A program made the position numbers and the translations under genes. A DNA stretch of 64,000 nt. It comes from Porphyromonas catoniae ATCC 51270. GTDB taxonomy: Bacteria > Bacteroidota > Bacteroidia > Bacteroidales > Porphyromonadaceae. The notes beneath the pieces were generated by a model, which did not search any database, had not been told where the DNA came from, and saw nothing but the letters and a program-made list of their open reading frames with translations. Where the stretch lies: NCBI RefSeq assembly GCF_000565015.1, contig NZ_JDFF01000024.1, positions 124,001 through 188,000 on the forward strand, in the 5' to 3' direction. Of this stretch, positions 1-64,000 are shown piece after piece (position 1 is the stretch's first letter; each line of letters starts with the position of its first letter).

Positions 1-47
1 AAGTTCGACTTGTGCGTATTAAGTTCCTCTCTGAGCTAGCTAACTAA
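1..47 (+). CDS. 3' end of an upstream CDS (uncertain)
   Basis: Reading from base 3 gives 14 codons (ending SELAN) and then a TAA at 45-47, 33 bases before the SurA-like start. The peptide composition is plausible for the end of a protein and the spacing fits an operon, but 14 residues are too few to assign a family. The other two frames also close within 40 bases, so this choice is weak. Confidence 0.25.
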   Translation, partial: VRLVRIKFLSELAN

Positions 48-80
48 CCTACTCTTTGACCCAACAAGACAATACAAGAG

Positions 81-1478
81 ATGAGATATAAGACAGCCCT
101 GATCCTACTTAGCCTATTCTCCGCAGGTAGTGTACTCGCCACTCAGCCTAAGAAGGATGAGCCACAGAAGAAAAATGTAGCCGACGAGGTGGTTTGGATG
201 GTAGGTGACGAACCTATACTCCTTTCGGATATAGAGTACCAGAAGCTAGTTCTACGTAGCGAAGGGCATAATATCGAGGGGGACTTAGACTGCGTCATCC
301 CAGAGAGGATAGCCATACAGAAGCTTTTCTTGAACCAAGCTAAGATTGATAGCGTTGAAGCCAATGAGACCCAAGTCAATCGCATGGTGGAGATGTGGAT
401 TCAGAATGCCATCTCTCAGCTTGGCTCCAAGGAAAAGCTTGAGGAATACTTCAATAAAAAGCTATCTCAGATACGGGAGGAGCAGGCTGCACAGATGCGT
501 AATGAGGAGATTGTACGTGCCATGCAGCAAAAGATAGCCCAAGGGGTACAAGTCTCTCCCTCTGAGATTAGTTCCTTTTACAAGGGAATACCACAGGATA
601 GTCTTCCCTTCATTCCCAAAACCATCGAGGTCCAAATCATTGCCCTTCAGCCTCAGATACCTCTGACCGAGATAGACCGCGTCAAGGGGATCCTCCGAGG
701 TTACGCTGATGACATCAATGAGGGGAAGCGCGAATTCTCCACTATTGCTCGCCTTTACTCTGAGGACAAGCGTACGGCTCTTCAGGGCGGGGAATACGGG
801 TTCGTGGGGAAGGTATCGCTTGACCCGACCTTTGCCGCAGCGGTGTTTAATCTCTCGGATAAGGCACGAGTCTCTCCCATTATCAAAACTGATGAGGGCT
901 ACCACATTGCTCAGCTCATTGAGAAGCGGGGTGACTTAGTCAACTTCCGCCATATCCTTGTTCGTCCTGTCGTGGATGAGGCAGCGATAGCGTCAGCGAC
1001 TCATCGTATCGACTCCATAGCTAAGCTGATTAGTGAGGATCGACTTACTTTCGAGCAGGCTGCAGAGCTCTACTCAGAGGATAAGGATACCTTCAACAAT
1101 GGAGGGCTGATGATCAACACCTCTAACGAGAGTGATTTCTCTGGTTCATCAAACTTCCGCTACGAAGACCTTCCTCAGGATGTGGCGAAGGTTGCCTATG
1201 AGCTGAAGGTGGGGGAAGTCTCTAAGCCTTTCACAATGCGTACAGCGAAGGGTCTTGAGCAAGTTGCCATTATTCGTCTGAAGGATGTGCATAACGAACA
1301 CATGGCGAACATGAATACTGACTTCCGTACGATTAAGGAGCTGGCTCTATCGAAGAAGCGGAGTAAGATCATTGATGAGTGGATACGCAAGAAGCAAAAG
1401 GAAACCCATATCCACATAAACGATAGCTATCGCAATTGTGCCTTTCAGTATCCAGGCTGGGTACACGAAGAAGAGTAG
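81..1478 (+). CDS. surA: SurA-like periplasmic peptidylprolyl isomerase/chaperone
   Basis: Predicted periplasmic folding factor for outer-membrane proteins. Residues 1-20 are a signal peptide ending SVLA. A SurA-type N-terminal helical domain follows to about residue 175. Two parvulin (PPIC) repeats lie at about 180-283 (GGEYGFVG, then SPIIKTDEGYHIAQL) and 287-400 (FRHILVRP, NNGGLM, SKPFTMRTAKG). The 465-residue length and two-domain layout match SurA rather than single-domain PpiC or membrane-anchored PpiD. The stop codon lies inside a hairpin that may terminate the transcript. The next rightward gene is also envelope-related (LptA/OstA-like). Whether both parvulin domains are catalytic cannot be judged from sequence alone. 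Confidence 0.85.
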   Translation: MRYKTALILLSLFSAGSVLATQPKKDEPQKKNVADEVVWMVGDEPILLSDIEYQKLVLRSEGHNIEGDLDCVIPERIAIQKLFLNQAKIDSVEANETQVNRMVEMWIQNAISQLGSKEKLEEYFNKKLSQIREEQAAQMRNEEIVRAMQQKIAQGVQVSPSEISSFYKGIPQDSLPFIPKTIEVQIIALQPQIPLTEIDRVKGILRGYADDINEGKREFSTIARLYSEDKRTALQGGEYGFVGKVSLDPTFAAAVFNLSDKARVSPIIKTDEGYHIAQLIEKRGDLVNFRHILVRPVVDEAAIASATHRIDSIAKLISEDRLTFEQAAELYSEDKDTFNNGGLMINTSNESDFSGSSNFRYEDLPQDVAKVAYELKVGEVSKPFTMRTAKGLEQVAIIRLKDVHNEHMANMNTDFRTIKELALSKKRSKIIDEWIRKKQKETHIHINDSYRNCAFQYPGWVHEEE

Positions 1479-1498
1479 GGGATAGACCCTTACTCTTC
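1470..1498 (+). terminator. Possible terminator of the surA transcript
   Basis: GAAGAGTAGGG at 1470-1480 pairs with CCC-T-TACTCTTC at 1487-1498 (one bulged T). It is followed by the T-rich CCTTATTTTCCCC. The left arm overlaps the stop codon. Confidence 0.45.
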
Positions 1499-1717
1499 TC
1501 CCTTATTTTCCCCTTTCCAACTCCTGTTCCTTGCTGCTTTTCTCTAGATAGGTTCTCGGGACATGCTTTTTCCCTTTTCCTAGAAGCCGAGGTATAGGCG
1601 ATGAAAGAGGCTTCAGATTAGTAGCAGGTAAGAGGTCAAATTTCTTCTCAAAGATGGTTTCGGCTAGCGAAATGGGTGTTTAACCATTACTTGTCAGAAT
1701 ACTTCTTTGTGGATTAT

Positions 1718-1832
1718 AAGGAGTAGCCTAAATAGGTTATGAGGAAAACCCTTCTGAGGTTATGGGGATACCTCTGATGAGGTTGCGAGGGAAACCCTCA
1801 CGAGGTGACGAGGGTACCTCCCACAGGGTAGA
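1718..1832. repeat. Palindrome array A: five units, 23-bp period
   Basis: Units start at 1718, 1741, 1764, 1787 and 1810, exactly 23 bp apart. The best core is GAGGGAAACCCTC (1787-1799); the others are degenerate forms such as GGGGATACCTC and GAGGGTACCTC, joined by a GAGGTT-like linker. The array fills part of the 411-bp gap between surA and the LptA-like gene and ends 57 bp before that gene. No CDS, RNA gene or clear TAnnTTTG promoter was seen in the rest of the gap. Confidence 0.75.
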
Positions 1833-1889
1833 GAAATAGCCCTTAGAATAGAGTAGGCGGGAGCCTCATTTTGGAAGAATAGAAACTTG

Positions 1890-3935
1890 ATGGGTCAAAT
1901 CACAGAGCATCATACCGAGCCTACACGCTCACTGCAGCTGATTATAGCATTTTTAGCTATTGTCGTCATTGGCATTAGCTATCTGACCTCTAGTGCTTCT
2001 TTCCGGCCATCATCTCCATCGTTAATGAGAGGCATCTCCCAGGATAGCCTCCCTCAACGCAGTGGCACAAGCCGAGTTCAGGGGAAGGCTCCAGCCAAGA
2101 TTTATATCGAGCATGCCGATCTACTTAGTTATGATGCTTCCCTCATGCCAGGAGTGCAGAAGCTAAAGGGAAATATCATTCTGAAGCATGGCAATGCTAC
2201 GATGACTTGTGACAGTGCTTATCTGAATGAAGAGGCTCAGACCTTTGAGGCCTTCGGTGAGGTGCATATGGTACAGGCTGATACGGTGAATATGTATTCT
2301 CGCTACCTGTTTTACGATGGTGTCACGAAGCTGGCGCGCCTCAGGCATAACGTCCACTTAGCGAATAAGACGACAGACCTCTATACTGATAGCCTTGACT
2401 ACGATCGCATAGCAGACATAGCCTATTACTTCGAGGGAGGCTCCGTATCTGACGCCAAGAATACGCTGACCTCAGACTATGGACAGTTCCTCCCTGCCAC
2501 CAATGATGCTGAGTTTCGCTACAATGTAAAGCTCGTCGGGGAGAAAACGACCCTTACTACCGAGCACCTCTTCTACAACACACATACCCAGATCGGTAGC
2601 TACGAGGGAGAGACCCTTATTGAATCAGACTCGGGGCAGATCATCTCCCAACGAGGAGTTTACGATGTGGGTAAAGACATAGGCATCCTACTTGATCGGT
2701 CTTCTGTCTTCTCTGGGAGCAAGACTCTTACGGGTGACTCCATCTACTATGACGGAGGGGCAAAGTTTGGGGAAGCCTTTGGTCGCATGGAGCTTGAGGA
2801 TACAGCTCAGGGGGCAATCCTCTTTGGCGACTATGGATTTTTCGATGATAAGAGGAACTACGCATTCGCTACATCTCGGGCATATGCTGAGGATTATTCA
2901 CAGAAGGATACCCTTTATGTCTCGGCTGATACGCTAGAGCTCATCAGTGTGCCTATACGGGATCGAATTAAGCTGGACAGCCTGCTCTCTGATACCACCT
3001 CGGGGAAGAAACCCGATACACTCCAGCGTTATCTCCGTGGTTACCATCACGTCAGGATTTTCCGACGAGATGCCCAAGCCATAGCAGACTCTATGAGCTA
3101 TATTTCCTCCGACTCCACCCTCTCCCTCTACGGACATCCCTATATGTGGAGTGAGGCACGACAACTGTCGGGTGATACTACATTCTTCTACTTCCGCTAT
3201 GGAAAGCTCGACTATGTCGATGTGCTGGGAAACACGCTAGCTGTGGAGCATATTGATAGCGTAGACTACTACAATCAAATGCGAGGTGATAAGCTACGTG
3301 CCTATGTCGCAGATAGCACACTACGTCAAATCAATGTCGATGGCAATGTCGAGACCATTCTCTACATGAAGGAGGAGAAATCCAACGACTACACGGGGAT
3401 GAACCGCATGACCAGTTCCACAATGTACGTCACGCTGGACTCAGGTATCGTGAAGAAGAGTAGCTGGAAAGGCCCTGTCTCAGGTAAGCTCTATCCCCTA
3501 AGCATGGCCTCGTCTGCTGAACTCAATCGTCTCAAGGAATTTGTGTGGGCTTCCGACCGACGCCCTATGAATAAAGAGGCGGTGATTTATGGCATGGACT
3601 CCCTAAGCCAGGCAAAGACTCTACCGCCACCTCTATCAGACCTGCGCAAGTTTAGTGGTGCACAGGCTGCCCTTACAGCCTATGCACCTTTTGATCGTGC
3701 TGCTGAGCAGGATTCACTTCGTGCAGACTCTATTCAAAAGGCTCGTAAACCTCTAACAGAAACGGAATACCGAGCGCGCTATCAATATGTCCTCCAACCA
3801 AAGAAGGAGGAGGGCCCCACTTCACCACCACCGCTTATCAATACGTCATGGGTATACAAAGCTTTTTCAAACAAAGAAGACCAAGACAGTTCGAGCACAA
3901 GCTCATCTATTGGGATCCTAGAAAGGAAGAACTAG
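1890..3935 (+). CDS. LptA/OstA-like organic solvent tolerance family protein
   Basis: A long (681 aa) protein of the OstA/LptA beta-jellyroll type, expected to take part in lipopolysaccharide transport across the periplasm. One N-terminal hydrophobic segment (about residues 14-35) acts as signal or anchor. The body shows repeated strands of the type 'x-G-N-V-x-x-x-x-x-x-x-x-x-x-x-D-x-L-x-Y', for example KLKGNIILKHGNATMTCDSA and GSYEGETLIESDSGQI. The ATG at 1890 is preferred over an in-frame TTG at 1887. It is much longer than E. coli LptA (about 185 aa) but typical of the large Bacteroidetes form. Its 3' end overlaps the next gene by 88 bases. Confidence 0.8.
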   Translation: MGQITEHHTEPTRSLQLIIAFLAIVVIGISYLTSSASFRPSSPSLMRGISQDSLPQRSGTSRVQGKAPAKIYIEHADLLSYDASLMPGVQKLKGNIILKHGNATMTCDSAYLNEEAQTFEAFGEVHMVQADTVNMYSRYLFYDGVTKLARLRHNVHLANKTTDLYTDSLDYDRIADIAYYFEGGSVSDAKNTLTSDYGQFLPATNDAEFRYNVKLVGEKTTLTTEHLFYNTHTQIGSYEGETLIESDSGQIISQRGVYDVGKDIGILLDRSSVFSGSKTLTGDSIYYDGGAKFGEAFGRMELEDTAQGAILFGDYGFFDDKRNYAFATSRAYAEDYSQKDTLYVSADTLELISVPIRDRIKLDSLLSDTTSGKKPDTLQRYLRGYHHVRIFRRDAQAIADSMSYISSDSTLSLYGHPYMWSEARQLSGDTTFFYFRYGKLDYVDVLGNTLAVEHIDSVDYYNQMRGDKLRAYVADSTLRQINVDGNVETILYMKEEKSNDYTGMNRMTSSTMYVTLDSGIVKKSSWKGPVSGKLYPLSMASSAELNRLKEFVWASDRRPMNKEAVIYGMDSLSQAKTLPPPLSDLRKFSGAQAALTAYAPFDRAAEQDSLRADSIQKARKPLTETEYRARYQYVLQPKKEEGPTSPPPLINTSWVYKAFSNKEDQDSSSTSSSIGILERKN

Positions 3936-4219
3936 AGAAGCGTATAGCACGCGTTCGAGAGGAGATGATTGCCTCGGGGGAGCTATCTCCTGAGGAAGCT
4001 GATGAGGCAGCAGAAGCGATGCGTCGGGAGGAGATGCCTCAAGACGTAGGGTACAACCCGACCTCAAGCCTGCGTGGAACCTTCATTCACTCCACCGAGC
4101 ATTTACAGAGACAGCGTCGCCGAGGGATTACAGCCCAAGATCGTGACCGTAAGAGTGTACGCTTGATGCTGGCTCTCTTGGCTCTTGGCTTTGCTTTCTG
4201 GTACTTCTTTATCCGATGA
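3848..4219 (+). CDS. Small conserved C-tail-anchored membrane protein
   Basis: 123 residues: a basic N-terminus with RPRQFEHKLIYWDPRKEELE, a charged helical stretch (about 20-60), a polar middle and one C-terminal transmembrane segment (about 105-121). The N-terminal pattern (F...PR.F.H..IY.D.RKE.L) resembles small Bacteroidales proteins of unknown function found near mutL, from memory. The first 88 bases are read in a second frame inside the end of the LptA-like gene. The match begins at the first residues, so this long overlap seems real rather than a mis-chosen start. Its TGA overlaps the mutL ATG (ATGA), implying translational coupling. Function unknown. Confidence 0.75.
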   Translation: MGIQSFFKQRRPRQFEHKLIYWDPRKEELEKRIARVREEMIASGELSPEEADEAAEAMRREEMPQDVGYNPTSSLRGTFIHSTEHLQRQRRRGITAQDRDRKSVRLMLALLALGFAFWYFFIR

Positions 4220-6135
4220 GTGACGTCATTCGCCTTCTACCTGAGTCCATTGCCAACCAGATAGCTGCAGGAGAAGTTGTCCCCGCACCAGCCTACATTG
4301 TCAAGGAGCTTTTAGAGAATTCCATCGATGCAGGAGCCTCAGAGGTACAGGTCGAGATCCTCGGTGCTGGTAGGGAGGCTGTGCAGGTAACGGACAATGG
4401 GAAGGGGATGTCCCCCACTGATGCTCGTATGGCATTTGAGCGACATGCTACCTCGAAGCTTCGGGAGATAGAGGACTTAGACCGCCTCTCCACTATGGGG
4501 TTTCGTGGTGAAGCACTTGCCGCGATTGCTTCGGTGTGTCAAGTAGAGCTCCGTACCCGCATCGCAGAGCTAGAGGTGGGCACAGAGCTGAGGATAGAGG
4601 GGGCGAGGGTAAAGTCAAGCGTCCCTGTTGCCTGCCCCGTAGGTACGACCCTGCGTGCAATGAATATCTTCTATAACACACCTGGTAGGCGTAAGCATAT
4701 CGAGGCCCGTAAGGAGTCCACAGAGCTTGGGGATATTTGGAAGGAGTTTGCTAAGGTAGCTCTGGCTAACCCAGAGGTGAGCTTTGCTCTACGTGGTACG
4801 GGGAAGTATGACAAGTCTCTTCCTGCTAGTTCGCTCAAGGAGCGAATTATCGGTATCGGAGGAAGCAAGCTCTCCAAGGCTCTGATTCCTGTAAACTATG
4901 AGAGTAGCTTCTGCTCTATCCGAGGCTTCATTGGCACGCCTACGACTGCATTGAAGAGCGGTGCACAGCAGTACTTTTTCGTTAATAACCGCTTCATACG
5001 TCACCCCTATTTCCATAAGGCGGTGATGCTAGCCTATGAGAAGTTTATCCCCGTCGGCACCCAACCACATTACTTCTTATACTTCACGATACCTGCGGAG
5101 AATATTGACGTTAATATCCACCCACAGAAGACGGACGTACGCTTCCTAGATGGAGAGACGATATTTCAGGTTATTGTCAGCCTTCTTCGGGAGGCATTCA
5201 GCTCTCATGCCCTTGCCCCTACGATTGATTTCGACCAGGAAGCCAGTATAGAGATCCCAGCTTACCAAGGTCGAAGGGACGTGGTACTAGACCTAGATGA
5301 GCAGTACCGCCTAGAGGGTGGAGAGGCTAATCTTGCGCAAGGGGTACCTTCGCTCTCACCCTCTGGTGTATCGGGTATTCGGCGTACACTCTCGGGGCGT
5401 AGTTTCCGCCCCAAAGAGCCACAGCCTAATTGGGACGACCTCGGGGAGCATTTCGACACGATGAGCTTTAGCCCAAGGGAGGAAGAGCAACTCTTTGATT
5501 TACCTGCCCCTGAGGAGAAGGCTTTGCAAGGGGTACGTCTCTCTACGGGGAAGCCTCTGCAGTCGCCCCCGCTCTTCACTGCAAGCTCTCTCCTGTTTCA
5601 GGGGAGATATGTGGTGACTACCCTCGGTGAATCGCTTGCCCTAGTGGATATACGTCGGGCACAGCTACGTATTATCTATGATGGATATCTAACGGGCATT
5701 ACTTCACATGCATATAGCTCAGAGCAACCCCTCTTCCCCGAGGTACTGGAGTTTACCCCCTCCGAGCTCCCCACGGCCATTGAGGTGATGGCAGAGCTCT
5801 CTAAGCTCGGCTTCGATTTTGGAGATCTTGGGGATGGTCATTTCTCAGTTGCCGAGGCACCCTCACTCCTTGCACGAGAGGCGATTAACTTTGTTCGGCT
5901 CATTGTCGCCGATAGCTTAGACACACATCGTTCGGGGGAAGAGTATGTGCGTAGCTTCTTAGCTGAAGCCGCAGCTGAAGCAGAGGTATTGCAGATGCCT
6001 CTACCAAGGACAAGCGAAGAGGTGTCTGATCTCCTCTCTGAGCTAACCTCTAGTTCGGACGCCTACTTTACTCCCTCGGGCAAGAGCATCATTGCTCTAC
6101 TTCCAGAATCAATGATTGGGAGTTTCTTTAGCTAG
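4216..6135 (+). CDS. mutL: DNA mismatch repair protein MutL
   Basis: GHKL ATPase of mismatch repair that couples MutS to strand removal. N-terminal motifs are canonical: IANQIAAGEVV, the helix with ELLENSIDAGA, DNGKGM and TMGFRGEALAAIA, then the MutL transducer domain with NIHPQKTDVRF. 639 residues, a normal length. The C-terminal dimerisation/endonuclease domain is present, but its metal-site motifs look lost: VDIRRAQL near residue 478 where DQHA..E is expected, no ACR-like motif near 583, and TPSGKS near 618 where CPHGRP is expected. The start overlaps the previous stop as ATGA. A strong terminator follows at 6223. Confidence 0.96.
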   Translation: MSDVIRLLPESIANQIAAGEVVPAPAYIVKELLENSIDAGASEVQVEILGAGREAVQVTDNGKGMSPTDARMAFERHATSKLREIEDLDRLSTMGFRGEALAAIASVCQVELRTRIAELEVGTELRIEGARVKSSVPVACPVGTTLRAMNIFYNTPGRRKHIEARKESTELGDIWKEFAKVALANPEVSFALRGTGKYDKSLPASSLKERIIGIGGSKLSKALIPVNYESSFCSIRGFIGTPTTALKSGAQQYFFVNNRFIRHPYFHKAVMLAYEKFIPVGTQPHYFLYFTIPAENIDVNIHPQKTDVRFLDGETIFQVIVSLLREAFSSHALAPTIDFDQEASIEIPAYQGRRDVVLDLDEQYRLEGGEANLAQGVPSLSPSGVSGIRRTLSGRSFRPKEPQPNWDDLGEHFDTMSFSPREEEQLFDLPAPEEKALQGVRLSTGKPLQSPPLFTASSLLFQGRYVVTTLGESLALVDIRRAQLRIIYDGYLTGITSHAYSSEQPLFPEVLEFTPSELPTAIEVMAELSKLGFDFGDLGDGHFSVAEAPSLLAREAINFVRLIVADSLDTHRSGEEYVRSFLAEAAAEAEVLQMPLPRTSEEVSDLLSELTSSSDAYFTPSGKSIIALLPESMIGSFFS

Positions 6136-6222
6136 AGGGCTTAGGTGTATTAGATAACTAGGGACAGGCTTCTTACGGCATCTAGGGTATAGAGCCCCTG
6201 ATGGGTCTACGGACAAAATACG

Positions 6223-6263
6223 GCGACGAGCAGCTAGGTAATCCCAGTTGCTCGTCGCTTTTT
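6223..6263 (+). terminator. Rho-independent terminator after mutL
   Basis: A perfect 10-bp stem, GCGACGAGCA at 6223-6232 with TGCTCGTCGC at 6249-6258, is followed at once by TTTTTCTT. The 234-bp gap to the convergent membrane-protein gene holds no palindrome array. Confidence 0.85.
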
Positions 6264-6369
6264 CTTATGCTAGCTCTGCTGGTTTTGCCCTCTGACTGTC
6301 TTTAATCGTCCAGTGAGACTCGGGACCTCAGCACTATTTAGCCAATAGTAGTAGCCTCTTTAAGGGGTG

Positions 6370-6834
6370 TTAGTTTAGTCCTGTCTCAAACTCCCCGTTG
6401 ATGAAGATGCTACGCTTCCTTCCCTTTTTGTGGATGCGAAGAATAGGCTTGGATTCGTGCGCAAGATAACATAGGCTAACCCCACGCTTTCTTACCCAGA
6501 AGTACCCAAGGTAACCAAAGAAGCCACCTGAGCCAAAGAGGCGTAGGGTGATACGCCCTTTCATCGTACCGTCTTCCTCGATTTCGTAGTCTTCGTAAGA
6601 GTAGAATTTCTCGAAAGCTAGCAGACGAAGGCATAGTCCATCCGGACGCCATTCGTAGTAGACAGGCTTCCAAAGGACGGTGATGCTGGTCAGGAGAATG
6701 ATTGCGAGTATGAAGAGATACATTTCGATACCCAGACCTTCGTAGATGAAGTAAATCAATATCCCTACTAGGGTCACATAGGCGATGCCTGTGGAGACCC
6801 AAACAAGAGGAGATAGTCGATAGTAATGTCGCAT
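6370..6834 (-). CDS. Small membrane protein with a bacterial PH-like domain
   Basis: 154 residues with two adjacent transmembrane helices (about 10-31 and 37-57). A C-terminal soluble part contains YYEWRPDGLCLRL, a GSGGFFGYLGYF loop and a final basic strand (KKGRKRSIFING). The layout of two helices followed by a glycine-rich beta domain resembles the bacterial PH-domain membrane family; this is inference from pattern, not a confirmed match. It is a single gene, convergent with mutL and divergent from the first HU-like gene, whose upstream array B lies between them. Function unknown. Confidence 0.75.
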   Translation of the reverse strand: MRHYYRLSPLVWVSTGIAYVTLVGILIYFIYEGLGIEMYLFILAIILLTSITVLWKPVYYEWRPDGLCLRLLAFEKFYSYEDYEIEEDGTMKGRITLRLFGSGGFFGYLGYFWVRKRGVSLCYLAHESKPILRIHKKGRKRSIFINGEFETGLN

Positions 6835-6952
6835 TGCTTTATATGATTAGATGAATGATTTATATGCTCCCAAAGGTAGTTTTTTTCAATCATATATTTT
6901 AAGTATCCCCACTTATTTGGGGGGCTTGTTTCCTCTTCTTGTGTATATTTTC

Positions 6953-6960
6953 TACTTTTG
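6953..6960 (+). promoter_or_regulatory. Putative -7 promoter element of the first HU-like gene
   Basis: TACTTTTG matches TAnnTTTG. Transcription would start near 6967, immediately before array B, placing the array in the 5' untranslated region. No convincing -33 TTTG at the usual spacing. Confidence 0.5.
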
Positions 6961-6970
6961 CAATTGAAAT

Positions 6971-7031
6971 CACCTATGATAGGTGATGACCTTCACCTAT
7001 CATAGGTGGCATTCATCGCCTATCATAGGTG
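6971..7031. repeat. Palindrome array B: three units, 23-bp period
   Basis: Three 15-bp palindromes, CACCTATGATAGGTG (6971-6985), CACCTATCATAGGTG (6994-7008) and CGCCTATCATAGGTG (7017-7031), separated by 8-bp spacers. The array begins 11 bp after the -7 element and ends 98 bp before the HU-like start. Confidence 0.92.
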
Positions 7032-7129
7032 ATTGTGGAGTTTACGGTAGAAACTAAACGATACTTCACTAGCGGAGCAGGTAAAGGCTCCGCTGGTGGT
7101 GTGTCCCTTATCAAGAAAGCAATAGCCCT

Positions 7130-7513
7130 ATGATGACATTTGAAATTAAGAGCAAGGTAACCAAGCAAGGCCGTCGAGCAGGCAAGACCCTCTACTATGC
7201 CTATCCGATGAAGCGACAGAAGCTGAGCATAAAGGACGTGGAGCAACGCATTAGCGAGAGCTGTTCACTCTCTGCTGCAGATGTTCGGGCGGCTTTGGTT
7301 GCCTTCGGAGAGATTGTTTGCGACTGCTTCCAGGAGGGGATAGGCGTAGATCTTGGGGAGATGGGTACCCTTATGCCCTTCACCCAAGGACGGCTCATGG
7401 ATACCCCAGAGGAGGTGACGGTGGAGACCCTCCAGCCTGCAAAAGTAATGGTACACCCTAAGAAGAATATCCAGACGGCACTGGGGAAGATCCGCTACCG
7501 CATCAAGCGATAA
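7130..7513 (+). CDS. HU/IHF-family DNA-binding protein (paralogue 1)
   Basis: 127 residues. The Bacteroidetes HU-like pattern is present: a basic N-terminus (SKVTKQGRRAGKTLYYAYP), the helical dimerisation part (SIKDVEQRISESCSLSAADVRAALVAFGEIV), and the beta segment with GVDLGEMGTLMPF. It ends in a basic tail, HPKKNIQTALGKIRYRIKR. Longer than classical HU (about 90 aa) and without the glycine-rich tail of the two other paralogues here. Two adjacent ATG codons (7130 and 7133) are both possible starts. It probably bends or coats DNA. The upstream region contains array B between promoter and start, so autoregulation is possible but unproven. Confidence 0.85.
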   Translation: MMTFEIKSKVTKQGRRAGKTLYYAYPMKRQKLSIKDVEQRISESCSLSAADVRAALVAFGEIVCDCFQEGIGVDLGEMGTLMPFTQGRLMDTPEEVTVETLQPAKVMVHPKKNIQTALGKIRYRIKR

Positions 7514-7542
7514 CTGAATAGCACTGTCCTCACTCCCCGATA

Positions 7543-7550
7543 TACTTTTG
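7543..7550 (+). promoter_or_regulatory. Putative -7 element of the export operon
   Basis: TACTTTTG matches TAnnTTTG and lies 52 bp before the tolC-like ATG. No clear -33 element. Confidence 0.45.
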
Positions 7551-7602
7551 CTCTGATAGATCGGAGCACCATCACTTTAGACAAAGAAACGTAAGACATA
7601 GT

Positions 7603-8979
7603 ATGCAGATTCGATTAGCCTCTCCCTCGAGATGGGCTATGCTGGGTATCGTGGTTACCCTTTCCTTCGCTGGGCAAGCCAGGGCACAGAGGATCTTGAC
7701 CCTAGACTCCTGCCGAAGCCTCGCCAAGGAGCACAGCCGTACCCTCCAGCAGAAAGACGAGGAGATCAAGGCCGCTCATGCTAAGAAACAGCAGGTAATG
7801 ACCAACTTCTTCCCTCAGGTAGCTGCCCGAGGGGTATACCTGCACATGCAGAAGGAGCTACACCTCATCGACTGGGACAAGCCCCTTGGACATCTGAATT
7901 TCCTTATCCCCGAGCGACTACGCCACCTCGGCACAGTAGACCTGCGCAACCTGTGGGTGGGGAACGTAACAGCTATCCAGCCTCTCTTCCTCGGGGGAAA
8001 GATCATCTCCGGGTACAAGATGGCGAGCTTAGCAGAGCGACTCCAGGGAGAGCTACGTCAGACGGCCGAGACAGAGGTCGAGACCAAGCTCGATGAGACC
8101 TATTGGCAAGTCATCTCCCTTCGCAGTAAAGAGCGACTACTGGATCAATTGGTACGCCTACTAGAGCAGACCGTCAAGGACGTGGATGCCTCCATCGATG
8201 CAGGCGTAGCGACTAAAGCCGATGGCCTCTCGGTACGCACTAAGCTCAGCGAAGCCGAAGTCAAGCGTAGCCAAGTGGTCAATGGCCTAGAGCTCTCCCG
8301 CATGCTCCTAGCTGACCTCTGTGGCCTTAGCGAAGATGAGCCCTTCACTCTGGCGGAGGAGGGGCACCTGCAGGAGCTTCTCCTCTCCACACAGACTGCG
8401 CCTATTGCCCGAGACGAAGATACCGAGGCCGCTATCGAGCGCCGCTCCGAAATCCGTAGCCTTCGCCTAGTAGATAGTATCTACAGCAAGCGGGTAAACA
8501 TGGAGTCAGCCTCCCTCTTCCCCAAGCTCTACGGAGTGGCGAGCTATTCGACGACGAACCCCAATAGCTTCCAAGGACAAAAGAAGGAGTTCGGGGGGCA
8601 GTATTACCTCGGCCTCATGCTGGAGGTACCCATCTCAGACCTGTTCTCTGGTACCTTCAAGCGCCGACAGGCTAAGGCAGAGCACCGAGTCAAGCAGCTA
8701 GAGCTCGCCGAGGCTCGTAGCAAGATCAACCTCCAGATCAAGCAGGCACTACGCACAGCAGACGATGCCCGTAGAGCCTACACCACAGCCCTAAGTGCCG
8801 TCAAGATGGCAGAGGAGAACATGCGCTACGCCAAGGCTGGCTATGACGAAGGTGTGATACCGCTACTCAACTATACGATGGCTCAGACAGCCTGGATGAG
8901 TGCACAGGACAGCCTCATCGACGCACAGATACGGGTGCTACTCACCGAGAGTAAGCTCAAGAAGATACTTGCACTATAA
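7603..8979 (+). CDS. TolC-family outer-membrane efflux protein
   Basis: Outer-membrane channel of a tripartite exporter. Signal peptide about 1-28 (ending GQARA), then mature start QRILTLDSCRSLAKEHS, the usual TolC family opening. The remainder shows two outer-membrane efflux repeats rich in Ala/Gln/Glu heptads, with SLFPKLYGVASYST starting the second. 458 residues, normal length. It is the first gene of a six-gene unit: gaps to the next genes are only 7-15 bp. The partner adaptor (HlyD type) and inner-membrane permeases follow directly. The exported substrate is unknown. Confidence 0.92.
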   Translation: MQIRLASPSRWAMLGIVVTLSFAGQARAQRILTLDSCRSLAKEHSRTLQQKDEEIKAAHAKKQQVMTNFFPQVAARGVYLHMQKELHLIDWDKPLGHLNFLIPERLRHLGTVDLRNLWVGNVTAIQPLFLGGKIISGYKMASLAERLQGELRQTAETEVETKLDETYWQVISLRSKERLLDQLVRLLEQTVKDVDASIDAGVATKADGLSVRTKLSEAEVKRSQVVNGLELSRMLLADLCGLSEDEPFTLAEEGHLQELLLSTQTAPIARDEDTEAAIERRSEIRSLRLVDSIYSKRVNMESASLFPKLYGVASYSTTNPNSFQGQKKEFGGQYYLGLMLEVPISDLFSGTFKRRQAKAEHRVKQLELAEARSKINLQIKQALRTADDARRAYTTALSAVKMAEENMRYAKAGYDEGVIPLLNYTMAQTAWMSAQDSLIDAQIRVLLTESKLKKILAL

Positions 8980-8993
8980 ACCAGTAGGTAAGA

Positions 8994-10016
8994 ATGGACA
9001 ACAAGCAGAACAAAGAGACGAAGGAAACAGGAGCTAAGAAGAGCATTATCCTCGGCGTAGGACTAGTCGTCCTAGCTATGGTACTATTAGCGGCATCGGG
9101 CTTCATCTTCTTCGGTAAGGGTGAAGACATCATCACAGGTCAGGCCGAGGTGGACGAAGTACGGATTTCGGGCAAGGTACCGGGACGCATATCAGAGTTT
9201 CTCGTCGAAGAGGGACAGAGAGTACGCCGTGGAGATACCCTCGTGCGCATATATTCCCCTGAGGTACTCGCCAAGCTAGAGCAGGCAGAGGCTGCGAAGG
9301 CAGCTGCTATGGCTCAGAACCAAAAGGCCATCGTGGGAGCTAGAAAGGAGCAGAAGGAGGGAGCCTATGAGCTTTGGCAGAAGGCCAAGGCTGGCCTTGA
9401 GGTAGCCGAGAAGAGTTTCGCCCGAGTGGAACGCCTACACAAGGAGGGCGTCCTCCCCGCACAGAAGTACGACGAAGCCTCAGCGCAGCTACGGGCTATG
9501 CAGGCTACAGAGCGTGCCGCTCGTAGCCAATATGACCTAGCGGTGAACGGTGCACAGCGAGAGGACAAGCTAGCCGCAGCTGCCCTCGTCGCCCGTGCCT
9601 CTGGAGCCGTCTCTGAGGTAGATGCTTACCTCAAGGAGGGAGCCCTCCTCTCCCCCATCGATGGGGAGGTCTCGGAAATCTATCCCCACAGAGGGGAGCT
9701 CGTCGGTACGGGAGCCCCGATCATGACGATCTCGGACACCTCGGTAGTGCGCGTGCTCTTCTCCGTAAGAGAAGACAAGCTAGCCTCGATCAAGAAGGGG
9801 AGCAAGCTGCGTGGCACGATCCCCGCTCTCGGAGGTAAGGCCATAGAAGTGGTGGTCACGAAGATGAAGGATATGGGGAGCTATGCCACCTGGAAAGCCA
9901 CGAAGCCACGTGGAGAGCATGATCTTCGTACCTTTGAGGTCACAACCCGCCCCACCAGCCCCGTAGAGGGACTCCTAGCAGGCATGACAATTGTCCTAGA
10001 CAAGGGGCAGCTCTAG
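8994..10016 (+). CDS. HlyD/EmrA-type periplasmic adaptor
   Basis: Membrane-fusion protein linking the inner-membrane permeases to the TolC channel. A short cytoplasmic N-terminus is followed by one transmembrane helix (about 18-41). Then come the biotinyl-lipoyl half-motif (VDEVRISGKVPGRISEFLVE, then GQRVRRGDTLVRI), an alpha-hairpin coiled coil (about 80-200), and the second lipoyl half with LLSPIDGEVSEIYPHRGELV. 340 residues is typical of the YbhG/YhiI subgroup that works with ABC-2 permeases. Confidence 0.93.
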   Translation: MDNKQNKETKETGAKKSIILGVGLVVLAMVLLAASGFIFFGKGEDIITGQAEVDEVRISGKVPGRISEFLVEEGQRVRRGDTLVRIYSPEVLAKLEQAEAAKAAAMAQNQKAIVGARKEQKEGAYELWQKAKAGLEVAEKSFARVERLHKEGVLPAQKYDEASAQLRAMQATERAARSQYDLAVNGAQREDKLAAAALVARASGAVSEVDAYLKEGALLSPIDGEVSEIYPHRGELVGTGAPIMTISDTSVVRVLFSVREDKLASIKKGSKLRGTIPALGGKAIEVVVTKMKDMGSYATWKATKPRGEHDLRTFEVTTRPTSPVEGLLAGMTIVLDKGQL

Positions 10017-10031
10017 TAGATCACTTTGCCC

Positions 10032-11192
10032 ATGTACGCAATCCTACGTGTAGCACGGAGGGAACTGGACTACCTCCTCACCCGCCCGATCTATCTCTTC
10101 GGCATCATCGGGGCTCCCCTGCTGGTGACGCTGCTCCTGCTGTACCTGATGGGCAGCGGACTGCCTACCAATATGCCCGTAGCCGTAGTGGATGAAGATC
10201 AGTCGGCTCCCTCTCGTGCCCTCGTACGAAATCTCGACATCTTCCAGTCCTCAGAGGTAGTACTGAAGTGCTCCAGCATGAACGAAGCCCTCAGAGCGAT
10301 GCGCCAAGGAAAGGTCTACGGGATCTACCACATCCCCCGAGGGCTACAAGCAGAAGCTGGATCAGCTCGCCAACCCAAGCTCCACTACTATACCAATAGT
10401 AGCTATCTGATGGCAGGGAGCTTTGTCTTCCGAGATATGAAGATGCTCTCCGAGCTAGCTTCTGCTAAGGTTGGTCTGCTGACAGGACAGGCACGTGGCA
10501 AGACCCAGGAGGAGATCATGGGGAGCATTCAGCCCATTGTCGTACGGTCAGAGGTGATGAGTAATCCCCAGCTGAACTACGCAGCCTATCTGACGACCAC
10601 GATACTACCAGGCGTGCTCCAGCTCATGATCTTCCTCATGACGTCCTATGCCATCGGGGTAGAGATCAAGCGTAAAACGGCTAAGGAGTGGCTTCGTCTC
10701 TCCGAGGGCTCTATAACGCTCGCTCTACTCGGGAAGCTCTGTGTCCACACCCTGATGTTCCTCGCTGTCGGGCTGGGGATACAAGGCATTCTGTATGGCT
10801 GGATGGGCTTCCCCCTACAGTCAGGTTGGGGTGCGATGGCACTGGCGATGCTCCTGCTTGTGCTGGCCTCTCAGGCTTTAGGGATCTTCTTCATTGCCCT
10901 GATACCTATCCTTAGGATGGGGCTAAGCCTAGGGAGTCTCCTTGGGATGCTCTCCTTCTCGATCTCGGGGATGAGCGTACCCGTCTCCTCTATGATCGCC
11001 CCTGTACAAGCCCTAGCATTTATCTTCCCCCTACGCTACTACTATCAGATCGGGATCAACCAAGCCCTTATCGGGGCTCCACTAGCGGAGAGCGTACCCT
11101 ATTATATAGGCCTACTGGCCTTCCCCCTGCTTCCGCTTGTGACGCTTCCCCGACTGAAGCGTTACCTCACCAGCATAGACTACATCGCTTAA
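10032..11192 (+). CDS. ABC-2 type permease, first of a pair
   Basis: Inner-membrane exporter subunit of the YbhS/YbhR (ABC-2) type, 386 residues. One N-terminal transmembrane helix (about 20-42), a large extracytoplasmic domain starting NMPVAVVDEDQSAPSR (the usual opening of these domains), then five membrane segments in the C-terminal half. The ATG at 10032 is preferred; the longer reading depends on a TTG at 10026. It sits 7 bp before a second permease of the same layout, suggesting a heterodimer. Confidence 0.9.
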   Translation: MYAILRVARRELDYLLTRPIYLFGIIGAPLLVTLLLLYLMGSGLPTNMPVAVVDEDQSAPSRALVRNLDIFQSSEVVLKCSSMNEALRAMRQGKVYGIYHIPRGLQAEAGSARQPKLHYYTNSSYLMAGSFVFRDMKMLSELASAKVGLLTGQARGKTQEEIMGSIQPIVVRSEVMSNPQLNYAAYLTTTILPGVLQLMIFLMTSYAIGVEIKRKTAKEWLRLSEGSITLALLGKLCVHTLMFLAVGLGIQGILYGWMGFPLQSGWGAMALAMLLLVLASQALGIFFIALIPILRMGLSLGSLLGMLSFSISGMSVPVSSMIAPVQALAFIFPLRYYYQIGINQALIGAPLAESVPYYIGLLAFPLLPLVTLPRLKRYLTSIDYIA

Positions 11193-11199
11193 TCGGGAT

Positions 11200-12399
11200 A
11201 TGAGTATCATTGGATTTATCAAGGGGCATCTACAGGATATAGTGGCGATATGTGGGAGGGAGCTACGTAGGGTCTTTGCCGATAGTGCCTCGATCCTCTT
11301 CTTCTTTGTTGTACCCTTCATCTATCCCTTCCTCTATGCAGCCCTGTATGGCAACGAGGTAGCCCGCGAAGCTCCTCTCGTGGTACTAGACTACAGCCAT
11401 TCGGCTCTAAGCAGGGAGTTTGTCCGTAGGGTCGATGCGTCGCCTGATGTAGCAGTCATAGCGCAGGTGGCAAGCGAAGCCGAGGCTTACCAACTCATAA
11501 ACGAGGAGAAGGCCTACGGGATACTTATCTTCCCCGAGGACTTTAGCCAAAAGGCTCATTTAGGGCGACAGGCCGAGGTCAATCTCCACACAACCTTTGC
11601 CTCGGCTCTCTACTACAAGGCCTTCGCTCTTACCGCTACCGAGGTGGCACTGACGATGGGACGTGAGCTAGAGGCTAGTCGTAGCCATGGAGCCTCTCAC
11701 GAAGCTACCCGCATACAGGTACGACCCATTGAGAGCGAATGGATTACCCCCTTCAATCCTCAGGGTGGCTTCCAAGGCTTCCTCCTACCTGGCGTACTCA
11801 TACTGATCATCCAACAGACACTCCTTATCGGGATCTCTATGGTGATGGGGACGGAGCGTGAGCGGGGAGGTCTCAGCCGTGGGCTACGTATCGGTAGGGG
11901 TGGACACTATACGAGTACGATGCGCCTACTGGTAGGGCGTGCTCTGTGCTATCTACTGATCTATGCGGTGAGTTCGCTCTTCACGCTGGTCATCGCACCG
12001 AGGATCTTTGGTTTGCCCCAGCTCACGGACGCAGGGACATTTGCCCTACTTCTATTGCCACTCCTCTTGGCTTGTGTCTTCTTCTCCTTCTTCTGGAGTC
12101 TTATAGTGAAGCACCGAGAGAAGGCGATGATCATCTGGGTCTTTACCTCCATACCCTTCCTCTTCCTCACGGGCTTATCTTGGCCTCTCTCTGCTATCCC
12201 TGCACCGCTAAGGGCGCTGGGCTTACTCGTCCCCTCTACTCCTGGGGTACAAGCCTTCGTCTCCATAAGCAGTATGGGGGCGAGCCTCAGAGATGTCCTC
12301 CCTCAATACCTCATGCTGTGGGCACAGGCTCTGGGGTACTTCCTTATTACTTCTTTCACCTATGCCCGTCTCGTTAGACGCAGCATGAAGGTCGCCTAA
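11200..12399 (+). CDS. ABC-2 type permease, second of a pair
   Basis: 399 residues with the same topology as its neighbour: N-terminal helix (about 27-50), extracytoplasmic domain beginning APLVVLDYSHSALSREFVRR, and a C-terminal membrane region (from about 195) with GTERERGGLSRGL on the cytoplasmic side. Probably pairs with the preceding permease. No ATPase gene lies between the adaptor and the permeases as in ybhGFSR. The only ATPase of the unit is the next gene, which by family belongs with the FtsX-type permease after it. Confidence 0.9.
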   Translation: MSIIGFIKGHLQDIVAICGRELRRVFADSASILFFFVVPFIYPFLYAALYGNEVAREAPLVVLDYSHSALSREFVRRVDASPDVAVIAQVASEAEAYQLINEEKAYGILIFPEDFSQKAHLGRQAEVNLHTTFASALYYKAFALTATEVALTMGRELEASRSHGASHEATRIQVRPIESEWITPFNPQGGFQGFLLPGVLILIIQQTLLIGISMVMGTERERGGLSRGLRIGRGGHYTSTMRLLVGRALCYLLIYAVSSLFTLVIAPRIFGLPQLTDAGTFALLLLPLLLACVFFSFFWSLIVKHREKAMIIWVFTSIPFLFLTGLSWPLSAIPAPLRALGLLVPSTPGVQAFVSISSMGASLRDVLPQYLMLWAQALGYFLITSFTYARLVRRSMKVA

Positions 12400-12408
12400 A
12401 TATCGACT

Positions 12409-13053
12409 ATGCAAGAAATCACATTGCATCAGACCCTACCCCTCGTCTTCCGTGATGAGCCTATTCAACCTTCGGAAGTATGGCGTACGGAAGTGACGTT
12501 TTGCCGAGGAAACTATTACCTCATTGAAGCAACGTCGGGTGCTGGTAAGTCATCTCTCTGCAGTTTCCTCTACGGATGGCGTGGAGACTATCTGGGGAAC
12601 ATATGCTTCGATGGGCAGGACATCCGTAAACTAAGTGCTGGGGCGTGGAGTACGATACGTAAATCATCCCTGAGCTTCCTCTTCCAGGAGATGCGCCTCT
12701 TCGACGAACTGACAGCTTGGGAAAATGTAAAGCTAAAGAATGACCTGACGAAGTATAAGGAAGAGAAGGAACTTCGCCACTACTTCGAGTTACTTGGTAT
12801 CGAGGATAGACAAAACACCCCAGCTCGTATCCTCTCCCTCGGCCAGCAGCAACGTGTAGCAGCCATCCGCTCGCTCTGTCAGCCCTTTGATTTCTTGCTT
12901 CTGGACGAGCCCATCAGTCATCTTGATGAGGAGAATGCATCCTTACTTGCCTCGCTCTATAAGGCGGAGGCTGAGCAGCAAGGTGCTGGTATCATCACGA
13001 CCTCAGTAGGTAAGCATCTCCTGCTTAGCTATGCGAATGTCCTTCACCTTTAG
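12409..13053 (+). CDS. ABC transporter ATP-binding protein (LolD/FtsE-like) with altered motifs
   Basis: 214-residue nucleotide-binding subunit. Walker A is ATSGAGKSS at 41-49, with Ala where the first Gly of GxxGxGKS is expected. The signature is LSLGQQQRVA (142-151) instead of LSGGQ. Walker B FDFLLLDEP (160-168) keeps the catalytic Glu, and a D-loop SHLD follows. Because the core Lys, Asp and Glu are intact, activity is likely. It lies 9 bp after the ABC-2 permeases and 12 bp before an FtsX-type permease, its most likely partner; it might also energise the ABC-2 pair. Confidence 0.88.
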   Translation: MQEITLHQTLPLVFRDEPIQPSEVWRTEVTFCRGNYYLIEATSGAGKSSLCSFLYGWRGDYLGNICFDGQDIRKLSAGAWSTIRKSSLSFLFQEMRLFDELTAWENVKLKNDLTKYKEEKELRHYFELLGIEDRQNTPARILSLGQQQRVAAIRSLCQPFDFLLLDEPISHLDEENASLLASLYKAEAEQQGAGIITTSVGKHLLLSYANVLHL

Positions 13054-13065
13054 CCACAACGTACC

Positions 13066-14259
13066 ATGAATAGGCTTTTACTTCGCCTGCTACGCAGGCA
13101 TATCAGTCCGCTTCAACTACTTGGTTTCTCGCTGGCAAACTTCGTGGGCGTGGCAATTATCCTGCTCGGGATACAGTTTTATCAGGATGCTCGTTCATCG
13201 CTAGAGGCTAAAGACAAGTTCATGAAGGGAGACTATATCATCCTCTCTAAGCGAGTTGGTGGGCTAGCTCTCTTTGGTTCGGGGGACAATACCTTCTCTG
13301 ACCAAGAGATCAAGGAACTAGAGGAGCAGAGCTTTGTCAAAAAAGTGGGTCGGTTTACGCCGTCGAAGTTTCAGGTTTCGGCTGGTCTTGGGGTAGGGAG
13401 TGGCGTGTACACCTATATGTTCTTCGAGTCCGTGCCAGATGATTTCATTGATGTGTCGAGTGATGAATGGCAATATCGCAACGGAGATACCTCTGTGCCC
13501 ATCATTATCCCACGCAACTATCTCGGGCTCTATAACTCTGCTTTTGCCCAAAGTCAAGGTTTACCGCTGCTCTCCGAGGCTACTATGAGCAAGATCCCTC
13601 TTACTATTGAGGCGATTGGTCAGCATGAGACGCTCCAGCTAAGGGGACGAATAGTTGGTTTCTCCAATAGGCTGAATACGCTACTTGTCCCTCATTCGTT
13701 CCTCTCGTCAATGAATGCCCGCCTTGCACCTAATGAAATGGTGCGTCCTACACGGCTTATTATGGAGGTTACCTCAGTCTCTGATGCTGAAATCCCCGTC
13801 TACCTGAAAGCAAATGGCTATGAAAGTGAAGGCGAACGTTTGGCTTCTGGCGAATCGATGTACCTGCTACGGCTCGTTGCTGGTATTGTTCTCTCTGTTG
13901 GACTGCTGATCTCTGTCCTCTCTGTTTATCTTCTGATGCTTTCGATTTACCTGCTTCTTCAGAAGAATACTAAGCAACTGGAGAGCCTCCTCTTACTTGG
14001 CTACACACGGCAGGAACTTGTACGTCCCTACCTCGCATTGACGTTTTTGCTCAACGCCCTTGTTATCATCGTGTCGCTTGTGGCTGTCATTGAGGTGCGG
14101 GGCTATTATCTTCGTCTAGCCGAACGGTTACTCTCCGATGAGATCGGGGGTACGATGCGCTACACATACCTTGCAGCGGCAGCACTTCTTTGCGTCACTA
14201 CGCTGTTGAATGGCCTTGCCATCAGGCGCAAGATTTATTCTCTTCGTACCTTCTCATAA
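13066..14259 (+). CDS. FtsX/MacB/LolC-type ABC permease
   Basis: 397 residues: an N-terminal transmembrane helix (about 17-37), a periplasmic domain of about 230 residues, then three C-terminal helices (about 266-295, 320-345 and 365-385), the FtsX layout. The cytoplasmic stretch LLLQKNTKQLESLLLLGYTRQELVRPY matches the coupling region of the family (ASLLALGASRREL type). Last gene of the export operon. Substrate unknown; lipoprotein or lipid export would fit the family. Confidence 0.87.
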   Translation: MNRLLLRLLRRHISPLQLLGFSLANFVGVAIILLGIQFYQDARSSLEAKDKFMKGDYIILSKRVGGLALFGSGDNTFSDQEIKELEEQSFVKKVGRFTPSKFQVSAGLGVGSGVYTYMFFESVPDDFIDVSSDEWQYRNGDTSVPIIIPRNYLGLYNSAFAQSQGLPLLSEATMSKIPLTIEAIGQHETLQLRGRIVGFSNRLNTLLVPHSFLSSMNARLAPNEMVRPTRLIMEVTSVSDAEIPVYLKANGYESEGERLASGESMYLLRLVAGIVLSVGLLISVLSVYLLMLSIYLLLQKNTKQLESLLLLGYTRQELVRPYLALTFLLNALVIIVSLVAVIEVRGYYLRLAERLLSDEIGGTMRYTYLAAAALLCVTTLLNGLAIRRKIYSLRTFS

Positions 14260-14282
14260 GGTTCTTCCTTCTTACAGGAACT

Positions 14283-14318
14283 GAAGCCCCGAGTACATGC
14301 AGTTGTACTCGGGGCTTC
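14283..14318. terminator. Bidirectional terminator between convergent genes
   Basis: A perfect 15-bp stem, GAAGCCCCGAGTACA (14283-14297) with TGTACTCGGGGCTTC (14304-14318), and a 6-base loop. It serves the export operon and the HU-like gene that converge here. The T tract is weak on both sides. Confidence 0.75.
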
Positions 14319-14370
14319 GTTATGCTTGGCTCATGCCGTGGGATAAAGGGACGAGCCGGGGGAAGTTAAG

Positions 14371-14847
14371 CTAGATCCCGACGCCGCCACCTCCAGGGGA
14401 CTCGTTTTTTTCCTTAGGTTTGTCGGGCTTCTTCCCGTCTTTCTTCTGCTTGCTGACTGTCTGCTCGTAGCTCACATCAGTTAGTGTGAAGTACTTCTTC
14501 GATGGAGCCAGAAGCACAACAGGTTTCTCGATGTGGATATTTGCATTGAATTTCGTCCCTTCCTCCACTGCTTTGCTCTTGAAAGAAGGCATTAGTGTGC
14601 CGAGATCACCAAACTCTACGATGTCGCCGTTGGATACGATGTCCTTGGCGATTTCTGTAGCGTAGTTCAGGACTGCTTCTACTTCCTGACGGTTGAAGGT
14701 GGTGGACTTGGCGACTCTGTCGCAGAAGTTGCGGAAATCAACCCGATGCCGGCCCGTGGGTCTAGCAATCTGCACGGTCTTCCCTGCATGTTTTCCTACG
14801 TTTAGTTTGCGTTTAACGATTACAAACTGTAGAGGCTTATTGGCCAT
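14371..14847 (-). CDS. HU/IHF-family DNA-binding protein (paralogue 2)
   Basis: 158 residues, clearly paralogous to the protein at 52100 (shared RK-x-x-x-GK-x-x-GK-x-VQ-A-PT-R, TTFN, EVEAVLN/EVASVLN, NGDIVEFG-LG, PSFKSK and FNANIHI). The Bacteroidetes HU-like N-terminal domain of about 125 residues is followed by a lysine-rich linker and the tail ESPGGGGVGI. The tail resembles the one of the other paralogue and is flexible by composition. Likely nucleoid or DNA-repair-associated DNA binding. The promoter at 14933 shares its exact -7 element (TAACTTTG) with the paralogue; array C lies 125 bp upstream of it. Confidence 0.88.
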   Translation of the reverse strand: MANKPLQFVIVKRKLNVGKHAGKTVQIARPTGRHRVDFRNFCDRVAKSTTFNRQEVEAVLNYATEIAKDIVSNGDIVEFGDLGTLMPSFKSKAVEEGTKFNANIHIEKPVVLLAPSKKYFTLTDVSYEQTVSKQKKDGKKPDKPKEKNESPGGGGVGI

Positions 14848-14932
14848 AATACTTAAAGTTTAACCCTCCATAAACTGACCTCATCGGAGTCGGAGGGTGG
14901 GCAGGCGGTGAGGTGTGTATTAGGTTCAGAGG

Positions 14933-14940
14933 CAAAGTTA
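14933..14940 (-). promoter_or_regulatory. Putative -7 element of HU paralogue 2
   Basis: TAACTTTG on the minus strand, identical to the element before HU paralogue 3 at 52648-52655. It would leave a leader of about 80 bases. Confidence 0.55.
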
Positions 14941-15064
14941 CAAAACTTTCCCTGAAAAGGACGAACAAATTTCCCAAAATACACAGAGCAATTTGGTCTG
15001 CGTAACTAGCTGTTTCATAGATGGTAAATGGCTGTCGTGTGAGAAGAAACTTACCGACCAAATG

Positions 15065-15177
15065 AAAGTACCTAATCAATCCAGAAAAAGTACCTAATCA
15101 ATCGGGAAAATTATTAGGTAAATTTAAAAAATTATTAGGTACTTTTTCTGGATTGATTAGGTACTTTTTCTGAACTC
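15065..15177. repeat. Array C: 22-bp-period repeat forming a 34-bp perfect inverted repeat
   Basis: Two forward units begin GTACCTAAT at 15068 and 15090. Three reversed units carry ATTAGGTA at about 15112, 15134 and 15156, on the same 22-bp register. As a result 15065-15098 is the exact reverse complement of 15134-15167, with a 35-bp AT-rich centre. Unlike the other arrays, single units are not palindromic; symmetry comes from unit orientation. It lies between the divergent promoters of HU paralogue 2 (125 bp away) and ruvX (125 bp away). The remaining 473-bp gap holds nothing else recognisable. Confidence 0.88.
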
Positions 15178-15302
15178 GTCAGATACCTTTGATTAGGCAT
15201 GGAGTATAAGGGTGGAGATGGAGTAGTTAATTTGGAGTGACTTGACATTGAGGATAGAGGGCTGAGGCAAAGTGTTTCTAGAGTCGGGTAGGGCAATTTC
15301 CG

Positions 15303-15310
15303 TATCTTTG
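15303..15310 (+). promoter_or_regulatory. Putative -7 element of ruvX-def
   Basis: TATCTTTG (TAnnTTTG) ends 10 bp before the ruvX ATG, so the transcript would be nearly leaderless. Confidence 0.6.
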
Positions 15311-15320
15311 CCCTTGTCTT

Positions 15321-15773
15321 ATGGGCAGATTATTAGCAATAGATTACGGACAGAAGCGGTGCGGTCTAGCCGTCACTGACCCTCTTCAGATTGTACCTGG
15401 AGGTTTGGGTACCATCCCCACACATCAGCTCCTCAGCTTTGTGCTGGACTACGTGAAAAGGGAAGAGGTAGAGCGTATCATCGTAGGCTATCCGAGGCAG
15501 ATGAATAACCAAGAGTCCGCCTCGATGAAGTTAATCCGTCCATTCGTGCAAAAGCTACATCAGGCACTACCTAGCCTTCCCATCGACTATCAGGACGAGC
15601 GGTTTACCTCCACACTGGCTCAACGAGCAATTCGTGAAGCAGGTATTGGCAAGAGACGCCGCGAGACAGATAAGGGACTTGTGGACGAAGTCAGTGCCGT
15701 AATTATCTTACAGAGTTACCTGGCCTCACGTGAGGGTTTGGGCGAAATAAACCTACCTCACCAGAGACCCTAA
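15321..15773 (+). CDS. ruvX: YqgF/RuvX family RNase H-fold nuclease
   Basis: Putative pre-16S rRNA 5' nuclease (YqgF), also described as a Holliday junction resolvase-like protein. 150 residues with the RNase H-fold motifs [17 protein letters not shown] (catalytic Asp 7), [18 protein letters not shown] and the final acidic [13 protein letters not shown]. Ten bases before def, so probably co-transcribed. The promoter sits directly upstream. Confidence 0.93.
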
Positions 15774-15783
15774 GCACAAGTGT

Positions 15784-16350
15784 ATGAAACTACCAATTTA
15801 TATCTATGGTCATCCCGTCCTGCGTGAAGTGGGAGTGGATATTACTCCCGAGTACGAAGGCTTATCCGAGCTCATCGAGAACATGTGGGAGACAATGTAT
15901 TTCTCTGATGGCATTGGGCTGGCTGCACCTCAAATAGGACGTGCCATTCGCCTCTTCGTCATCGATGCAGACCCAATGAAGGAGAGCTTCCCAGAGTGTG
16001 CAGGCCTCAAGCAGACCTTCATCAACGCTCGGATCGTTGAGCGTAGCGAGGAGACATGCTCTGAGAATGAGGGTTGTCTCAGTATCCCTGGTATCAATGA
16101 GCGGGTTACGCGACCCACAACTATTACCATCGAGTACGTGGACGCCAACTTCCAGCCTCATCGTGAGACTTATTCGGGCTTCGCTGCACGAGTTATTCAG
16201 CACGAGTACGACCACATAGAGGGAATCCTTTTCATTGACCAAATCGCCGCTATTCGGAAACAACTCATCAAGGGAAAGCTCTCGAACATGCTTAAAGGTA
16301 AAGTATCAGCGCATTACCGTACAGTGACTGCCCCACAGAAGAAAAAGTAA
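15784..16350 (+). CDS. def: Peptide deformylase
   Basis: Removes the formyl group from the N-terminal Met of nascent proteins, using a bound metal. All three signature motifs are present: [10 protein letters not shown] (motif 1), [10 protein letters not shown] (motif 2, metal-ligand Cys) and [11 protein letters not shown] (motif 3, HExDH with two His ligands and the Glu). 188 residues, normal for a type 1 enzyme. The ATG lies 10 bp after ruvX. Confidence 0.97.
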
Positions 16351-16435
16351 CGTCCACATACACTAGCTTACCGCCACGGATCGTTTTGCCTATGTGGTAA
16401 CGAACTACTCATCCATACGCTAGGAAGAATAGACC

Positions 16436-18514
16436 ATGAGGAAGCTGAAATTTTTGATTTTATCCCTCTTACTTGGCTCTTCGGTAGCCTCCGCCCAGAT
16501 AGATGTACAGCAGGTTTTATCTATTGGTCGTAACGCGATTTACTTCAATGACTACATAGTCTCAATGGGGTATTTCAACCAAGTCATTGGTCTACGTCCA
16601 TGGATGGCAGAGCCATACTTCTATCGCTCTGTGGCGAAGATCAACCTTGATGATTACCGAGGAGCCGAAGAAGATGCTACATTGGCTCTGGAGCGCAACC
16701 CCTTCCTTAGCAGAGCTTACCTAGTGCGAGGAATAGCACGCTTCAGTCAGAAGGCCTATGAGCCGTCGATCAGCGACTTCCAGCATGGACTTAGCTTGGC
16801 TCCATCAGATGTGGGGTTGCGTTATAACCTTGCCATCGCCTTTCTTGAAGCTAAGCGGTACGAGGAGGCAGATAGTACAGCTAGGACGCTACTTCGTTTT
16901 TCTCCCCGCAATAAAGATGCTTATCGTCTCATTGCGCAAGCTGCGTTGGAGCGGAAGGATACCATACAAGCACAGCAACAGATTGCAGAGCTTCTTCGAC
17001 GAGACAGTACATATTCCCCTGCCTACCTGCTACAAGCACAGATAGCAGCTGACAGGAAGGATTATCCTACAGCTACAAAGGCCATCGACAAAGTAATCCA
17101 GCTCGAGGGTGGTAACGCAAGTCTCTTCGTCAATAGAGCTATCCTGCGCTATCACCAGAATGACTTCCAAGGTGCAATGGAGGATTATACGGAGGCCATT
17201 ACCTTAGAGCCAACGAACATCCCAGCACGCAATAACCGTGCACTACTTCGTTCGCAAGTCGGAGAATACAGCAGAGCGGTCAAGGACTGGGATGAAGTCA
17301 TTTCCCGTGAGCCTAAAAATTACATCGCTCGATATAATCGTGCCCTGCTCCATATACGCCTAGGTAATCCTCGTGCAGCTTTACAAGACCTCAATCTGGT
17401 ACTTGATCAGTATCCGATTTTCAGTGAAGGCTTCCTTGCCCGTGCCGAAGCTCGTCGCATGATTGGAGATATAAAAGGTGCTGGGCGTGACCAAATCCAT
17501 GTCTTCGACTTACAGAATAACAAGCAATACCGCTCTGCAGCGGCGAAGGCTTCTAAGGAGAAGGCAAAGAGTAAAGCTACCCGAAGCAAGGAGGATGAAG
17601 CAATAGAGAAATACAACATGCTTGTCGAGACGGCACCAAAGGCTGATGCCGAGAAGCCCAAATACACTAGTCAAGTGCGAGGGCGAGTGCAGGATCGTGA
17701 CACACAGGCTGTACCTAAGGCAGACTTATCACTAACTTATTTCACCGAGGTAGATAAGAATGGTAACCAAAGTCGGGTATTTTTCTCACCCCTGCTAGAT
17801 CGTTACAATGCCCTCCAGAGGCAGTCCGATAAGCGAGCTCCTCGTATTCTCCTGCAAGAGCGAACTATTGCGCTCTCTCACGAACAAATAAAAGCTCTGG
17901 AACAGGACATCGTGCATCTGTCGAAGACTGATCAAGAGACCGCTACTCTGTATTTACGCCGAGGGATTAACTATGCACTCCTGCAGGATCTTGATCAAGC
18001 AATCCTCGACTTCACCCGAGCAATCAAGCTAGCCCCACAGCATCCTTTGGCATACTTTGCCCGTGCCTCGGCCACTATGCGTCGCAGTGAAGCGGAGCAA
18101 GGAAGGCTACCCGAGGAGCATTCAGCTCAAGAGACGATGATTATTCGCTCTGCTGCAACGGGAGGGAAGGCTGTCACAACGCAACCATCTACTGCACCAC
18201 TGGTACGCCCAACACGTCTATCGGAACAACCACCACTGATTGACCTAAACCAAGCTATTGCCCTTGACCCGCAGTTTGCCTACGCTTACTACAACCGTGC
18301 AAATCTGTATGTGCGCTCGGGAGAGGAGGATAAGGCGCTACTTGACTACACAAAAGCTATCGAGTTAAGCCCATCCTTTGCCGAAGCTTACTATAATAGA
18401 GGTCTATTATTCTTTGCTCTCGGTAAAGTGAACGAAGGGACACGAGACCTGAGTAAGGCTGGCGAGCTGGGGCTATATGAAGCCTATAGCCTGATTAAGC
18501 GAATGAATAAGTAG
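16436..18514 (+). CDS. Secreted TPR-repeat protein
   Basis: 692 residues with signal peptide 1-20 (ending ASAQ). At least eight tetratricopeptide repeats cover about 35-340, for example NIPARNNRALLRSQVGEYSR. A Lys/Ala-rich linker (about 360-410) leads to a region without repeats (about 415-490), and three or four more TPRs fill the C-terminus, including AYAYYNRANLYVRSGEEDKA and FAEAYYNRGLLFFALGKVNE. Likely a periplasmic or surface scaffold. Similar TPR proteins are common in Bacteroidales, but I cannot name a partner. It is 85 bp after def with no terminator seen between. Confidence 0.88.
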   Translation: MRKLKFLILSLLLGSSVASAQIDVQQVLSIGRNAIYFNDYIVSMGYFNQVIGLRPWMAEPYFYRSVAKINLDDYRGAEEDATLALERNPFLSRAYLVRGIARFSQKAYEPSISDFQHGLSLAPSDVGLRYNLAIAFLEAKRYEEADSTARTLLRFSPRNKDAYRLIAQAALERKDTIQAQQQIAELLRRDSTYSPAYLLQAQIAADRKDYPTATKAIDKVIQLEGGNASLFVNRAILRYHQNDFQGAMEDYTEAITLEPTNIPARNNRALLRSQVGEYSRAVKDWDEVISREPKNYIARYNRALLHIRLGNPRAALQDLNLVLDQYPIFSEGFLARAEARRMIGDIKGAGRDQIHVFDLQNNKQYRSAAAKASKEKAKSKATRSKEDEAIEKYNMLVETAPKADAEKPKYTSQVRGRVQDRDTQAVPKADLSLTYFTEVDKNGNQSRVFFSPLLDRYNALQRQSDKRAPRILLQERTIALSHEQIKALEQDIVHLSKTDQETATLYLRRGINYALLQDLDQAILDFTRAIKLAPQHPLAYFARASATMRRSEAEQGRLPEEHSAQETMIIRSAATGGKAVTTQPSTAPLVRPTRLSEQPPLIDLNQAIALDPQFAYAYYNRANLYVRSGEEDKALLDYTKAIELSPSFAEAYYNRGLLFFALGKVNEGTRDLSKAGELGLYEAYSLIKRMNK

Positions 18515-18634
18515 GGTTTTGAGTTTAACCACGAACAGTTATAAGCTTAATTTGTGTAACTTAGCAGTGACATCAGGGATGCGCCCCGAAGTCAAAAGAC
18601 GATACATCCAACACTAATTAATTCAAAGACTGCT

Positions 18635-18838
18635 ATGGTTAAGACGATAGGAACAAATGCAGGTCTCGTTTGGAACGCTCTAGATAAGCTAGGGAAGATG
18701 GACCCAAAAGCACTAAAGAAAGCAACAAAACTACGTACCGATAAGGAGCTCTATGCAGCTATCGGTTGGTTAGCTAAGGAGGGTAAGCTTCATTTTGAAG
18801 AGCGAGATGGAGAGCTCTACCTAGATCTAATCTACTAA
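18635..18838 (+). CDS. Small winged-helix protein (DUF2582-like)
   Basis: 67 residues, reading as a single winged helix-turn-helix: GLVWNALDKLGKMDPKALKK, then KELYAAIGWLAKEGKLHFEE and a beta wing to the end. This matches the small Bacteroidetes winged-helix family related to DUF2582. No other domain, so DNA binding or partner binding is only inferred. A strong terminator follows at 18854. Confidence 0.88.
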   Translation: MVKTIGTNAGLVWNALDKLGKMDPKALKKATKLRTDKELYAAIGWLAKEGKLHFEERDGELYLDLIY

Positions 18839-18853
18839 TTCGGTATATCTAAG

Positions 18854-18897
18854 GCAACAAGCCACAGCACGTATCATTGCGTGCTGTGGCTTGTTGC
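18854..18897 (+). terminator. Terminator between convergent genes
   Basis: A perfect 18-bp stem, GCAACAAGCCACAGCACG (18854-18871) with CGTGCTGTGGCTTGTTGC (18880-18897), an 8-base loop, then TTTATC. Confidence 0.85.
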
Positions 18898-18940
18898 TTT
18901 ATCTCCTTAATCGTAGGACTGAGGCTCCGTTTGTTTAGCT

Positions 18941-19627
18941 CTAATAGACGGACTTATATATCGATGGGGTGAGCCGTGTATCAAAGAACCAAACCTCGAT
19001 ATCAATAAGGTCAATGACGAGCTGTGGCTTTGCTTCGCCTCGCAGTAGGCGAGCAAGACGTTTGGCTGTGTGGGAGCGTGTACTAATGAGTGCTGTCATG
19101 CGCTCCGTACCGACCACTGAGGCTTCTTTTCTTTTTGCCAGATCCTTCAGTAATGAGCTGAGCTGAGAGCGTTCTCTGTCCTCTAATGGTATGCGCTCGA
19201 CGACAACTAACGAAGCCGTTAAGACTTCACTGAGGGCAGGGATATGCTGTCTCTCGATTACTTGCTCCACAGATCCCGTAGCCATTAAATAACGAGGGAC
19301 GAAGGAGGTTTCACCTGTGAGGAGTAAGACATGTCTAGCCTGTAGCTCATGTGCTATACGGAAGATCAGCTCTAGGGTACGAGCTTTCCGAATAGGTCTT
19401 GGCGGTTTCTCCTCTGATAGCTCTCTGGCCTGACGTAGTGCCTCTCGAAGCTCTGTGAAGCAATAATAAGGGCGCGCATTACGTACCACCCTCGTGATGA
19501 AATGGTAGGCGTAGGGTGAATGCACACCATCACCACGGCGATTGATGATGAGGCGTTTGGACCGCTTCAGTCGCTGGGTAAGGCCCCTGAGCGTAACTAG
19601 CCTTTTGACTTTACGCAATCGGTTCAT
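18941..19627 (-). CDS. Methyltransferase-like protein, apparently degenerate
   Basis: 228 residues. The N-terminus (RRGDGVHSPYAYHFITRVV, then PYYCFTELREALRQ) matches the opening of a Bacteroidetes class I SAM-dependent methyltransferase-like family, and the end (IDLIDIEVWFFDT) resembles that family's last strands. A normal glycine-rich SAM loop (E/DxGxGxG) is not visible; the stretch at that position reads VLLLTGETSFVPRYL. It may be inactive or a divergent variant. The ATG at 19627 is preferred to the TTG at 19630. It overlaps the previous gene by 17 bases, so the two are co-transcribed. Confidence 0.7.
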   Translation of the reverse strand: MNRLRKVKRLVTLRGLTQRLKRSKRLIINRRGDGVHSPYAYHFITRVVRNARPYYCFTELREALRQARELSEEKPPRPIRKARTLELIFRIAHELQARHVLLLTGETSFVPRYLMATGSVEQVIERQHIPALSEVLTASLVVVERIPLEDRERSQLSSLLKDLAKRKEASVVGTERMTALISTRSHTAKRLARLLRGEAKPQLVIDLIDIEVWFFDTRLTPSIYKSVY

Positions 19628-20300
19628 CAATCTGCTCTATTGCTGTGCCTTGTAAATAGCGGTAATAGGTTACTAGGTAAAGAGTGACGAGGGGCTGAAT
19701 GAAGATCAGCCCTAGCCCAAAAGTAATCGCCCCGAGTAGGATCAATCCAAAGGCTACGAGAAGTACGACCACCTGTGTGTAGAAATGCCCCTCTGTTAGA
19801 CGCCAAGACTCCTTAAACGAGCGTACTATTCCCCCTTGCTCCAAGAAGGTATATTGTGCAAACATGAGCCGCAGTAGGAGGTAAATCCCCGGTATGATAA
19901 AGAGTACAATCCCCATCCCTATCCCTAATAGGAGCATAAGGGAGAGGAGTAACAGTGGGATGAATTTACGCAACGCCACCTTATATGGATTAGCCTGTTC
20001 ATGACCCTCCTCTTGTGCTCTCTCCGTCAGCCGTAGGACTTGGAGGATTAGGACTAAAGAGAAATAATTCGAGATAAGGCTTGCTACAAGGCCAGCACAA
20101 GCAACCAGCATAGACAAACTCTCCGCACTCATCCCACTAGGATTGAGGTGCGGGTAGAGCCTTGTTCCTCCAACCAAGATAAGCTGGGTAAGCAGGATGA
20201 GGCAAGTAGGTATATAGAGTCTCTTATTTGCTTGTAGCAGACGTAGGGCCTTCTTCAGTGCAGAGCTGTGCGAGAAGGGGGGGAGTGGGTGCTGGATCAT
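19611..20300 (-). CDS. Polytopic membrane protein (YciC/GDPD-membrane-domain-like)
   Basis: 229 residues with about five or six hydrophobic segments: 31-49, 62-88, 111-143 (long, probably two), and 165-205 (two). The motif FKESWRLTEGHFYTQVVVLLVAF is typical of the membrane family that includes the glycerophosphodiesterase membrane domain and YciC-like proteins (F..S.....G..w). Function unknown. First gene of a two-gene leftward unit with a promoter at 20346. Confidence 0.75.
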   Translation of the reverse strand: MIQHPLPPFSHSSALKKALRLLQANKRLYIPTCLILLTQLILVGGTRLYPHLNPSGMSAESLSMLVACAGLVASLISNYFSLVLILQVLRLTERAQEEGHEQANPYKVALRKFIPLLLLSLMLLLGIGMGIVLFIIPGIYLLLRLMFAQYTFLEQGGIVRSFKESWRLTEGHFYTQVVVLLVAFGLILLGAITFGLGLIFIQPLVTLYLVTYYRYLQGTAIEQIDEPIA

Positions 20301-20345
20301 TGTTGTAGCACGTATCTTTAGAGTGAGGTGTATACTTTATGACGA

Positions 20346-20353
20346 CAAATATA
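20346..20353 (-). promoter_or_regulatory. Putative -7 element of the 20300-18941 unit
   Basis: TATATTTG on the minus strand matches TAnnTTTG, 45 bp before the ATG. Confidence 0.5.
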
Positions 20354-20465
20354 CGTATTATAAAAGCGAGTGTGAATGTTTTCCCTTGTTTTGCTACCTT
20401 TACGGGCGGAACAATGGTTCCCATTCATACAGATTTGTCTCACTAAATAAGAATTAAAGAACACA

Positions 20466-20855
20466 ATGAAGAAGTTCATTTTAGCTATTGCCTGTGTCTT
20501 CGCCTTGGGCACGAGCCTCTCAGCACAGAATCCAGAGAAGAGGGATTCAGTTAAGAAGGAAACCTCTGCAAAGTCAGGCGCAACAAAGTCTACGGATAAG
20601 GCTGGGAAGAAAACCTGCTGTAGTGCAGGAGCTAAGAGCTGTGACTGTAAGGCTGGTGCTGCCTGTGAAAAGGATGGTAAGAAAACTTGTAAGAACGCTC
20701 AGCCTGCCACTAAGTGTGATAAGGAGGACGGCGACAAGAAGCAATGTTGTAAGAAAGAGGCACAGGCCAAGGAAGCAGCTAAGTGCGATAAGAAGGATGG
20801 TGCCAAGAAGGAATGCTGTAAGAAAGACGCAAAGAGCGAATGCTCTAAGAAGTAA
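20466..20855 (+). CDS. Secreted Lys/Cys-rich low-complexity protein
   Basis: 129 residues with signal peptide 1-20 (ending SLSAQ). The mature part is almost only Lys, Cys, Ala, Asp and Glu, with about 16 cysteines arranged as CC, CDC and single Cys in a loose repeat (KKQCCKKEA and KKECCKKDA, each preceded by KCDK). This is reminiscent of metallothionein-like or metal-sequestering proteins, but the Cys pattern matches no family I know. It would be periplasmic or exported, where such a thiol-rich chain is unusual. Single gene with its own terminator at 20884. Function unknown; metal or haem binding is inference. Confidence 0.7.
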   Translation: MKKFILAIACVFALGTSLSAQNPEKRDSVKKETSAKSGATKSTDKAGKKTCCSAGAKSCDCKAGAACEKDGKKTCKNAQPATKCDKEDGDKKQCCKKEAQAKEAAKCDKKDGAKKECCKKDAKSECSKK

Positions 20856-20883
20856 TCCCTCTATGGTCATCTGAACACCCTAA

Positions 20884-20920
20884 AGAAGCTACGTCTAGTA
20901 CTACACTGGGCGTAGCTTCT
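20884..20920 (+). terminator. Terminator after the Cys-rich gene
   Basis: A 10-bp stem, AGAAGCTACG (20884-20893) with CGTAGCTTCT (20911-20920), then ATTTTCTTCC. Confidence 0.75.
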
Positions 20921-21014
20921 ATTTTCTTCCCTAGGTTGTGACAAAGGTAAAGTGTGTGCTAATCTGGGAAACAGAAGAACATATTGGCACGGAGTAGCGT
21001 AGGCGATAATGCAA

Positions 21015-21049
21015 CAAGGGCAAGTAGAGTGACACTCTACTTGCCCTTG
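21015..21049 (-). terminator. Long hairpin downstream of the lipoprotein gene
   Basis: A nearly continuous 17-bp inverted repeat, CAAGGGCAAGTAGAGTG with CACTCTACTTGCCCTTG, around one central base. It lies 30 bp past the lipoprotein stop. A second small hairpin (21070-21087) spans that stop. The T tract is weak, so the terminator call is tentative. Confidence 0.6.
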
Positions 21050-21078
21050 CTTATATTAGGCCTTAGCCTCTCAAGTGT

Positions 21079-21717
21079 TTACTTGAGTGGGATGGTCTTG
21101 TAGATAGAGTTAGCAGATTCGTTGATGTCCTTAACAACGCCCTCTAGCTCAGCCTTACCTCCATACTCATCGTTGGGATCCCAAGCGTTACGTCCAGCGA
21201 GGAAATCATTGAAGTAAGCAGTCCAATCTGCATACTTAGCCTGAGCAAGAGGAAGGAGTTCCTTTTGGTAGGCTTCTGCTTCTGCCTGTGTGAGGTAACC
21301 TGTGCGAACACCTGCCCAAGCAATATTTACAGCACGTCCCCAGTCCCAAGCCTTATGTTCGCCCTCTTGGCTCTTGAGCTTCTCTAGCAAAGTCTTTAGC
21401 TCTTGGCTGTTAGAGACATCCCAGTCGTTCTTGAGCATATTCGTAGCGTTGGCGATGGATTCTTCTTCATAAGGATTTGTGAAGAGTTGCTTGTACCCTT
21501 CGATGCGGTCTACGCCACCACTCTTGATGTGGTTCTCCACAGCATCCACACCACCGTAACCACGGTAGTAATAGACCCCAGCGAGCATGGTGGGGCGGAG
21601 TGCTTCGAAGTCAGCGTTTTCGCTTGCGTTGGAGCTCGATGAAGAGCCACCACAGGAGGCTAGTCCTACGACTGCGAACAGTGCGAGGAGCGCTACCTTA
21701 AGTACGTTCTTTCTCAT
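21079..21717 (-). CDS. Predicted lipoprotein of unknown function
   Basis: 212 residues. A type II signal sequence with lipobox LASC puts the lipidated Cys at residue 22, followed by a Gly/Ser/Asn linker (to about 34). The rest is a mainly helical domain with conserved-looking aromatic stretches (VYYYRGYGGVDAVE, EHKAWDWGRAVNIAWAGVRTGYL, YADWTAYFNDFLAGRNAWD). Some of this recalls a DUF1266-like helical fold, but I cannot assign it firmly. It is transcribed alone; the promoter lies at 21783-21812, and array D is about 290 bp further upstream. Confidence 0.75.
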   Translation of the reverse strand: MRKNVLKVALLALFAVVGLASCGGSSSSSNASENADFEALRPTMLAGVYYYRGYGGVDAVENHIKSGGVDRIEGYKQLFTNPYEEESIANATNMLKNDWDVSNSQELKTLLEKLKSQEGEHKAWDWGRAVNIAWAGVRTGYLTQAEAEAYQKELLPLAQAKYADWTAYFNDFLAGRNAWDPNDEYGGKAELEGVVKDINESANSIYKTIPLK

Positions 21718-21782
21718 GTTGTTGAACTATTAATGAAAGCTTGTTAATCTCCCTGAACTAACCAAAGCCCTAGAAGACCTTT

Positions 21783-21812
21783 CAAAGGTATGAAAATATG
21801 TACAAATACAAA
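21783..21812 (-). promoter_or_regulatory. Promoter of the lipoprotein gene
   Basis: Minus strand TTTG (21809-21812), an 18-bp spacer, then TACCTTTG (21783-21790): both Bacteroidetes elements at near-consensus spacing, 66 bp before the ATG. Confidence 0.65.
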
Positions 21813-22100
21813 AACAGATCAGCTTTATTTAGTGAGAAATAGACGAATCAACTAGCTACTCCGTCATGAGCTTGACTGAGAGCTATTGCCCCTCGTCTAT
21901 CCCTGATCTTATTGGCCGTCACTGTACTAAGGGAGAAGTCACGTACAGGTCTTGCTCCACCAAGTCTCACATCAGATAGCGATAGCTCCTCTGAAATGTA
22001 AATTTTATACGAATGAGTAGAGGAGGCTATCCATTTTATCTATCTCTATAAGTTGTTGTATCACACGGAGACTAGACCCCTTGTGAGGGGAGGGCTCCGT

Positions 22101-22230
22101 GAGTTATGGTAAGTCGATGAAATGAGTTACCATAACTCGTTGTAAAGACTTACCATAACTCGTTGTAAAGACTTACCATAACTCGTTGTAAAGACTTACC
22201 ATAACTCTTTACAACGAGTTATAGTAACTC
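22101..22230. repeat. Palindrome array D: six units, 23-bp period
   Basis: 15-bp palindromes start at 22101, 22124, 22147, 22170, 22193 and 22216. The form is GAGTTACCATAACTC or GACTTACCATAACTC; the first unit is the reverse complement of the latter. Spacers are 8 bp, mostly GTTGTAAA. The same palindrome is used in array G, 21.7 kb away. The surrounding 806-bp gap (21718-22523) has no supported CDS: besides the array and promoter it holds the hairpins at 22376 and 22480. Confidence 0.95.
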
Positions 22231-22375
22231 ATGACACCCTCCTCTAAAACGCCTTATATACAGGAATTTTAGAGAGAGGGAATAGACTCTTGATGCAGGA
22301 GGTCTTTGTGTATTTTATATGCAACTTTTAATTGTCCATTTATGTATGGAAAATGAGGCTACGATAGCATACAAT

Positions 22376-22434
22376 AAGTCCCTACAGCCAGACGAGCGCG
22401 CAATAAATGGATGCGCCTCTCGGTGTAGGGACTT
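22376..22434. other. Imperfect 59-base hairpin, possible structured RNA
   Basis: AAGTCCCTACA (22376-22386) pairs with TGTAGGGACTT (22424-22434). Inside, CGAG-GCGC and GCGC-CTCG segments pair imperfectly around an 11-base loop. It lies 90 bp past the flavodoxin stop in a gene-free stretch. No T tract, so a terminator is not obvious; it could be a small RNA or a processing site. Confidence 0.45.
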
Positions 22435-22479
22435 AATGCTATTAATTCTTGGTTCGTATATACCCAAGGGTACACAACT

Positions 22480-22500
22480 GAGGGAAGGAGAGCTTCCCTC
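22480..22500 (-). terminator. Hairpin just after the flavodoxin gene
   Basis: GAGGGAAG (22480-22487) pairs with CTTCCCTC (22493-22500), 23 bp past the stop. The T tract is weak. Confidence 0.45.
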
Positions 22501-22523
22501 TAGGGCGATGAAATAGGGGGTGC

Positions 22524-23033
22524 CTATTTCGCAGCAAACTCCTTCTTAACCTGCTTTACCCAATCCTTGAGACGTTTGTCCGTAAGATCGGGGTGATTGA
22601 CCCAATCAATGATGAGCCCGAGGAAAGAGCCTTCGCTCTCTGCGATAGACTGCTCATAGGTGTAGCCAGCTGTGGAGGTGCGCCCTATAATCGTAGCACC
22701 TAGCTCCGTGAAGTACTCTGCTAGTAAGCCCACACCATCAGCGAAGCTCACAGGGGAGGCAACCTCATCTCCTGTACCATAGATTGCGACCTTCTTGCCT
22801 GATAGGTCTTCCCCCTCTAGCTCGGGGAGGAATTCATCCCAAGCCGAGGGCAGCTCTCCATTGAAGTAGGTAGGCGTTCCTAGGATCAGCCCATCATAGT
22901 GAAGGACATCCTCCAGGCGTGCTGTATCAATGTCTACATATTCAATTCCTTCCCCCCATAGCTGTGCGATGTGCAGGCCTAGCTCTGCGGTATAGGCTGT
23001 ACTCTTACTGTAGAGTATTCCGATTTTCTTCAT
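22524..23033 (-). CDS. fldA: Flavodoxin
   Basis: Small FMN electron carrier, 169 residues. The phosphate loop reads YSKSTAYTAE (the usual T.TGNT is changed but the Ser/Thr positions stay). The two FMN-stacking loops are GTPTYFNGELPSAWDEFLPE and IYGTGDEVASPVSFADGVG, and the long-chain flavodoxin ending FLGLIIDWVNHPDLTDKRL is clear. It begins 20 bp after the branched-chain E1 gene, so it is the last gene of the lpd-E2-E1 operon. An electron-transfer link with 2-oxoacid oxidation is suggested by position only. Confidence 0.9.
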   Translation of the reverse strand: MKKIGILYSKSTAYTAELGLHIAQLWGEGIEYVDIDTARLEDVLHYDGLILGTPTYFNGELPSAWDEFLPELEGEDLSGKKVAIYGTGDEVASPVSFADGVGLLAEYFTELGATIIGRTSTAGYTYEQSIAESEGSFLGLIIDWVNHPDLTDKRLKDWVKQVKKEFAAK

Positions 23034-23053
23034 ATCGTCGTCACGTTTGGAGG

Positions 23054-25111
23054 TTAGTATTCGATTAGTTCCTTTGCGGTAGTGTAGATCTTCTCTTCAC
23101 TAGGTAGTGTGGCTAGCTCAAAGCACTTGTGGAAACCGACAGGCGTAGAGAGTGATCCAACACGATAAATCGGTGCGTCAAGATCTCGGAAAGCCTTCTT
23201 GGCAATCGATGCTGCTAGCTCTGCACCAAAACCTCCGAAGACCCGATCTTCGTGGACGATAAGCGCCTTGGAGGTTTTCCGTATGGAAGCATAGACCGTT
23301 TCCTCATCCCAAGGAGCAAGAGAGCGCAGGTCAATGACCTCAATACTCTTGCCAAGTTCCTTCTGGATGCGCTCTGCCACGTTTAATGAGAGATGAAGAG
23401 TATTACCGTAGGTGATCAGGGTCACATCTGTCCCCTCACGACGAATACGTGCCTTGCCAAATGGCACTTCAAAGTCCTCGGGGATGATGGCTGTGGACTC
23501 TGCACTGTTGTACTGCGCCTTAGGCTCCATGAAGACAGTAACGCCACGTGAACGCATCGCTGTACGCAGCAAGCCTGCAGCATCATCAGCGAAGCACGGA
23601 TATACGACACGGGCACCAGGGAAGGTGGTCAGTACGGCTTCGATATTCTGCGAATGGTAAAGACCTCCTTGTATATACCCACCAGAGGAAAGGCGGATGG
23701 TGATATTGGGAGAGAATTGTCCATTACTGCGCCAGAAGTCATGTGTAGAGTTCACAAACTGCTCCATGGCAGGCCAGAAGTAGTCAGCAAACTCAGCTCC
23801 CTCAATTACAATACGAATTTTATCACTGAACCGGCTCATCCCATTGGCTGTCCCAACGATGTAGTCCTCAGCAATAGGCGCATTGAAAACACGCTTATGA
23901 CCAAACTCCTGGAGCATCCCCTTCGTGACATTGAAGACGCCTCCCTTATCCTTGTTGGCGACATCTTGCCCCCAGAGGAAGGTGTCAGGATTATGACGAA
24001 ACTCTTGCTTGAGCGTCTTGTTTAGAGCTTGCACTAGGGTAAGCTCCTCGCCCGTGCCATCAGGTATCCCTAAGCCGTACTTATCACCTGGATAAGCCTC
24101 TCCAATGACATAGTCGAGGACGGTATCGGCAGAGGGCTCTGGAGCCTTCATGGCATTGCGGTTCGCTATCTTCAGCTCCTCTTGCGCTTCATGCTCTATT
24201 TGTTGTAGCTCCTCTTCCGTGAAACGGTTGTAGCGAAGCAGCATACGGCGGAACTTGGGTAGTGGGTCAGCTGCCTTTGCCCGCTCGATCTCTTCGTCAG
24301 AGCGATAGAGGGTATGCTTGTCTGAGTTAGAGTGCGCCCCGATACGGACACACTCGGCAGTGACGACCACGGGGGTACGATGCTCCACGGCATACTCACG
24401 AGCGGCTGCCATGGTGTTCATTGAGTCAAAGATGTCCTTCCCGTTACAGAAGAGAGTCTTCAGATGGCGTATACCAGCATAGTTCTCTCCTACACGAGGG
24501 TTAGCTGTCTGCTCGTGTGTAGGAACAGAAATACCATAGCCATTACTCTGTAGGACGAAGATTACAGGGAGACGCTCACGAGCTGCACCATTGATCGCCT
24601 CGAAGACATAGCCTTCGGAGGCAGAGGACTCCCCATGTGAGGCAATTGCTACACCATCTACACCGTAGTAATCTAGTGCACGTGCTAATCCTACAGCCTG
24701 GGAGTCGTGCGCCGCAACACACGAGGAGATATTATGAATGCCCCATTCAATCTTGGCATAGTGATCCGACATGTGTCGCCCACCACTTGTTGGGTCTGTT
24801 GCTTTCGATATACCATTGAGGATCATCTCCTCCACCGTCATCCCTGCTGAGAGCGCAGCTAGGAGGTCACGATAATAAAGAAATAGATGGTCCTTTCCCC
24901 TCTGGAAGACTTGTCCGATAGCTAACTGTATACCATCATGCCCAGCATTGGAGGCATGAAACTGCCAGCCAATTGATTGGAGTAGATAGCTTGGTGCCTT
25001 CTCATCCAAGAGACGTCCGAGATAGAGTAGATGATACCAGCGACGTAGGGTATCCTTGTCGGTGATTTTAATCCCGTAGCGCTTCTTTATATAGTTCTTC
25101 TGAATGCTCAT
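23054..25111 (-). CDS. Branched-chain 2-oxoacid dehydrogenase E1, fused alpha-beta
   Basis: Thiamine-diphosphate enzyme that decarboxylates branched-chain 2-oxoacids and passes the acyl group to E2. 685 residues: the alpha part to about 335 has the ThDP region around SHGESSASEGYVFEAINGAA and a loop HSNSDKHTLYR at the site phosphorylated in BCKDH. The beta part from about 345 contains FNAPIAED, SSGGYIQGG and VTVFMEPKAQYNS. The fusion of both subunits is typical of Bacteroidetes. The ATG at 25111 is chosen because it overlaps the E2 stop as ATGA; the longer reading would overlap by 25 bases. Assignment to branched-chain rather than pyruvate substrates rests on family resemblance. Confidence 0.92.
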   Translation of the reverse strand: MSIQKNYIKKRYGIKITDKDTLRRWYHLLYLGRLLDEKAPSYLLQSIGWQFHASNAGHDGIQLAIGQVFQRGKDHLFLYYRDLLAALSAGMTVEEMILNGISKATDPTSGGRHMSDHYAKIEWGIHNISSCVAAHDSQAVGLARALDYYGVDGVAIASHGESSASEGYVFEAINGAARERLPVIFVLQSNGYGISVPTHEQTANPRVGENYAGIRHLKTLFCNGKDIFDSMNTMAAAREYAVEHRTPVVVTAECVRIGAHSNSDKHTLYRSDEEIERAKAADPLPKFRRMLLRYNRFTEEELQQIEHEAQEELKIANRNAMKAPEPSADTVLDYVIGEAYPGDKYGLGIPDGTGEELTLVQALNKTLKQEFRHNPDTFLWGQDVANKDKGGVFNVTKGMLQEFGHKRVFNAPIAEDYIVGTANGMSRFSDKIRIVIEGAEFADYFWPAMEQFVNSTHDFWRSNGQFSPNITIRLSSGGYIQGGLYHSQNIEAVLTTFPGARVVYPCFADDAAGLLRTAMRSRGVTVFMEPKAQYNSAESTAIIPEDFEVPFGKARIRREGTDVTLITYGNTLHLSLNVAERIQKELGKSIEVIDLRSLAPWDEETVYASIRKTSKALIVHEDRVFGGFGAELAASIAKKAFRDLDAPIYRVGSLSTPVGFHKCFELATLPSEEKIYTTAKELIEY

Positions 25112-26418
25112 AGTCCTTTGTTTGTCTTCCAATCCTCTAGATAATGTGCTACCGCTTGTAGGAATGCTCCACCAAGCATGCCGTCGATGATGCGGTGGTC
25201 ATAGGAGAAAGAGAGGTACATTTTATGACGTGTAGCAACCACATCACCTGATACTGTCTCTAGGATAGCTAGCTCCTTCTCTATAGCACCAATGCCAAGA
25301 ATGGCCGCCTCGGGCTGGTTGATAATCGGTGTGCCAAAGAGCGTACCTGACGATCCATAGTTTGAGATGGTGAACGTCCCTCCTGACATCTCGTCTGGGG
25401 AGAGCTTACCAGATCGGCTCTTCTCTGCTAGTTGAGATACTTGCTCTGCAACGCCCGTACGGCTGAGCTTGTCAGCATCATGTATCACAGGGACGACTAG
25501 GTTGCCATCGGGGAGGGCGACAGCCATCCCTACGTTGATATGCTTACGCTCAATGATGTTGTAGCCATCCACAGATGCATTGATACGAGGGTATTGCTTT
25601 AGTGCATGAGCTACGGCTTCGATAACTGGGGTCATATAAGTAAGAGCGAAGCCTTCCTTCTTTTTGAAGGCATCCTTCTCAGCCTCACGCCATGCTACAA
25701 GATCTGTAATGTCAATCTTCATGAAGCTCGTCACATGCGGTGCAACCTGTACGGATTGTACCATGCGGTCAGCAATGATGCGACGGATTGGATCCATTGG
25801 GATAACCTTATCATCTGCCCCAATAGATATGGTAGGAGCTGTGACCTGAGGACGGGAAGATTGTGGTGCTACCACGCTCGCGGATCGCTCTACACGTGGC
25901 GTAGGTGCTGGTGCTCCCTTCTTCTGTTCAATATAGCGAACAATATCAGCCTTGCTTACACGTCCCCCAAAGCCTGTACCTTGTATGCTATCTAGCTCCT
26001 CCTGAGAGACCTTTGCAGCCTTAGCTCGCTCTATTACCACAGGGGAATACCATCGCTCTACTGAACCTCGGTGTACCTCAGTGACAGCAGGTGTAGGAGT
26101 GTCCTTTGTTTCGATACGAGCCTGAGGAGTCTCTTCCTTTGGTTCCTTTGTTGCAGATGGTGCTACTGTGGCATCTACATCTGTATCGACGACAACGACC
26201 GGAAGACCTACGGGGACAGTATCGCCCTCTGCATAGTTAATCTTGACAATCTTACCTGCTACGGGTGAGGGTATTGTTGCCGCAGTCTTTGCGGACGTAA
26301 TCTCAAAGAGTTCGGTATCTTCCTCGATGAAGTCTCCTACCTTGACGTTGAGTACCGTGATCGTACACTCGGTCACGCTCTCACCCATCTTCGGCATCTT
26401 AATATCGAATGTTGCCAT
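25108..26418 (-). CDS. Dihydrolipoamide acyltransferase (E2)
   Basis: Core of the 2-oxoacid dehydrogenase complex, 436 residues. One N-terminal lipoyl domain (lipoyl Lys in EITSAKTAATI, about residue 46) is followed by a Pro/Thr-rich linker. The peripheral-subunit binding domain is YSPVVIERAKAAKVSQEELD with GTGFGGRVSKADI (about 126-160), then another linker and the catalytic domain (about 205-430) with FTISNYGSSGT and SYDHRIIDG, the active-site His. Middle gene of lpd-E2-E1-flavodoxin. Confidence 0.95.
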   Translation of the reverse strand: MATFDIKMPKMGESVTECTITVLNVKVGDFIEEDTELFEITSAKTAATIPSPVAGKIVKINYAEGDTVPVGLPVVVVDTDVDATVAPSATKEPKEETPQARIETKDTPTPAVTEVHRGSVERWYSPVVIERAKAAKVSQEELDSIQGTGFGGRVSKADIVRYIEQKKGAPAPTPRVERSASVVAPQSSRPQVTAPTISIGADDKVIPMDPIRRIIADRMVQSVQVAPHVTSFMKIDITDLVAWREAEKDAFKKKEGFALTYMTPVIEAVAHALKQYPRINASVDGYNIIERKHINVGMAVALPDGNLVVPVIHDADKLSRTGVAEQVSQLAEKSRSGKLSPDEMSGGTFTISNYGSSGTLFGTPIINQPEAAILGIGAIEKELAILETVSGDVVATRHKMYLSFSYDHRIIDGMLGGAFLQAVAHYLEDWKTNKGL

Positions 26419-26461
26419 TATCTCTATTATATAATCTGTCTAGTTTGTTCCTCGATCTAGT

Positions 26462-27820
26462 CTAGGAGAAGAGCACCTCATGTATGATCTCCCCAACAGT
26501 TGGGTGAGGGAAGACATGGCGACGAAACTCTTCTACGCTCGTACCATCTGCTATGGCAATACCTGCCAAAAGGATCAGTTCGGAGGCTGGGTTACCTAGG
26601 ATATGACAACCAAGGATGGTCTCATTCTCATCTACGAGTATCTTGCACAATCCTCCAGCCTTCTCATGCTCCACGACATAGCGACCGGCATAGGCCATCG
26701 GGAGCTTTAGCACGCGATAATAGCGTCCCTCTGCTTTTAGCTGCTCTTCTGTAGCCCCTACACCAGCTATCTCGGGATGGGTATAGACCACACCTGGGAT
26801 GGCATCATAGCGCATGGGGTCGTCCTCCGTACCTACTATGTGATTAATTGCTACCTCACCCTCACGGATAGCGGTGTGAGCAAGGAGGGAGAAGCCCGTA
26901 ATGTCCCCCGCTGCATACACTCTAGGATGAGAGGTCTGCATGTAGCGGTTTACGACAACTGCAGAGCGGTTCATCTCGATACCGAGTGTCTCTAGTCCGA
27001 GTCCATCGGTCTCAGGCTTACGCCCAACACTAAGTAGGACTTGTGACGCAGGCAATAGCTCGGTCTTCCCGTTCTTTGCCTCTATGGTTACCCCTTCCTT
27101 AGAGACGCTGACCACCTTTGCTCCTAGATGGAACTTTACCCCACGGCTTGCGTATTCTTTGCGGAGCATTGCAGAGGTCTCCTTGTCCATTGCTCCTAGG
27201 ATTTCAGGTGCCATCTCTACTACTTGCACGGGAACCCCCAGTGATGAGTAGATACCTGCGAACTCCATACCGATGACACCACCACCTATAATCGTGATAT
27301 CCTGAGGAAGTGTCTTAGCTGCAAGAGCCTCTCGGCTCGTCCAGTAGGCTACTTCACTAAGCCTAGGGATGGGGGGAATAACGGTTGAGCTCCCTGTGGC
27401 AAGAAGGACAAAGCTCACAAGGTACGTTTCCTTCCCTGCCCGAATACGGATTACCTCTCCCTCCTCACCATCGAGGAGTGCTGTCTCATTGACAACAGTC
27501 ACGCCTGCGCTCTTGAGCTTATAGGCTACACCCGAGGTTAGGGTCTTGACAACTTTATCCTTACGGGAGGCTATCTCGGCATAGCTCGCGGAGACTGCTC
27601 CCTCAATGTGAATACCGAAGGCTTTGCTTTCTCGTATTTCGTCGAGGAGGTTCGCTGAGTGTAGGAGTGTCTTTGTGGGAATACACCCTTCGTTGAGGCA
27701 CACACCACCGAGGGTATTGTGCTCGAAGAGTACGACCTTCAGGCCATTAGCAGTGGCATTTGCTGCTGCATTATATCCAGCTGGCCCGCCACCGATGATT
27801 GCTATATCGTAGTTGCTCAT
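26462..27820 (-). CDS. lpdA: Dihydrolipoyl dehydrogenase (E3)
   Basis: FAD disulfide reductase that reoxidises the lipoyl groups of E2. 452 residues. FAD site IIGGGPAGYNAA (about 6-17), redox disulfide GGVCLNEGCIPTKTLL, NAD site IIGGGVIGMEFAGIYSSLG, second FAD motif VYAAGDIT, and the catalytic His-Glu pair in HPHPTVGEI near the C-terminus. First gene of the operon, with a promoter at 27860-27890. Confidence 0.97.
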   Translation of the reverse strand: MSNYDIAIIGGGPAGYNAAANATANGLKVVLFEHNTLGGVCLNEGCIPTKTLLHSANLLDEIRESKAFGIHIEGAVSASYAEIASRKDKVVKTLTSGVAYKLKSAGVTVVNETALLDGEEGEVIRIRAGKETYLVSFVLLATGSSTVIPPIPRLSEVAYWTSREALAAKTLPQDITIIGGGVIGMEFAGIYSSLGVPVQVVEMAPEILGAMDKETSAMLRKEYASRGVKFHLGAKVVSVSKEGVTIEAKNGKTELLPASQVLLSVGRKPETDGLGLETLGIEMNRSAVVVNRYMQTSHPRVYAAGDITGFSLLAHTAIREGEVAINHIVGTEDDPMRYDAIPGVVYTHPEIAGVGATEEQLKAEGRYYRVLKLPMAYAGRYVVEHEKAGGLCKILVDENETILGCHILGNPASELILLAGIAIADGTSVEEFRRHVFPHPTVGEIIHEVLFS

Positions 27821-27859
27821 ATTAAAAATCCCTTGGTCTGTCTATATACAAACATTCAC

Positions 27860-27890
27860 CAAAGGTATAGTATTTTCCTCAAAGAGCAAC
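27860..27890 (-). promoter_or_regulatory. Promoter of the lpd-E2-E1-flavodoxin operon
   Basis: Minus strand GTTG (27887-27890), a 19-bp spacer, then TACCTTTG (27860-27867), 39 bp before the ATG. Confidence 0.55.
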
Positions 27891-27939
27891 TATTAACTTG
27901 TGAAATATATAGTATATACGTATAGCCAACCCGACACAC

Positions 27940-27977
27940 AATCAGTCGACTCATCACCTAGGATGAGCCGACTGATT
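27940..27977 (-). terminator. Hairpin between manC and lpd
   Basis: AATCAGTCG-A-CTCAT pairs with ATGAG-C-CGACTGATT (14 pairs, one mismatch, 8-base loop), 113 bp past the manC stop. No T tract. Confidence 0.45.
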
Positions 27978-28090
27978 AATAGTGCGAGCGCATTAGTACA
28001 GAGGGTGAGTGAGTATACACACTTGCTCTACCCTCTAAGCCGGAAGTACGAAGAGTCGGACAACCGTCGTAGTGAGAGAAGAGGGGGAAG

Positions 28091-29176
28091 TTAGTCGTAA
28101 CGTTTGTCAAAGCGGAGTGAAGCCTCAGCCATGAACTCCTTAATGCGTTGCTCCTCTCCTCGCTTACAGATCAGTAGTACACCATTGCTCTGGGAGATGA
28201 TGCAGTCATTGATACCTTGTACAACGACCAGCTGGTCGCCCTCGCCATCCATGGAGATGATGTTCCCCTCAGCCTCATAGAAGAGCGCCTCGGTGTGTAA
28301 TGCTACGTTAGCCTTGTCCTCTGCCTTCTTCAGGTCATAGAGTGATCCCCATGTACCGAGGTCTGCCCAACCGAAATCTACGGGTAGGACCATCACATTG
28401 TCAGCCTTCTCTAGCACAGCATAGTCGATGGAAATGTTAGGGCACTGAGAGAAGATTGCCCCTACATGTTGCTGCTCTTCGCTCTGAGCGTAGTGTCCAT
28501 TTACCTCATCGAGGATTGACGTCAGAGAGGGAAGGTAGCGATGGAAGGCATCAAGTATCGTCTGCACATTCCACGCAAACATGCCACTATTCCAGAGAAA
28601 TTCGCCACTCTCGAGGAAGACCTTTGCCATCTCTAGATTGGGCTTCTCCGTGAAGGTCTTGACCTGGACAAAGCCACCCTCTGTCTCACCCGTTATTTGA
28701 ATGTATCCATAGCCCGTTTCTGGGCGAGAGGGGCGCACACCGAGGGTCACGAGCTGAGGATGCTGTGCCACGAAGGCGAGTGCTTGCTTGATAGCCTCCT
28801 CGAATACATCTTCCTGCAGGATGAGATGATCCGCAGGGGTTACGATGATGTTTGCCTTGGGGTTCTTCGCCTGGATGTGGTAGGTGGCCCAGCCGATGCA
28901 GGGTGCTGTGTTTCGGCGCATGGGCTCGAGGAGTAGCTGACTAGGCTGTAGCTCAGGGAGCTGCTCTAATACAAGGTCTCTGTAGGTAGCGTTGGTTACG
29001 ATGACAAAGTTTTCCTTAGGTATTACCTTCGAGAAGCGATCGAAGGTCATTTGAAGCAGAGAGCGTCCCGTACCGAAGATATCTAGGAATTGTTTGGGTT
29101 TGCTCTCCCTACTATAGGGCCAGAAGCGACTACCGACACCTCCACCCATGATGACGCAATAGTTGTCTATATGCAT
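28091..29176 (-). CDS. manC: Mannose-1-phosphate guanylyltransferase
   Basis: Makes GDP-mannose from mannose-1-phosphate and GTP, supplying mannose or fucose for surface glycans. 361 residues, the short form without the isomerase domain. The nucleotidyltransferase signature is MGGGVGSRFWPYSRESKPKQ (10-29), followed by TPADHLIL, FTEKP near residue 180 and FLWNSGMFAWN. Single leftward gene; promoter at 29217, with array E about 130-150 bp beyond it. Confidence 0.94.
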   Translation of the reverse strand: MHIDNYCVIMGGGVGSRFWPYSRESKPKQFLDIFGTGRSLLQMTFDRFSKVIPKENFVIVTNATYRDLVLEQLPELQPSQLLLEPMRRNTAPCIGWATYHIQAKNPKANIIVTPADHLILQEDVFEEAIKQALAFVAQHPQLVTLGVRPSRPETGYGYIQITGETEGGFVQVKTFTEKPNLEMAKVFLESGEFLWNSGMFAWNVQTILDAFHRYLPSLTSILDEVNGHYAQSEEQQHVGAIFSQCPNISIDYAVLEKADNVMVLPVDFGWADLGTWGSLYDLKKAEDKANVALHTEALFYEAEGNIISMDGEGDQLVVVQGINDCIISQSNGVLLICKRGEEQRIKEFMAEASLRFDKRYD

Positions 29177-29216
29177 AGTTATATCATTTAACTATCCGTG
29201 AACAGGACTTGTGTAG

Positions 29217-29224
29217 CAAAAGTA
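29217..29224 (-). promoter_or_regulatory. Putative -7 element of manC
   Basis: TACTTTTG on the minus strand (TAnnTTTG), 40 bp before the ATG. Confidence 0.5.
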
Positions 29225-29356
29225 GGTAATATAACTGACATCCCCTAGGGTTTCCCTCTTTGAAGCAAAATTATACCGCCAGAAGAGTTGCCACGAGCAA
29301 ATCATACCAATACCCATCTTGTTGATCAACCTCTTATTACCCCGAAGGTGACTTAG

Positions 29357-29468
29357 TTTCTACTCATGGCTTCCTTTTGACACCCACGAGTGGGTTACCC
29401 TCGACACCCACCCGTGGGTTCCCTTAGTTATGTACTCGTGCATTCCCTCGGATACCCACGAGTGGGTA
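29357..29468. repeat. Palindrome array E: four clear units plus one weak, 24-bp period
   Basis: ACCCAC..GTGGGT palindromes have cores starting at 29382, 29406, 29430 (changed to ATGTACTCGTGCAT) and 29454, each 24 bp apart. A weak fifth unit at 29357 (TACTCATGGCTT) resembles the third. Spacers are C/T-rich (for example CCCTCGGA). The same palindrome occurs in array F, 8.5 kb away. The rest of the 415-bp gap holds only the manC promoter. Confidence 0.9.
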
Positions 29469-29591
29469 CCAAAAAGAAGGCATGAAGGGATGCTTGTGGG
29501 AGAGAATTGACCAGCTATCTAGGTCAGTAAAATACCCCTCTCTCCACACTGTCTATGGGGAGGGAGGGGATATTATGTATTGAGAGAATAG

Positions 29592-30497
29592 CTATAGAGA
29601 GAAAGAGGCCGAGCCAATCAAGTTGCCATCAGCAAAGATACGTAGCTGGTACGTCCCACTCTGTAGGCTTTCTTCGACAGGCCAATACATAACGAGAGGA
29701 GTCTCCTCTCCGTTATACTCTATCTCTCGACGAATCGAGTAGGGGATCTGCTTCCCCTCAAAGGCGAATGTCCCTGCACCAGCCTTCACCAGCAGCTCAT
29801 CGTTGGGCTGGGTAATGCGACAGTAGAAGGTCTTCTCTCCAACCTCAGCTGTTACGTTCTTTGAGATGGTGAAGCGTATCTGTAGGTTTACGACCTTAGA
29901 AAGGCTCTTGGTGTGCTTACCTCGTTTGTCAATTGGGGTGACACTTATCGCTGTAGCATCGAGCTTGGCAGCGAGCTTTACACGATCAGAGAGATGTGCC
30001 TTTTCGTTAGAGAGCTGTTGCGCTTGGCTAGTTACACGATTATAATTCTCTTTGACTTCGGTGTTCTCAGCTCTTAGTCGCTCATTAGTGGCCTGTAGCG
30101 AGTCAATCTGTACGACGTAGGTACGTAGTACGTTACGTAGGGTGGTGACCTCACGACTGAGCTGATCGATGCGCTTTGCGCTGGTTGCTTTGCTCGCCTT
30201 CAGCTCCTTCTGTAGCTGCTCTACCTTAGCACGCTCAGCGAGGATCTGACTGATGAGAGAGTCGGTCGCTAAGGAGAACTTCTGTTCACCTTGACCAGCT
30301 GAGAGCTTCTTGTACTGTATATCGTATTCGGCAGCGAGCTTGGTGAGCTCCTCCTCCATGATATCACGCTGTTGATTGACCAGCACTGCCTTCTCCTCCT
30401 CGAGCTCTGTACGCTGAGAGCGGAGGATGAAGATGAACCCGATAACGAGGGCTACGATGACCGCTAGGGCAGCGATGAGTACATGCTTGGTTTTCAT
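29592..30497 (-). CDS. Membrane-anchored coiled-coil protein, unknown function
   Basis: 301 residues: one N-terminal transmembrane helix (about 7-26), a long coiled coil with heptads (about 30-165), and a C-terminal beta-rich domain (about 175-301, NLQIRFTISKNV, TFYCRITQP, SGTYQLRIFADGNLIGSASFSL). The topology suggests the coiled coil and beta domain are periplasmic. Similar proteins occur in Bacteroidales without assigned function. Last gene of the leftward run that begins at lptG; 6 bp after the DUF3256-like gene. Confidence 0.8.
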   Translation of the reverse strand: MKTKHVLIAALAVIVALVIGFIFILRSQRTELEEEKAVLVNQQRDIMEEELTKLAAEYDIQYKKLSAGQGEQKFSLATDSLISQILAERAKVEQLQKELKASKATSAKRIDQLSREVTTLRNVLRTYVVQIDSLQATNERLRAENTEVKENYNRVTSQAQQLSNEKAHLSDRVKLAAKLDATAISVTPIDKRGKHTKSLSKVVNLQIRFTISKNVTAEVGEKTFYCRITQPNDELLVKAGAGTFAFEGKQIPYSIRREIEYNGEETPLVMYWPVEESLQSGTYQLRIFADGNLIGSASFSL

Positions 30498-30503
30498 CTA
30501 TAA

Positions 30504-31169
30504 TTATTCTTTGGTGAGGGTAAAGGGTGTGAAGGTTGAGCCATTCCAGTGCGACACGAAGCGAGGAAGCCTTTGAAGGAGACTTTCCAATGCCTTATCC
30601 GTCTCATCTTCATCCCTCAGTGGGGGAAGAAGTTCCGCATAGAGGTTCGTACCTTCATTGTGCCATGAAAGAGCAAGGGGGAGCGGCGTGAGGAGCTCCA
30701 AGAACCGGTAGCCTGCTGAAGTCTTCGGGATGTCAAGCCCCGAGAGAAATTCAGCTCTACTCGGAGTCGAGATGGATGGGTAAGAAAGCTTCTCACCATC
30801 TGTACTGTAGAAGCTAAGACGAGAGTCCGTAGTTAGCCCCTCTCCTCTGATTATCTCAATGAGCCCCACTATGTATGATCCATCCTTACGCTGTAAGAGT
30901 TGCAGATCACTCCTCCCGACCTCACTTGTCTCAATCGTTAGGCAGGTCTCATTAGCTCGAGTAAGACGTATTCCCTCTCCCAGATCTAAAGGAAGTAGTA
31001 GCGTGCTATCACGCAACGAAGAGGCTATGACCAATTGAGATTGCTCAGTCAGTATATCCATCCTGAGGAACGCCTTAATAAGGTGCTCCGAGACAAGCTG
31101 TGCATGTAGGGAGAGTAGGGGAGTCCCAAGGAGGATGAGGGTCAGAATACCCTTTAGGTAGCTTCTCAT
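30504..31169 (-). CDS. Secreted DUF3256-like protein
   Basis: 221 residues with signal peptide 1-23 (ending LHAQ). The mature protein begins VSEHLIKAFLRMDILTEQS and continues with alternating beta strands, ending LLQRLPRFVSHWNGSTF. Length and opening fit the Bacteroidales-restricted DUF3256 family; this is from memory of the family pattern. Function unknown. It lies 15 bp after kdsA and 6 bp before the coiled-coil gene, all in one transcription unit. Confidence 0.78.
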   Translation of the reverse strand: MRSYLKGILTLILLGTPLLSLHAQLVSEHLIKAFLRMDILTEQSQLVIASSLRDSTLLLPLDLGEGIRLTRANETCLTIETSEVGRSDLQLLQRKDGSYIVGLIEIIRGEGLTTDSRLSFYSTDGEKLSYPSISTPSRAEFLSGLDIPKTSAGYRFLELLTPLPLALSWHNEGTNLYAELLPPLRDEDETDKALESLLQRLPRFVSHWNGSTFTPFTLTKE

Positions 31170-31184
31170 ATCTATATATGCTCT

Positions 31185-31985
31185 CTAGAGTGCCATCCTT
31201 AGGCGAGTGAGCCGCTCAAGAAGTCCTTCAAAGAGATCTAGCGGGAGCATATTTGCCCCATCACTCTTCGCAACGGATGGATTAGGATGCGTCTCGAAAA
31301 AGAGACCATCAGCACCTACTGCCACTGCAGCCTTAGCTATCGTCTCAATGAGGGCAGGCTTCCCCCCCGTCACTCCACTAGCTTGGTTCGGACGCTGGAG
31401 AGAATGAGTGACGTCCATGACGACCGGGAACCCCGTGCTACGCATCGCTGGTATATTGGTGAAGTCCACTATAAGGTCAGAGTAGCCAAAGCTATTGCCT
31501 CGCTCTGTGAGGATGACTTGCTCGTTACCGCATTCAGTAACCTTATGCGCTGCATGCTCCATACCCGAGGCAGATAGGAATTGCCCCTTCTTGATGTTTA
31601 CAATCTTACCCGTCCTCGCTGCAGCAGCAATCAGGTCTGTCTGACGACAAAGGAAGGCTGGTATCTGAAGGATATCAACGTACTCGGCAGCCATCTCTGC
31701 TTCCCTTGTCTCATGAATATCCGTCACCACTGGTACATCAAACGCCTCTCGTACACGGCGTAGGATACGTAGCGCCTTCTCGTCACCGATACCTGTGAAG
31801 CTGTCCACCCGAGAGCGGTTAGCCTTGCGGTATGACCCTTTGAAGATATAGGGTATACCGAGGCGAGACGTAATCTCTACAACACGCTCCGCGATGAAGA
31901 GAGGGGTATCCTCGTCTTCTATTGCACAGGGACCAGCCATTAGGAAAAAGTTCGGCCCTTTCGTTAGGTCTTTGTATGTAATCAT
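31185..31985 (-). CDS. kdsA: 3-deoxy-D-manno-octulosonate 8-phosphate synthase
   Basis: Condenses phosphoenolpyruvate with arabinose 5-phosphate to Kdo-8-phosphate for the lipopolysaccharide inner core. 266 residues. Motifs: AGPCAIEDE, FKGSYRKANRSR, VTDIHE, LQIPAFLCRQTDL, VNIKKGQF and MDVTHSLQRPN. The Cys/Asn state at the metal site (class I or II) is not decided here. Within the lptG-ribBA-guaB-miaA-kdsA run. Confidence 0.96.
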   Translation of the reverse strand: MITYKDLTKGPNFFLMAGPCAIEDEDTPLFIAERVVEITSRLGIPYIFKGSYRKANRSRVDSFTGIGDEKALRILRRVREAFDVPVVTDIHETREAEMAAEYVDILQIPAFLCRQTDLIAAAARTGKIVNIKKGQFLSASGMEHAAHKVTECGNEQVILTERGNSFGYSDLIVDFTNIPAMRSTGFPVVMDVTHSLQRPNQASGVTGGKPALIETIAKAAVAVGADGLFFETHPNPSVAKSDGANMLPLDLFEGLLERLTRLRMAL

Positions 31986-31998
31986 ACTCCTTATGTTT

Positions 31999-32934
31999 CT
32001 AGTGTCTACTTTGCTCCCACTCTTTGAAGTAGTCTAGGGAGACTGCCACTTTCTCCTCCATTGGGAGCAGGGCATCTATATAATGCAGAGTAAATCCCCT
32101 ACGCTCCATACCTCGAAACCAGGTCATCTGACGCTTAGCAAACTGATGGATAGCAATCTCAAGTAATGTGAACATCTCCTCATAGTTGAGTTCTCCTAGG
32201 ACATAGCGTGTGATAAACTTATACTCCAATCCATAGTAGATAAGAGCCTCGGGGGTAACTCCAGAGGCAAGCAATCCCTCTATCTCACCGATCATATCTT
32301 CCTTCTCTAACCGCTCCTTGAGACGAGCTGTAATACGGCTACGCCGTGCCTCTCGAGGTAGATCCAAGCATAAGATGACACTATCAATTGGGGGATACTC
32401 TGTATAGTCAATGCCTGAGGCTCGCTGTGCTTGAATGTAGTCCGCTATCTCAATCGCACGGATTGCACGCTGTGGGGAGTCCAGGTCTGTCTTATTATGC
32501 AACGGACCGTAACTAGTAAGGAGCTGCTGTAGTTCGTCAATGCCCTTACCCTGCAACCTCTGCCTCAGGGCCTCGTTTGGTGGTACATCGGGCAGATTGT
32601 AGCCTCGAAGTACAGCCTCTGCGTATAGCCCCGTCCCCCCACATAGGATTGGGTAACGTACCCCTCTACTCTTAATTGCTCCATAGGCCTCATGGAAGGC
32701 GCGTTGCCAAGCAAAAAGGCTATAACGCTCCCCAGCTGGGACAAGGTCAATGAGGTGAAAGGGTATGCTATTACCCTCGACTGTGTACTCCCCGAGATCC
32801 TTCCCTGTGCCTATGTCCATTCCTTGATAGACCTGACGAGAGTCAGCACTTAGGATCTCTCCACCTAGGCGATGAGCCAGACAGACGGCAAGAGAAGTCT
32901 TCCCTGAGGCTGTGGGGCCGAGGACAGTAATCAT
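31999..32934 (-). CDS. miaA: tRNA dimethylallyltransferase
   Basis: Transfers the dimethylallyl group to A37 of tRNAs reading U-initial codons. 311 residues: P-loop [11 protein letters not shown] (about 5-15), [15 protein letters not shown], the substrate loop [22 protein letters not shown], and the C-terminal [12 protein letters not shown]. Its ATG overlaps the guaB TGA (ATGA), so translation is coupled. Confidence 0.96.
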
Positions 32935-34427
32935 CCTCTATCCTTCAGGATCACATCATGTGCTCCACCCTCAACAATGGAGGTACTTGAGACTAGAGTA
33001 ATCTTTGCTGTGCGCTGGAGCTCCTCGATAGTGATAGCCCCACAGCTACACATCGTAGCTTTCATCTTTCCTAGGGTGATAGCTAGATTATCCTTGAGTT
33101 TACCGGCATAAGGTACATAGCTATCCACACCTTCCTCAAACTTCAACCCATCACTACCACCACTATCATATCGCTGCCAGTTCTGCGCACGATTAGAGCC
33201 TTCACCCCAATACTCCTTGACGATATTGTTCCCTATCTTGAGCTTACGTGTAGGGGACTCATCAAAGCGAGCAAAGTACCTCCCCATCATAAGGAAATCT
33301 GCCCCCATAGCTAGGGCAAGTGTCATGTGGTAGTCGTGAACTAGCCCCCCATCGCTACAGATAGGAATGTAGATACCATGCTGCTGGAAGTAACGGTCAC
33401 GTGCCTGAGCCACATCAATAATAGCCGTAGCCTGCCCACGACCAATACCCTTCTGCTCTCGGGTGATACATATTGATCCTCCGCCGATACCTACCTTTAT
33501 GAAGTCTGCTCCCGCATCAGCTAGGTAGCGGAACCCCTCTTCATCCACAACGTTCCCTGCCCCTACAAGGACTTGATCACCATAGTTCTCTTTGATCCAT
33601 CGCAAGGTATCATACTGCCATTCGGAATAGCCATCCGAAGAGTCTATACATAGCACATCAGCACCTGCTTCGATAAGGGCAGGCACACGCTCTTTGAAGT
33701 CACGAGTATTGATTCCTGCTCCTACGAGTAGCTCCTTCGTTGCCTTATTTGACAACTCCACAGGATTGTCCTTGTGTGCATCGTAGTCCTTTCGGAAAAC
33801 GAGGTAGACTAAACAATCATTCTCGTCAATGATTGGGAGGGTATTGAGCTTATGCTCCCATATAATATTATTGGCCTCCTTCAGTGTAATACCCAGACGT
33901 CCAACTTTGAGCTTTTCAAATGGAGTCATGAAGTCCTTGACTAAGGCATCATCGGGAGTTGTACCTAGCCTATAATCTCGACTCGTGACGATACCTAGTA
34001 GGCGACCATTGGGCGAGCCATCCCCTGTTACTCCAATTGTAGAATGACCCGTACGCTGACGTAAGAGAAGCACATCTCTCAATGTGGCATCGGGACGGAT
34101 ATTTGAGTCACTGGATACGAACCCAGCCTTGAACTTCTTGACTCGGCGTACCATCTCTGCCTGTTCAGCGATGGGCTGAGAGCCAAAGATGAAAGATAGC
34201 CCACCATTGCGAGCAAGCTCTATAGCAAGTGTGTCATTAGAAACAGACTGCATGATAGCCGACACAAAGGGTATATTGAGCTGAATGCGTGCCTTCTCCC
34301 CTCGAGCAAAGCGCGCAAGAGGAGTTACTAGGGAGACATTCTGTGGAGTGCATGCACGAGTAGTGAGCCCAGGGATCAGTAGATACTCTCCGAAGGTACG
34401 TGATACTTCATTTACGAAGATAGCCAT
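32931..34427 (-). CDS. guaB: IMP dehydrogenase
   Basis: Oxidises IMP to XMP, the first step to GMP. 498 residues: TIM barrel with two CBS domains inserted at about 105-220 ([22 protein letters not shown]). The catalytic Cys loop reads [19 protein letters not shown] instead of the common GPGSICTTR; this version is known from trypanosomatid and Bacteroidetes enzymes. The flap contains [14 protein letters not shown], where most bacteria have YRGMGS. Fourth-last gene before kdsA in the run; overlaps miaA by 4 bases. Confidence 0.95.
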
Positions 34428-34455
34428 GACGTATTATAGATTGGTAGGTGAATGA

Positions 34456-35676
34456 TTATTTCTTAACGTGGTGTAGGATGTGTCCCATCCGTTCCTTCTT
34501 CGTTTGCATGTAGAAGGCATTGTACTCATTGGGCTGAATCTCCAATGGTATCGTCTCTACCACCTCTAGACCATAGCCCTCGAGTCCAACACGCTTAATA
34601 GGGTTATTGGACATCAGCTTCATTTGCTGGACACCGAGCTGCTGGAGTATCTGAGCACCCACCCCGTAGTCTCTTTCGTCAGCCTTATGCCCGAGGTGCA
34701 AGTTCGCATCTACAGTGTCAAGCCCTTCTTCCTGTAGCTTATAAGCTCGGATTTTGTCCATGAGTCCAATCCCACGACCTTCTTGATTCAGGTAGACGAT
34801 GACACCACGCCCCTCTTCCTCGATGAGTTGCATAGCCTTATGGAGCTGTTCTCCACACTCGCAACGCATAGAGCCGAAGATATCTCCCGTAGCACAGCTT
34901 GAATGAACACGCACGAGTACAGGGGCTCCGTTGGATATATCTCCTTTGAAGAGTACGATATGCTCTAGACCATTGCTCTTTTGTCTAAAGGGGATGAGGC
35001 GGAATTGCCCCCACTGAGTAGGCATCATCACCTCTTCACCTCGCTCTACGATGCTCTCCGTGCGCAGGCGATAGGCAATGAGATCCTTGATTGTGATAAT
35101 CTTAAGGGAGAATCGCTGAGCTACCTCCCAGAGCTGAGGGAGGCGCGCCATTGTACCATCCTCATTAATGATTTCAATAAGAGCTGCTGCTGGCTGTAGC
35201 CCTGAGAGGCGCGCCAAGTCTACCGCAGCCTCTGTATGACCTGCACGTCGGAGGACACCCTTGCTCCTTGCTCTGAGAGGACAGATATGCCCTGGGCGTC
35301 CGAGGTCACTTGGTTTCGTGCTAGGGTCTGCCAGCGCCAGAATAGTCTGGCATCGGTCGTACATCGAGACACCTGTCGTACACCCATTGCCTAACCTATC
35401 TACGGTCACGGTGAAGGGAGTCTCATGCACAGAAGTATTGTTTGGTACTTGCATCTCGAGCTCGAGCTCCCGTGCTCGCTCCTCGGTGATAGGGGCACAG
35501 AGTACACCACGCCCGTATCGCATCATGAAGTTAATCTTCTCTGGGGTGACCTTCTCGGCAGCGATGATGAAGTCCCCTTCATTCTCACGGTCTTCATCAT
35601 CGACGACAATGACAAACTCTCCATTACGAAAGTCCTCGAGAGCTTCCTCGATCGTATTCAGCTTGATTTCGCTCAT
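34456..35676 (-). CDS. ribBA: Bifunctional DHBP synthase / GTP cyclohydrolase II
   Basis: Supplies both precursors of riboflavin. Residues 1-205: 3,4-dihydroxy-2-butanone 4-phosphate synthase with [34 protein letters not shown] and [11 protein letters not shown]. Residues about 210-406: GTP cyclohydrolase II with zinc motif [15 protein letters not shown] and [19 protein letters not shown], then [11 protein letters not shown]. 406 residues, full length. No FMN riboswitch was seen in the 39-bp gap before it, where it follows lptG. Confidence 0.96.
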
Positions 35677-35715
35677 ACTCGTATTCTTAATTACAGCCTA
35701 CCACCTCGGTACTCA

Positions 35716-37746
35716 TTAGCTGAGGTTAGGCTGTAGTTGATTAGCATATATAGGGTTTGTTTCGTCTGTTTGATTCTCTTGTTCATTCTCTTGTTCTCGT
35801 GTCCCTTTTTGGATTGACATAACTTCCTCTTGGAGTGCAAGGAGAGTCCTCTTTGTTGTCTCTAGATCGCCGAGCAAATGCTTCCTCAAACGACTAAAGT
35901 AGAGGGTCATCGGGATGGAATAGGGTAGGATGAAGGACATGATCCATCCATACTTACTCTGCTCTGGGAGTAGCGGTGAGAAGTGCTTGGGTAGTAGCGG
36001 TAAGTCCTTTAGCTTAGATACCAAGAGGCGACTAGTAGAGTGGCGTAGGCTCTCAACGAGGTCATCTAGAGCTGTGGATAGATCTCTGAGCTTCGCTTGG
36101 TCACTCGCGTTACTCCAAACACGTATGATAGGACTCTGGAAGAGGGGAGAGGTACGTAGCGTCTCTGTTTGCTCTAGTAGAGTACCGAGATCTAGAGTGG
36201 CCTGTTTGTAGTCTACCTCTTCGATTGACACCTCTTGATATTCCACATTACGTACGCCTCGATAACCGAAGAGTTTGCGGAAGAACATTACGTACGCCTC
36301 AGCATTAAGTGAAGACGAATCTTGGTTGGACTTGTAGGTCAAGAAGAGCCCAACAGGGAGAAGGACTAGGTTACTCAGCCACATACCTAGCCAAACAGGG
36401 ATTGTTTCGCTGCGTAGCATATTGTCTCCAAAGGATTCGATCGTATAGTACACGACAAAGAAGAAGATGGAGACAATGACAGGCATCCCAATTCCCCCAC
36501 GGCGCACAATCGCTCCTAGTGGAGCTCCGATAAGGAAGAAGATGAGACAGGCCACTGATGCCGTGAACTTACGATGCCACTCTTGGCTATAGGTGCGGAA
36601 GTAGTAGAAGGAATTATCATCCTCGTCCTTTGCGAAGGAGGCTTGATTCTTCGTGCGCTCGAGGGTAGATACCGCAGCCTGTATAACACGAAGGCTATCC
36701 GTAGCAGAGGATAGGATCAGTAGACTATCCCCGTTAGCTTTCTCATGAGGCTTAGCCTCCTGTATGCGTAGTGAGAGTGCGGTCAGCTCCTCACGTTGCT
36801 TGATGAAGGTGGCAGTGTCTGTTATGCCGTAGGCGAACGACTGGTAGTGTGTCGAGAGCAGGTCTCGGTCTATGCCGTCTGTGATGACTGCACGTGCACT
36901 ATCGAGGAGTCGTGCTGTGGAGTCGATCGAGTAATTCAGTTGGCTCAGGTTTTTTGAGATATATAACCCTCCGAGCTGTTTCTCGTCTTGGTAGTTGATA
37001 TTCGTGTTATGCGCAATGAAGGTCTCACTATAGGTGAAGCGGGGGAGCATGTAGGGGATGGGCTCTTCGGAGGTATTGTAGGACTGTGCACGGAGATTCT
37101 CGTAGCTCTGACCGTTATAGAGCTTTAGCACGAGGAAGGTCTTGCTTTTGTCCATGACTAGACGCCCGGAGTCTGCTCGGATGATACGTGGGTTTAAGTA
37201 ACCACGACTCATATCGTAGACCATCAGCTGCTCCATACGACCCGAGGGATCACGGTGCTGGGCATAGAGGCTATAGCCTGGGATACCCGTGTAGAAGACA
37301 CCCTCTGTAATCTCCATCTCTGGTGCTGCATACTTAGCAGAAAGCACAAGCGTCCACATGCGTACCTGAGCTTGGATCATCCAATCATTTTGGAACTGGA
37401 AGAGCAAGATCGACATCACCCCAATCAAGAGAAAAAGGGGGCGCATAATGCGATAGAGTGGAAAACCTGAGGCTTTCAAGGCAAGGAGCTCCAGTCGCTC
37501 CCCAAGGTTACCAAAGGTCATCAACGATGCCAGAAGGATACCCAGCGGTAGAGACATCGGTATGAATGACATCGCAGCATAGAAGATGATCTTGCACAGG
37601 ACGAAGACACCGAGACCCTTCCCCACCAACTCATCCACATAGCGCCAGAGGAACTGCATGACCACGATGAACCAGCATACCGAGAAGCTCATCGCAAAGA
37701 GCGGTAAGAAGGTCTTTAATACAAATCTATCTACGATCTTGAACAC
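35716..37746 (-). CDS. LptF/LptG family lipopolysaccharide export permease
   Basis: Inner-membrane permease of the LptBFGC complex that extracts lipopolysaccharide. Begins with GTG (FKIVDRFVLKTFLPLFAMS matches the family start, so the GTG is preferred). Transmembrane helices at about 11-35, 47-75, 95-120 and, after a large periplasmic domain (about 135-395), 400-480. 676 residues, much longer than E. coli LptF/G (about 360). The extra length includes a long C-terminal cytoplasmic extension (about 500-676) of unknown role, with charged, Gln-rich end. First gene of the run; promoter at 37772. Confidence 0.9.
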   Translation of the reverse strand: MFKIVDRFVLKTFLPLFAMSFSVCWFIVVMQFLWRYVDELVGKGLGVFVLCKIIFYAAMSFIPMSLPLGILLASLMTFGNLGERLELLALKASGFPLYRIMRPLFLLIGVMSILLFQFQNDWMIQAQVRMWTLVLSAKYAAPEMEITEGVFYTGIPGYSLYAQHRDPSGRMEQLMVYDMSRGYLNPRIIRADSGRLVMDKSKTFLVLKLYNGQSYENLRAQSYNTSEEPIPYMLPRFTYSETFIAHNTNINYQDEKQLGGLYISKNLSQLNYSIDSTARLLDSARAVITDGIDRDLLSTHYQSFAYGITDTATFIKQREELTALSLRIQEAKPHEKANGDSLLILSSATDSLRVIQAAVSTLERTKNQASFAKDEDDNSFYYFRTYSQEWHRKFTASVACLIFFLIGAPLGAIVRRGGIGMPVIVSIFFFVVYYTIESFGDNMLRSETIPVWLGMWLSNLVLLPVGLFLTYKSNQDSSSLNAEAYVMFFRKLFGYRGVRNVEYQEVSIEEVDYKQATLDLGTLLEQTETLRTSPLFQSPIIRVWSNASDQAKLRDLSTALDDLVESLRHSTSRLLVSKLKDLPLLPKHFSPLLPEQSKYGWIMSFILPYSIPMTLYFSRLRKHLLGDLETTKRTLLALQEEVMSIQKGTREQENEQENQTDETNPIYANQLQPNLS

Positions 37747-37771
37747 GTCTTCTGTCTCCGTTTTACTGTGA

Positions 37772-37779
37772 CAAATATA
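37772..37779 (-). promoter_or_regulatory. Putative -7 element of the lptG-ribBA-guaB-miaA-kdsA run
   Basis: TATATTTG on the minus strand (TAnnTTTG), 25 bp before the GTG start. Confidence 0.55.
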
Positions 37780-37919
37780 CGCTTTTTAGGGCTTACTAAA
37801 TGTGGTGATGAAGCGCTAAGGTGTTTAGCCACGCACACCCCTCAGTGTCCCCCAACTATACCCACCCCCTCCAGCCCACAGTCATCGAAAAAAAGACCCC
37901 ACCCGTCGGCCTTCTTTAA

Positions 37920-38007
37920 TACCCACTCGTGGGTACCAAGTGCAACCCACTCGTGGGTATTAAAGAAGATGCACGAGTGGGTATCAAAAGAACCCCACGA
38001 GTGGGTA
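37920..38007. repeat. Palindrome array F: four units, 24-bp period
   Basis: 16-bp palindromes TACCCACTCGTGGGTA (37920-37935), AACCCACTCGTGGGTA (37944), GATGCACGAGTGGGTA (37968) and ACCCCACGAGTGGGTA (37992), with 8-bp spacers. Same palindrome as array E but with different spacers. It lies 140 bp upstream of the lptG -7 element and 90 bp past the GT2 stop. The rest of the 351-bp gap is C-rich and shows no gene. Confidence 0.92.
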
Positions 38008-38097
38008 CTAAAAGGAGGCAAGAAGTGAGGTCTGAAGAAATAGAAAAGGTTGCTTCCTCCTTGTCCTTTACTCCCCAATCTTCCTTACACCTTCTTA

Positions 38098-38835
38098 TTA
38101 GCGGTGACGGACAAAAAGGAAGCGAAGATGACGCCAAAGGGTGGCGAAGAGACCATAATGCTCCGACATCACCTCAAAACGCTCGATGAGTGAGGCTCGA
38201 TGGTTGGCTGTCGTCGCCCCTTCGTTCAGGTAGAGTGCAATAGGACGAGGTATGAAGGTACATTCTTTGGCGACTTTCAGACAGCGGATACACCAATCAA
38301 CATCTGACGAGAAACGGTAACGGAGGTTATACTTCGGGGCTATGGCTCGGCGTACGATGAAGGCTTGGTGGCAGACAAGCATTCCATCCCGAAAGCTCTC
38401 CCAAGTGAGGCTATGAGGAGGGCGTAAACGACGTAACCCCAAATCTCTACCCTCACTATCAATGAGTCGTGTATCGCCATAGATTATATCAGGGCGAGCT
38501 CCATTGAGGCACGCCTCCCCTACGATCTCTTCAACTGTTGTGGGGGAGGGTAATGCATCGCCAGCATTTATGAACCAGATGTAATCCCCCGTAGCATGGC
38601 TTAACCCTTTATTCATGGCATCATAGATTCCTTGGTCTCGCTCACTATGGACGAGAGCTCGAGGAGCAAGTGTGCGTACTAAATCAAGCGTATTGTCTCT
38701 AGAGGCTCCATCTATGACCAAATACTCCAAATCATCGTAGGTCTGCGCCTGGATGCTCCGTAGAGTGCGAGAGATGGTGTGGCTAGCGTTGTAACAGATG
38801 GTAATGATAGAGATACGGGGAAGGTGGGTATTCAT
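38098..38835 (-). CDS. Family 2 glycosyltransferase
   Basis: 245 residues, GT-A fold. PRISIITICYNASHTISRTL (about 5-24), VIDGASRDNT, DQGIYDAMNKGLSHATGDYIWFINAGD (the DxD-like metal site is NAGD), and the acceptor region SSDVDWCIRC. Similar to enzymes adding sugars to surface polysaccharide. No membrane segment. Its ATG overlaps the GT4 stop (ATGA). Last gene of flippase-GT4-GT2; donor and acceptor unknown. Confidence 0.9.
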   Translation of the reverse strand: MNTHLPRISIITICYNASHTISRTLRSIQAQTYDDLEYLVIDGASRDNTLDLVRTLAPRALVHSERDQGIYDAMNKGLSHATGDYIWFINAGDALPSPTTVEEIVGEACLNGARPDIIYGDTRLIDSEGRDLGLRRLRPPHSLTWESFRDGMLVCHQAFIVRRAIAPKYNLRYRFSSDVDWCIRCLKVAKECTFIPRPIALYLNEGATTANHRASLIERFEVMSEHYGLFATLWRHLRFLFVRHR

Positions 38836-40181
38836 TGTTTTGCTTCAGGCTGGGTAGGGTGGGTGAGTGCATACTCGTAGAGCGACAAGAGCTGTAATGC
38901 GATGGTCTTAGCTCCAAAAGACTGAACACTAGCTTGGCAGGTCTCTTTGGTGAAAGCACCAGCTTCTCTCTGACTGAGGAGCAGAAGTAGCCTCTGGGCA
39001 TAGAGCTCAGCGTCAAAGGCAGGGATCAGGTAGCCATTGACGCCATCGACCACGATGTCCTCTGGTCCACCACAAGCGAATGCCATCGCAGCCGCACCAG
39101 AGGCAAGCCCCTCGACCAGTGTCTGCCCTTGTGTCTCGTAGATGCTCGTAGAGAGGACGACAGAGGATAGATTATAGAGCGTGATGAGTTGATGACGGTC
39201 TTGGATAGCACCAAGGGGAAGAGTCTGAATGGGGAAATCAGCAAAGGTCTCCTTGTTCTTGATATTCCCTACGAGTAGCAGACAAAGTTCTTCTGCTCGC
39301 TCAGGTGACTGGGTTTTAATCTCTTCGCAGACCTGTCTCAGCAGATGCGCCCCCTTCACCTCATCATCCAACCGAGCAGCAACAAACACGAGATAATGTT
39401 TGACCTTAGGAGAGTACCACTGTGGGTATTCATTTCTCGTTGTCACCCAAGGGGAGAAGAGGCTCAAGTCAATAGGATTAGGCAAGACGAAGGGTTTCAT
39501 GCGTCCCTTCATCAAGTAGCTTTCCTCGAAGAGTCTTGCCTCAGCTTGGCTCACCGCGATGTAACGGAAGGGTAGCTGAGCGAGGAAGCGCTTCTTTTGA
39601 AGTGTTTGGTGAGATAGGTCTTGCTCATCCTCACTCATGAGGAGGGGGCAACGACCACAGCCTAGCTCATAGCGAGAGCATAGCTTCCTGCCCATGGTAC
39701 CGAATTCAAGGGGGAGGTGACAGATACCTGTAGCAACCCAGAGGTCATGTAGGGTCGAGAAGATTGGCTTACCAAGTCTAGCGAGGCGATGGAGCGATGG
39801 TAGGGAGAGAAAGCCCTGATTAATCCAATGCAGGTGCAATATATCCGCCCATTTAACCCAAGGATGATGACAGACATCGAAGCCAAAGCGTGCTGTCGAT
39901 ACACGGAATAGATTGCATCGTGACCGCCCGTTCTTTAGGTAAATCTCGGCTCGCTCAGCTAGGAAAAACGCTCTCCCTAATACCTTGAGGAGTGGAGGTC
40001 GAGCAACAGACATAACCGACGAGGAGTCTGTCCGTTGGTTTAGAACTAACATTCGTACCTCTACTTGTGGTATTTGCTCAAAGACCTCAAGCAACCTGCG
40101 GCATGCTTCGGCTGCCCCCCCTCCGGTGTCAGAGGTGGAGAGCATGAGGATGCGCAAGGGTCGATCATGTGTATGAGGCAT
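38832..40181 (-). CDS. Family 4 glycosyltransferase
   Basis: 449 residues, GT-B fold. N-terminal nucleotide-binding half begins LRILMLSTSDTGGGAAEACRRL; the acceptor-side HLHWINQGFLSL and STLHDLW follow. The C-terminal half has VFVAARLDDEVKGAHLL and the donor-binding E-x7-E region SIYETQGQTLVEGLASGAA. An insert holds several Cys (ICHLPLEF..CSRYELGCGRCPLL) that could bind metal, common in this subgroup. Lies 20 bp after the flippase; probably builds a surface polysaccharide. Confidence 0.9.
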   Translation of the reverse strand: MPHTHDRPLRILMLSTSDTGGGAAEACRRLLEVFEQIPQVEVRMLVLNQRTDSSSVMSVARPPLLKVLGRAFFLAERAEIYLKNGRSRCNLFRVSTARFGFDVCHHPWVKWADILHLHWINQGFLSLPSLHRLARLGKPIFSTLHDLWVATGICHLPLEFGTMGRKLCSRYELGCGRCPLLMSEDEQDLSHQTLQKKRFLAQLPFRYIAVSQAEARLFEESYLMKGRMKPFVLPNPIDLSLFSPWVTTRNEYPQWYSPKVKHYLVFVAARLDDEVKGAHLLRQVCEEIKTQSPERAEELCLLLVGNIKNKETFADFPIQTLPLGAIQDRHQLITLYNLSSVVLSTSIYETQGQTLVEGLASGAAAMAFACGGPEDIVVDGVNGYLIPAFDAELYAQRLLLLLSQREAGAFTKETCQASVQSFGAKTIALQLLSLYEYALTHPTQPEAKQ

Positions 40182-40201
40182 GAGAGAGCAGAGAGTAGGG
40201 G

Positions 40202-41722
40202 TTACTTCCTAAATCGAGCAGGGAGCTTGCCTTCAAGCATGCCCATGAGTTCTGGTGTAATGCGCATCAGAAGCAGAAGAGCCACCAGTACCAAACCAAT
40301 GAGTACCGAGCGGATGAAGAGATCAATCCATACGGAGGAGAAGGTAGGTAAGATGGTATTTGCTCCCCAGGCAAGAAGTGCGAGCGGCAGGAGTAGAAGC
40401 ATGCGCCGAGAGAAGGGATGTATATGCATCTTCACACTCAATAGGAGTTGCTGTAAACCGTAGCTTATGATATTGGTTAGGAGCATTGCTAGCGCAGCTC
40501 CCATTGTCCCAAGCCATGGGATGAGGAAGAGCGTAGAGAGGAACGACATAAGGAGCACACAGCAGGTATAGTAGACGTTCCAGTGGTAATACTTGGAGGT
40601 GCTTACTACGGTATGGCTGCAGGTTAATGTCAGTTCTACAAGCTTTGCTAAACCCAAGAAGAAGAAGATCCACTTCCCTCCCTCAAACTGCTCCCCATTG
40701 GGCATAATACCGAAGATATTATCGATGTTTACCCAGATCATGATGAAGATGAGTAGTCCAGCAAGTAGCTGATAGAAGGCAACGAGCTTGTAGATATCTT
40801 CCACTCGCTCTGTATCTCCCTCTTTCGCTGCATCTGCTATCTTCGGAGCTGCGATACTTAGGATGGCACGCATCGGTATTTCTATGATTGACACCATATA
40901 GAAGGCCATTGTATAGACACCCGCAGAGGTTAGCCCCCCTTGGTCAATAAAGGCAACCATGAAGAGGTCCATACGCCCAGCGAGTGTGATCCCTACCGAG
41001 GTAAGAGTATAGAGGGCTGTATAGCGATAAAAACCTCGCCTTAGCTCTGGAGAGACATAGCTGGGATTATGCCTGAGGCTAAGAGGTGTAATCCTGCCTA
41101 GATATACGCCACTGGTGAGCATACAAATCCCAAAGCTACCAATGAACCCCCAGACCATCGTTGTGAAGTCAATATATCCAAAGGCATAAAGCAGATATAC
41201 CGCTAGTTGCAACACACGGAGTAGCACCTCTTTGATTCCCTTCGGTACTGCGACCTTCATCAGCTGGTACGTATAGAGCTCGAAGATCGTCCACCCCATA
41301 GTGAAGAGAGTCAGCGGTATAATCGCATAGTAAAAGTCAGAGAGGAGCGGGCTATTCTTGCTGTAAAGAGCAATGAGAGGATCATGAGCAAGGACGTAGA
41401 GAGCAATCATGCTAAGAGCCCCAATACCTCCTACCGAGAGGACATAGAAAAGAAAGCCGTGGTTAGGCCCATCCTCTTTCTTATAGGGGTTAGAAGGACT
41501 ATCCTTAAAGAACGGGAAGTAGCGACTAAGGGAATAGGTCATACCTAGCATCCCAAGCCCAGAGAGCTGGGTAGCCAACTCAGGTAGTAGTCGAGTGAGA
41601 CCAATCTCCTCTGGGGTAAGGAACTTAGCTAAAATAAAGAAGGTCGTTAAGAAGCCTATCCCAACGCCTATATAGGTGACAACCGTCCCTAGGATACTCT
41701 CTTTCGCTGCAGGGCTTGGCAT
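40202..41722 (-). CDS. Wzx-like polysaccharide flippase
   Basis: 506 residues, about 12-14 transmembrane helices across the whole length, MOP/MATE superfamily. Starts KESILGTVVTYIGVGIGFLTTFFILAKFLTPEEIGLTRLL, the usual opening of oligosaccharide flippases of this group. Likely moves lipid-linked glycan across the inner membrane. It is 3 bp after aroC (leftward), with GT4 and GT2 following, so the four genes are probably co-transcribed although aroC has no obvious link. Confidence 0.88.
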   Translation of the reverse strand: MPSPAAKESILGTVVTYIGVGIGFLTTFFILAKFLTPEEIGLTRLLPELATQLSGLGMLGMTYSLSRYFPFFKDSPSNPYKKEDGPNHGFLFYVLSVGGIGALSMIALYVLAHDPLIALYSKNSPLLSDFYYAIIPLTLFTMGWTIFELYTYQLMKVAVPKGIKEVLLRVLQLAVYLLYAFGYIDFTTMVWGFIGSFGICMLTSGVYLGRITPLSLRHNPSYVSPELRRGFYRYTALYTLTSVGITLAGRMDLFMVAFIDQGGLTSAGVYTMAFYMVSIIEIPMRAILSIAAPKIADAAKEGDTERVEDIYKLVAFYQLLAGLLIFIMIWVNIDNIFGIMPNGEQFEGGKWIFFFLGLAKLVELTLTCSHTVVSTSKYYHWNVYYTCCVLLMSFLSTLFLIPWLGTMGAALAMLLTNIISYGLQQLLLSVKMHIHPFSRRMLLLLPLALLAWGANTILPTFSSVWIDLFIRSVLIGLVLVALLLLMRITPELMGMLEGKLPARFRK

Positions 41723-41725
41723 GAA

Positions 41726-42847
41726 TTAGATTGAGTTACACTGAGAAGCACTTGCTTTACTCCCCAGAAGAGAAAGATAGAAGTCCGCGAGGGTGAGCGC
41801 CGTCATAGCCTCTACTACAGGAACAGCACGTAGAGCGATACAAGGGTCATGTCGCCCTTGTATTTCGAGCTGAATAGGTGTAGCCTGTGTTGTAACGGTC
41901 TGTTGTGCCTTGTGTATCGACGAGGTAGGTTTGAATGCTACTCTGAAAGTGAGATCTTCACCAGAGGTAATTCCTCCGAGAATCCCTCCTGAATGATTTG
42001 TCTTTGTGCGAATGTTATTGTCCCTAAGATAGAACTCATCTGAGACCTCTGAGCCCCTACACTTTGACATACGAAAGCCATCTCCAATCTCAAACCCCTT
42101 CACAGCATTGATGCTCATCATAGCCGAAGCCAACCGAGCAGAACATTTGTCATACAGTGGCTCACCAAGCCCAACGGGTAGCCCCACGACACGACAGCTA
42201 ATAACGCCCCCTACACTGTCCCCCTCCTCTCTCATCTGCTCGATAATCTCTGCCATCTGCTCACTTAGAGCTTGATCTGGGCATGAGGGAATGTGATTTC
42301 TACTCGAGCGTAAATAATCTAAATACTCTGGTGTTGAGGGTTGATTCCAGAGGGTATCCTCTAGCTCGAGATGGCCAATCGATGAGATATAGGTGAAGAT
42401 CTCTACCCCCATTGTTTTCAGCCACTCATAGGCGAGCGCACCTGCAGCCACGCGCACTGCAGTCTCTCGAGCAGAAGCTCTGCCCCCTCCCCTCACATCA
42501 CGTACGCCATACTTCATGGCGTATGTATAGTCAGCATGTCCTGGGCGATAGACGTTCCTCAGGGCATCATAATCTTGGCTACGGAACCCTTCATTCTTGA
42601 TAAGGAAGGTGATTGGAGTACCTAGAGTTACGCCTTCATGTATACCCGAGAGGATGTGTACATAATCCATCTCCTCTCGAATAGATGTGAGCCTCGATTT
42701 ACCTGGGCGACGACGCTCTAGGGCATCCTCAATCACACTAGGATCAATAGCAAAGCCCGAGGGGAAGCCATCAAGTACCCCCCCGATTGCTTCCCCATGA
42801 GACTCACCAAAGGTAGTGAGCCGTAGCGTGCGCCCAAATGTATTCAT
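41726..42847 (-). CDS. aroC: Chorismate synthase
   Basis: Last step of the shikimate pathway: EPSP to chorismate, with reduced FMN. 373 residues; signatures GESHGEAIGGVLDG, the RRRPGKSRLTS stretch, RPGHADYTYAMKYGVRDVRGGGRASARETA, and GEPLYDKCSARLASAMMSINAVKGFEIGDGF. A terminator at 42861 separates it from slyD, so it needs its own start signal, but no TAnnTTTG is evident in the 73-bp gap. First gene before the flippase-glycosyltransferase set. Confidence 0.96.
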   Translation of the reverse strand: MNTFGRTLRLTTFGESHGEAIGGVLDGFPSGFAIDPSVIEDALERRRPGKSRLTSIREEMDYVHILSGIHEGVTLGTPITFLIKNEGFRSQDYDALRNVYRPGHADYTYAMKYGVRDVRGGGRASARETAVRVAAGALAYEWLKTMGVEIFTYISSIGHLELEDTLWNQPSTPEYLDYLRSSRNHIPSCPDQALSEQMAEIIEQMREEGDSVGGVISCRVVGLPVGLGEPLYDKCSARLASAMMSINAVKGFEIGDGFRMSKCRGSEVSDEFYLRDNNIRTKTNHSGGILGGITSGEDLTFRVAFKPTSSIHKAQQTVTTQATPIQLEIQGRHDPCIALRAVPVVEAMTALTLADFYLSLLGSKASASQCNSI

Positions 42848-42860
42848 CTGGTGATAAATA

Positions 42861-42906
42861 AAAGCACGGACACCCGTGGATTGATGCCACTTGGTATCCG
42901 TGCTTT
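42861..42906 (-). terminator. Rho-independent terminator after slyD
   Basis: AAAGCACGGA (42861-42870) pairs with TCCGTGCTTT (42897-42906), with an inner GTGG/CCAC pair. Reading leftward it is followed by TATTTATC. Confidence 0.75.
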
Positions 42907-42920
42907 GTGAGTCATCTTAA

Positions 42921-43499
42921 TTAGTGGCAGCCACAGCAACCGCCACAGCCCTCATCTTCGTGGTTATGCTCATGCTCGTGGTCATGACCGCAACCACAAC
43001 CACAACCTTCATGACCGCCAAAGAATTTCTCTACTTCCTCGGGTGTTGCCTCATGCACGTCTAGGACCTCTCCTACGAAGTGGAGCTCCTCACCTGCGAG
43101 TGGATGATTAAAGTCCATTACGACTACGCTATCCTTAATCTCAAGGACGCTCCCTCTCACAGTCTGCCCATCGGGTGTATAGAGCGGTAGGGTAGCCCCC
43201 TCTTGTACCATTGCGTCTAGATCTCCATTTTGGTCAAGGAAGATTTCACGGGGAAGCTCTTGAACAGCCTCGTCAACACGTGGGCCATAGGCTTCGTCTA
43301 CTGATAGTGTGAAGTCGAACTTATCTCCAGCCTTTAGACCCAAGAGGTGCTTCTCAAACTCAGGAAGCATCATCCCCATACCCTGTATATACTCTAGTGG
43401 TTGCTCTGGGGTCGTAGCTTCCATGAGGATGCGCTCATCCCCACTCCCGACGTAGAGCTCATAGCCACATGCTACGAACTTATTAGGTGAAATAGTCAT
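42921..43499 (-). CDS. slyD: SlyD-type FKBP peptidylprolyl isomerase
   Basis: Cytoplasmic folding and metallochaperone-type protein, 192 residues. Two FKBP halves (EYIQGMGMMLPEFEKHLLG, FTLSVDEAYGPR, and VVMDFNHPLAGEELHFVGEVLDV) flank the IF chaperone insert (about 75-130). The C-terminal tail is rich in Cys, His and Gly (HEGCGCGCGHDHEHEHNHED, then GCGGCCGCH), as in nickel-binding SlyD. The ATG at 43499 is chosen: the longer open frame would read through the tRNA. It starts 22 bp after the tRNA-Arg end, so both may share one transcript. Confidence 0.93.
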   Translation of the reverse strand: MTISPNKFVACGYELYVGSGDERILMEATTPEQPLEYIQGMGMMLPEFEKHLLGLKAGDKFDFTLSVDEAYGPRVDEAVQELPREIFLDQNGDLDAMVQEGATLPLYTPDGQTVRGSVLEIKDSVVVMDFNHPLAGEELHFVGEVLDVHEATPEEVEKFFGGHEGCGCGCGHDHEHEHNHEDEGCGGCCGCH

Positions 43500-43521
43500 A
43501 ATCGTTTCTTTATTGATGATG

Positions 43522-43595
43522 TGACCCAGGAGGGACTCAAACCCTCGACCTTCAGAACCGGAATCTGACGCTCTATTCAACTAAGCTACTGAGCC
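43522..43595 (-). tRNA. tRNA-Arg (anticodon CCG)
   Basis: 74 bases, no encoded CCA. The acceptor GGCTCAG pairs with CTGGGTC, with wobble pairs. The D arm is GCTTAGTTGAATAGAGC. The anticodon arm TCAGA-TTCCGGT-TCTGA gives CCG (43559-43561), reading CGG. The T arm is GAGGG-TTTGAGT-CCCTC and the discriminator is A. Its TATCTTTG promoter lies 35 bp upstream. Confidence 0.95.
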
Positions 43596-43630
43596 GTGAA
43601 TGCCCCTCTCAGGGCGATTATTTACGTGTG

Positions 43631-43638
43631 CAAAGATA
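43631..43638 (-). promoter_or_regulatory. Putative -7 element of tRNA-Arg/slyD
   Basis: TATCTTTG on the minus strand (TAnnTTTG), 36 bp before the tRNA 5' end. Confidence 0.55.
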
Positions 43639-43887
43639 CAACGTTATATGTAAAGCCCCAAGAGAAGGGTGTATAATCACTATTACTAACGTGAGTTTGG
43701 CGGTAGGAAGTGTCGCTCTATAGAACGAAGAAACAGCTATCAGGTTAAACTCTCCTTTGCAGCCTCTAGGTCGGGATGCTTCCCTCTACTTCTTTGCTTG
43801 TTTCTTTTCGATTTGTCCCCCTTATTCAAATAAGATTATCACCCGTAGCAAATCTCCTAGATACAAGGCTTGTAGAGGGGAGACAAC

Positions 43888-43994
43888 GACTTACCATAAG
43901 TCACCGTAACGAGTTACCATAACTCTCTTCGATGACTTACCATAACTTGTTTAAGCGATTTACTATAACTCTTTGTGACGACTTATGGTAACTC
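43888..43994. repeat. Palindrome array G: five units, 23-bp period
   Basis: 15-bp units start at 43888, 43911, 43934, 43957 and 43980. GACTTACCATAAGTC and GAGTTACCATAACTC differ by a compensating pair exchange; the others are intermediate. Spacers are 8 bp and vary (ACCGTAAC, TCTTCGAT, GTTTAAGC, TTTGTGAC). Same palindrome as array D. It is 250 bp upstream of the tRNA-Arg promoter in an 814-bp gap that otherwise shows only the two hairpins at 44213 and 44281. Confidence 0.94.
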
Positions 43995-44212
43995 GTTACA
44001 CCTGACACCTCCATTCTTCATATCTCATTCAATATAAGATAAATACAGGTCCCCTCTGGATCGACTGTAAAGCTCATGCGAAACTCACGTTATTGTGCGG
44101 GATATTAGGATGCTTTCGAAATGGGCAGTAGGGGATAGAAAAGTTTGGGAATAAAAAGCGACAGGTCTCCGATAGGGTATTCCTATTTATAGCAATACAT
44201 GACCTGGAATCA

Positions 44213-44274
44213 AAACGATGCATGCCCACTAGAGCCCCCAATATATTGAGGGCTCTAGTGGGCATGCATCGTTT
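44213..44274. other. 62-bp near-perfect palindrome
   Basis: The left arm (44213-44237, starting AAACGATGCATGCCC) is the exact reverse complement of the right arm (44250-44274), 25 bp each. The centre is itself CAATATATTG flanked by one C/A mismatch. It lies between the ribonucleotide reductase stop (136 bp away) and array G. It could be a strong terminator-like hairpin, a cruciform, or the remnant of a small inverted-repeat element; no T tract follows on either side. Confidence 0.9.
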
Positions 44275-44280
44275 GTAGGG

Positions 44281-44305
44281 TATGCGAACATACCCTGTTC
44301 GCATA
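44281..44305. other. Perfect 10-bp inverted repeat next to the large palindrome
   Basis: TATGCGAACA (44281-44290), five bases, then TGTTCGCATA (44296-44305). It lies nearest the ribonucleotide reductase stop, so it may help end that transcript. Confidence 0.7.
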
Positions 44306-44409
44306 TAGTAGTTTTATAGCCCTTAGTTGTCGGAGGACTAATAGAGGTGGTGTATCATAGTGAATATGACTCTAGTACTCGAGCTCTCTAATCCTCTTCT
44401 TGCACTAAG

Positions 44410-46719
44410 TTACTTAATCTCACATGCACCACCAGCACATGATTGAGCACCTAGCTCATCTGCGTTCGTGTACTTATTTCCAGTAAAGTCTACAGACTTC
44501 CAATCTACAGGCTTATAGGTCTTCTTTAGGAGCTCAAAGAGATGCAGGTTATTTACACTCTTCAGTAGGTTTACAGCCTTGTAGAGGTCCCCACGATAGT
44601 AGTTATGGGCGAACTTCTCTATGCGACGTACGATGTCTCGCTTAGCAGCTAGATTGTCCACCTTGTCCTGAAGCTTGCTCGATAGGATGGAACGTACATG
44701 TTCTCTATCAGTAATGGAGACCTCACCTTCGACACTATTCTTACGGATATAATCATCGATGGCTTGCTCCGAGACGAAGAGCTGTTCTCCACGCCCTTGG
44801 GCTGCCTCACAGGCTTTCCACAGATCACCGAAGACCTCAATCGTATCGACAACCAGACCAGAGGCAAACATGCTACCTACACCATACTCCCGAAGAATCT
44901 CTTCTGGAGATAAGACCTTACACATGGGAGCTTGGGGAAGATCCATGTCACCATAAGTAGAGAGGAAGGTCACACCTGCAATATAGTTCTGGTTCTCCCA
45001 GACCCAGTCTCGTACAGCATCCCACTGGTCACTGGGGACATCTACGGTATTGGATACGTTGTTCTTCACAGGCGATTCCATATCACTCATGCCAGGAACT
45101 ACCCAACTCTGCTGTACGAGCTTGACATACTCAAGTAATTTCACTCCGCTCAGCTCACTACGAAGGAGTGTATCCTCTGACTCTTCTATAGGGAAGAAGA
45201 TCTTCTTATCGGTATTGGGCTTGAAGATATTAGGTTGTACGGCCTTGGGGTTTACTTCCTCATAAGCCTTGAGGTTGGGTTCTTCAACATTTGCCTCCAC
45301 ACTACGTAGGTAACGCTTGGCATAGGCACCATGAATACCAGATGTCATCCCAAGTAGGAGGCTTACTGTACCATCAGGCTTCACACATGTTGTACGACTC
45401 GCTGGGTTAATGCCTAGGATACGAGCACACTGAGCATTCTGCTGGCGTACTTGCATAGCACCGACCGCAAGGATATCTCCATTTGTCAGAATCTGGGGAT
45501 TATTCATGATTCCCCCAATGGATACACCGATGAGTGGATCGGCCTCGATGATGTTCTTCGTAGCAGGACTTAGATAGGGGAAATCCATGTAAGTCGCTTG
45601 TACCGTAGCTAGAGTAGAGGCACAGCGACAAATCTTGTAGAACTCTTCCTCGCTTGTGCATGCGAGTCCATTGATGGATGCTAAATTACATACCTGCCAG
45701 CCCGTAGCGCCATCTTTATCAGTTGGGAAGAAGCCTATTTCACAGCAGGGATTACAACCTACACCGAATTTATCACGCCAGTAGAGCCCTGGGTCTCCGC
45801 TCGTGCGCATCGCCTCGAAGAGATATTCGTACACAGTACGCTCTACTTGCCCACGGTTGAGGGCGGCAGACATGTTGAAGCGTGCACGCTGTGGATTGGT
45901 GGAGAACCAGTCACCATGCTTACAATTCACCATCTCCTTGTCTTCAGGGGAGAAAAGAATCATCAAAGCGGATCGTCGTACACCACCCGAGAGCACAGAG
46001 TCTGCTAGGTAAGCTATGATATCTGTACATTGTAGGGCGGAGAGCCTTCTCTGACCAGCTGTGACTGCCTCCTTAAGCAGTCCACGAATTTTATCTAAAG
46101 AAAGACGAAGGCCATCAGGACCAGGGGCAATGAAACGCCCTGCGATTTTAGCTCCCTTAGGTCGGATTTCCGAATAATCAAAGACAGGCTTCTTGCTACC
46201 CGAGACAAAGAAGTATTCAAGTAGGCGATGGATGGCATCTGCCCACCCCTCAATACTATCCCCAATTATATAGGCTTCACTCTCCTGGCTGAGTTCATCT
46301 TGGCTGAGGAGGGCAGGGAGCTTATCAACATGCTCCTGCTCCACCGACAGTCCACAGCCACAGCCACTGAGGAGCAGCCACTCCGTCTCACGGAATACTT
46401 CTAAACGGTCACAGTGTGAGTAGCTACAGTTATATGATTTTGCAGAGGACTTCAGTACGGGTTCACCACCAAACTGAAGGTTGCGCTGCGAGCCGACAAA
46501 TTTCTTCTTCTTGTAGTAATCAATGGCCTCATCGAATTGAGTCATGAACCATTCATCCTGCAGAGCTTGTGGCGCAAAAGAGGCAAGGTGCTTAAGGTGC
46601 ATATCCTTAATGCGATCGATGCTTTCTTCCCACGTCTCTTTGCGTCCTAAATCCTCCCGATATAGGGAATACTTACTCTGATAAACGTACTCGGATAGAG
46701 CGAGTTTGCTTTCTGTCAT
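44410..46719 (-). CDS. nrdJ: Adenosylcobalamin-dependent (class II) ribonucleotide reductase, monomeric RTPR type
   Basis: Converts ribonucleotides to deoxyribonucleotides using a B12-derived radical, without oxygen. About 769 residues. N-terminal SGCGCGLSVEQEHVDKLPAL supplies the first redox Cys; the centre has SVLSGGVRRSALMILFS, NPCCEIGF (thiyl-radical Cys region) and WQVCNLASING (partner Cys). The C-terminus SCAGGACEIK carries the CxxxxC shuttle pair of the RTPR type. The ATG at 46719 is preferred; an ATG at 46755 would add 12 residues with no family likeness. No cobalamin riboswitch was recognised upstream. Confidence 0.9.
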   Translation of the reverse strand: MTESKLALSEYVYQSKYSLYREDLGRKETWEESIDRIKDMHLKHLASFAPQALQDEWFMTQFDEAIDYYKKKKFVGSQRNLQFGGEPVLKSSAKSYNCSYSHCDRLEVFRETEWLLLSGCGCGLSVEQEHVDKLPALLSQDELSQESEAYIIGDSIEGWADAIHRLLEYFFVSGSKKPVFDYSEIRPKGAKIAGRFIAPGPDGLRLSLDKIRGLLKEAVTAGQRRLSALQCTDIIAYLADSVLSGGVRRSALMILFSPEDKEMVNCKHGDWFSTNPQRARFNMSAALNRGQVERTVYEYLFEAMRTSGDPGLYWRDKFGVGCNPCCEIGFFPTDKDGATGWQVCNLASINGLACTSEEEFYKICRCASTLATVQATYMDFPYLSPATKNIIEADPLIGVSIGGIMNNPQILTNGDILAVGAMQVRQQNAQCARILGINPASRTTCVKPDGTVSLLLGMTSGIHGAYAKRYLRSVEANVEEPNLKAYEEVNPKAVQPNIFKPNTDKKIFFPIEESEDTLLRSELSGVKLLEYVKLVQQSWVVPGMSDMESPVKNNVSNTVDVPSDQWDAVRDWVWENQNYIAGVTFLSTYGDMDLPQAPMCKVLSPEEILREYGVGSMFASGLVVDTIEVFGDLWKACEAAQGRGEQLFVSEQAIDDYIRKNSVEGEVSITDREHVRSILSSKLQDKVDNLAAKRDIVRRIEKFAHNYYRGDLYKAVNLLKSVNNLHLFELLKKTYKPVDWKSVDFTGNKYTNADELGAQSCAGGACEIK

Positions 46720-46867
46720 TGTACTGTAGCTTGATATTTCTAATTGCCATCCCATAGAGGTAGTCTAACCTTTTTCTCCATAGGAACTACAATGGAAACC
46801 CATTGTTGATAGAGATTGTTTTGAGGCTAAAAAATGGTATCATAACAACATACCTTCCCTGTTAGCA

Positions 46868-46875
46868 CAAACCTA
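46868..46875 (-). promoter_or_regulatory. Possible -7 element of nrdJ
   Basis: TAGGTTTG on the minus strand (TAnnTTTG), about 150 bp before the chosen ATG. Apart from this and the htpG terminator, the 369-bp gap to htpG (46720-47088) shows nothing recognisable. Confidence 0.35.
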
Positions 46876-47018
46876 TGCTACTGCTTGGATACATAGACCA
46901 TAAAACGCATAAAGAGAGTCTGTATACCCTCTCCGAGAGATTATCTTGACAGAGTGCACAAGACTTACTCTTTAACAGGGAGCACAAATACCATACATAG
47001 TACAAATAACGCAAAAGA

Positions 47019-47054
47019 ATAAGCCCAGTAAACCATCAGGTTTACTGGGCTTAT
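47019..47054 (-). terminator. Rho-independent terminator after htpG
   Basis: A perfect 16-bp stem, ATAAGCCCAGTAAACC (47019-47034) with GGTTTACTGGGCTTAT (47039-47054), and a 4-base loop. Leftward it is followed by TCTTTTGC. Confidence 0.85.
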
Positions 47055-47088
47055 AAAGTGAGTTATATCTCGACCAAAAGAGGAAATC

Positions 47089-49146
47089 CTACAGGAGCTG
47101 CTGACTACGGCGAATGAAGGCGGCTAGTGCCTCACCCGTCAGTAGTCCACTACCTAGGAGTGCAAGGTCTACCAGCTGACCAACAAGGGGCTCTCGGTCT
47201 CCGAAGGCTCGGAGCTCAGCATTGATCTTACCCTCTATCTCAGCCTGCTTGGCAGCTAGTGCGGAGAGCTCTTCGCGCTCAGTGGCAGTGACCTCCTCGG
47301 GCTTCTTGGCAGACTGTGCAGAGCGTGCATCCTCTACGAGCTTTGTCTGCTCGGCAAGCTCCGTACGTAGGCTTTGGAGCTTAGGCTCAATCTCACTCTT
47401 CTCCGAGGAGAGGAGGCGTGAGAGGAGGGCATGGTCGGTATTGAGTACGACGTTGTAGCCCTCGGGGAGGTCGCCATAGAAGTTCATGCCTGGCTGTAGA
47501 CGTGCCATCTCCTGCATACGGCGCATGAACTCGCCCTGAGTGATCAGTACGGCATCCGCCTCTGCTCCTAGTGCCTCGAAGACTACACTATAGTTACGCT
47601 TCTCGTCCTTGGGCAGGCGGGCCTTGAAGATCTCGGAGAGCGTCTTCTGCTCCTCTGCCGACAGGTGGCTTTCCTTAGCTTCATCCTTGACGATGAGCTT
47701 AGCGATGGAGTCTGAGTCTACACGTACGAAGCGGGTCTTCTCTAGCTTCTGCTCCAGCTGAGAGATAGCGTGGACGTCAAGTGGTCCATCGAGGACAAGG
47801 ACTGAATAGCCCTTCTCCTTGGCACGCTCGATGGCGCTGTACTGCCCCTCCTTGTCGTTGGTGTAGAGCCATACGAGCTGTCCATCCTTGTCTGTCTGTT
47901 CGCTCTCGGTGAGGGTGCGGTACTCCTCAAGGGTGAAGTACTTACCATCGAGGTCGGTGAGCAGGTCAAACTTCACAGCACGCTCATAGAACTTCTCATC
48001 AGATAGCATCCCATACTGGACGAAGACCTTGAGGCTCTCCCACTTCTCCTCGAAGAGAGGACGCTCGTTGCGGAAGAGTTCATCTAGGCGATCAGCTACC
48101 TTCTTAGCGATATGATTCGAGATTTTCTTTACCTGTGCATCGCTCTGTAGGTAGGAGCGAGATACGTTCAGAGGAATGTCTGGTGAGTCAAGTACCCCAT
48201 GTAGTAGGGTGAGGTACTCGGGGACGATACCCTCTACCTCTTCGGTGACGAAGACTTGGTTGGCATAGAGCTGGATCTTGTTGCGCTGTAGCTCCATCTG
48301 GTTCTTCACCTTGGGGAAGTAGAGGATCCCGGTGAGGTTGAAGGGGTAGTCTACGTTGAGGTGGATCCAGAAGAGTGGCTCTTCGAAGGTCTGAGGATAG
48401 AGCTGATGGTAGAACTGTATGTAGTCCTCATCCTTGAGTTCGCTAGGCTTCTTCGTCCAGGCAGGGTGAGTATCGTTGATCTGGTTATCCTCCTCGGTAT
48501 CTACGTAGGCACCGTCCTTCCACTCTTGTTTCTTGCCGAAGATGATGGGGATGGGGAGGAACTTGCAGTACTTGTTCAGCAGCGCAGAGAGGCGGTCACG
48601 GGAGAGAAATTCCTCGCTCTCGCTGTCTATGTGTAGGATGATGTCTGTACCACGCTCGGTGCGACTACCTGCCTCAAGGACATACTCGGGGCTACCCTCA
48701 CAGCTCCAGTGGACTGCCTCTGCGCCCTCCTTGTAGGACTTGGTCTGGATCTCCACACGGCTGGAGACCATGAAGGAAGAATAGAAGCCCAGCCCGAAGT
48801 GACCTATGATGGCGACCTTGTCATCCTTGTACTTGTCGAGGAACTCCTCTGCTCCCGAGAAGGCAATCTGATTGATGTACTTCTCTACCTCCTCAGCTGT
48901 CATCCCGATACCACGGTCACTGACAGTGATGGTCTTGGCCTCGGGGTCGAAGCTGATGCGTACATCTAGTTCCCCGAGCTCCCCCTTGTATTCGCCTGCC
49001 GAGGCTAGTGTGCGCAGCTTCTGCGAGGCATCGACTGCGTTGGAGACGAGTTCGCGCAGGAATATATCGTGCTCACTGTACAGGAACTTCTTGATGACGG
49101 GGAAGATATTCTCACTCGTTACCCCGATCTTACCTTGCTTGCTCAT
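47089..49146 (-). CDS. htpG: Chaperone HtpG (Hsp90)
   Basis: ATP-dependent cytoplasmic chaperone. 685 residues. GHKL ATPase domain (1-215) with ELVSNAVDASQKLR, DRGIGMT, GHFGLGFYSSFMV and GTDIILH; middle domain with LYANQVFVTEEV and LNVSRSYLQSD; C-terminal dimerisation domain from about 520. Somewhat longer than E. coli HtpG (624 aa), as in other Bacteroidetes, with a charged insert near 600-640. Single gene with its own promoter inside the preceding terminator hairpin. Confidence 0.97.
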   Translation of the reverse strand: MSKQGKIGVTSENIFPVIKKFLYSEHDIFLRELVSNAVDASQKLRTLASAGEYKGELGELDVRISFDPEAKTITVSDRGIGMTAEEVEKYINQIAFSGAEEFLDKYKDDKVAIIGHFGLGFYSSFMVSSRVEIQTKSYKEGAEAVHWSCEGSPEYVLEAGSRTERGTDIILHIDSESEEFLSRDRLSALLNKYCKFLPIPIIFGKKQEWKDGAYVDTEEDNQINDTHPAWTKKPSELKDEDYIQFYHQLYPQTFEEPLFWIHLNVDYPFNLTGILYFPKVKNQMELQRNKIQLYANQVFVTEEVEGIVPEYLTLLHGVLDSPDIPLNVSRSYLQSDAQVKKISNHIAKKVADRLDELFRNERPLFEEKWESLKVFVQYGMLSDEKFYERAVKFDLLTDLDGKYFTLEEYRTLTESEQTDKDGQLVWLYTNDKEGQYSAIERAKEKGYSVLVLDGPLDVHAISQLEQKLEKTRFVRVDSDSIAKLIVKDEAKESHLSAEEQKTLSEIFKARLPKDEKRNYSVVFEALGAEADAVLITQGEFMRRMQEMARLQPGMNFYGDLPEGYNVVLNTDHALLSRLLSSEKSEIEPKLQSLRTELAEQTKLVEDARSAQSAKKPEEVTATEREELSALAAKQAEIEGKINAELRAFGDREPLVGQLVDLALLGSGLLTGEALAAFIRRSQQLL

Positions 49147-49190
49147 ACGTTAGTCTTATCTTGTCTATAATTGATGTATACATGAAAAGT

Positions 49191-49233
49191 ACAGCACCGA
49201 GCGCAAAGGTAATGCCATTGCCCTCGGTGCTGT
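49191..49233 (-). terminator. Terminator of dgt, enclosing the htpG promoter
   Basis: An 11-bp stem, ACAGCACCGAG (49191-49201) with CTCGGTGCTGT (49223-49233), 36 bp past the dgt stop. Reading leftward it is followed by ACTTTTCATG. The loop holds the htpG -7 element. Confidence 0.65.
49204..49211 (-). promoter_or_regulatory. Putative -7 element of htpG
   Basis: TACCTTTG on the minus strand (TAnnTTTG), 57 bp before the htpG ATG and within the hairpin loop. Confidence 0.5.
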
Positions 49234-49268
49234 CATTATGTCACCTGATTGCCCTACTCTAGGAGAAC

Positions 49269-50609
49269 CTAGACAGCGGGTAAATTCATCCCCGTGATAG
49301 TACGATAAAAGTTCAGAGCGTAAATATCCGTCATACCTGAGATATAATCGAGGGCGCACTGTATTTTACCGTAGAGTGTTGGGCGACTAGTATCATATTG
49401 GCTACTCACACGACTAAGTAGGGTACGACTATATGAATGCTCAGGATGCACTTGTGCCTCAATAAGGTGGTCTAGTAGAGACGAGAAAATACGGTGTCCA
49501 GCTAGCTCCACGTCCACCACATCATGTGCTGAGTAGATACGAGTATAGGCCGTGTGACTACATGCTTCGTAGGCTGAACGACTGCGTGGGGAGAGGTGCT
49601 GAATGAGGGTACCATGGAAATGCCCTTCAAGAATAGCATTTTCCTCATCTAAGAAGATCGAAGCTACCTCTTCTACGAGTAGGTTAATTACCTTGGCACG
49701 TAGATAGCCAAGCCGTTCGTTAGCATCACCTATCGTTCGAGAGACTTGTTGTATCTCAGCTTTATCTGCGTCACTAAAGAAGGCCATCAGATGCGTCTCT
49801 GCCTCATCAAAGCTCAGGATGTGTAGCTTGCACGCATCCTCTATGTCCATAATTTGGTAACAGATGTCATCAGCAGCCTCCACAAGGTATACCAAAGGGT
49901 GACGTACATAGCTCAGAGGTGCATCACTTAATCGAATTAGCCCCAGCTCATCACCCACTTCTCGCATCGTATCCTCTTCCGTGGCAAAGAACCCAAATTT
50001 ATTCTTTTTCCCTGCTAAGAGACTGCTGTATGGATACTTCACAATACTAGCTACAGTGCTATAAGTGAGAGCAAAGCCTCCAGCCCTTCTACCCTCAAAT
50101 TGATGCGTAAGCAATCGAAAGGCATTTGCATTTCCTTCAAAAAAGAGGAAGTCCTCCCAGCGCCCTCCTTCATCCTCAACCTCAGCTCTCCAACGCACCC
50201 CATTGCCCTCCTTGAAGTAGGCACTGATAGCACGCTCACCACTGTGACCGAAGGGTGGGTTACCCATATCGTGTGCTAGACAAGCTGCACTGACAATAGC
50301 ACTAAGTCCAGAGCGGAAAGGTACCTCTCTGAACTTAGAGTGGCGACCCTCTAGGCAATCTCCCACCATATTTCCAAGTGAACGCCCAAGACAACTAACC
50401 TCAAGGCTATGCGTCAGACGATTGTGGACGAATATATTCCCAGGGAGAGGGAAGACTTGCGTCTTATTCTGCATACGCCGGAAGGGTGGGGAGAAGATTA
50501 AGCGATCATAATCACGCTCAAAGTCGCTACGGGCGAGGTGAGATGTTTGTTTCCTCTCGGAGGGTTCAGCGCCGAGACGTCGGTCGGAGAGCAATTGTTC
50601 CCAATGCAT
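49269..50609 (-). CDS. dgt: Deoxyguanosinetriphosphate triphosphohydrolase-like protein
   Basis: HD-domain enzyme that splits dGTP (or other dNTPs) into nucleoside and tripolyphosphate. 446 residues. Metal motif HRLTHSLEVS (first His), then AHDMGNPPFGHSGE with the HD pair, and EAADDICYQIMDIEDA with the last Asp. N-terminal RSDFERDYDRLIFSPPFRRMQNKTQVFP is typical. Single gene with a good promoter at 50639. It marks the edge of the accessory island. Confidence 0.95.
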   Translation of the reverse strand: MHWEQLLSDRRLGAEPSERKQTSHLARSDFERDYDRLIFSPPFRRMQNKTQVFPLPGNIFVHNRLTHSLEVSCLGRSLGNMVGDCLEGRHSKFREVPFRSGLSAIVSAACLAHDMGNPPFGHSGERAISAYFKEGNGVRWRAEVEDEGGRWEDFLFFEGNANAFRLLTHQFEGRRAGGFALTYSTVASIVKYPYSSLLAGKKNKFGFFATEEDTMREVGDELGLIRLSDAPLSYVRHPLVYLVEAADDICYQIMDIEDACKLHILSFDEAETHLMAFFSDADKAEIQQVSRTIGDANERLGYLRAKVINLLVEEVASIFLDEENAILEGHFHGTLIQHLSPRSRSAYEACSHTAYTRIYSAHDVVDVELAGHRIFSSLLDHLIEAQVHPEHSYSRTLLSRVSSQYDTSRPTLYGKIQCALDYISGMTDIYALNFYRTITGMNLPAV

Positions 50610-50638
50610 AATGTTTTAATAAATATCCAGTGACATCG

Positions 50639-50667
50639 CAAAGGTACAGAAAAACAACCTCCACAAA
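50639..50667 (-). promoter_or_regulatory. Promoter of dgt
   Basis: Minus strand TTTG (50664-50667), a 17-bp spacer, then TACCTTTG (50639-50646), 29 bp before the ATG. Confidence 0.6.
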
Positions 50668-50727
50668 GAGAAGATAGAATTGCAGCAAGAACGGTCACAG
50701 CGTAATGTGAGAAGGATATGTAATCGG

Positions 50728-51870
50728 TTAGATATTAAATCCGAAGAATCTCATGCCACTCTCAGAGTTGAGATTGATCATAGGATACTTCTCAGGGTAA
50801 TACCAAGCAATGAGTTCGCTAGCAGAGGATATCCCAAAGTACTTGATCTCCCCAATAACCTCTTCAATAAGTTGGGAATTGATAGAGGGGGCCTGTATAA
50901 GTCGATTCCATGCCCTGGCGATGCTTCGTGGATCATTCTCAGAAAGTATTTTGGTCTTATTCAATGGCCGGCTGTGTAGGCAGTGTAGACACTCCAAAAC
51001 TTCCTCTATCTTCTCCTTTCGAGGAGAGTCACCAGCTTTAAAAGGGAGGAGTTCACGGATGCGATTCCTACGATCTAAGCGCCACAGTCCACTTCCAGGA
51101 GCATAGGACATGGACATTAACTCAAAGTAGCGGAGTATCTCTTGCTTCACCTCCCTTGAAGTTAATGATCGATTCTTATTACACCCCTTAGAGGGCTTGT
51201 CCGGATGATCATGGTAGAGGAAGTTAAAGAAGTAGTCTAGTTCTTCATACAGAGAGAACCCCTCTCGGACCATCTGCTGATTACGTCCTGTGACGGACTC
51301 GTATAGAGAGGCCAATTCTTTGAACTGATCGCATTTTTTAAGAAACTGGTCACTTGCCCCAGAAGTGTACTTAGGTAGCTTATAGAGTACCTTATATTTA
51401 GTCGAGTCCTCTTTATTTGTAATAGTTTTGGAAGGAGATGGGGGCAGAGATGAGACTGCCTGAGCCTTCTTCCACCACTGGTCAAATAGCGTGACCACCT
51501 GCTCTATCCCAGACACCACCTGTCCGACTTCGTGCCTAGCACTGAACGCCATTCCTGTAAGATTCGCAGAGGTCAAGAGACACCAATCATCTATGAGGTA
51601 GATTTTTGCGTGCAAACTTAACAGACTACGAATTTCGGTGTTGGGGCTTTCCTTAAATTGGGCATAAGTGTCACGACGAATAAAGCCTGACTCGACATCA
51701 GTTAGTACTCGAAAATCTATGTGGCTACGCATCCAGTTCCCACCAATGATCTTCTGCACATCTTTGAAATTCCCAATATAGGGAGAGGCTATCCAGATAC
51801 GTTTTTTCGCTTGGTCACAATGCTCTCTCAGAGCATTGACGAGGTTTTGACCTGACAGTATAGTATTCAT
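50728..51870 (-). CDS. PLD-family nuclease-like protein with a helical C-terminal domain
   Basis: 380 residues. An N-terminal phospholipase-D-like domain (about 1-135) carries one HKD motif, HAKIYLIDD (H87, K89, D94), followed by SANLTG. A single motif suggests a homodimeric nuclease, as in Nuc/BfiI types. The middle (140-200) is a linker. The C-terminal half is helical and ends SELIAWYYPEKYPMINLNSESGMRFFGF, which recalls the 'L..L.PEKYP..N' domain found near McrB and other restriction proteins. A role in defence or DNA processing is inference. Leftward, 12 bp after a small membrane protein gene and the HU paralogue. Confidence 0.75.
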   Translation of the reverse strand: MNTILSGQNLVNALREHCDQAKKRIWIASPYIGNFKDVQKIIGGNWMRSHIDFRVLTDVESGFIRRDTYAQFKESPNTEIRSLLSLHAKIYLIDDWCLLTSANLTGMAFSARHEVGQVVSGIEQVVTLFDQWWKKAQAVSSLPPSPSKTITNKEDSTKYKVLYKLPKYTSGASDQFLKKCDQFKELASLYESVTGRNQQMVREGFSLYEELDYFFNFLYHDHPDKPSKGCNKNRSLTSREVKQEILRYFELMSMSYAPGSGLWRLDRRNRIRELLPFKAGDSPRKEKIEEVLECLHCLHSRPLNKTKILSENDPRSIARAWNRLIQAPSINSQLIEEVIGEIKYFGISSASELIAWYYPEKYPMINLNSESGMRFFGFNI

Positions 51871-51882
51871 TTCTCTTTAAGT

Positions 51883-52089
51883 TTAGTTATGATCACATCG
51901 GGTGGCTTCATTCTCTAGGTCTGGGTCATGCCCTACATATCCCAGCAGAAGAGCTGTTCCCATCAAGAGGAAGACTCCTACGAACGGTTGCCAAGAAATA
52001 TCTAGTGAAGGAGAACTCATAGTCTCATTCACTAGATAAATGACTATGAAGTAGGATAGAGAGAAAAGGGTTAGGAAGAATCGCTTCAC
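51883..52089 (-). CDS. Small two-helix membrane protein
   Basis: 68 residues, starting at a GTG. Two hydrophobic segments (about 3-21 and 34-52), with a short acidic C-terminus (HDPDLENEATRCDHN). It is 10 bp from HU paralogue 3 and 12 bp from the PLD gene, so it seems to be part of their transcript. No family recognised. The short length and GTG start leave some doubt. Confidence 0.55.
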   Translation of the reverse strand: MKRFFLTLFSLSYFIVIYLVNETMSSPSLDISWQPFVGVFLLMGTALLLGYVGHDPDLENEATRCDHN

Positions 52090-52099
52090 TTTCTAAGAA

Positions 52100-52585
52100 T
52101 TATATTCCTACATACCCGCCTCCAGGGGTGTCATTCGAAGAGCCACCTCCAGCGTTAGGTTTCGCTTTCTTAGCCTTCTTCGTGCGGGGAGCGACCCGCT
52201 CGAAGCTGACATCATCCAAGCGGAAGTACTCGGCATTGGGGCGTAGCGTCACGCGAGCTTCGGTGATGTGGATGTTGGCATTGAATTCCTCTCCCTTGGG
52301 TACGACCTTGCTCTTGAAGCTAGGCTTCAGTTTACCGAGGCGTCCGAACTCGACCATATCGCCGTTAGCGACGAGTTTTCTCGCCATATCGGCGGCTAGA
52401 TTGAGCACGGAGGCAACCTCCATGTAGTTGAAAGTAGTTTGGTCGGCGACCATTTCGCAGAAGTGGTCGAAGGAGACGCTACGTCGGTCTGTGGGCGAAG
52501 CTACTTGTACAATCTTCCCTTTGAGCTTGCCAATGCTCATTTTTCTTTCGCGTAGCACGTAGGCTAAAGGCTTATTCTTTCCCAT
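52100..52585 (-). CDS. HU/IHF-family DNA-binding protein (paralogue 3)
   Basis: 161 residues from the ATG at 52585 (a TTG at 52594 would add three). Same HU-like domain as the protein at 14371, with RERKMSIGKLKGKIVQVASP, TTFNYMEVASVLN, NGDMVEFGRLGKLKPSFKSK and FNANIHI. A short Lys-rich linker leads to the tail DTPGGGYVGI. Promoter TAACTTTG at 52648; array H begins 18 bp upstream of it and therefore covers the -33 region. Heads a likely unit with the small membrane protein and the PLD gene. Confidence 0.87.
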   Translation of the reverse strand: MGKNKPLAYVLRERKMSIGKLKGKIVQVASPTDRRSVSFDHFCEMVADQTTFNYMEVASVLNLAADMARKLVANGDMVEFGRLGKLKPSFKSKVVPKGEEFNANIHITEARVTLRPNAEYFRLDDVSFERVAPRTKKAKKAKPNAGGGSSNDTPGGGYVGI

Positions 52586-52647
52586 GGGGTTCAAATAGTA
52601 TTAAGCTGTTAATAATGCAGTTATGCATCCTACTTGGTAGGACTCTA

Positions 52648-52655
52648 CAAAGTTA
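52648..52655 (-). promoter_or_regulatory. Putative -7 element of HU paralogue 3
   Basis: TAACTTTG on the minus strand, identical to the one before HU paralogue 2. The expected -33 position falls in the first unit of array H. Confidence 0.55.
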
Positions 52656-52673
52656 ATAATTCCTCTATGAATA

Positions 52674-52841
52674 TTCCTATATAGCTTCACCCCAAAAGCT
52701 ATATAGGAATGCGATGATTACTATGTAGTAATCGGGGCGATCCTATATAGTAATCTCCCGAAAGCTATATAGGAACACAAAGAAAGCTATATAGCAATCG
52801 GGCGAATCCTATATAGGAATCAGCCCAAAGCTATATAGCTT
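52674..52841. repeat. Palindrome array H: eight units, exact 22-bp period
   Basis: 14-bp palindromes are centred at 52680.5 and then every 22 bp to 52834.5, all sharing CTATATAG (CTATGTAG in the third). Flanking half-sites are exchanged between units: AAGC..GCTT (unit 8), TTAC..GTAA (unit 3), TCC..GGA (unit 7), and hybrids such as AAGC..GGAA. Spacers are 8 bp (for example CACCCCAA, TGCGATGA). It fills most of the gap between the TIR-like gene and HU paralogue 3; nothing else is seen there. Confidence 0.96.
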
Positions 52842-52892
52842 TCGCTGGGATCCTTTGCTCAAGGCTCCTCGTTATCTGAGTAGACCAGGGAG

Positions 52893-53735
52893 TTACTTCA
52901 GTAATTTGTTTGGGTCAAACTCATAGCCACAGGCCTGCAGTTCCTTGCCTACGGCTAACTTCCAACCTCCCCCTTCATCCATTGGGATGTAGACGACACC
53001 AGATATATCAGTAGGCTTCTCGATATCTCCTTTGACAAGGGCACAGACATTCTTTCGTCCAATTTTCCCGATGAGGTAGCCGTGTTCAAAGACTACATTC
53101 TGTCTTGCCCGAGGTTTCAGTTGCTCTCCCTTCTTTTGGGATGTGCCCAAGTCACAAGGGGTATACAGCACGATGCCAAACCCAACATTAGTATTCGCTT
53201 CGATCTTTTCGATGATCGTCCTCCCTGAACTCGCTTGTTCATCCAGGATAATAGCCTCAAGATCCAATTTCTCTATGAACCCAGCAACCGCTAGCCGTGC
53301 AGCTTCGTCATGCCCATGCACGATGAAGACTTTGGATTTGTCCATAGGAGCTTTGGGTTTGGTCACTGTTGGTGCTTCAGGTTGGGGCGTAGCTTCCTGA
53401 AGAAGACTTCTGCACTCCTTGAGGATATTCCTTGTAATATCCTTGGTGTAGTCACTACGTTTAATGATACCTTCTCGTGGAATAGGTAAAAAAACATTAG
53501 GCCCCCGCCGTCTTTTCACTTCGATAACATATTCTTTTGATGTGTAAGCTGATTCTCCAATTACAATACGTTTCACCTTCGCTTCATCAAGGAAATATCC
53601 ACTAAATACGAATTGCTCCCCTTTTAAATAGGGAATAATGAACTCATCTTTAATTTCTGACAGATCCGTCTTGTCCAGTTCATAATATGGTTCGCTGGAT
53701 TCATAGGACTCAATAAGTACGTGGTAGTATGGCAT
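52893..53735 (-). CDS. TIR-like nucleotide-binding (CAP12/PycTIR-type) protein
   Basis: 280 residues from the ATG at 53735. The N-terminal domain (about 1-105) is of unknown type, with alternating strands. A Pro-rich linker (about 110-132) follows. The C-terminal TIR-like domain (about 133-280) reads KVFIVHGHDEAARLAV, ILDEQASSGRTIIEKIE (includes the candidate catalytic Glu), VLYTPCDLG, RARQNVVFEHGYLIGKIGR, DISGVVYIPMDE and WKLAVGKELQACGY. This is the family called predicted nucleotide-binding protein with TIR-like domain, found as the NAD-cleaving effector of some cyclic-nucleotide-triggered anti-phage systems. No cyclase gene is adjacent here. Confidence 0.85.
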   Translation of the reverse strand: MPYYHVLIESYESSEPYYELDKTDLSEIKDEFIIPYLKGEQFVFSGYFLDEAKVKRIVIGESAYTSKEYVIEVKRRRGPNVFLPIPREGIIKRSDYTKDITRNILKECRSLLQEATPQPEAPTVTKPKAPMDKSKVFIVHGHDEAARLAVAGFIEKLDLEAIILDEQASSGRTIIEKIEANTNVGFGIVLYTPCDLGTSQKKGEQLKPRARQNVVFEHGYLIGKIGRKNVCALVKGDIEKPTDISGVVYIPMDEGGGWKLAVGKELQACGYEFDPNKLLK

Positions 53736-53823
53736 AAGCACTTGTGTTATTTGAGTGTATTGTCGGACAAAGATAAGAAACAGAAGTAAGGAGATAACGA
53801 AGTGAAGTACTCGAAGGGACTAC

Positions 53824-55248
53824 TTACTTGCCGATGCAGAAGTGGGCGAAGATGTTGTGGAGGATGGAGTCACTGGTGATCTCGCTGCCGGTGACTTCGC
53901 CGATCGACGTGATCGCTCGACGAAGATCGGGCGTCAAGAGATCCGTGGAGAGACCGTCCATTAGACCCTGGCGAACCAGTCGTAGCCCCGTGAGCGCTTC
54001 CTTCAAGAGAGCGTGGTGACGAGCATTGCTGACGACGAGGTCAGAGGGAGCCAGGTGAGGAAGCGCAAGCGAATCAATCAGCGCCTTACGCAAGCCTTCG
54101 AGTCCTGTTTGTGCCCGTGCTGAGATGGGAAGGAGCGGTGTGTCGGGAGGTAGCGACTTGAAGAATGGTGAGCTCGTGACGAGTGTGTCAAGCGCTTCTT
54201 CTCCGAGAAGGTCGGTCTTATTCAGTAGAACGAGCAGGGGCTTCTCTGCAAGGTGAGGGAGTACTTCACTGAGAGAAGCGAGGTAAGTCTCTTCTGTGAG
54301 ACGAGTCACATCGACCACCAGGAGTACGATGTGGGCAGAAGCGATCTTGCTGTAGCTTCGTTCGATGCCCAGCGCTTCGATGGTATCCGAAGTTGTACGC
54401 AGTCCAGCGGTGTCGATGAAGCGGAAGAGTATTCCCTCGATATTAAGGACATCTTCGATCGTATCACGGGTCGTCCCATGGATGTCACTTACGATCGCGC
54501 GCTCTTCACCAAGCAGGGCGTTAAGGAGAGTGCTCTTACCGACGTTGGTCGCTCCTGCGATCGCTACAGGTATGCCCTTCTTAATCGCATTACCGAGACG
54601 GAAGCTGTCGGTGAGTCGTCCGATCTTGCTGGTCAGTTCGTCAAGTAAGCTGAGTAGCTGTGTGCGGTCAGCGAAGTTCACATCTTCTTCACTGAAGTCT
54701 AGCTCTAGCTCCATGAGCGAGGAGAGGTGAATGAGGCGCTCCCGAAGCGAACGGAATTCAGCACTATACCCCCCCTTCATCTGCGTGAGTGCCATGCGGT
54801 GCTGAGCTACACTCTCTGATGAGATCAAGTCGGCTACAGCCTCGGCTCGGCTGAGGTCCATCTTCCCATTAAGGTAAGCCCGCTGCGTATACTCCCCTGG
54901 AGCTGCCATACGGCAACCATTATCAGTGAGGGCTTCTAGTAGGGCTTGCTGGATATACACTGAGCCATGGCAAGAGATTTCCACTACATCCTCGCCCGTG
55001 TAGGAGTGTGGAGCACGGAAGCAGGTAACGAGTACTTCGTCCAGCATCTTACCCTCGTGTATGACCTTCCCAAAATAAGCCACGCGATCCTTTGCTCGCT
55101 CTAATGTCCGAAGTTCGGATGACGAGAAGATTTGATCCACAATGCCAATAGCCTCAGAACCAGAGATGCGGATAAGAGCAATACCTGCAGATCCTGGTGC
55201 CGTAGCTATCGCACATATGGTATCACTGCCAAGAGGAATATGATGCAT
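53824..55248 (-). CDS. mnmE: tRNA modification GTPase MnmE
   Basis: Works with MnmG to place the 5-carboxymethylaminomethyl group on wobble U34. 474 residues. N-terminal folate-binding domain (about 1-120, DTICAIATAPGSAGIALIRISG and CHGSVYIQQALLEAL), helical domain, then a GTPase domain with P-loop GATNVGKSTLLNALLG, switch GTTRDTIED, DTAGLR and NKTDL. The C-terminus ends with the catalytic FCIGK. Full length. It is the housekeeping right border of the accessory island. Confidence 0.97.
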   Translation of the reverse strand: MHHIPLGSDTICAIATAPGSAGIALIRISGSEAIGIVDQIFSSSELRTLERAKDRVAYFGKVIHEGKMLDEVLVTCFRAPHSYTGEDVVEISCHGSVYIQQALLEALTDNGCRMAAPGEYTQRAYLNGKMDLSRAEAVADLISSESVAQHRMALTQMKGGYSAEFRSLRERLIHLSSLMELELDFSEEDVNFADRTQLLSLLDELTSKIGRLTDSFRLGNAIKKGIPVAIAGATNVGKSTLLNALLGEERAIVSDIHGTTRDTIEDVLNIEGILFRFIDTAGLRTTSDTIEALGIERSYSKIASAHIVLLVVDVTRLTEETYLASLSEVLPHLAEKPLLVLLNKTDLLGEEALDTLVTSSPFFKSLPPDTPLLPISARAQTGLEGLRKALIDSLALPHLAPSDLVVSNARHHALLKEALTGLRLVRQGLMDGLSTDLLTPDLRRAITSIGEVTGSEITSDSILHNIFAHFCIGK

Positions 55249-55257
55249 GGGGTGAGG

Positions 55258-56781
55258 CTAGAAATTGAAGTAGATAAAGGGCTGAGCATCCGCACTCCTT
55301 ATCTGTAGGAGAGCGAAGATTACCACGAGGAATATACCGGCCTGAACGAGGAAACTACGCTCAGTAATCCAAGAGCGGAATCGCTGCTCCTGACGATGAG
55401 ATGTGAAATGGAGGAGATACCCAATCACAAGCAGAATAAGCACATTACGATAGCCGTCTATAAACTGAAGGAAAACCTCAGGGGTGAAGTGATCTGTGAT
55501 CTGAGTGATAACCATTGTGGCCGTATCCATCGTGTCTGCACGGAAGAAGATCCATGCGAAGCAGACGAGGTGGAAGGTAATGACTTGCCCAATGAACCGC
55601 TGTATTCTCAATGGATTCTTTCTTCTCCATCCGAAGTGATCAAAAATAGATAAGTAAAGCTTGTGCAGAGCAAGAGCCACACCATGTATAGCTCCCCAGA
55701 GTACAAAACGTAATGCAGCACCATGCCATAGTCCGCCTAGCAGCATGGTAATGATGAGGTTGACGTAGGTACGTACCTTACCCTTTCTATTTCCTCCGAG
55801 AGGGATGTAGAGATAATCTCGTAGCCATGTGGAGAGGGAGATATGCCAGCGACGCCAAAACTCCGTGATGTTACCAGACTGATAGGGGGAATCAAAGTTA
55901 ATATTGAAGCGGAAACCTAACAGTAGTGCTATCCCAATAGCCATATCCGAGTACCCAGAGAAGTCACAGTAGATCTGCATGGCATAGCCATACACGGCAA
56001 AGAGGTTCTCTAGTCCAGTAAAGCGTGATGGCTCCGCAAAGACCTGATCCACAAGGTTTGCACCAATGAAGTCTCCGATGATTGCCTTTTTAATAAGCCC
56101 GCTGATAATCAGAGCAAGAGCTTCTCCATACTCAGCTTTTAACAGCTGTGGACGACGATGTATCTGAGGTATGAAGTCTTTGGCTCGCACAATAGGGCCA
56201 GCTACGAGCTGAGGGAAAAAGGACAGGTAGAAGAGATAGTCAATCCAACGACGTAAGGGACGTATCTCTCCTCTATAAATATCCACTGTATAGCTCAGTG
56301 TCTGGAACGTATAGAAGGAAATCCCTGCCGGGATGAAATAGTCACGTGCCTCTAGTGGTACATCGAGAGGGGAGGATAGCCCCAGTGAAGCAAGGGCCAT
56401 CTGTAGAAGATCTAAGAGGAAATAGAAATACTTGAAGTAGGATAGTAGGCTAAGATTAACCAATATACTTGTGCAAACTAAGTACTTCCTTCTTGATGGA
56501 TCATCAGTTGCTTCCATAGCTCGACCAATCAGGTAGTCCATCGTTGCAGAGAATAGCAAGATCAGGACGTACTCACCACTGCTCTCATAATAAAAGAAGA
56601 GGGAGAATAGAGCAACGAAGATAATGCGCAACGTTGTCGTCCGCCTCAGTATCATGTACATTGGAAGGAAGAAGAGTGCGCAGAAAAGAAATAGCCCCGA
56701 GGAGAAGATCATCGGGCTCTCTCGGCTGAAGGTCAGTACGTCGGGAAGTCTTCCCCAGTCTATTGTATCTAGGTAGTTCAT
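55258..56781 (-). CDS. MBOAT family O-acyltransferase (AlgI/PatA-like)
   Basis: 507 residues with about 11-12 membrane segments. Catalytic His region GGLWHGAALRFVLWGAIHG (about 350-368); FNINFDSPYQSGNITEFWRRWHISLSTWL is the family hallmark. Such proteins move acetyl groups across the membrane to a partner that places them on alginate, peptidoglycan or other surface glycans. The two SGNH-domain genes just upstream (57-59 kb) are the expected partners. The target glycan cannot be told from sequence. Lies 9 bp before mnmE. Confidence 0.93.
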   Translation of the reverse strand: MNYLDTIDWGRLPDVLTFSRESPMIFSSGLFLFCALFFLPMYMILRRTTTLRIIFVALFSLFFYYESSGEYVLILLFSATMDYLIGRAMEATDDPSRRKYLVCTSILVNLSLLSYFKYFYFLLDLLQMALASLGLSSPLDVPLEARDYFIPAGISFYTFQTLSYTVDIYRGEIRPLRRWIDYLFYLSFFPQLVAGPIVRAKDFIPQIHRRPQLLKAEYGEALALIISGLIKKAIIGDFIGANLVDQVFAEPSRFTGLENLFAVYGYAMQIYCDFSGYSDMAIGIALLLGFRFNINFDSPYQSGNITEFWRRWHISLSTWLRDYLYIPLGGNRKGKVRTYVNLIITMLLGGLWHGAALRFVLWGAIHGVALALHKLYLSIFDHFGWRRKNPLRIQRFIGQVITFHLVCFAWIFFRADTMDTATMVITQITDHFTPEVFLQFIDGYRNVLILLVIGYLLHFTSHRQEQRFRSWITERSFLVQAGIFLVVIFALLQIRSADAQPFIYFNF

Positions 56782-56801
56782 TTATATCTATAGTCGTTTG
56801 G

Positions 56802-58016
56802 CTACTTCAGAGCCATAAGAAGGGCATCGGCCAGTAGCCTCCCCTGACGTTCGTAGCCTGACACGCTGTAGTGTACACGATCGGAGGCAATCAGCCCCTC
56901 ACTGATCCATCTGCTCATCCCTGATTCTCCACCCATAGCACTGAAGAGATCAAAGGCAGCTATGGCATGAGCTTCAGCATAGCGCATAATCTCGGCAGAG
57001 AGGCGTCGAGCATTATCGTTAAAGCTATAGCTCATCTTCACAGAGCGGTGACTCCGTTTCTTTTTCCCCTTACGGGTATAGCTCACGACAGCACGGCGAA
57101 AATAACTGGGTGGGGGAGTAGTAAGTAAAATCTTTGTCCTAGGGAGTGCAGCTTGGACATACTCTATCATTTGATTCAGATTCTGCTGAAACTCACTCAT
57201 AGAGAAAGCATGGCTGTAGGAATCGTTTGTTCCAAGGGATATGATGAGGAGCTCAGGCTCGAGTAACGCCAGCTGCTCAATATAGTCCTCACGAGCATAG
57301 TGTTTATATGCTGTGCCATTGATCCCAATATCATGTACGAGGGCTCCTCCCTGTCCAGAGAAGAGTACACAGCCTGCATAGACTGCTTCGTCCCCATCTC
57401 TACGGTCTGGTCTAAGTGAAACTTCTGTATGCGAAGATGACCAAGAAAGGGTGTCTACGACATAAGCACCTACGGAGAACTTCCCCTTATGCAACTGACT
57501 TACGGGGAAACTCGTCAATGGGTAGGATGATGCTGTACGTAAGACGTGCATCTTGTTGAAAGGGCTAAGAGCTGAAGATACCGATATAGAGAAAGCTCCC
57601 ACCTTGCTGGAGCCTACCACATAGCCACCAACTCCCATAGGCAGAGATCCTTCATCCTTGAGCAGAGTTTGTCTCTGCCATAAAAGTCCTGCGCTTGTTA
57701 CCTTATAATTATCTGGGGCATTCGACCCAAGGAGTCGATACCAACCAACCCAGCCACGCCCTGCATTGCCATAAGTACTCTGTAGCTTTTGCCTTAGAGG
57801 GGCAGTTGTATGCCCTGCTTGGATGTGGCTATCTCCAATCTGAACGATCGATACTGCACGCCCTGAACGCTTGCTAGCAGAGAGCTTGGCAGCTAGGCTT
57901 GTGAAGTAGCCTTTAGGTGCATACCAATTGGGCTGGGTACGAGGGACAGATGCATAGCCTCCCACAGAAGAGAGGAGTAGCAAACCCCAGAGACTTAGCT
58001 TACTTAATCGCATCAT
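56802..58016 (-). CDS. Secreted SGNH/GDSL-type hydrolase or acyltransferase, first
   Basis: 404 residues from the first of two adjacent ATG codons (58016, 58013); the signal peptide then starts MRLSKLSLWGLLLLSSVGGYA. The longer reading would only add a polar leader. SGNH blocks: VQIGDSHIQAGH (nucleophile Ser), GRGWVGWYRLLGSNAP, ISLGTNDSYSH (block III Asn), and SDRVHYSVSGY (Asp/His pair). A central beta domain (about 130-210) is inserted. All catalytic residues are present. Overlaps the other SGNH gene by 17 bases and is followed 20 bp on by the MBOAT gene. Confidence 0.88.
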   Translation of the reverse strand: MMRLSKLSLWGLLLLSSVGGYASVPRTQPNWYAPKGYFTSLAAKLSASKRSGRAVSIVQIGDSHIQAGHTTAPLRQKLQSTYGNAGRGWVGWYRLLGSNAPDNYKVTSAGLLWQRQTLLKDEGSLPMGVGGYVVGSSKVGAFSISVSSALSPFNKMHVLRTASSYPLTSFPVSQLHKGKFSVGAYVVDTLSWSSSHTEVSLRPDRRDGDEAVYAGCVLFSGQGGALVHDIGINGTAYKHYAREDYIEQLALLEPELLIISLGTNDSYSHAFSMSEFQQNLNQMIEYVQAALPRTKILLTTPPPSYFRRAVVSYTRKGKKKRSHRSVKMSYSFNDNARRLSAEIMRYAEAHAIAAFDLFSAMGGESGMSRWISEGLIASDRVHYSVSGYERQGRLLADALLMALK

Positions 58017-59424
58017 AGTACTTCTCTTCGAGTAAGAAGGCATCGAGGAATTGCCCTGCTAGTTCATCTCCTCCACGGTGGGAGAGGTGTGTATAGTCCT
58101 TAGCAGCCCATCCTCGCTCGGCGAGCTTACCAATCCCTCCGAGTCGACCTACAGCAGCTCGTGTACTCCAGAAGGTGACTCCTTGCTCTGCTGCTAGACG
58201 AATCTGTGCCTGCTCTAGGCTCTTAGCTGCAGGCATTGTCACGACCTCCCCTCCAGACTTCTTGCCTCGATCTGATACACCTAGGATGAGGAACTCTGCT
58301 CGTCCCATAGAGGACCTTAGGTGACTAATTGCCTTCCCCATCTGCTTCGTATAGCCTGAGTAGTCCATTTGCTTAGGAGAAATGACGTTCAGACCATATT
58401 GTAGGATGATGAGGTCGTAGGGGTGTACAGAGGTAAAGGCCTGGTTAAGCTCGGTATTTACAGAGCCAAGTGGTAAACCAGAGTTCCCACGCGTCGAGAA
58501 GTTATCTACCGCAATGCCTGATGAGCCATCTAGTGAAACGCCATAGCACACAAAGCCAGAGGCCCCTGAGATGAGAGAGAACTGAAGTGAAGTGAGCTGC
58601 CCCTCTGCAATTCGGTAGGCAGAGAGTGCGGAGCCGTCCGTGGCTGGTAGCTCTAGGTTTGTGGGGTCTCCTCCATTTATCCGTACGGAGAGTGTGATGG
58701 GCTGGCTAGCCTTATAGTATAGAGTTGCTAGCTCAAAGGGCTTATCTCCTTTAGGTACAGTATAGCGTACCCAGTCACCGACTTGCCCAGTGTAGTAATG
58801 CCCCGTTAATGGATAGCTTCCCTTGGTACGAAGTTGCTTGTACTCCTTCCAGCCCTTAAACTCATGCTTTATCGTACGACGAAATCCTGCAGTCTCCGAG
58901 GTTAAAGGCATCCACCCTACGCCAGAGCCTCCATAGCGAGCCTGGAGCTTGGCACGTAGGCTACCACTGAATATATCCCCCTCAATGAAAGAGTCTCCAA
59001 GTATCGCTATGCGTACAGGTCTACCCAGCGACCCACGTCTACGTAGCTGAGCAAAAAAGCCCCGAAGGCCATCGTGCTCCGCGGTCATATCAATGATGGT
59101 ATTAGACTCTATGGTAGCTGAGTCTACAGATGAAGCACCTGATGTCCCTCCTTCTGCCTCGTTCTTCAGACGCTCATAGATGGCCTCACGGCGACGTACC
59201 TTGGCATTGTCCTTTCGAGCTCCTTCACTGAGCCTCACGGCTTCAGTAGCATCAGCACCGATCGTATCAGGCTCTTCGTAGCGGAGATCGGAGAGTAGAT
59301 CTACTTTATTCATCTCCCATGACCCTATTTGTGGAGGAAGGAAGTATAGGACCACGAGACCAAGTACTACGAGGATGAGTAGTAGCCAGAAGCGGAGGAG
59401 ATAATCTTTATTTTTCTTATCCAT
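58000..59424 (-). CDS. Membrane-anchored SGNH/GDSL-type protein, second
   Basis: 474 residues with one N-terminal transmembrane helix (about 10-30), a polar coiled stretch (about 45-100), then an SGNH domain: IAILGDSFIEGDI (Ser), SGVGWMPLTSETAGFRR, LQYGLNVISPKQ where block III normally reads GxND, and DYTHLSHRGGDELA (Asp/His). A beta domain is inserted as in its neighbour, so the pair are paralogues. First gene of a likely SGNH-SGNH-MBOAT unit (leftward) for surface O-acylation. Confidence 0.87.
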   Translation of the reverse strand: MDKKNKDYLLRFWLLLILVVLGLVVLYFLPPQIGSWEMNKVDLLSDLRYEEPDTIGADATEAVRLSEGARKDNAKVRRREAIYERLKNEAEGGTSGASSVDSATIESNTIIDMTAEHDGLRGFFAQLRRRGSLGRPVRIAILGDSFIEGDIFSGSLRAKLQARYGGSGVGWMPLTSETAGFRRTIKHEFKGWKEYKQLRTKGSYPLTGHYYTGQVGDWVRYTVPKGDKPFELATLYYKASQPITLSVRINGGDPTNLELPATDGSALSAYRIAEGQLTSLQFSLISGASGFVCYGVSLDGSSGIAVDNFSTRGNSGLPLGSVNTELNQAFTSVHPYDLIILQYGLNVISPKQMDYSGYTKQMGKAISHLRSSMGRAEFLILGVSDRGKKSGGEVVTMPAAKSLEQAQIRLAAEQGVTFWSTRAAVGRLGGIGKLAERGWAAKDYTHLSHRGGDELAGQFLDAFLLEEKYYDAIK

Positions 59425-59553
59425 GCAGTGAATAAACGTTCATTTCGTACCCTTCATTATTGAGGTCGACGGGAGAGGGGAGTGGTGATGCCAATGTGAC
59501 GAAGGATATTCGGCGAAGACCTAAAGACATCTATGAGAAGGGGAAAATGCCTC

Positions 59554-59640
59554 TTCGATACTTAGGTACTCTATCGAATGAAACTCTAGAGCTCCCACCA
59601 TACAACTCAAAGAGGTATGGAGCGGCATCTCTAGAGCTCT
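59554..59640. repeat. Candidate degenerate palindrome array J, about 22-bp period
   Basis: Dyads are centred near 59566 (TTCGATA..TATCGAA), 59587.5 (CTCTAGAG), 59610 (CTCAAAGAG) and 59632.5 (CTCTAGAG). Spacing is 21.5-22.5 bp, but the sequences differ more than in the other arrays. It lies upstream of the SGNH gene, in the gap after upp. Confidence 0.4.
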
Positions 59641-59669
59641 CAGATGGTCACACCTTGACAAATAGGAGA

Positions 59670-60323
59670 TTAGAGCTTCTCCCCATAGGCTAAGTCCCCA
59701 GCATCCCCTAGCCCAGGGACAATGTAGGCATGATCATTCAGCTCTGGGTCAATCGCGGCTACCCAAAGAGTAACATTATCCTCTGGGAAAGCTTTGCACA
59801 GAGTATCCACGGCCTGCTGGCTGGAGATAATAGAGACAAGATGTACAGCCTGTGGCGTTCCTTTGGTTAGGAGTGCTCGATAAGCTAGCTCCATAGAGCT
59901 ACCCGTGGCGAGCATTGGATCTACGAGCAGGAGCGTCTTGCCTTGTAGGGATGGAGAAGCTATGTACTCAATGAAAATATCGAAGTTCAGTCGGTCTTTA
60001 TACTTGCGATAGGCAGAGACAAACGCATTCTCTGCACGGTCGAAATAGTTGAGGAAACCTTGGTGCAACGTTAGCCCAGCCCGAAGGATGGTAGCAATGA
60101 CAACCTGATCAGAGACCTCTGCACACGAAGCGATACCCAGAGGTGTCTGTACGTCATGGAAGTCATAGTGGAGCTTCTTACTGACCTCGTAGGCCATGAT
60201 CTCACCGGCCCGCTCTACATTGCGACGGAAACGCATAGCATCCCTCTGGATATTTATGTCACGCATCTCAGAGACAAAGTGACAGAGAAGAGAGTTCTCC
60301 TCGATGAGATGTTTTACTTGCAT
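59670..60323 (-). CDS. upp: Uracil phosphoribosyltransferase
   Basis: Salvages uracil to UMP with PRPP. 217 residues. PRPP loop LLVDPMLATGSSM (about 131-143), the uracil-recognition loop GLGDAGDLAYG at the C-terminus, and ATILRAGLTLHQG in the middle. Slightly different in its N-terminal part from the E. coli enzyme but full length. Single gene, 33 bp after the methyltransferase gene in the leftward direction. Confidence 0.94.
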   Translation of the reverse strand: MQVKHLIEENSLLCHFVSEMRDINIQRDAMRFRRNVERAGEIMAYEVSKKLHYDFHDVQTPLGIASCAEVSDQVVIATILRAGLTLHQGFLNYFDRAENAFVSAYRKYKDRLNFDIFIEYIASPSLQGKTLLLVDPMLATGSSMELAYRALLTKGTPQAVHLVSIISSQQAVDTLCKAFPEDNVTLWVAAIDPELNDHAYIVPGLGDAGDLAYGEKL

Positions 60324-60356
60324 CTTAGACTATGATATATAGGGTGACATGATGGA

Positions 60357-61589
60357 TTACTCTACATAGAGTACAAGTCCCTTGAGGTACTCACCCTCGG
60401 GATGATAGATGTTGATAGGGTGGTCTACAGGCTGAGTGAGTTGATGGAGGATACGCACACGCCTGTTGGAGCTAGCAGCCGCTGTAAATACAGCTAGGCG
60501 AAACTCCTCCTTCGATACTGCCTGCGAGCAACTGAAGGTGAACACGATACCCCCTGGAGCAATCTTGCGGAAGGCTAAGCTATTGATCTTGCGATAGCCT
60601 ATGAGAGCGTTGCGCAAGACCTTACGATGCTTGGCAAACGCAGGTGGGTCAAGTATGATGAGGTCATACTCATGCTCTGGCATTTGCTCTAGGTAGTCGA
60701 AGGCATCTTGTGTAATTGAACGATGGCGAGAGCAATCTTTGCCAAAGTTCAGTGCCACATGTTGCTCTGTGAGGTACATGGCCTTACCAGAGCTATCCAA
60801 CGAATCCACGCGCTCAGCTCCAGAGGCTAGTGCATAGACCGAGAAGCCCCCTGTATAGCAAAAGGCATTAAGTACCCGACGATTGGGAGCGTATGCTCTG
60901 AGAAGAGAGCGGTTGTCTCTCTGGTCAATAAAGAAACCTGTCTTCTGTCCCTTTACCCAGTCAGGTATGAACTTGAGTCCATTCTCCCATACATAGCTTG
61001 CCTCTGTATGCCCAATGAGAAACCCATCCTCCGCCATCTGTCGCATATCACGAGTGGGAAGGGTCGTCTCTGACTTATAGTACACAGCCTCTAGTGGCGG
61101 AGTGAGTTTATCCTCTGTGCCGTAGACTGTCATCAGAGCCTCAGCGATTATCTGACGAGCCTCGTGCATACCCATACTATGTGCCTGCACGACTGCCGTA
61201 CTAGCATATATGTCGATAATGAGACCAGGTAGCCCATCACCCTCTCCATGCACGAGGCGGTAGGTAGTATTGGGGGAGGTGTTTCCTTCCTCTTCGGGAC
61301 GAATAAGCCCCATTGAGGCTCGTAGCTTCAGAGCTGCACGTAGTCGCCCTTGGTAGAATGCTTGGTCAATGGTCTCCTGCGGATCAAAGCTCAGCATGCG
61401 TACCGCTATGCTTCCTAAGGCATAGTGTCCTGTACCGAGAGCTCTTCCTCGAGAGTCAAGTACCTCCACCAGATCACCATCCCGTGGCGAACCATCGATA
61501 GAAGCAATCGCTCCAGAGAAGACCCAGGGATGAAAGCGCAGGAGAGACTCCTCTTTACGAGGGAGCAGATGTAGCTTGGGGTAGGACAT
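60357..61589 (-). CDS. rlmI: RlmI-like 23S rRNA m5C methyltransferase
   Basis: SAM-dependent RNA methyltransferase, 410 residues from the ATG at 61589. PUA domain at 1-80 (RKEESLLRFHPWVFSGAI, GDLVEVLDSRGRALGTGHY), a central domain, then the Rossmann domain: KTGFFIDQRDNR, VLNAFCYTGGFSVYALASGA (SAM loop), LIILDPPAFAK (PPxF motif) and FSCSQAVS (catalytic Cys). An earlier ATG at 61670 would put 76 bases inside the exonuclease gene and adds no family sequence. It starts 5 bp after the exonuclease stop, so the two are coupled. Confidence 0.92.
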   Translation of the reverse strand: MSYPKLHLLPRKEESLLRFHPWVFSGAIASIDGSPRDGDLVEVLDSRGRALGTGHYALGSIAVRMLSFDPQETIDQAFYQGRLRAALKLRASMGLIRPEEEGNTSPNTTYRLVHGEGDGLPGLIIDIYASTAVVQAHSMGMHEARQIIAEALMTVYGTEDKLTPPLEAVYYKSETTLPTRDMRQMAEDGFLIGHTEASYVWENGLKFIPDWVKGQKTGFFIDQRDNRSLLRAYAPNRRVLNAFCYTGGFSVYALASGAERVDSLDSSGKAMYLTEQHVALNFGKDCSRHRSITQDAFDYLEQMPEHEYDLIILDPPAFAKHRKVLRNALIGYRKINSLAFRKIAPGGIVFTFSCSQAVSKEEFRLAVFTAAASSNRRVRILHQLTQPVDHPINIYHPEGEYLKGLVLYVE

Positions 61590-61594
61590 TGTCT

Positions 61595-62359
61595 TTAGAG
61601 TAGAGCAAAGTTTGTAGGGGAAGGGGTAGGTGACGCAAGTAGGGTCTGGTAGATACGCAAAGAAGCCCATGCATCAAGTGCTGCATAATGAATCTGAGCA
61701 GGACTAAGTACCTTGTCCTCCCAGTTGCTCATACGCTGTGCCTTGCTCATCCTCTCGGCAAATATGATGGCATATATCTTCAGTAGACTCAGCTCACGTA
61801 TACCATATCCACCACAGAGTCTCTGGAGCTCTACGAAGGAAGCTGGAGTGAAGGTCTCTCGACGATTGAGGGCAGATAGGTCATCCTTTAGACTTAGCCC
61901 TACTTTCAGGATGGATGGATCCTCAAGTAGGCCAATCAATGACTTGGTGAGCCCAATCGTATTAAGACGAAAGAGGAAACACTCCTCATCCGTTGCAATC
62001 TGTAGTAGAGATACATCATAGCGCACACCTGCCTTGAAGCTCGGGCGGGTCTCGGTATCTATTCCGACACAAGAGGCTCTACGTATCTTGGCCACAGCCT
62101 TACGTGCATCGAGCTTCGTATCGATGACGTGAAGCGGAACAGGGCATTTAGCTATGGGGAGATGACTTAGTTCGTCATCGCTGATGGTAGCAGGGTAGAG
62201 CTGCGTGAGGGTGAATGGTTGTGTAGCCTTACGCCGTCTTTCGGGGCGTAGGGGGGTCTCTTCTTGGACTTGAGGGGAGCGTGCTTTTGCTCTATTAGAA
62301 GAGGTCTTCGTAGAGCTTTTCGCTACCTTCCTCTGTGTCGATGTAGTCTTCTTCGTCAT
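61595..62359 (-). CDS. 3'-5' exonuclease, DEDDy type (RNase D-like)
   Basis: 254 residues. A basic N-terminal tail (1-45, Lys/Ser/Thr-rich) precedes a DnaQ/RNase D-like domain: GIDTETRPSF (D and E), VGLSLKDDLSAL (second Asp), LSKAQRMSNWED, and HYAALDAWASL (Tyr and last Asp). No HRDC domain, so it is a stand-alone exonuclease of DNA or RNA; its substrate is unknown. It overlaps the DUF5063 gene by 65 bases and lies 5 bp before rlmI. Confidence 0.88.
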   Translation of the reverse strand: MTKKTTSTQRKVAKSSTKTSSNRAKARSPQVQEETPLRPERRRKATQPFTLTQLYPATISDDELSHLPIAKCPVPLHVIDTKLDARKAVAKIRRASCVGIDTETRPSFKAGVRYDVSLLQIATDEECFLFRLNTIGLTKSLIGLLEDPSILKVGLSLKDDLSALNRRETFTPASFVELQRLCGGYGIRELSLLKIYAIIFAERMSKAQRMSNWEDKVLSPAQIHYAALDAWASLRIYQTLLASPTPSPTNFALL

Positions 62360-62897
62360 CCGTTAAGCTGAGCAATTGTGTATGTACTCGATGAAGTGCC
62401 GTGAGTGCCTCCAGCAGGCGTGCTCCCGTATAGGTACGAAAGTAGAATAGGCACCGACCGATAGCAGCCGGGAGTGCCTCTTCGTTCTCATCACGCAGTA
62501 TCCCGAGCAGGTTTACTGTCTGCTGATAGACATCTGCCATACACTCGGAGACAAATGATGCTAGAGGGGTATCACTATACTGCATATCCTCTGCCTGACA
62601 GGAGAGGAAACTATCCTCCTCGCCGAGTAGCCCTGCCAGACGCAGACGCACGGTCTCGTACGTCTCCTCGGTCACAAACTCCTCAATATAATCCTGCTCT
62701 GGACTGTAGAGATAGTCTGGCAGACGTAGGGTGGAGAGATAAAGCTGAGGAAGAATCAAGACAGTCTCATGGACGAACTGACGTTTCTCAAAGGCTGAGG
62801 CCTGCTCCATAAGACCTGCGAACTTTACACCCACAGCAGCGAACTCTAGTACCTCCTGGGTATACAAGCTCTTGATCGGTTGTTCCTTCGATTCCAT
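62295..62897 (-). CDS. DUF5063-like helical protein
   Basis: 200 residues, predicted all-helical and acidic, with VLEFAAVGVKFAGLMEQ, LILPQLYLSTLRLPDYLY and VSECMADVYQQTVNLLGILRD. This matches the Bacteroidetes DUF5063 proteins, which often sit before a 3'-5' exonuclease gene. The acidic C-terminus (DDEEDYIDTEEGSEKLYEDLF) overlaps the exonuclease start. Function unknown. The promoter ends 7 bp before the ATG, so the transcript would be leaderless. Confidence 0.87.
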   Translation of the reverse strand: MESKEQPIKSLYTQEVLEFAAVGVKFAGLMEQASAFEKRQFVHETVLILPQLYLSTLRLPDYLYSPEQDYIEEFVTEETYETVRLRLAGLLGEEDSFLSCQAEDMQYSDTPLASFVSECMADVYQQTVNLLGILRDENEEALPAAIGRCLFYFRTYTGARLLEALTALHRVHTQLLSLTDDEEDYIDTEEGSEKLYEDLF

Positions 62898-62904
62898 ACG
62901 GGTA

Positions 62905-62912
62905 CAAAGGTA
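62905..62912 (-). promoter_or_regulatory. Putative -7 element of the DUF5063-exonuclease-rlmI unit
   Basis: TACCTTTG on the minus strand (TAnnTTTG). Array I begins 54 bp upstream. Confidence 0.55.
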
Positions 62913-62966
62913 CCGTTTATTCTCGTAATAGGCTAGGGTAGGGGAGCCTTAGAGCATCGAACATGT

Positions 62967-63077
62967 TTCCCTAGCAAGGAAGGAAAAGGAAACCCTTGCA
63001 AGGACGATCGTGAGATCCTTGCAAGGGTTAAACAAGTGACCCATGCTAGGGTCTGAAGGGAAGACCTAGCATGGGTC
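62967..63077. repeat. Palindrome array I: five units, 23-24-bp period
   Basis: Palindromes are centred on GC at 62974.5, 62998.5, 63021.5, 63045.5 and 63069.5. Sequences are CCCTAGCAAGG, CCTTGCAAGG (twice), GACCCATGCTAGGGTC and GACCTAGCATGGGTC. Spacers are about 8 bp. Two sub-families (CCTTGCAAGG and GACCC..GGGTC) occur side by side. Confidence 0.9.
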
Positions 63078-63158
63078 ACATCGCATTGCTCTTTAGAGTA
63101 GAGAGCTACGGCCTCTAAGGCGTGGTATCGCTACCCTCGGATAGCAACAGTGATATGC

Positions 63159-64000
63159 CTAAGGGGCATCAGGCGTGAACATAGGGTCCCAGGCAGGGAG
63201 CTGTATAGGCTTCGCCTTCAGTAGCTCAAGGACCTTGTCCGTAGCGTATTTCTTATTCACTACCAGACGGAAGGTATAGGCATCAAACCAAGCATCGGTC
63301 ATGATGATGTGTCCCTTCACCCCGGTCGTCTCACCCCAGCTATTCTCTACTTTCCACTTGGTTGGCTTTTGGGTCTTTGGGTCAATGTCTACAGCCTTGA
63401 GCGTCATAGCGTGTGTAGAGCCACTATCAAAAGTCTGAATACGCTCAGCCTTAGTCATGTCAAAAGGATAGCCTAGGAGCGAAGCATAGTCATAGTTGTC
63501 CAGTGCTGCTATGCCTTTTGTCCGATCGAGCTCACGTCCCACATCACAGGAATAATACATCATCGTATTATCCTTTAGTGAAGCGATGGCCATCTGCTTA
63601 ATCTCATCCATCGGGAGGTTTACATAGGTCCAGTTCTTCCCATCGTAAGCGTGGCGGTCGAAGTCTATTTCATAAACCTTGTGATAGGGACGTGAAGGAT
63701 CGTTCATAAGCATGACGAATTGGTCTCGCATATCTACACCGACAAACCGCTTATAGAATGACTGTGGCGTATAGGTGTCTGTAGAGATGACCTTGCCCTT
63801 TGCATCGCGTAGTGTGTAGATAAAGCTTGTTGGAGGGACACCTAGGTTCAGACTGAGGATACGGTAAATCTGCTTGAGACAAACCTCCTTACGTGCACGG
63901 AGCTGTGCAAGACTTTCCCCCGAAGCAGAGGCTTTGCGGATCTGCATACCTGCCTGACGGAGTGTGCGGGCGATCATCTTGCCCATAAGCCGAGTGTCGT
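63159..64000 (-). CDS. Bleomycin hydrolase/aminopeptidase C-type cysteine peptidase, C-terminal part
   Basis: The open frame runs off the window end; reading on from 63986 gives further codons (DTRL before MGKMIARTLRQ), so the ATG there is internal. The part present has the catalytic His and Asn of the papain-like C1B family (STHAMTLKAVDI and WKVENSWGE) and the region CDVGRELDRTKGI. The active-site Cys lies outside the window. About 280 residues are present of the usual 450 or so. It cleaves N-terminal residues from peptides. An N-terminal signal, which some Bacteroidetes members have, cannot be assessed. Confidence 0.9.
   Translation of the reverse strand, partial: DTRLMGKMIARTLRQAGMQIRKASASGESLAQLRARKEVCLKQIYRILSLNLGVPPTSFIYTLRDAKGKVISTDTYTPQSFYKRFVGVDMRDQFVMLMNDPSRPYHKVYEIDFDRHAYDGKNWTYVNLPMDEIKQMAIASLKDNTMMYYSCDVGRELDRTKGIAALDNYDYASLLGYPFDMTKAERIQTFDSGSTHAMTLKAVDIDPKTQKPTKWKVENSWGETTGVKGHIIMTDAWFDAYTFRLVVNKKYATDKVLELLKAKPIQLPAWDPMFTPDAP

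Follow-up and report, generated by a model that had tools for sequence, protein, structure and literature searches.

A tandem-palindrome array upstream of a Porphyromonas HU-HIG gene as a candidate binding array for the adjacent protein

Introduction

Between two minus-strand genes of the window, by which we mean the whole 64,000-nucleotide stretch of Porphyromonas catoniae DNA analysed here, lies a series of eight short palindromes, hereafter array H. The locus raises the question of which part of such a repeat is kept in evolution and what might read it. A first-pass annotation had proposed that exchange between the outer half-sites of each unit maintains dyad symmetry, and that the array could control the neighbouring gene for an HU-like protein. 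We addressed both proposals by comparing array H with related loci across the genus.

Layout of array H and its neighbours

Array H consists of eight 8-bp palindromic cores (52677-52838) at an exact 22-bp step, separated by seven 14-nt spacers. The cores start at 52677, 52699, 52721, 52743, 52765, 52787, 52809 and 52831, coordinates that confirm the regular spacing of the eight units described earlier. The core itself had been called invariant, which is wrong: seven of the eight units carry CTATATAG, and unit 3 (52721-52728) reads CTATGTAG, the sole departure; the P. pasteri core aligned to this unit is CTATATAG. Tandem Repeats Finder also recovered the array. When the 25 contigs of the window's own genome were searched for a two-core pattern with up to 2 mismatches, all 7 forward matches fell within array H, against 1 match for a reversed control pattern. 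Array H is real and far beyond chance. A CRISPR array was considered and rejected: CRISPR repeats are about 21-48 nt long with unique spacers, whereas the conserved part here is 8 bp with 14-nt spacers. The features flanking the array are as follows.

52100-52585, minus strand: HU-HIG gene downstream of array H (161 aa; HU paralogue 3 of the first-pass annotation), Pfam PF18291, E 2.3e-13
52655-52648, minus strand: putative -7-like element TAACTTTG of the HU gene, read by eye
52893-53741, minus strand: gene with a CAP12/Pycsar-type TIR domain on the far side of array H, Pfam PF10137, E 1.9e-39

The array thus lies about 90 bp upstream of the HU-HIG gene and between it and the TIR-domain gene. 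The HU protein scores 50.7 bits against the PF18291 profile and exceeds the curated cut-off of 26.2. Its P. pasteri orthologue is 94% identical, and the genome of the window is close to P. pasteri. An AlphaFold model of the protein, built with 5 sequences, reached a mean pLDDT of 58.8, too poor for use, and a PDB sequence search at E 0.01 returned no match. A gene with a PLD-like domain (PF13091) is found nearby at 50728-51870.

TAnnTTTG is the Bacteroidetes form of the -7 element. The -7-like TAACTTTG, whose P. pasteri counterpart is TAACTTCG, was placed by eye and would put core 1 of array H near the expected -33 region. The proposed location of the array at the -33 region of the HU promoter therefore holds as to its promoter-side position, with core 1 near -33 as judged by eye. 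The number of cores at this locus varies among species (8, 10 and 2). At the counterpart in genome G012 (L044, partly masked), only two CTATATAG cores are left beside the TIR-domain gene, no HU gene was found and a tRNA gene, seen by eye, lies nearby.

Conserved and variable parts of the array

The P. pasteri counterpart of array H was located by way of its HU protein, so that the choice of locus did not depend on the core. Aligning the two arrays from the far end gave the best register, with a mean of 9.7 of 14 spacer letters shared over 7 spacers; the next best register reached 8.5 over only 4 spacers. In the best register, the cores are identical at 63 of 64 positions and the spacers at 68 of 98. 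The cores of array H are under constraint. This contrast bears directly on the view that the array is a functionless tandem repeat kept by slippage and gene conversion. Some within-array repeats are indeed near identical, and the number of cores differs by species as such a view would allow. However, homogenisation predicts spacers as alike as the cores, which the comparison with P. pasteri contradicts, and the spacers of array H vary from unit to unit. We regard a functionless repeat as highly improbable.

The symmetry of the units beyond the core is a separate matter. The first-pass annotation had distinguished three classes of half-site, combined in matched pairs in units 3, 7 and 8 and as hybrids elsewhere, and had read compensatory exchange from the fact that the matched pairs differ in sequence. 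The three matched units stand, but the set of classes is incomplete, as unit 6 carries a fourth half-site, GCAA. At the level of flanking triplets, units 3 and 8 are matched with different sequences, as is unit 7 at lower resolution. Nevertheless, the number of matches is what random pairing gives. The annotation's own classes yield 3 matched units where 2.4 are expected (a hand count), and flanking triplets match in 2 of the 8 units (1.7 expected, p 0.53). The 100 unique cores from four genomes include 20 matches against an expectation of 18.7 (p 0.39), and when three HU-locus arrays are pooled, 4 of 20 units match, with an expectation of 4.3. The triplets flanking 8 cores aligned with P. pasteri are kept on both sides in 4 cases, changed on the left only in 2, on the right only in 1 and on both sides in 1, and the core that changed on both sides is symmetric in neither species. 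The pairing of halves is thus random and most changes are one-sided, which speaks against the proposed exchange and the claim that matching halves preserve the dyad. Independent drift of the half-sites, which the annotation had itself named as the outcome that would speak against it, is what we find, between species rather than between strains. That compensatory exchange keeps each unit a matched dyad is a view to which we give almost no credence. As judged from these sequence comparisons, half-sites drift independently, and the 8-bp core and the step are what is kept.

A dyad centred on the spacer was likewise rejected. The spacer ends match in 0 of 69 unique spacers (pooled, four letters), with 8.7 expected. 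Since this is less than chance, the spacers are directional.

Arrays at HU-HIG genes across Porphyromonas

The window's two other HU-HIG genes are likewise preceded by repeats.

6971-7031, no strand assigned: array of three CACCTATSATAGGTG cores (the third being CGCCTATCATAGGTG) at a 23-bp step, upstream of the HU-HIG gene at 7130-7513
7130-7513, plus strand: HU-HIG gene behind the 6971-7031 array, Pfam PF18291, E 3e-18
15065-15165, no strand assigned: TACCTAAT-type 22-bp repeats in both orientations (15065-15110 from Tandem Repeats Finder, the remainder identified by eye), preceding the HU-HIG gene at 14371-14847
14371-14847, minus strand: HU-HIG gene behind the 15065-15165 repeats, Pfam PF18291, E 3.8e-17

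HU-HIG genes are numerous in the genus, with up to 17 matches per genome. Among 195 HU-HIG profile matches in 26 Porphyromonas genomes, 132 upstream regions were read with a tandem-palindrome detector that counted arrays of at least 3 units at a score of at least 9; shuffled window tiles gave 1 hit in 477 at score 5 and 0 at score 9. By this standard, 42 of the 132 regions carry an array, compared with 0 of 660 dinucleotide shuffles, and 90 lack one. The detector is strict: it passes over array H and its counterpart in P. pasteri, as well as the repeats at 15065. Steps between 15 and 40 bp were permitted, yet 129 of 132 fall at 21-24 bp. The step also depends on the type of palindrome: even palindromes are spaced at 22 bp in 29 of 35 arrays (of the other six, three have a 21-bp step, two a 23-bp step and one a 24-bp step), and odd ones at 23 bp in 7 of 7. 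The step tends to equal 22 with the central gap added, which would be consistent with adjacent dimers making a fixed contact. In seven genomes outside the genus, 4 of 26 HU-HIG genes (L247, L248, L252 and L256) lie behind an array of at least 3 units, one of the 26 (L255) being largely masked.

How particular such arrays are to HU-HIG genes has to be judged with the length of the upstream gap in view. In four genomes, arrays were detected at 20 of 51 HU genes and at 19 of 316 other genes (Fisher 2e-9), a comparison in which gap lengths are unequal: the median upstream gap is 375 bp for HU genes, counted from the profile start, and 110 bp for controls. The control genes came from stretches picked by coordinate, and a response-regulator control set (14 loci) was set aside. 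One of the 19 control genes is the divergent neighbour of the 7130 gene and lies behind the same array. We then applied minimum gap lengths to 47 HU loci and 290 control genes. At gaps of at least 150 bp, arrays occur at 15 of 41 HU loci and 17 of 136 controls (p 0.001); at 250 bp or more, the figures are 12 of 34 and 15 of 105 (p 0.012); and at 350 bp or more, 8 of 27 and 12 of 85 (p 0.085). The excess shrinks at long gaps, which indicates that gap length accounts for part of the raw HU excess. At 67 HU loci, an array lies upstream in 21 and downstream in 1, the lengths of the two sides being unmatched. Because arrays of the build of array H recur upstream of HU-HIG genes throughout the genus, control of the adjacent HU gene by occupancy of array H is plausible.

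Core sequences and HU protein similarity

HU proteins are usually not sequence-specific. If the arrays are occupied, the reader could be another regulator, shared by the HU promoters or local, with the HU protein merely its regulated product. The position before the gene and the conserved cores would suit any DNA-binding dimer. Moreover, genomes G005 and G012 hold CTATATAG arrays away from any HU gene (L042, L043 and L044), and the G012 HU homologue L081, 51% identical to the array H protein, has no CTATATAG core upstream. Against a single shared reader, the HU paralogues mostly differ in core; the exception is L053 and L060, two HU genes of the window's own genome that have one common core (ACCCACNNGTGGGT). 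Site sequences differ between HU-like genes, which suggests that each protein may recognise a sequence of its own.

The cores also track the similarity of the HU proteins, which argues further against another regulator. For the 20 most alike HU pairs, compared over 40 residues from the profile start, drawn from different species and with the sister pair G005/G007 excluded, the cores share 9.0 of 14 letters, as opposed to 4.9 when permuted within genomes, and 0 of 1000 permutations were as high. Over all 744 pairs, the relation between protein and core likeness is weak (Spearman 0.17). One core word, AAACGTATACGTTT, is found upstream of similar HU genes in four species, where the spacers, aligned in their best register, are 0.50-0.65 identical; the cores of this group are 0.86 identical, a value that is partly by construction, as they were chosen by likeness to that word. 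Common ancestry of the upstream DNA of orthologues could contribute to the likeness of cores. Closer to array H, four HU proteins that are 51-62% identical to its own and have arrays (L079, L067, L076 and L091) carry different cores, and no array was found upstream of the nearest paralogue in the window's own genome, L058 (64%). Taking both sides together, we consider it rather unlikely that a regulator other than the HU protein binds the array.

Dispersed arrays and a mobile element

Arrays with HU-gene cores also occur elsewhere in the genomes. Dispersed families were collected without reference to HU genes. The window and 20 stretches of 20 kb in three relatives were surveyed for arrays of at least 3 units, and the 20 stretches hold no listed HU-HIG match. 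Including the window's two-unit ACCCACNNGTGGGT arrays and excluding the array before the 7130 gene, there are 13 families; the CTATATAG family, which was identified starting from the HU locus, is for that reason not counted. Nine of the 13 reappear upstream of an HU gene in their own genome, in most cases a single one, where 3.7 are expected (P 8e-4); the expectation derives from the control genes, two of the chances having been assigned manually. For families F6, F9, F11 and F13, there is no HU partner in their own genomes. The HU partner of the TTACCATAA family rests on a single site, and scoring it as a miss leaves 8 of 13 (P 0.006).

A search of the window's own genome for the core of the 7130 gene returned 42 sites (reversed control, 1). 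All but one of these sites (41 of 42) lie in 15 loci, including the HU locus, and 14 loci have three units at 23 bp. With spacers only 0.38-0.44 identical, these loci are not recent copies of one another; the core likeness of 0.92 follows from the search. A plain promoter regulon is not evident for this family, as its loci flank varied genes and some lie at 3' ends. The cores of two more HU genes, searched in the same genome, were found at 3 loci (with one lone weak match in addition) and at 2 loci.

Several further arrays were observed in the window. TTACCATAA-type palindrome arrays at 23 bp occupy 22101-22230 and 43886-44000, and the corresponding two-unit pattern (up to 2 mismatches, own genome) gives 214 forward and 171 reverse matches with 0 for the reversed control, marking a very abundant family. 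Short ACCCACNNGTGGGT arrays at 24 bp occur at 29379-29424 and 37921-38012, and this family also stands before the HU genes L053 and L060. Four ACCCTTGCAAGGGT-type palindromes at 23-24 bp lie between two genes at 62968-63070, and two such sites precede the HU gene L048. Among dispersed CACCTATNATAGGTG loci (L263-L274), a further degenerate inverted repeat is apparent by eye outside the three units, with AGTT...AACCT at the left and its complement at the right.

The CTATATAG core has a distinct history in P. pasteri. The exact two-core pattern occurs in 4 of 26 Porphyromonas genomes, and P. pasteri (G010) holds 152 forward places of it, where CTATATAG cores form the inside of a dispersed element. 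Among 17 loci compared of 20 fetched, a left flank is common to all 17 (about 345 nt in most) and a right flank is present in 12 (about 160 nt in most); IS5-like end words are found in part of the copies. One P. pasteri locus (L119:14853) combines two families in a single 22-bp register, four AGGGTATATACCCT-type units being followed by three of GTTATATTAC type. Array H might have arrived at the HU gene as the minisatellite within a BrickBuilt-like mobile element, any regulation being incidental; the common flanks of the P. pasteri element and the IS5-like ends of some of its copies speak for this. However, the leader and tail flanks of the element were not seen at the HU-locus arrays of either the window species or P. 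pasteri. The leader, present in at least 29 copies in P. pasteri, is absent at E 0.001 from the other 25 Porphyromonas genomes, that of the window included. Exact searches on both strands for two IS5-like terminal inverted repeat words matched the window only at 26006 and 39241, with none near array H.

The direction of transfer can also be judged from the spacers. One spacer of the P. pasteri HU locus has 4 exact occurrences among the 60 spacers from 19 dispersed loci, the remaining eight spacers have none, and 13 of the 14 letters of the recurring spacer are present in the window. Since a spacer of the HU locus recurs at dispersed loci and the HU-locus array is common to the window species and P. 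pasteri, the element probably took up its array from the HU locus rather than bringing it there. We consider it improbable that array H began as part of a mobile element.

A binding-array model

We hold it to be probable, if only just, that array H is a cooperative binding array for the adjacent HU-HIG protein and controls that protein's own gene. Each CTATATAG core would be one contact site. At a step of 22 bp, neighbouring sites would share one face of the helix, separated by about two turns, and dimers could sit side by side. The binder would be the HU-HIG protein encoded beside the array, from which it would regulate its own expression. Other HU-HIG paralogues would act likewise through cores of their own, with dispersed arrays of a given core serving as additional binding places. 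Protein binding, the adjacent HU protein as binder and regulation of the gene are all three steps that we infer.

A wider proposal is more tentative, and we place it somewhat short of probable. In Porphyromonas, and perhaps in other Bacteroidales, HU-HIG paralogues may be sequence-specific nucleoid proteins, each with its own tandem-palindrome code at a two-turn pitch that would mark its own promoter, and each acting at dispersed arrays of the same code. BrickBuilt would be one such code, and the mobile element of P. pasteri would have spread another. If true, the expanded HU-like family of these oral bacteria would consist of sequence-specific regulators whose codes can be read, and a binder would be at hand for several kinds of intergenic repeat that lack an explanation, BrickBuilt among them. 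The proposal predicts that each HU-HIG protein binds the core before its own gene and not the cores of its paralogues. That HU-HIG paralogues should each be paired with a palindrome code of its own looks new: a literature search over titles and the starts of abstracts returned no link between HU-HIG genes and arrays, nor did it return the 2017 paper that reportedly defined HU-HIG.

Comparison with known systems

IHF is a protein of the HU fold. Its sites in Correia-type repeats offer a likeness, in that a protein acts at an intergenic repeat and a promoter (PMC10969869). However, IHF recognises one kind of site of 30-35 bp, whereas here many paralogues are proposed to have each its own tandem palindrome (PMC10969869). 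In P. gingivalis, the HU protein PG0121 and a 77-bp inverted repeat at the capsule locus tie an HU protein of the genus to an inverted repeat near its gene (PMC3969353). The difference is that the abstract describes binding to DNA architectures, and not a paralogue-specific palindrome array (PMC3969353).

BrickBuilt, a minisatellite/MITE of P. gingivalis with the consensus AGAYCATARTATCCTCTCRTRTG in 23-nt units (PMC4596501), resembles array H in consisting of intergenic tandem units of about two helical turns. One copy, BrickBuilt_14, is listed in a table of that paper beside a DNA-binding protein gene (PF00216). Array H differs in its 22-bp step and CTATATAG core, which do not follow the 23-nt BrickBuilt consensus (PMC4596501). 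The sections consulted treat the repeat as one element and do not report paralogue-specific families at HU genes (PMC4596501). Family F4 of genome G005 fits the BrickBuilt consensus by eye and is also found before the HU-HIG gene L071.

In autoregulatory operator arrays of transcription factors, dyads at regular intervals precede the gene for the protein that binds them. Array H shares this arrangement, with evenly spaced dyads before the gene of its presumed binder. It departs from such arrays in its kind of presumed binder, an HU protein of the nucleoid type, a group that reaches 17 matches in a single genome of the genus.
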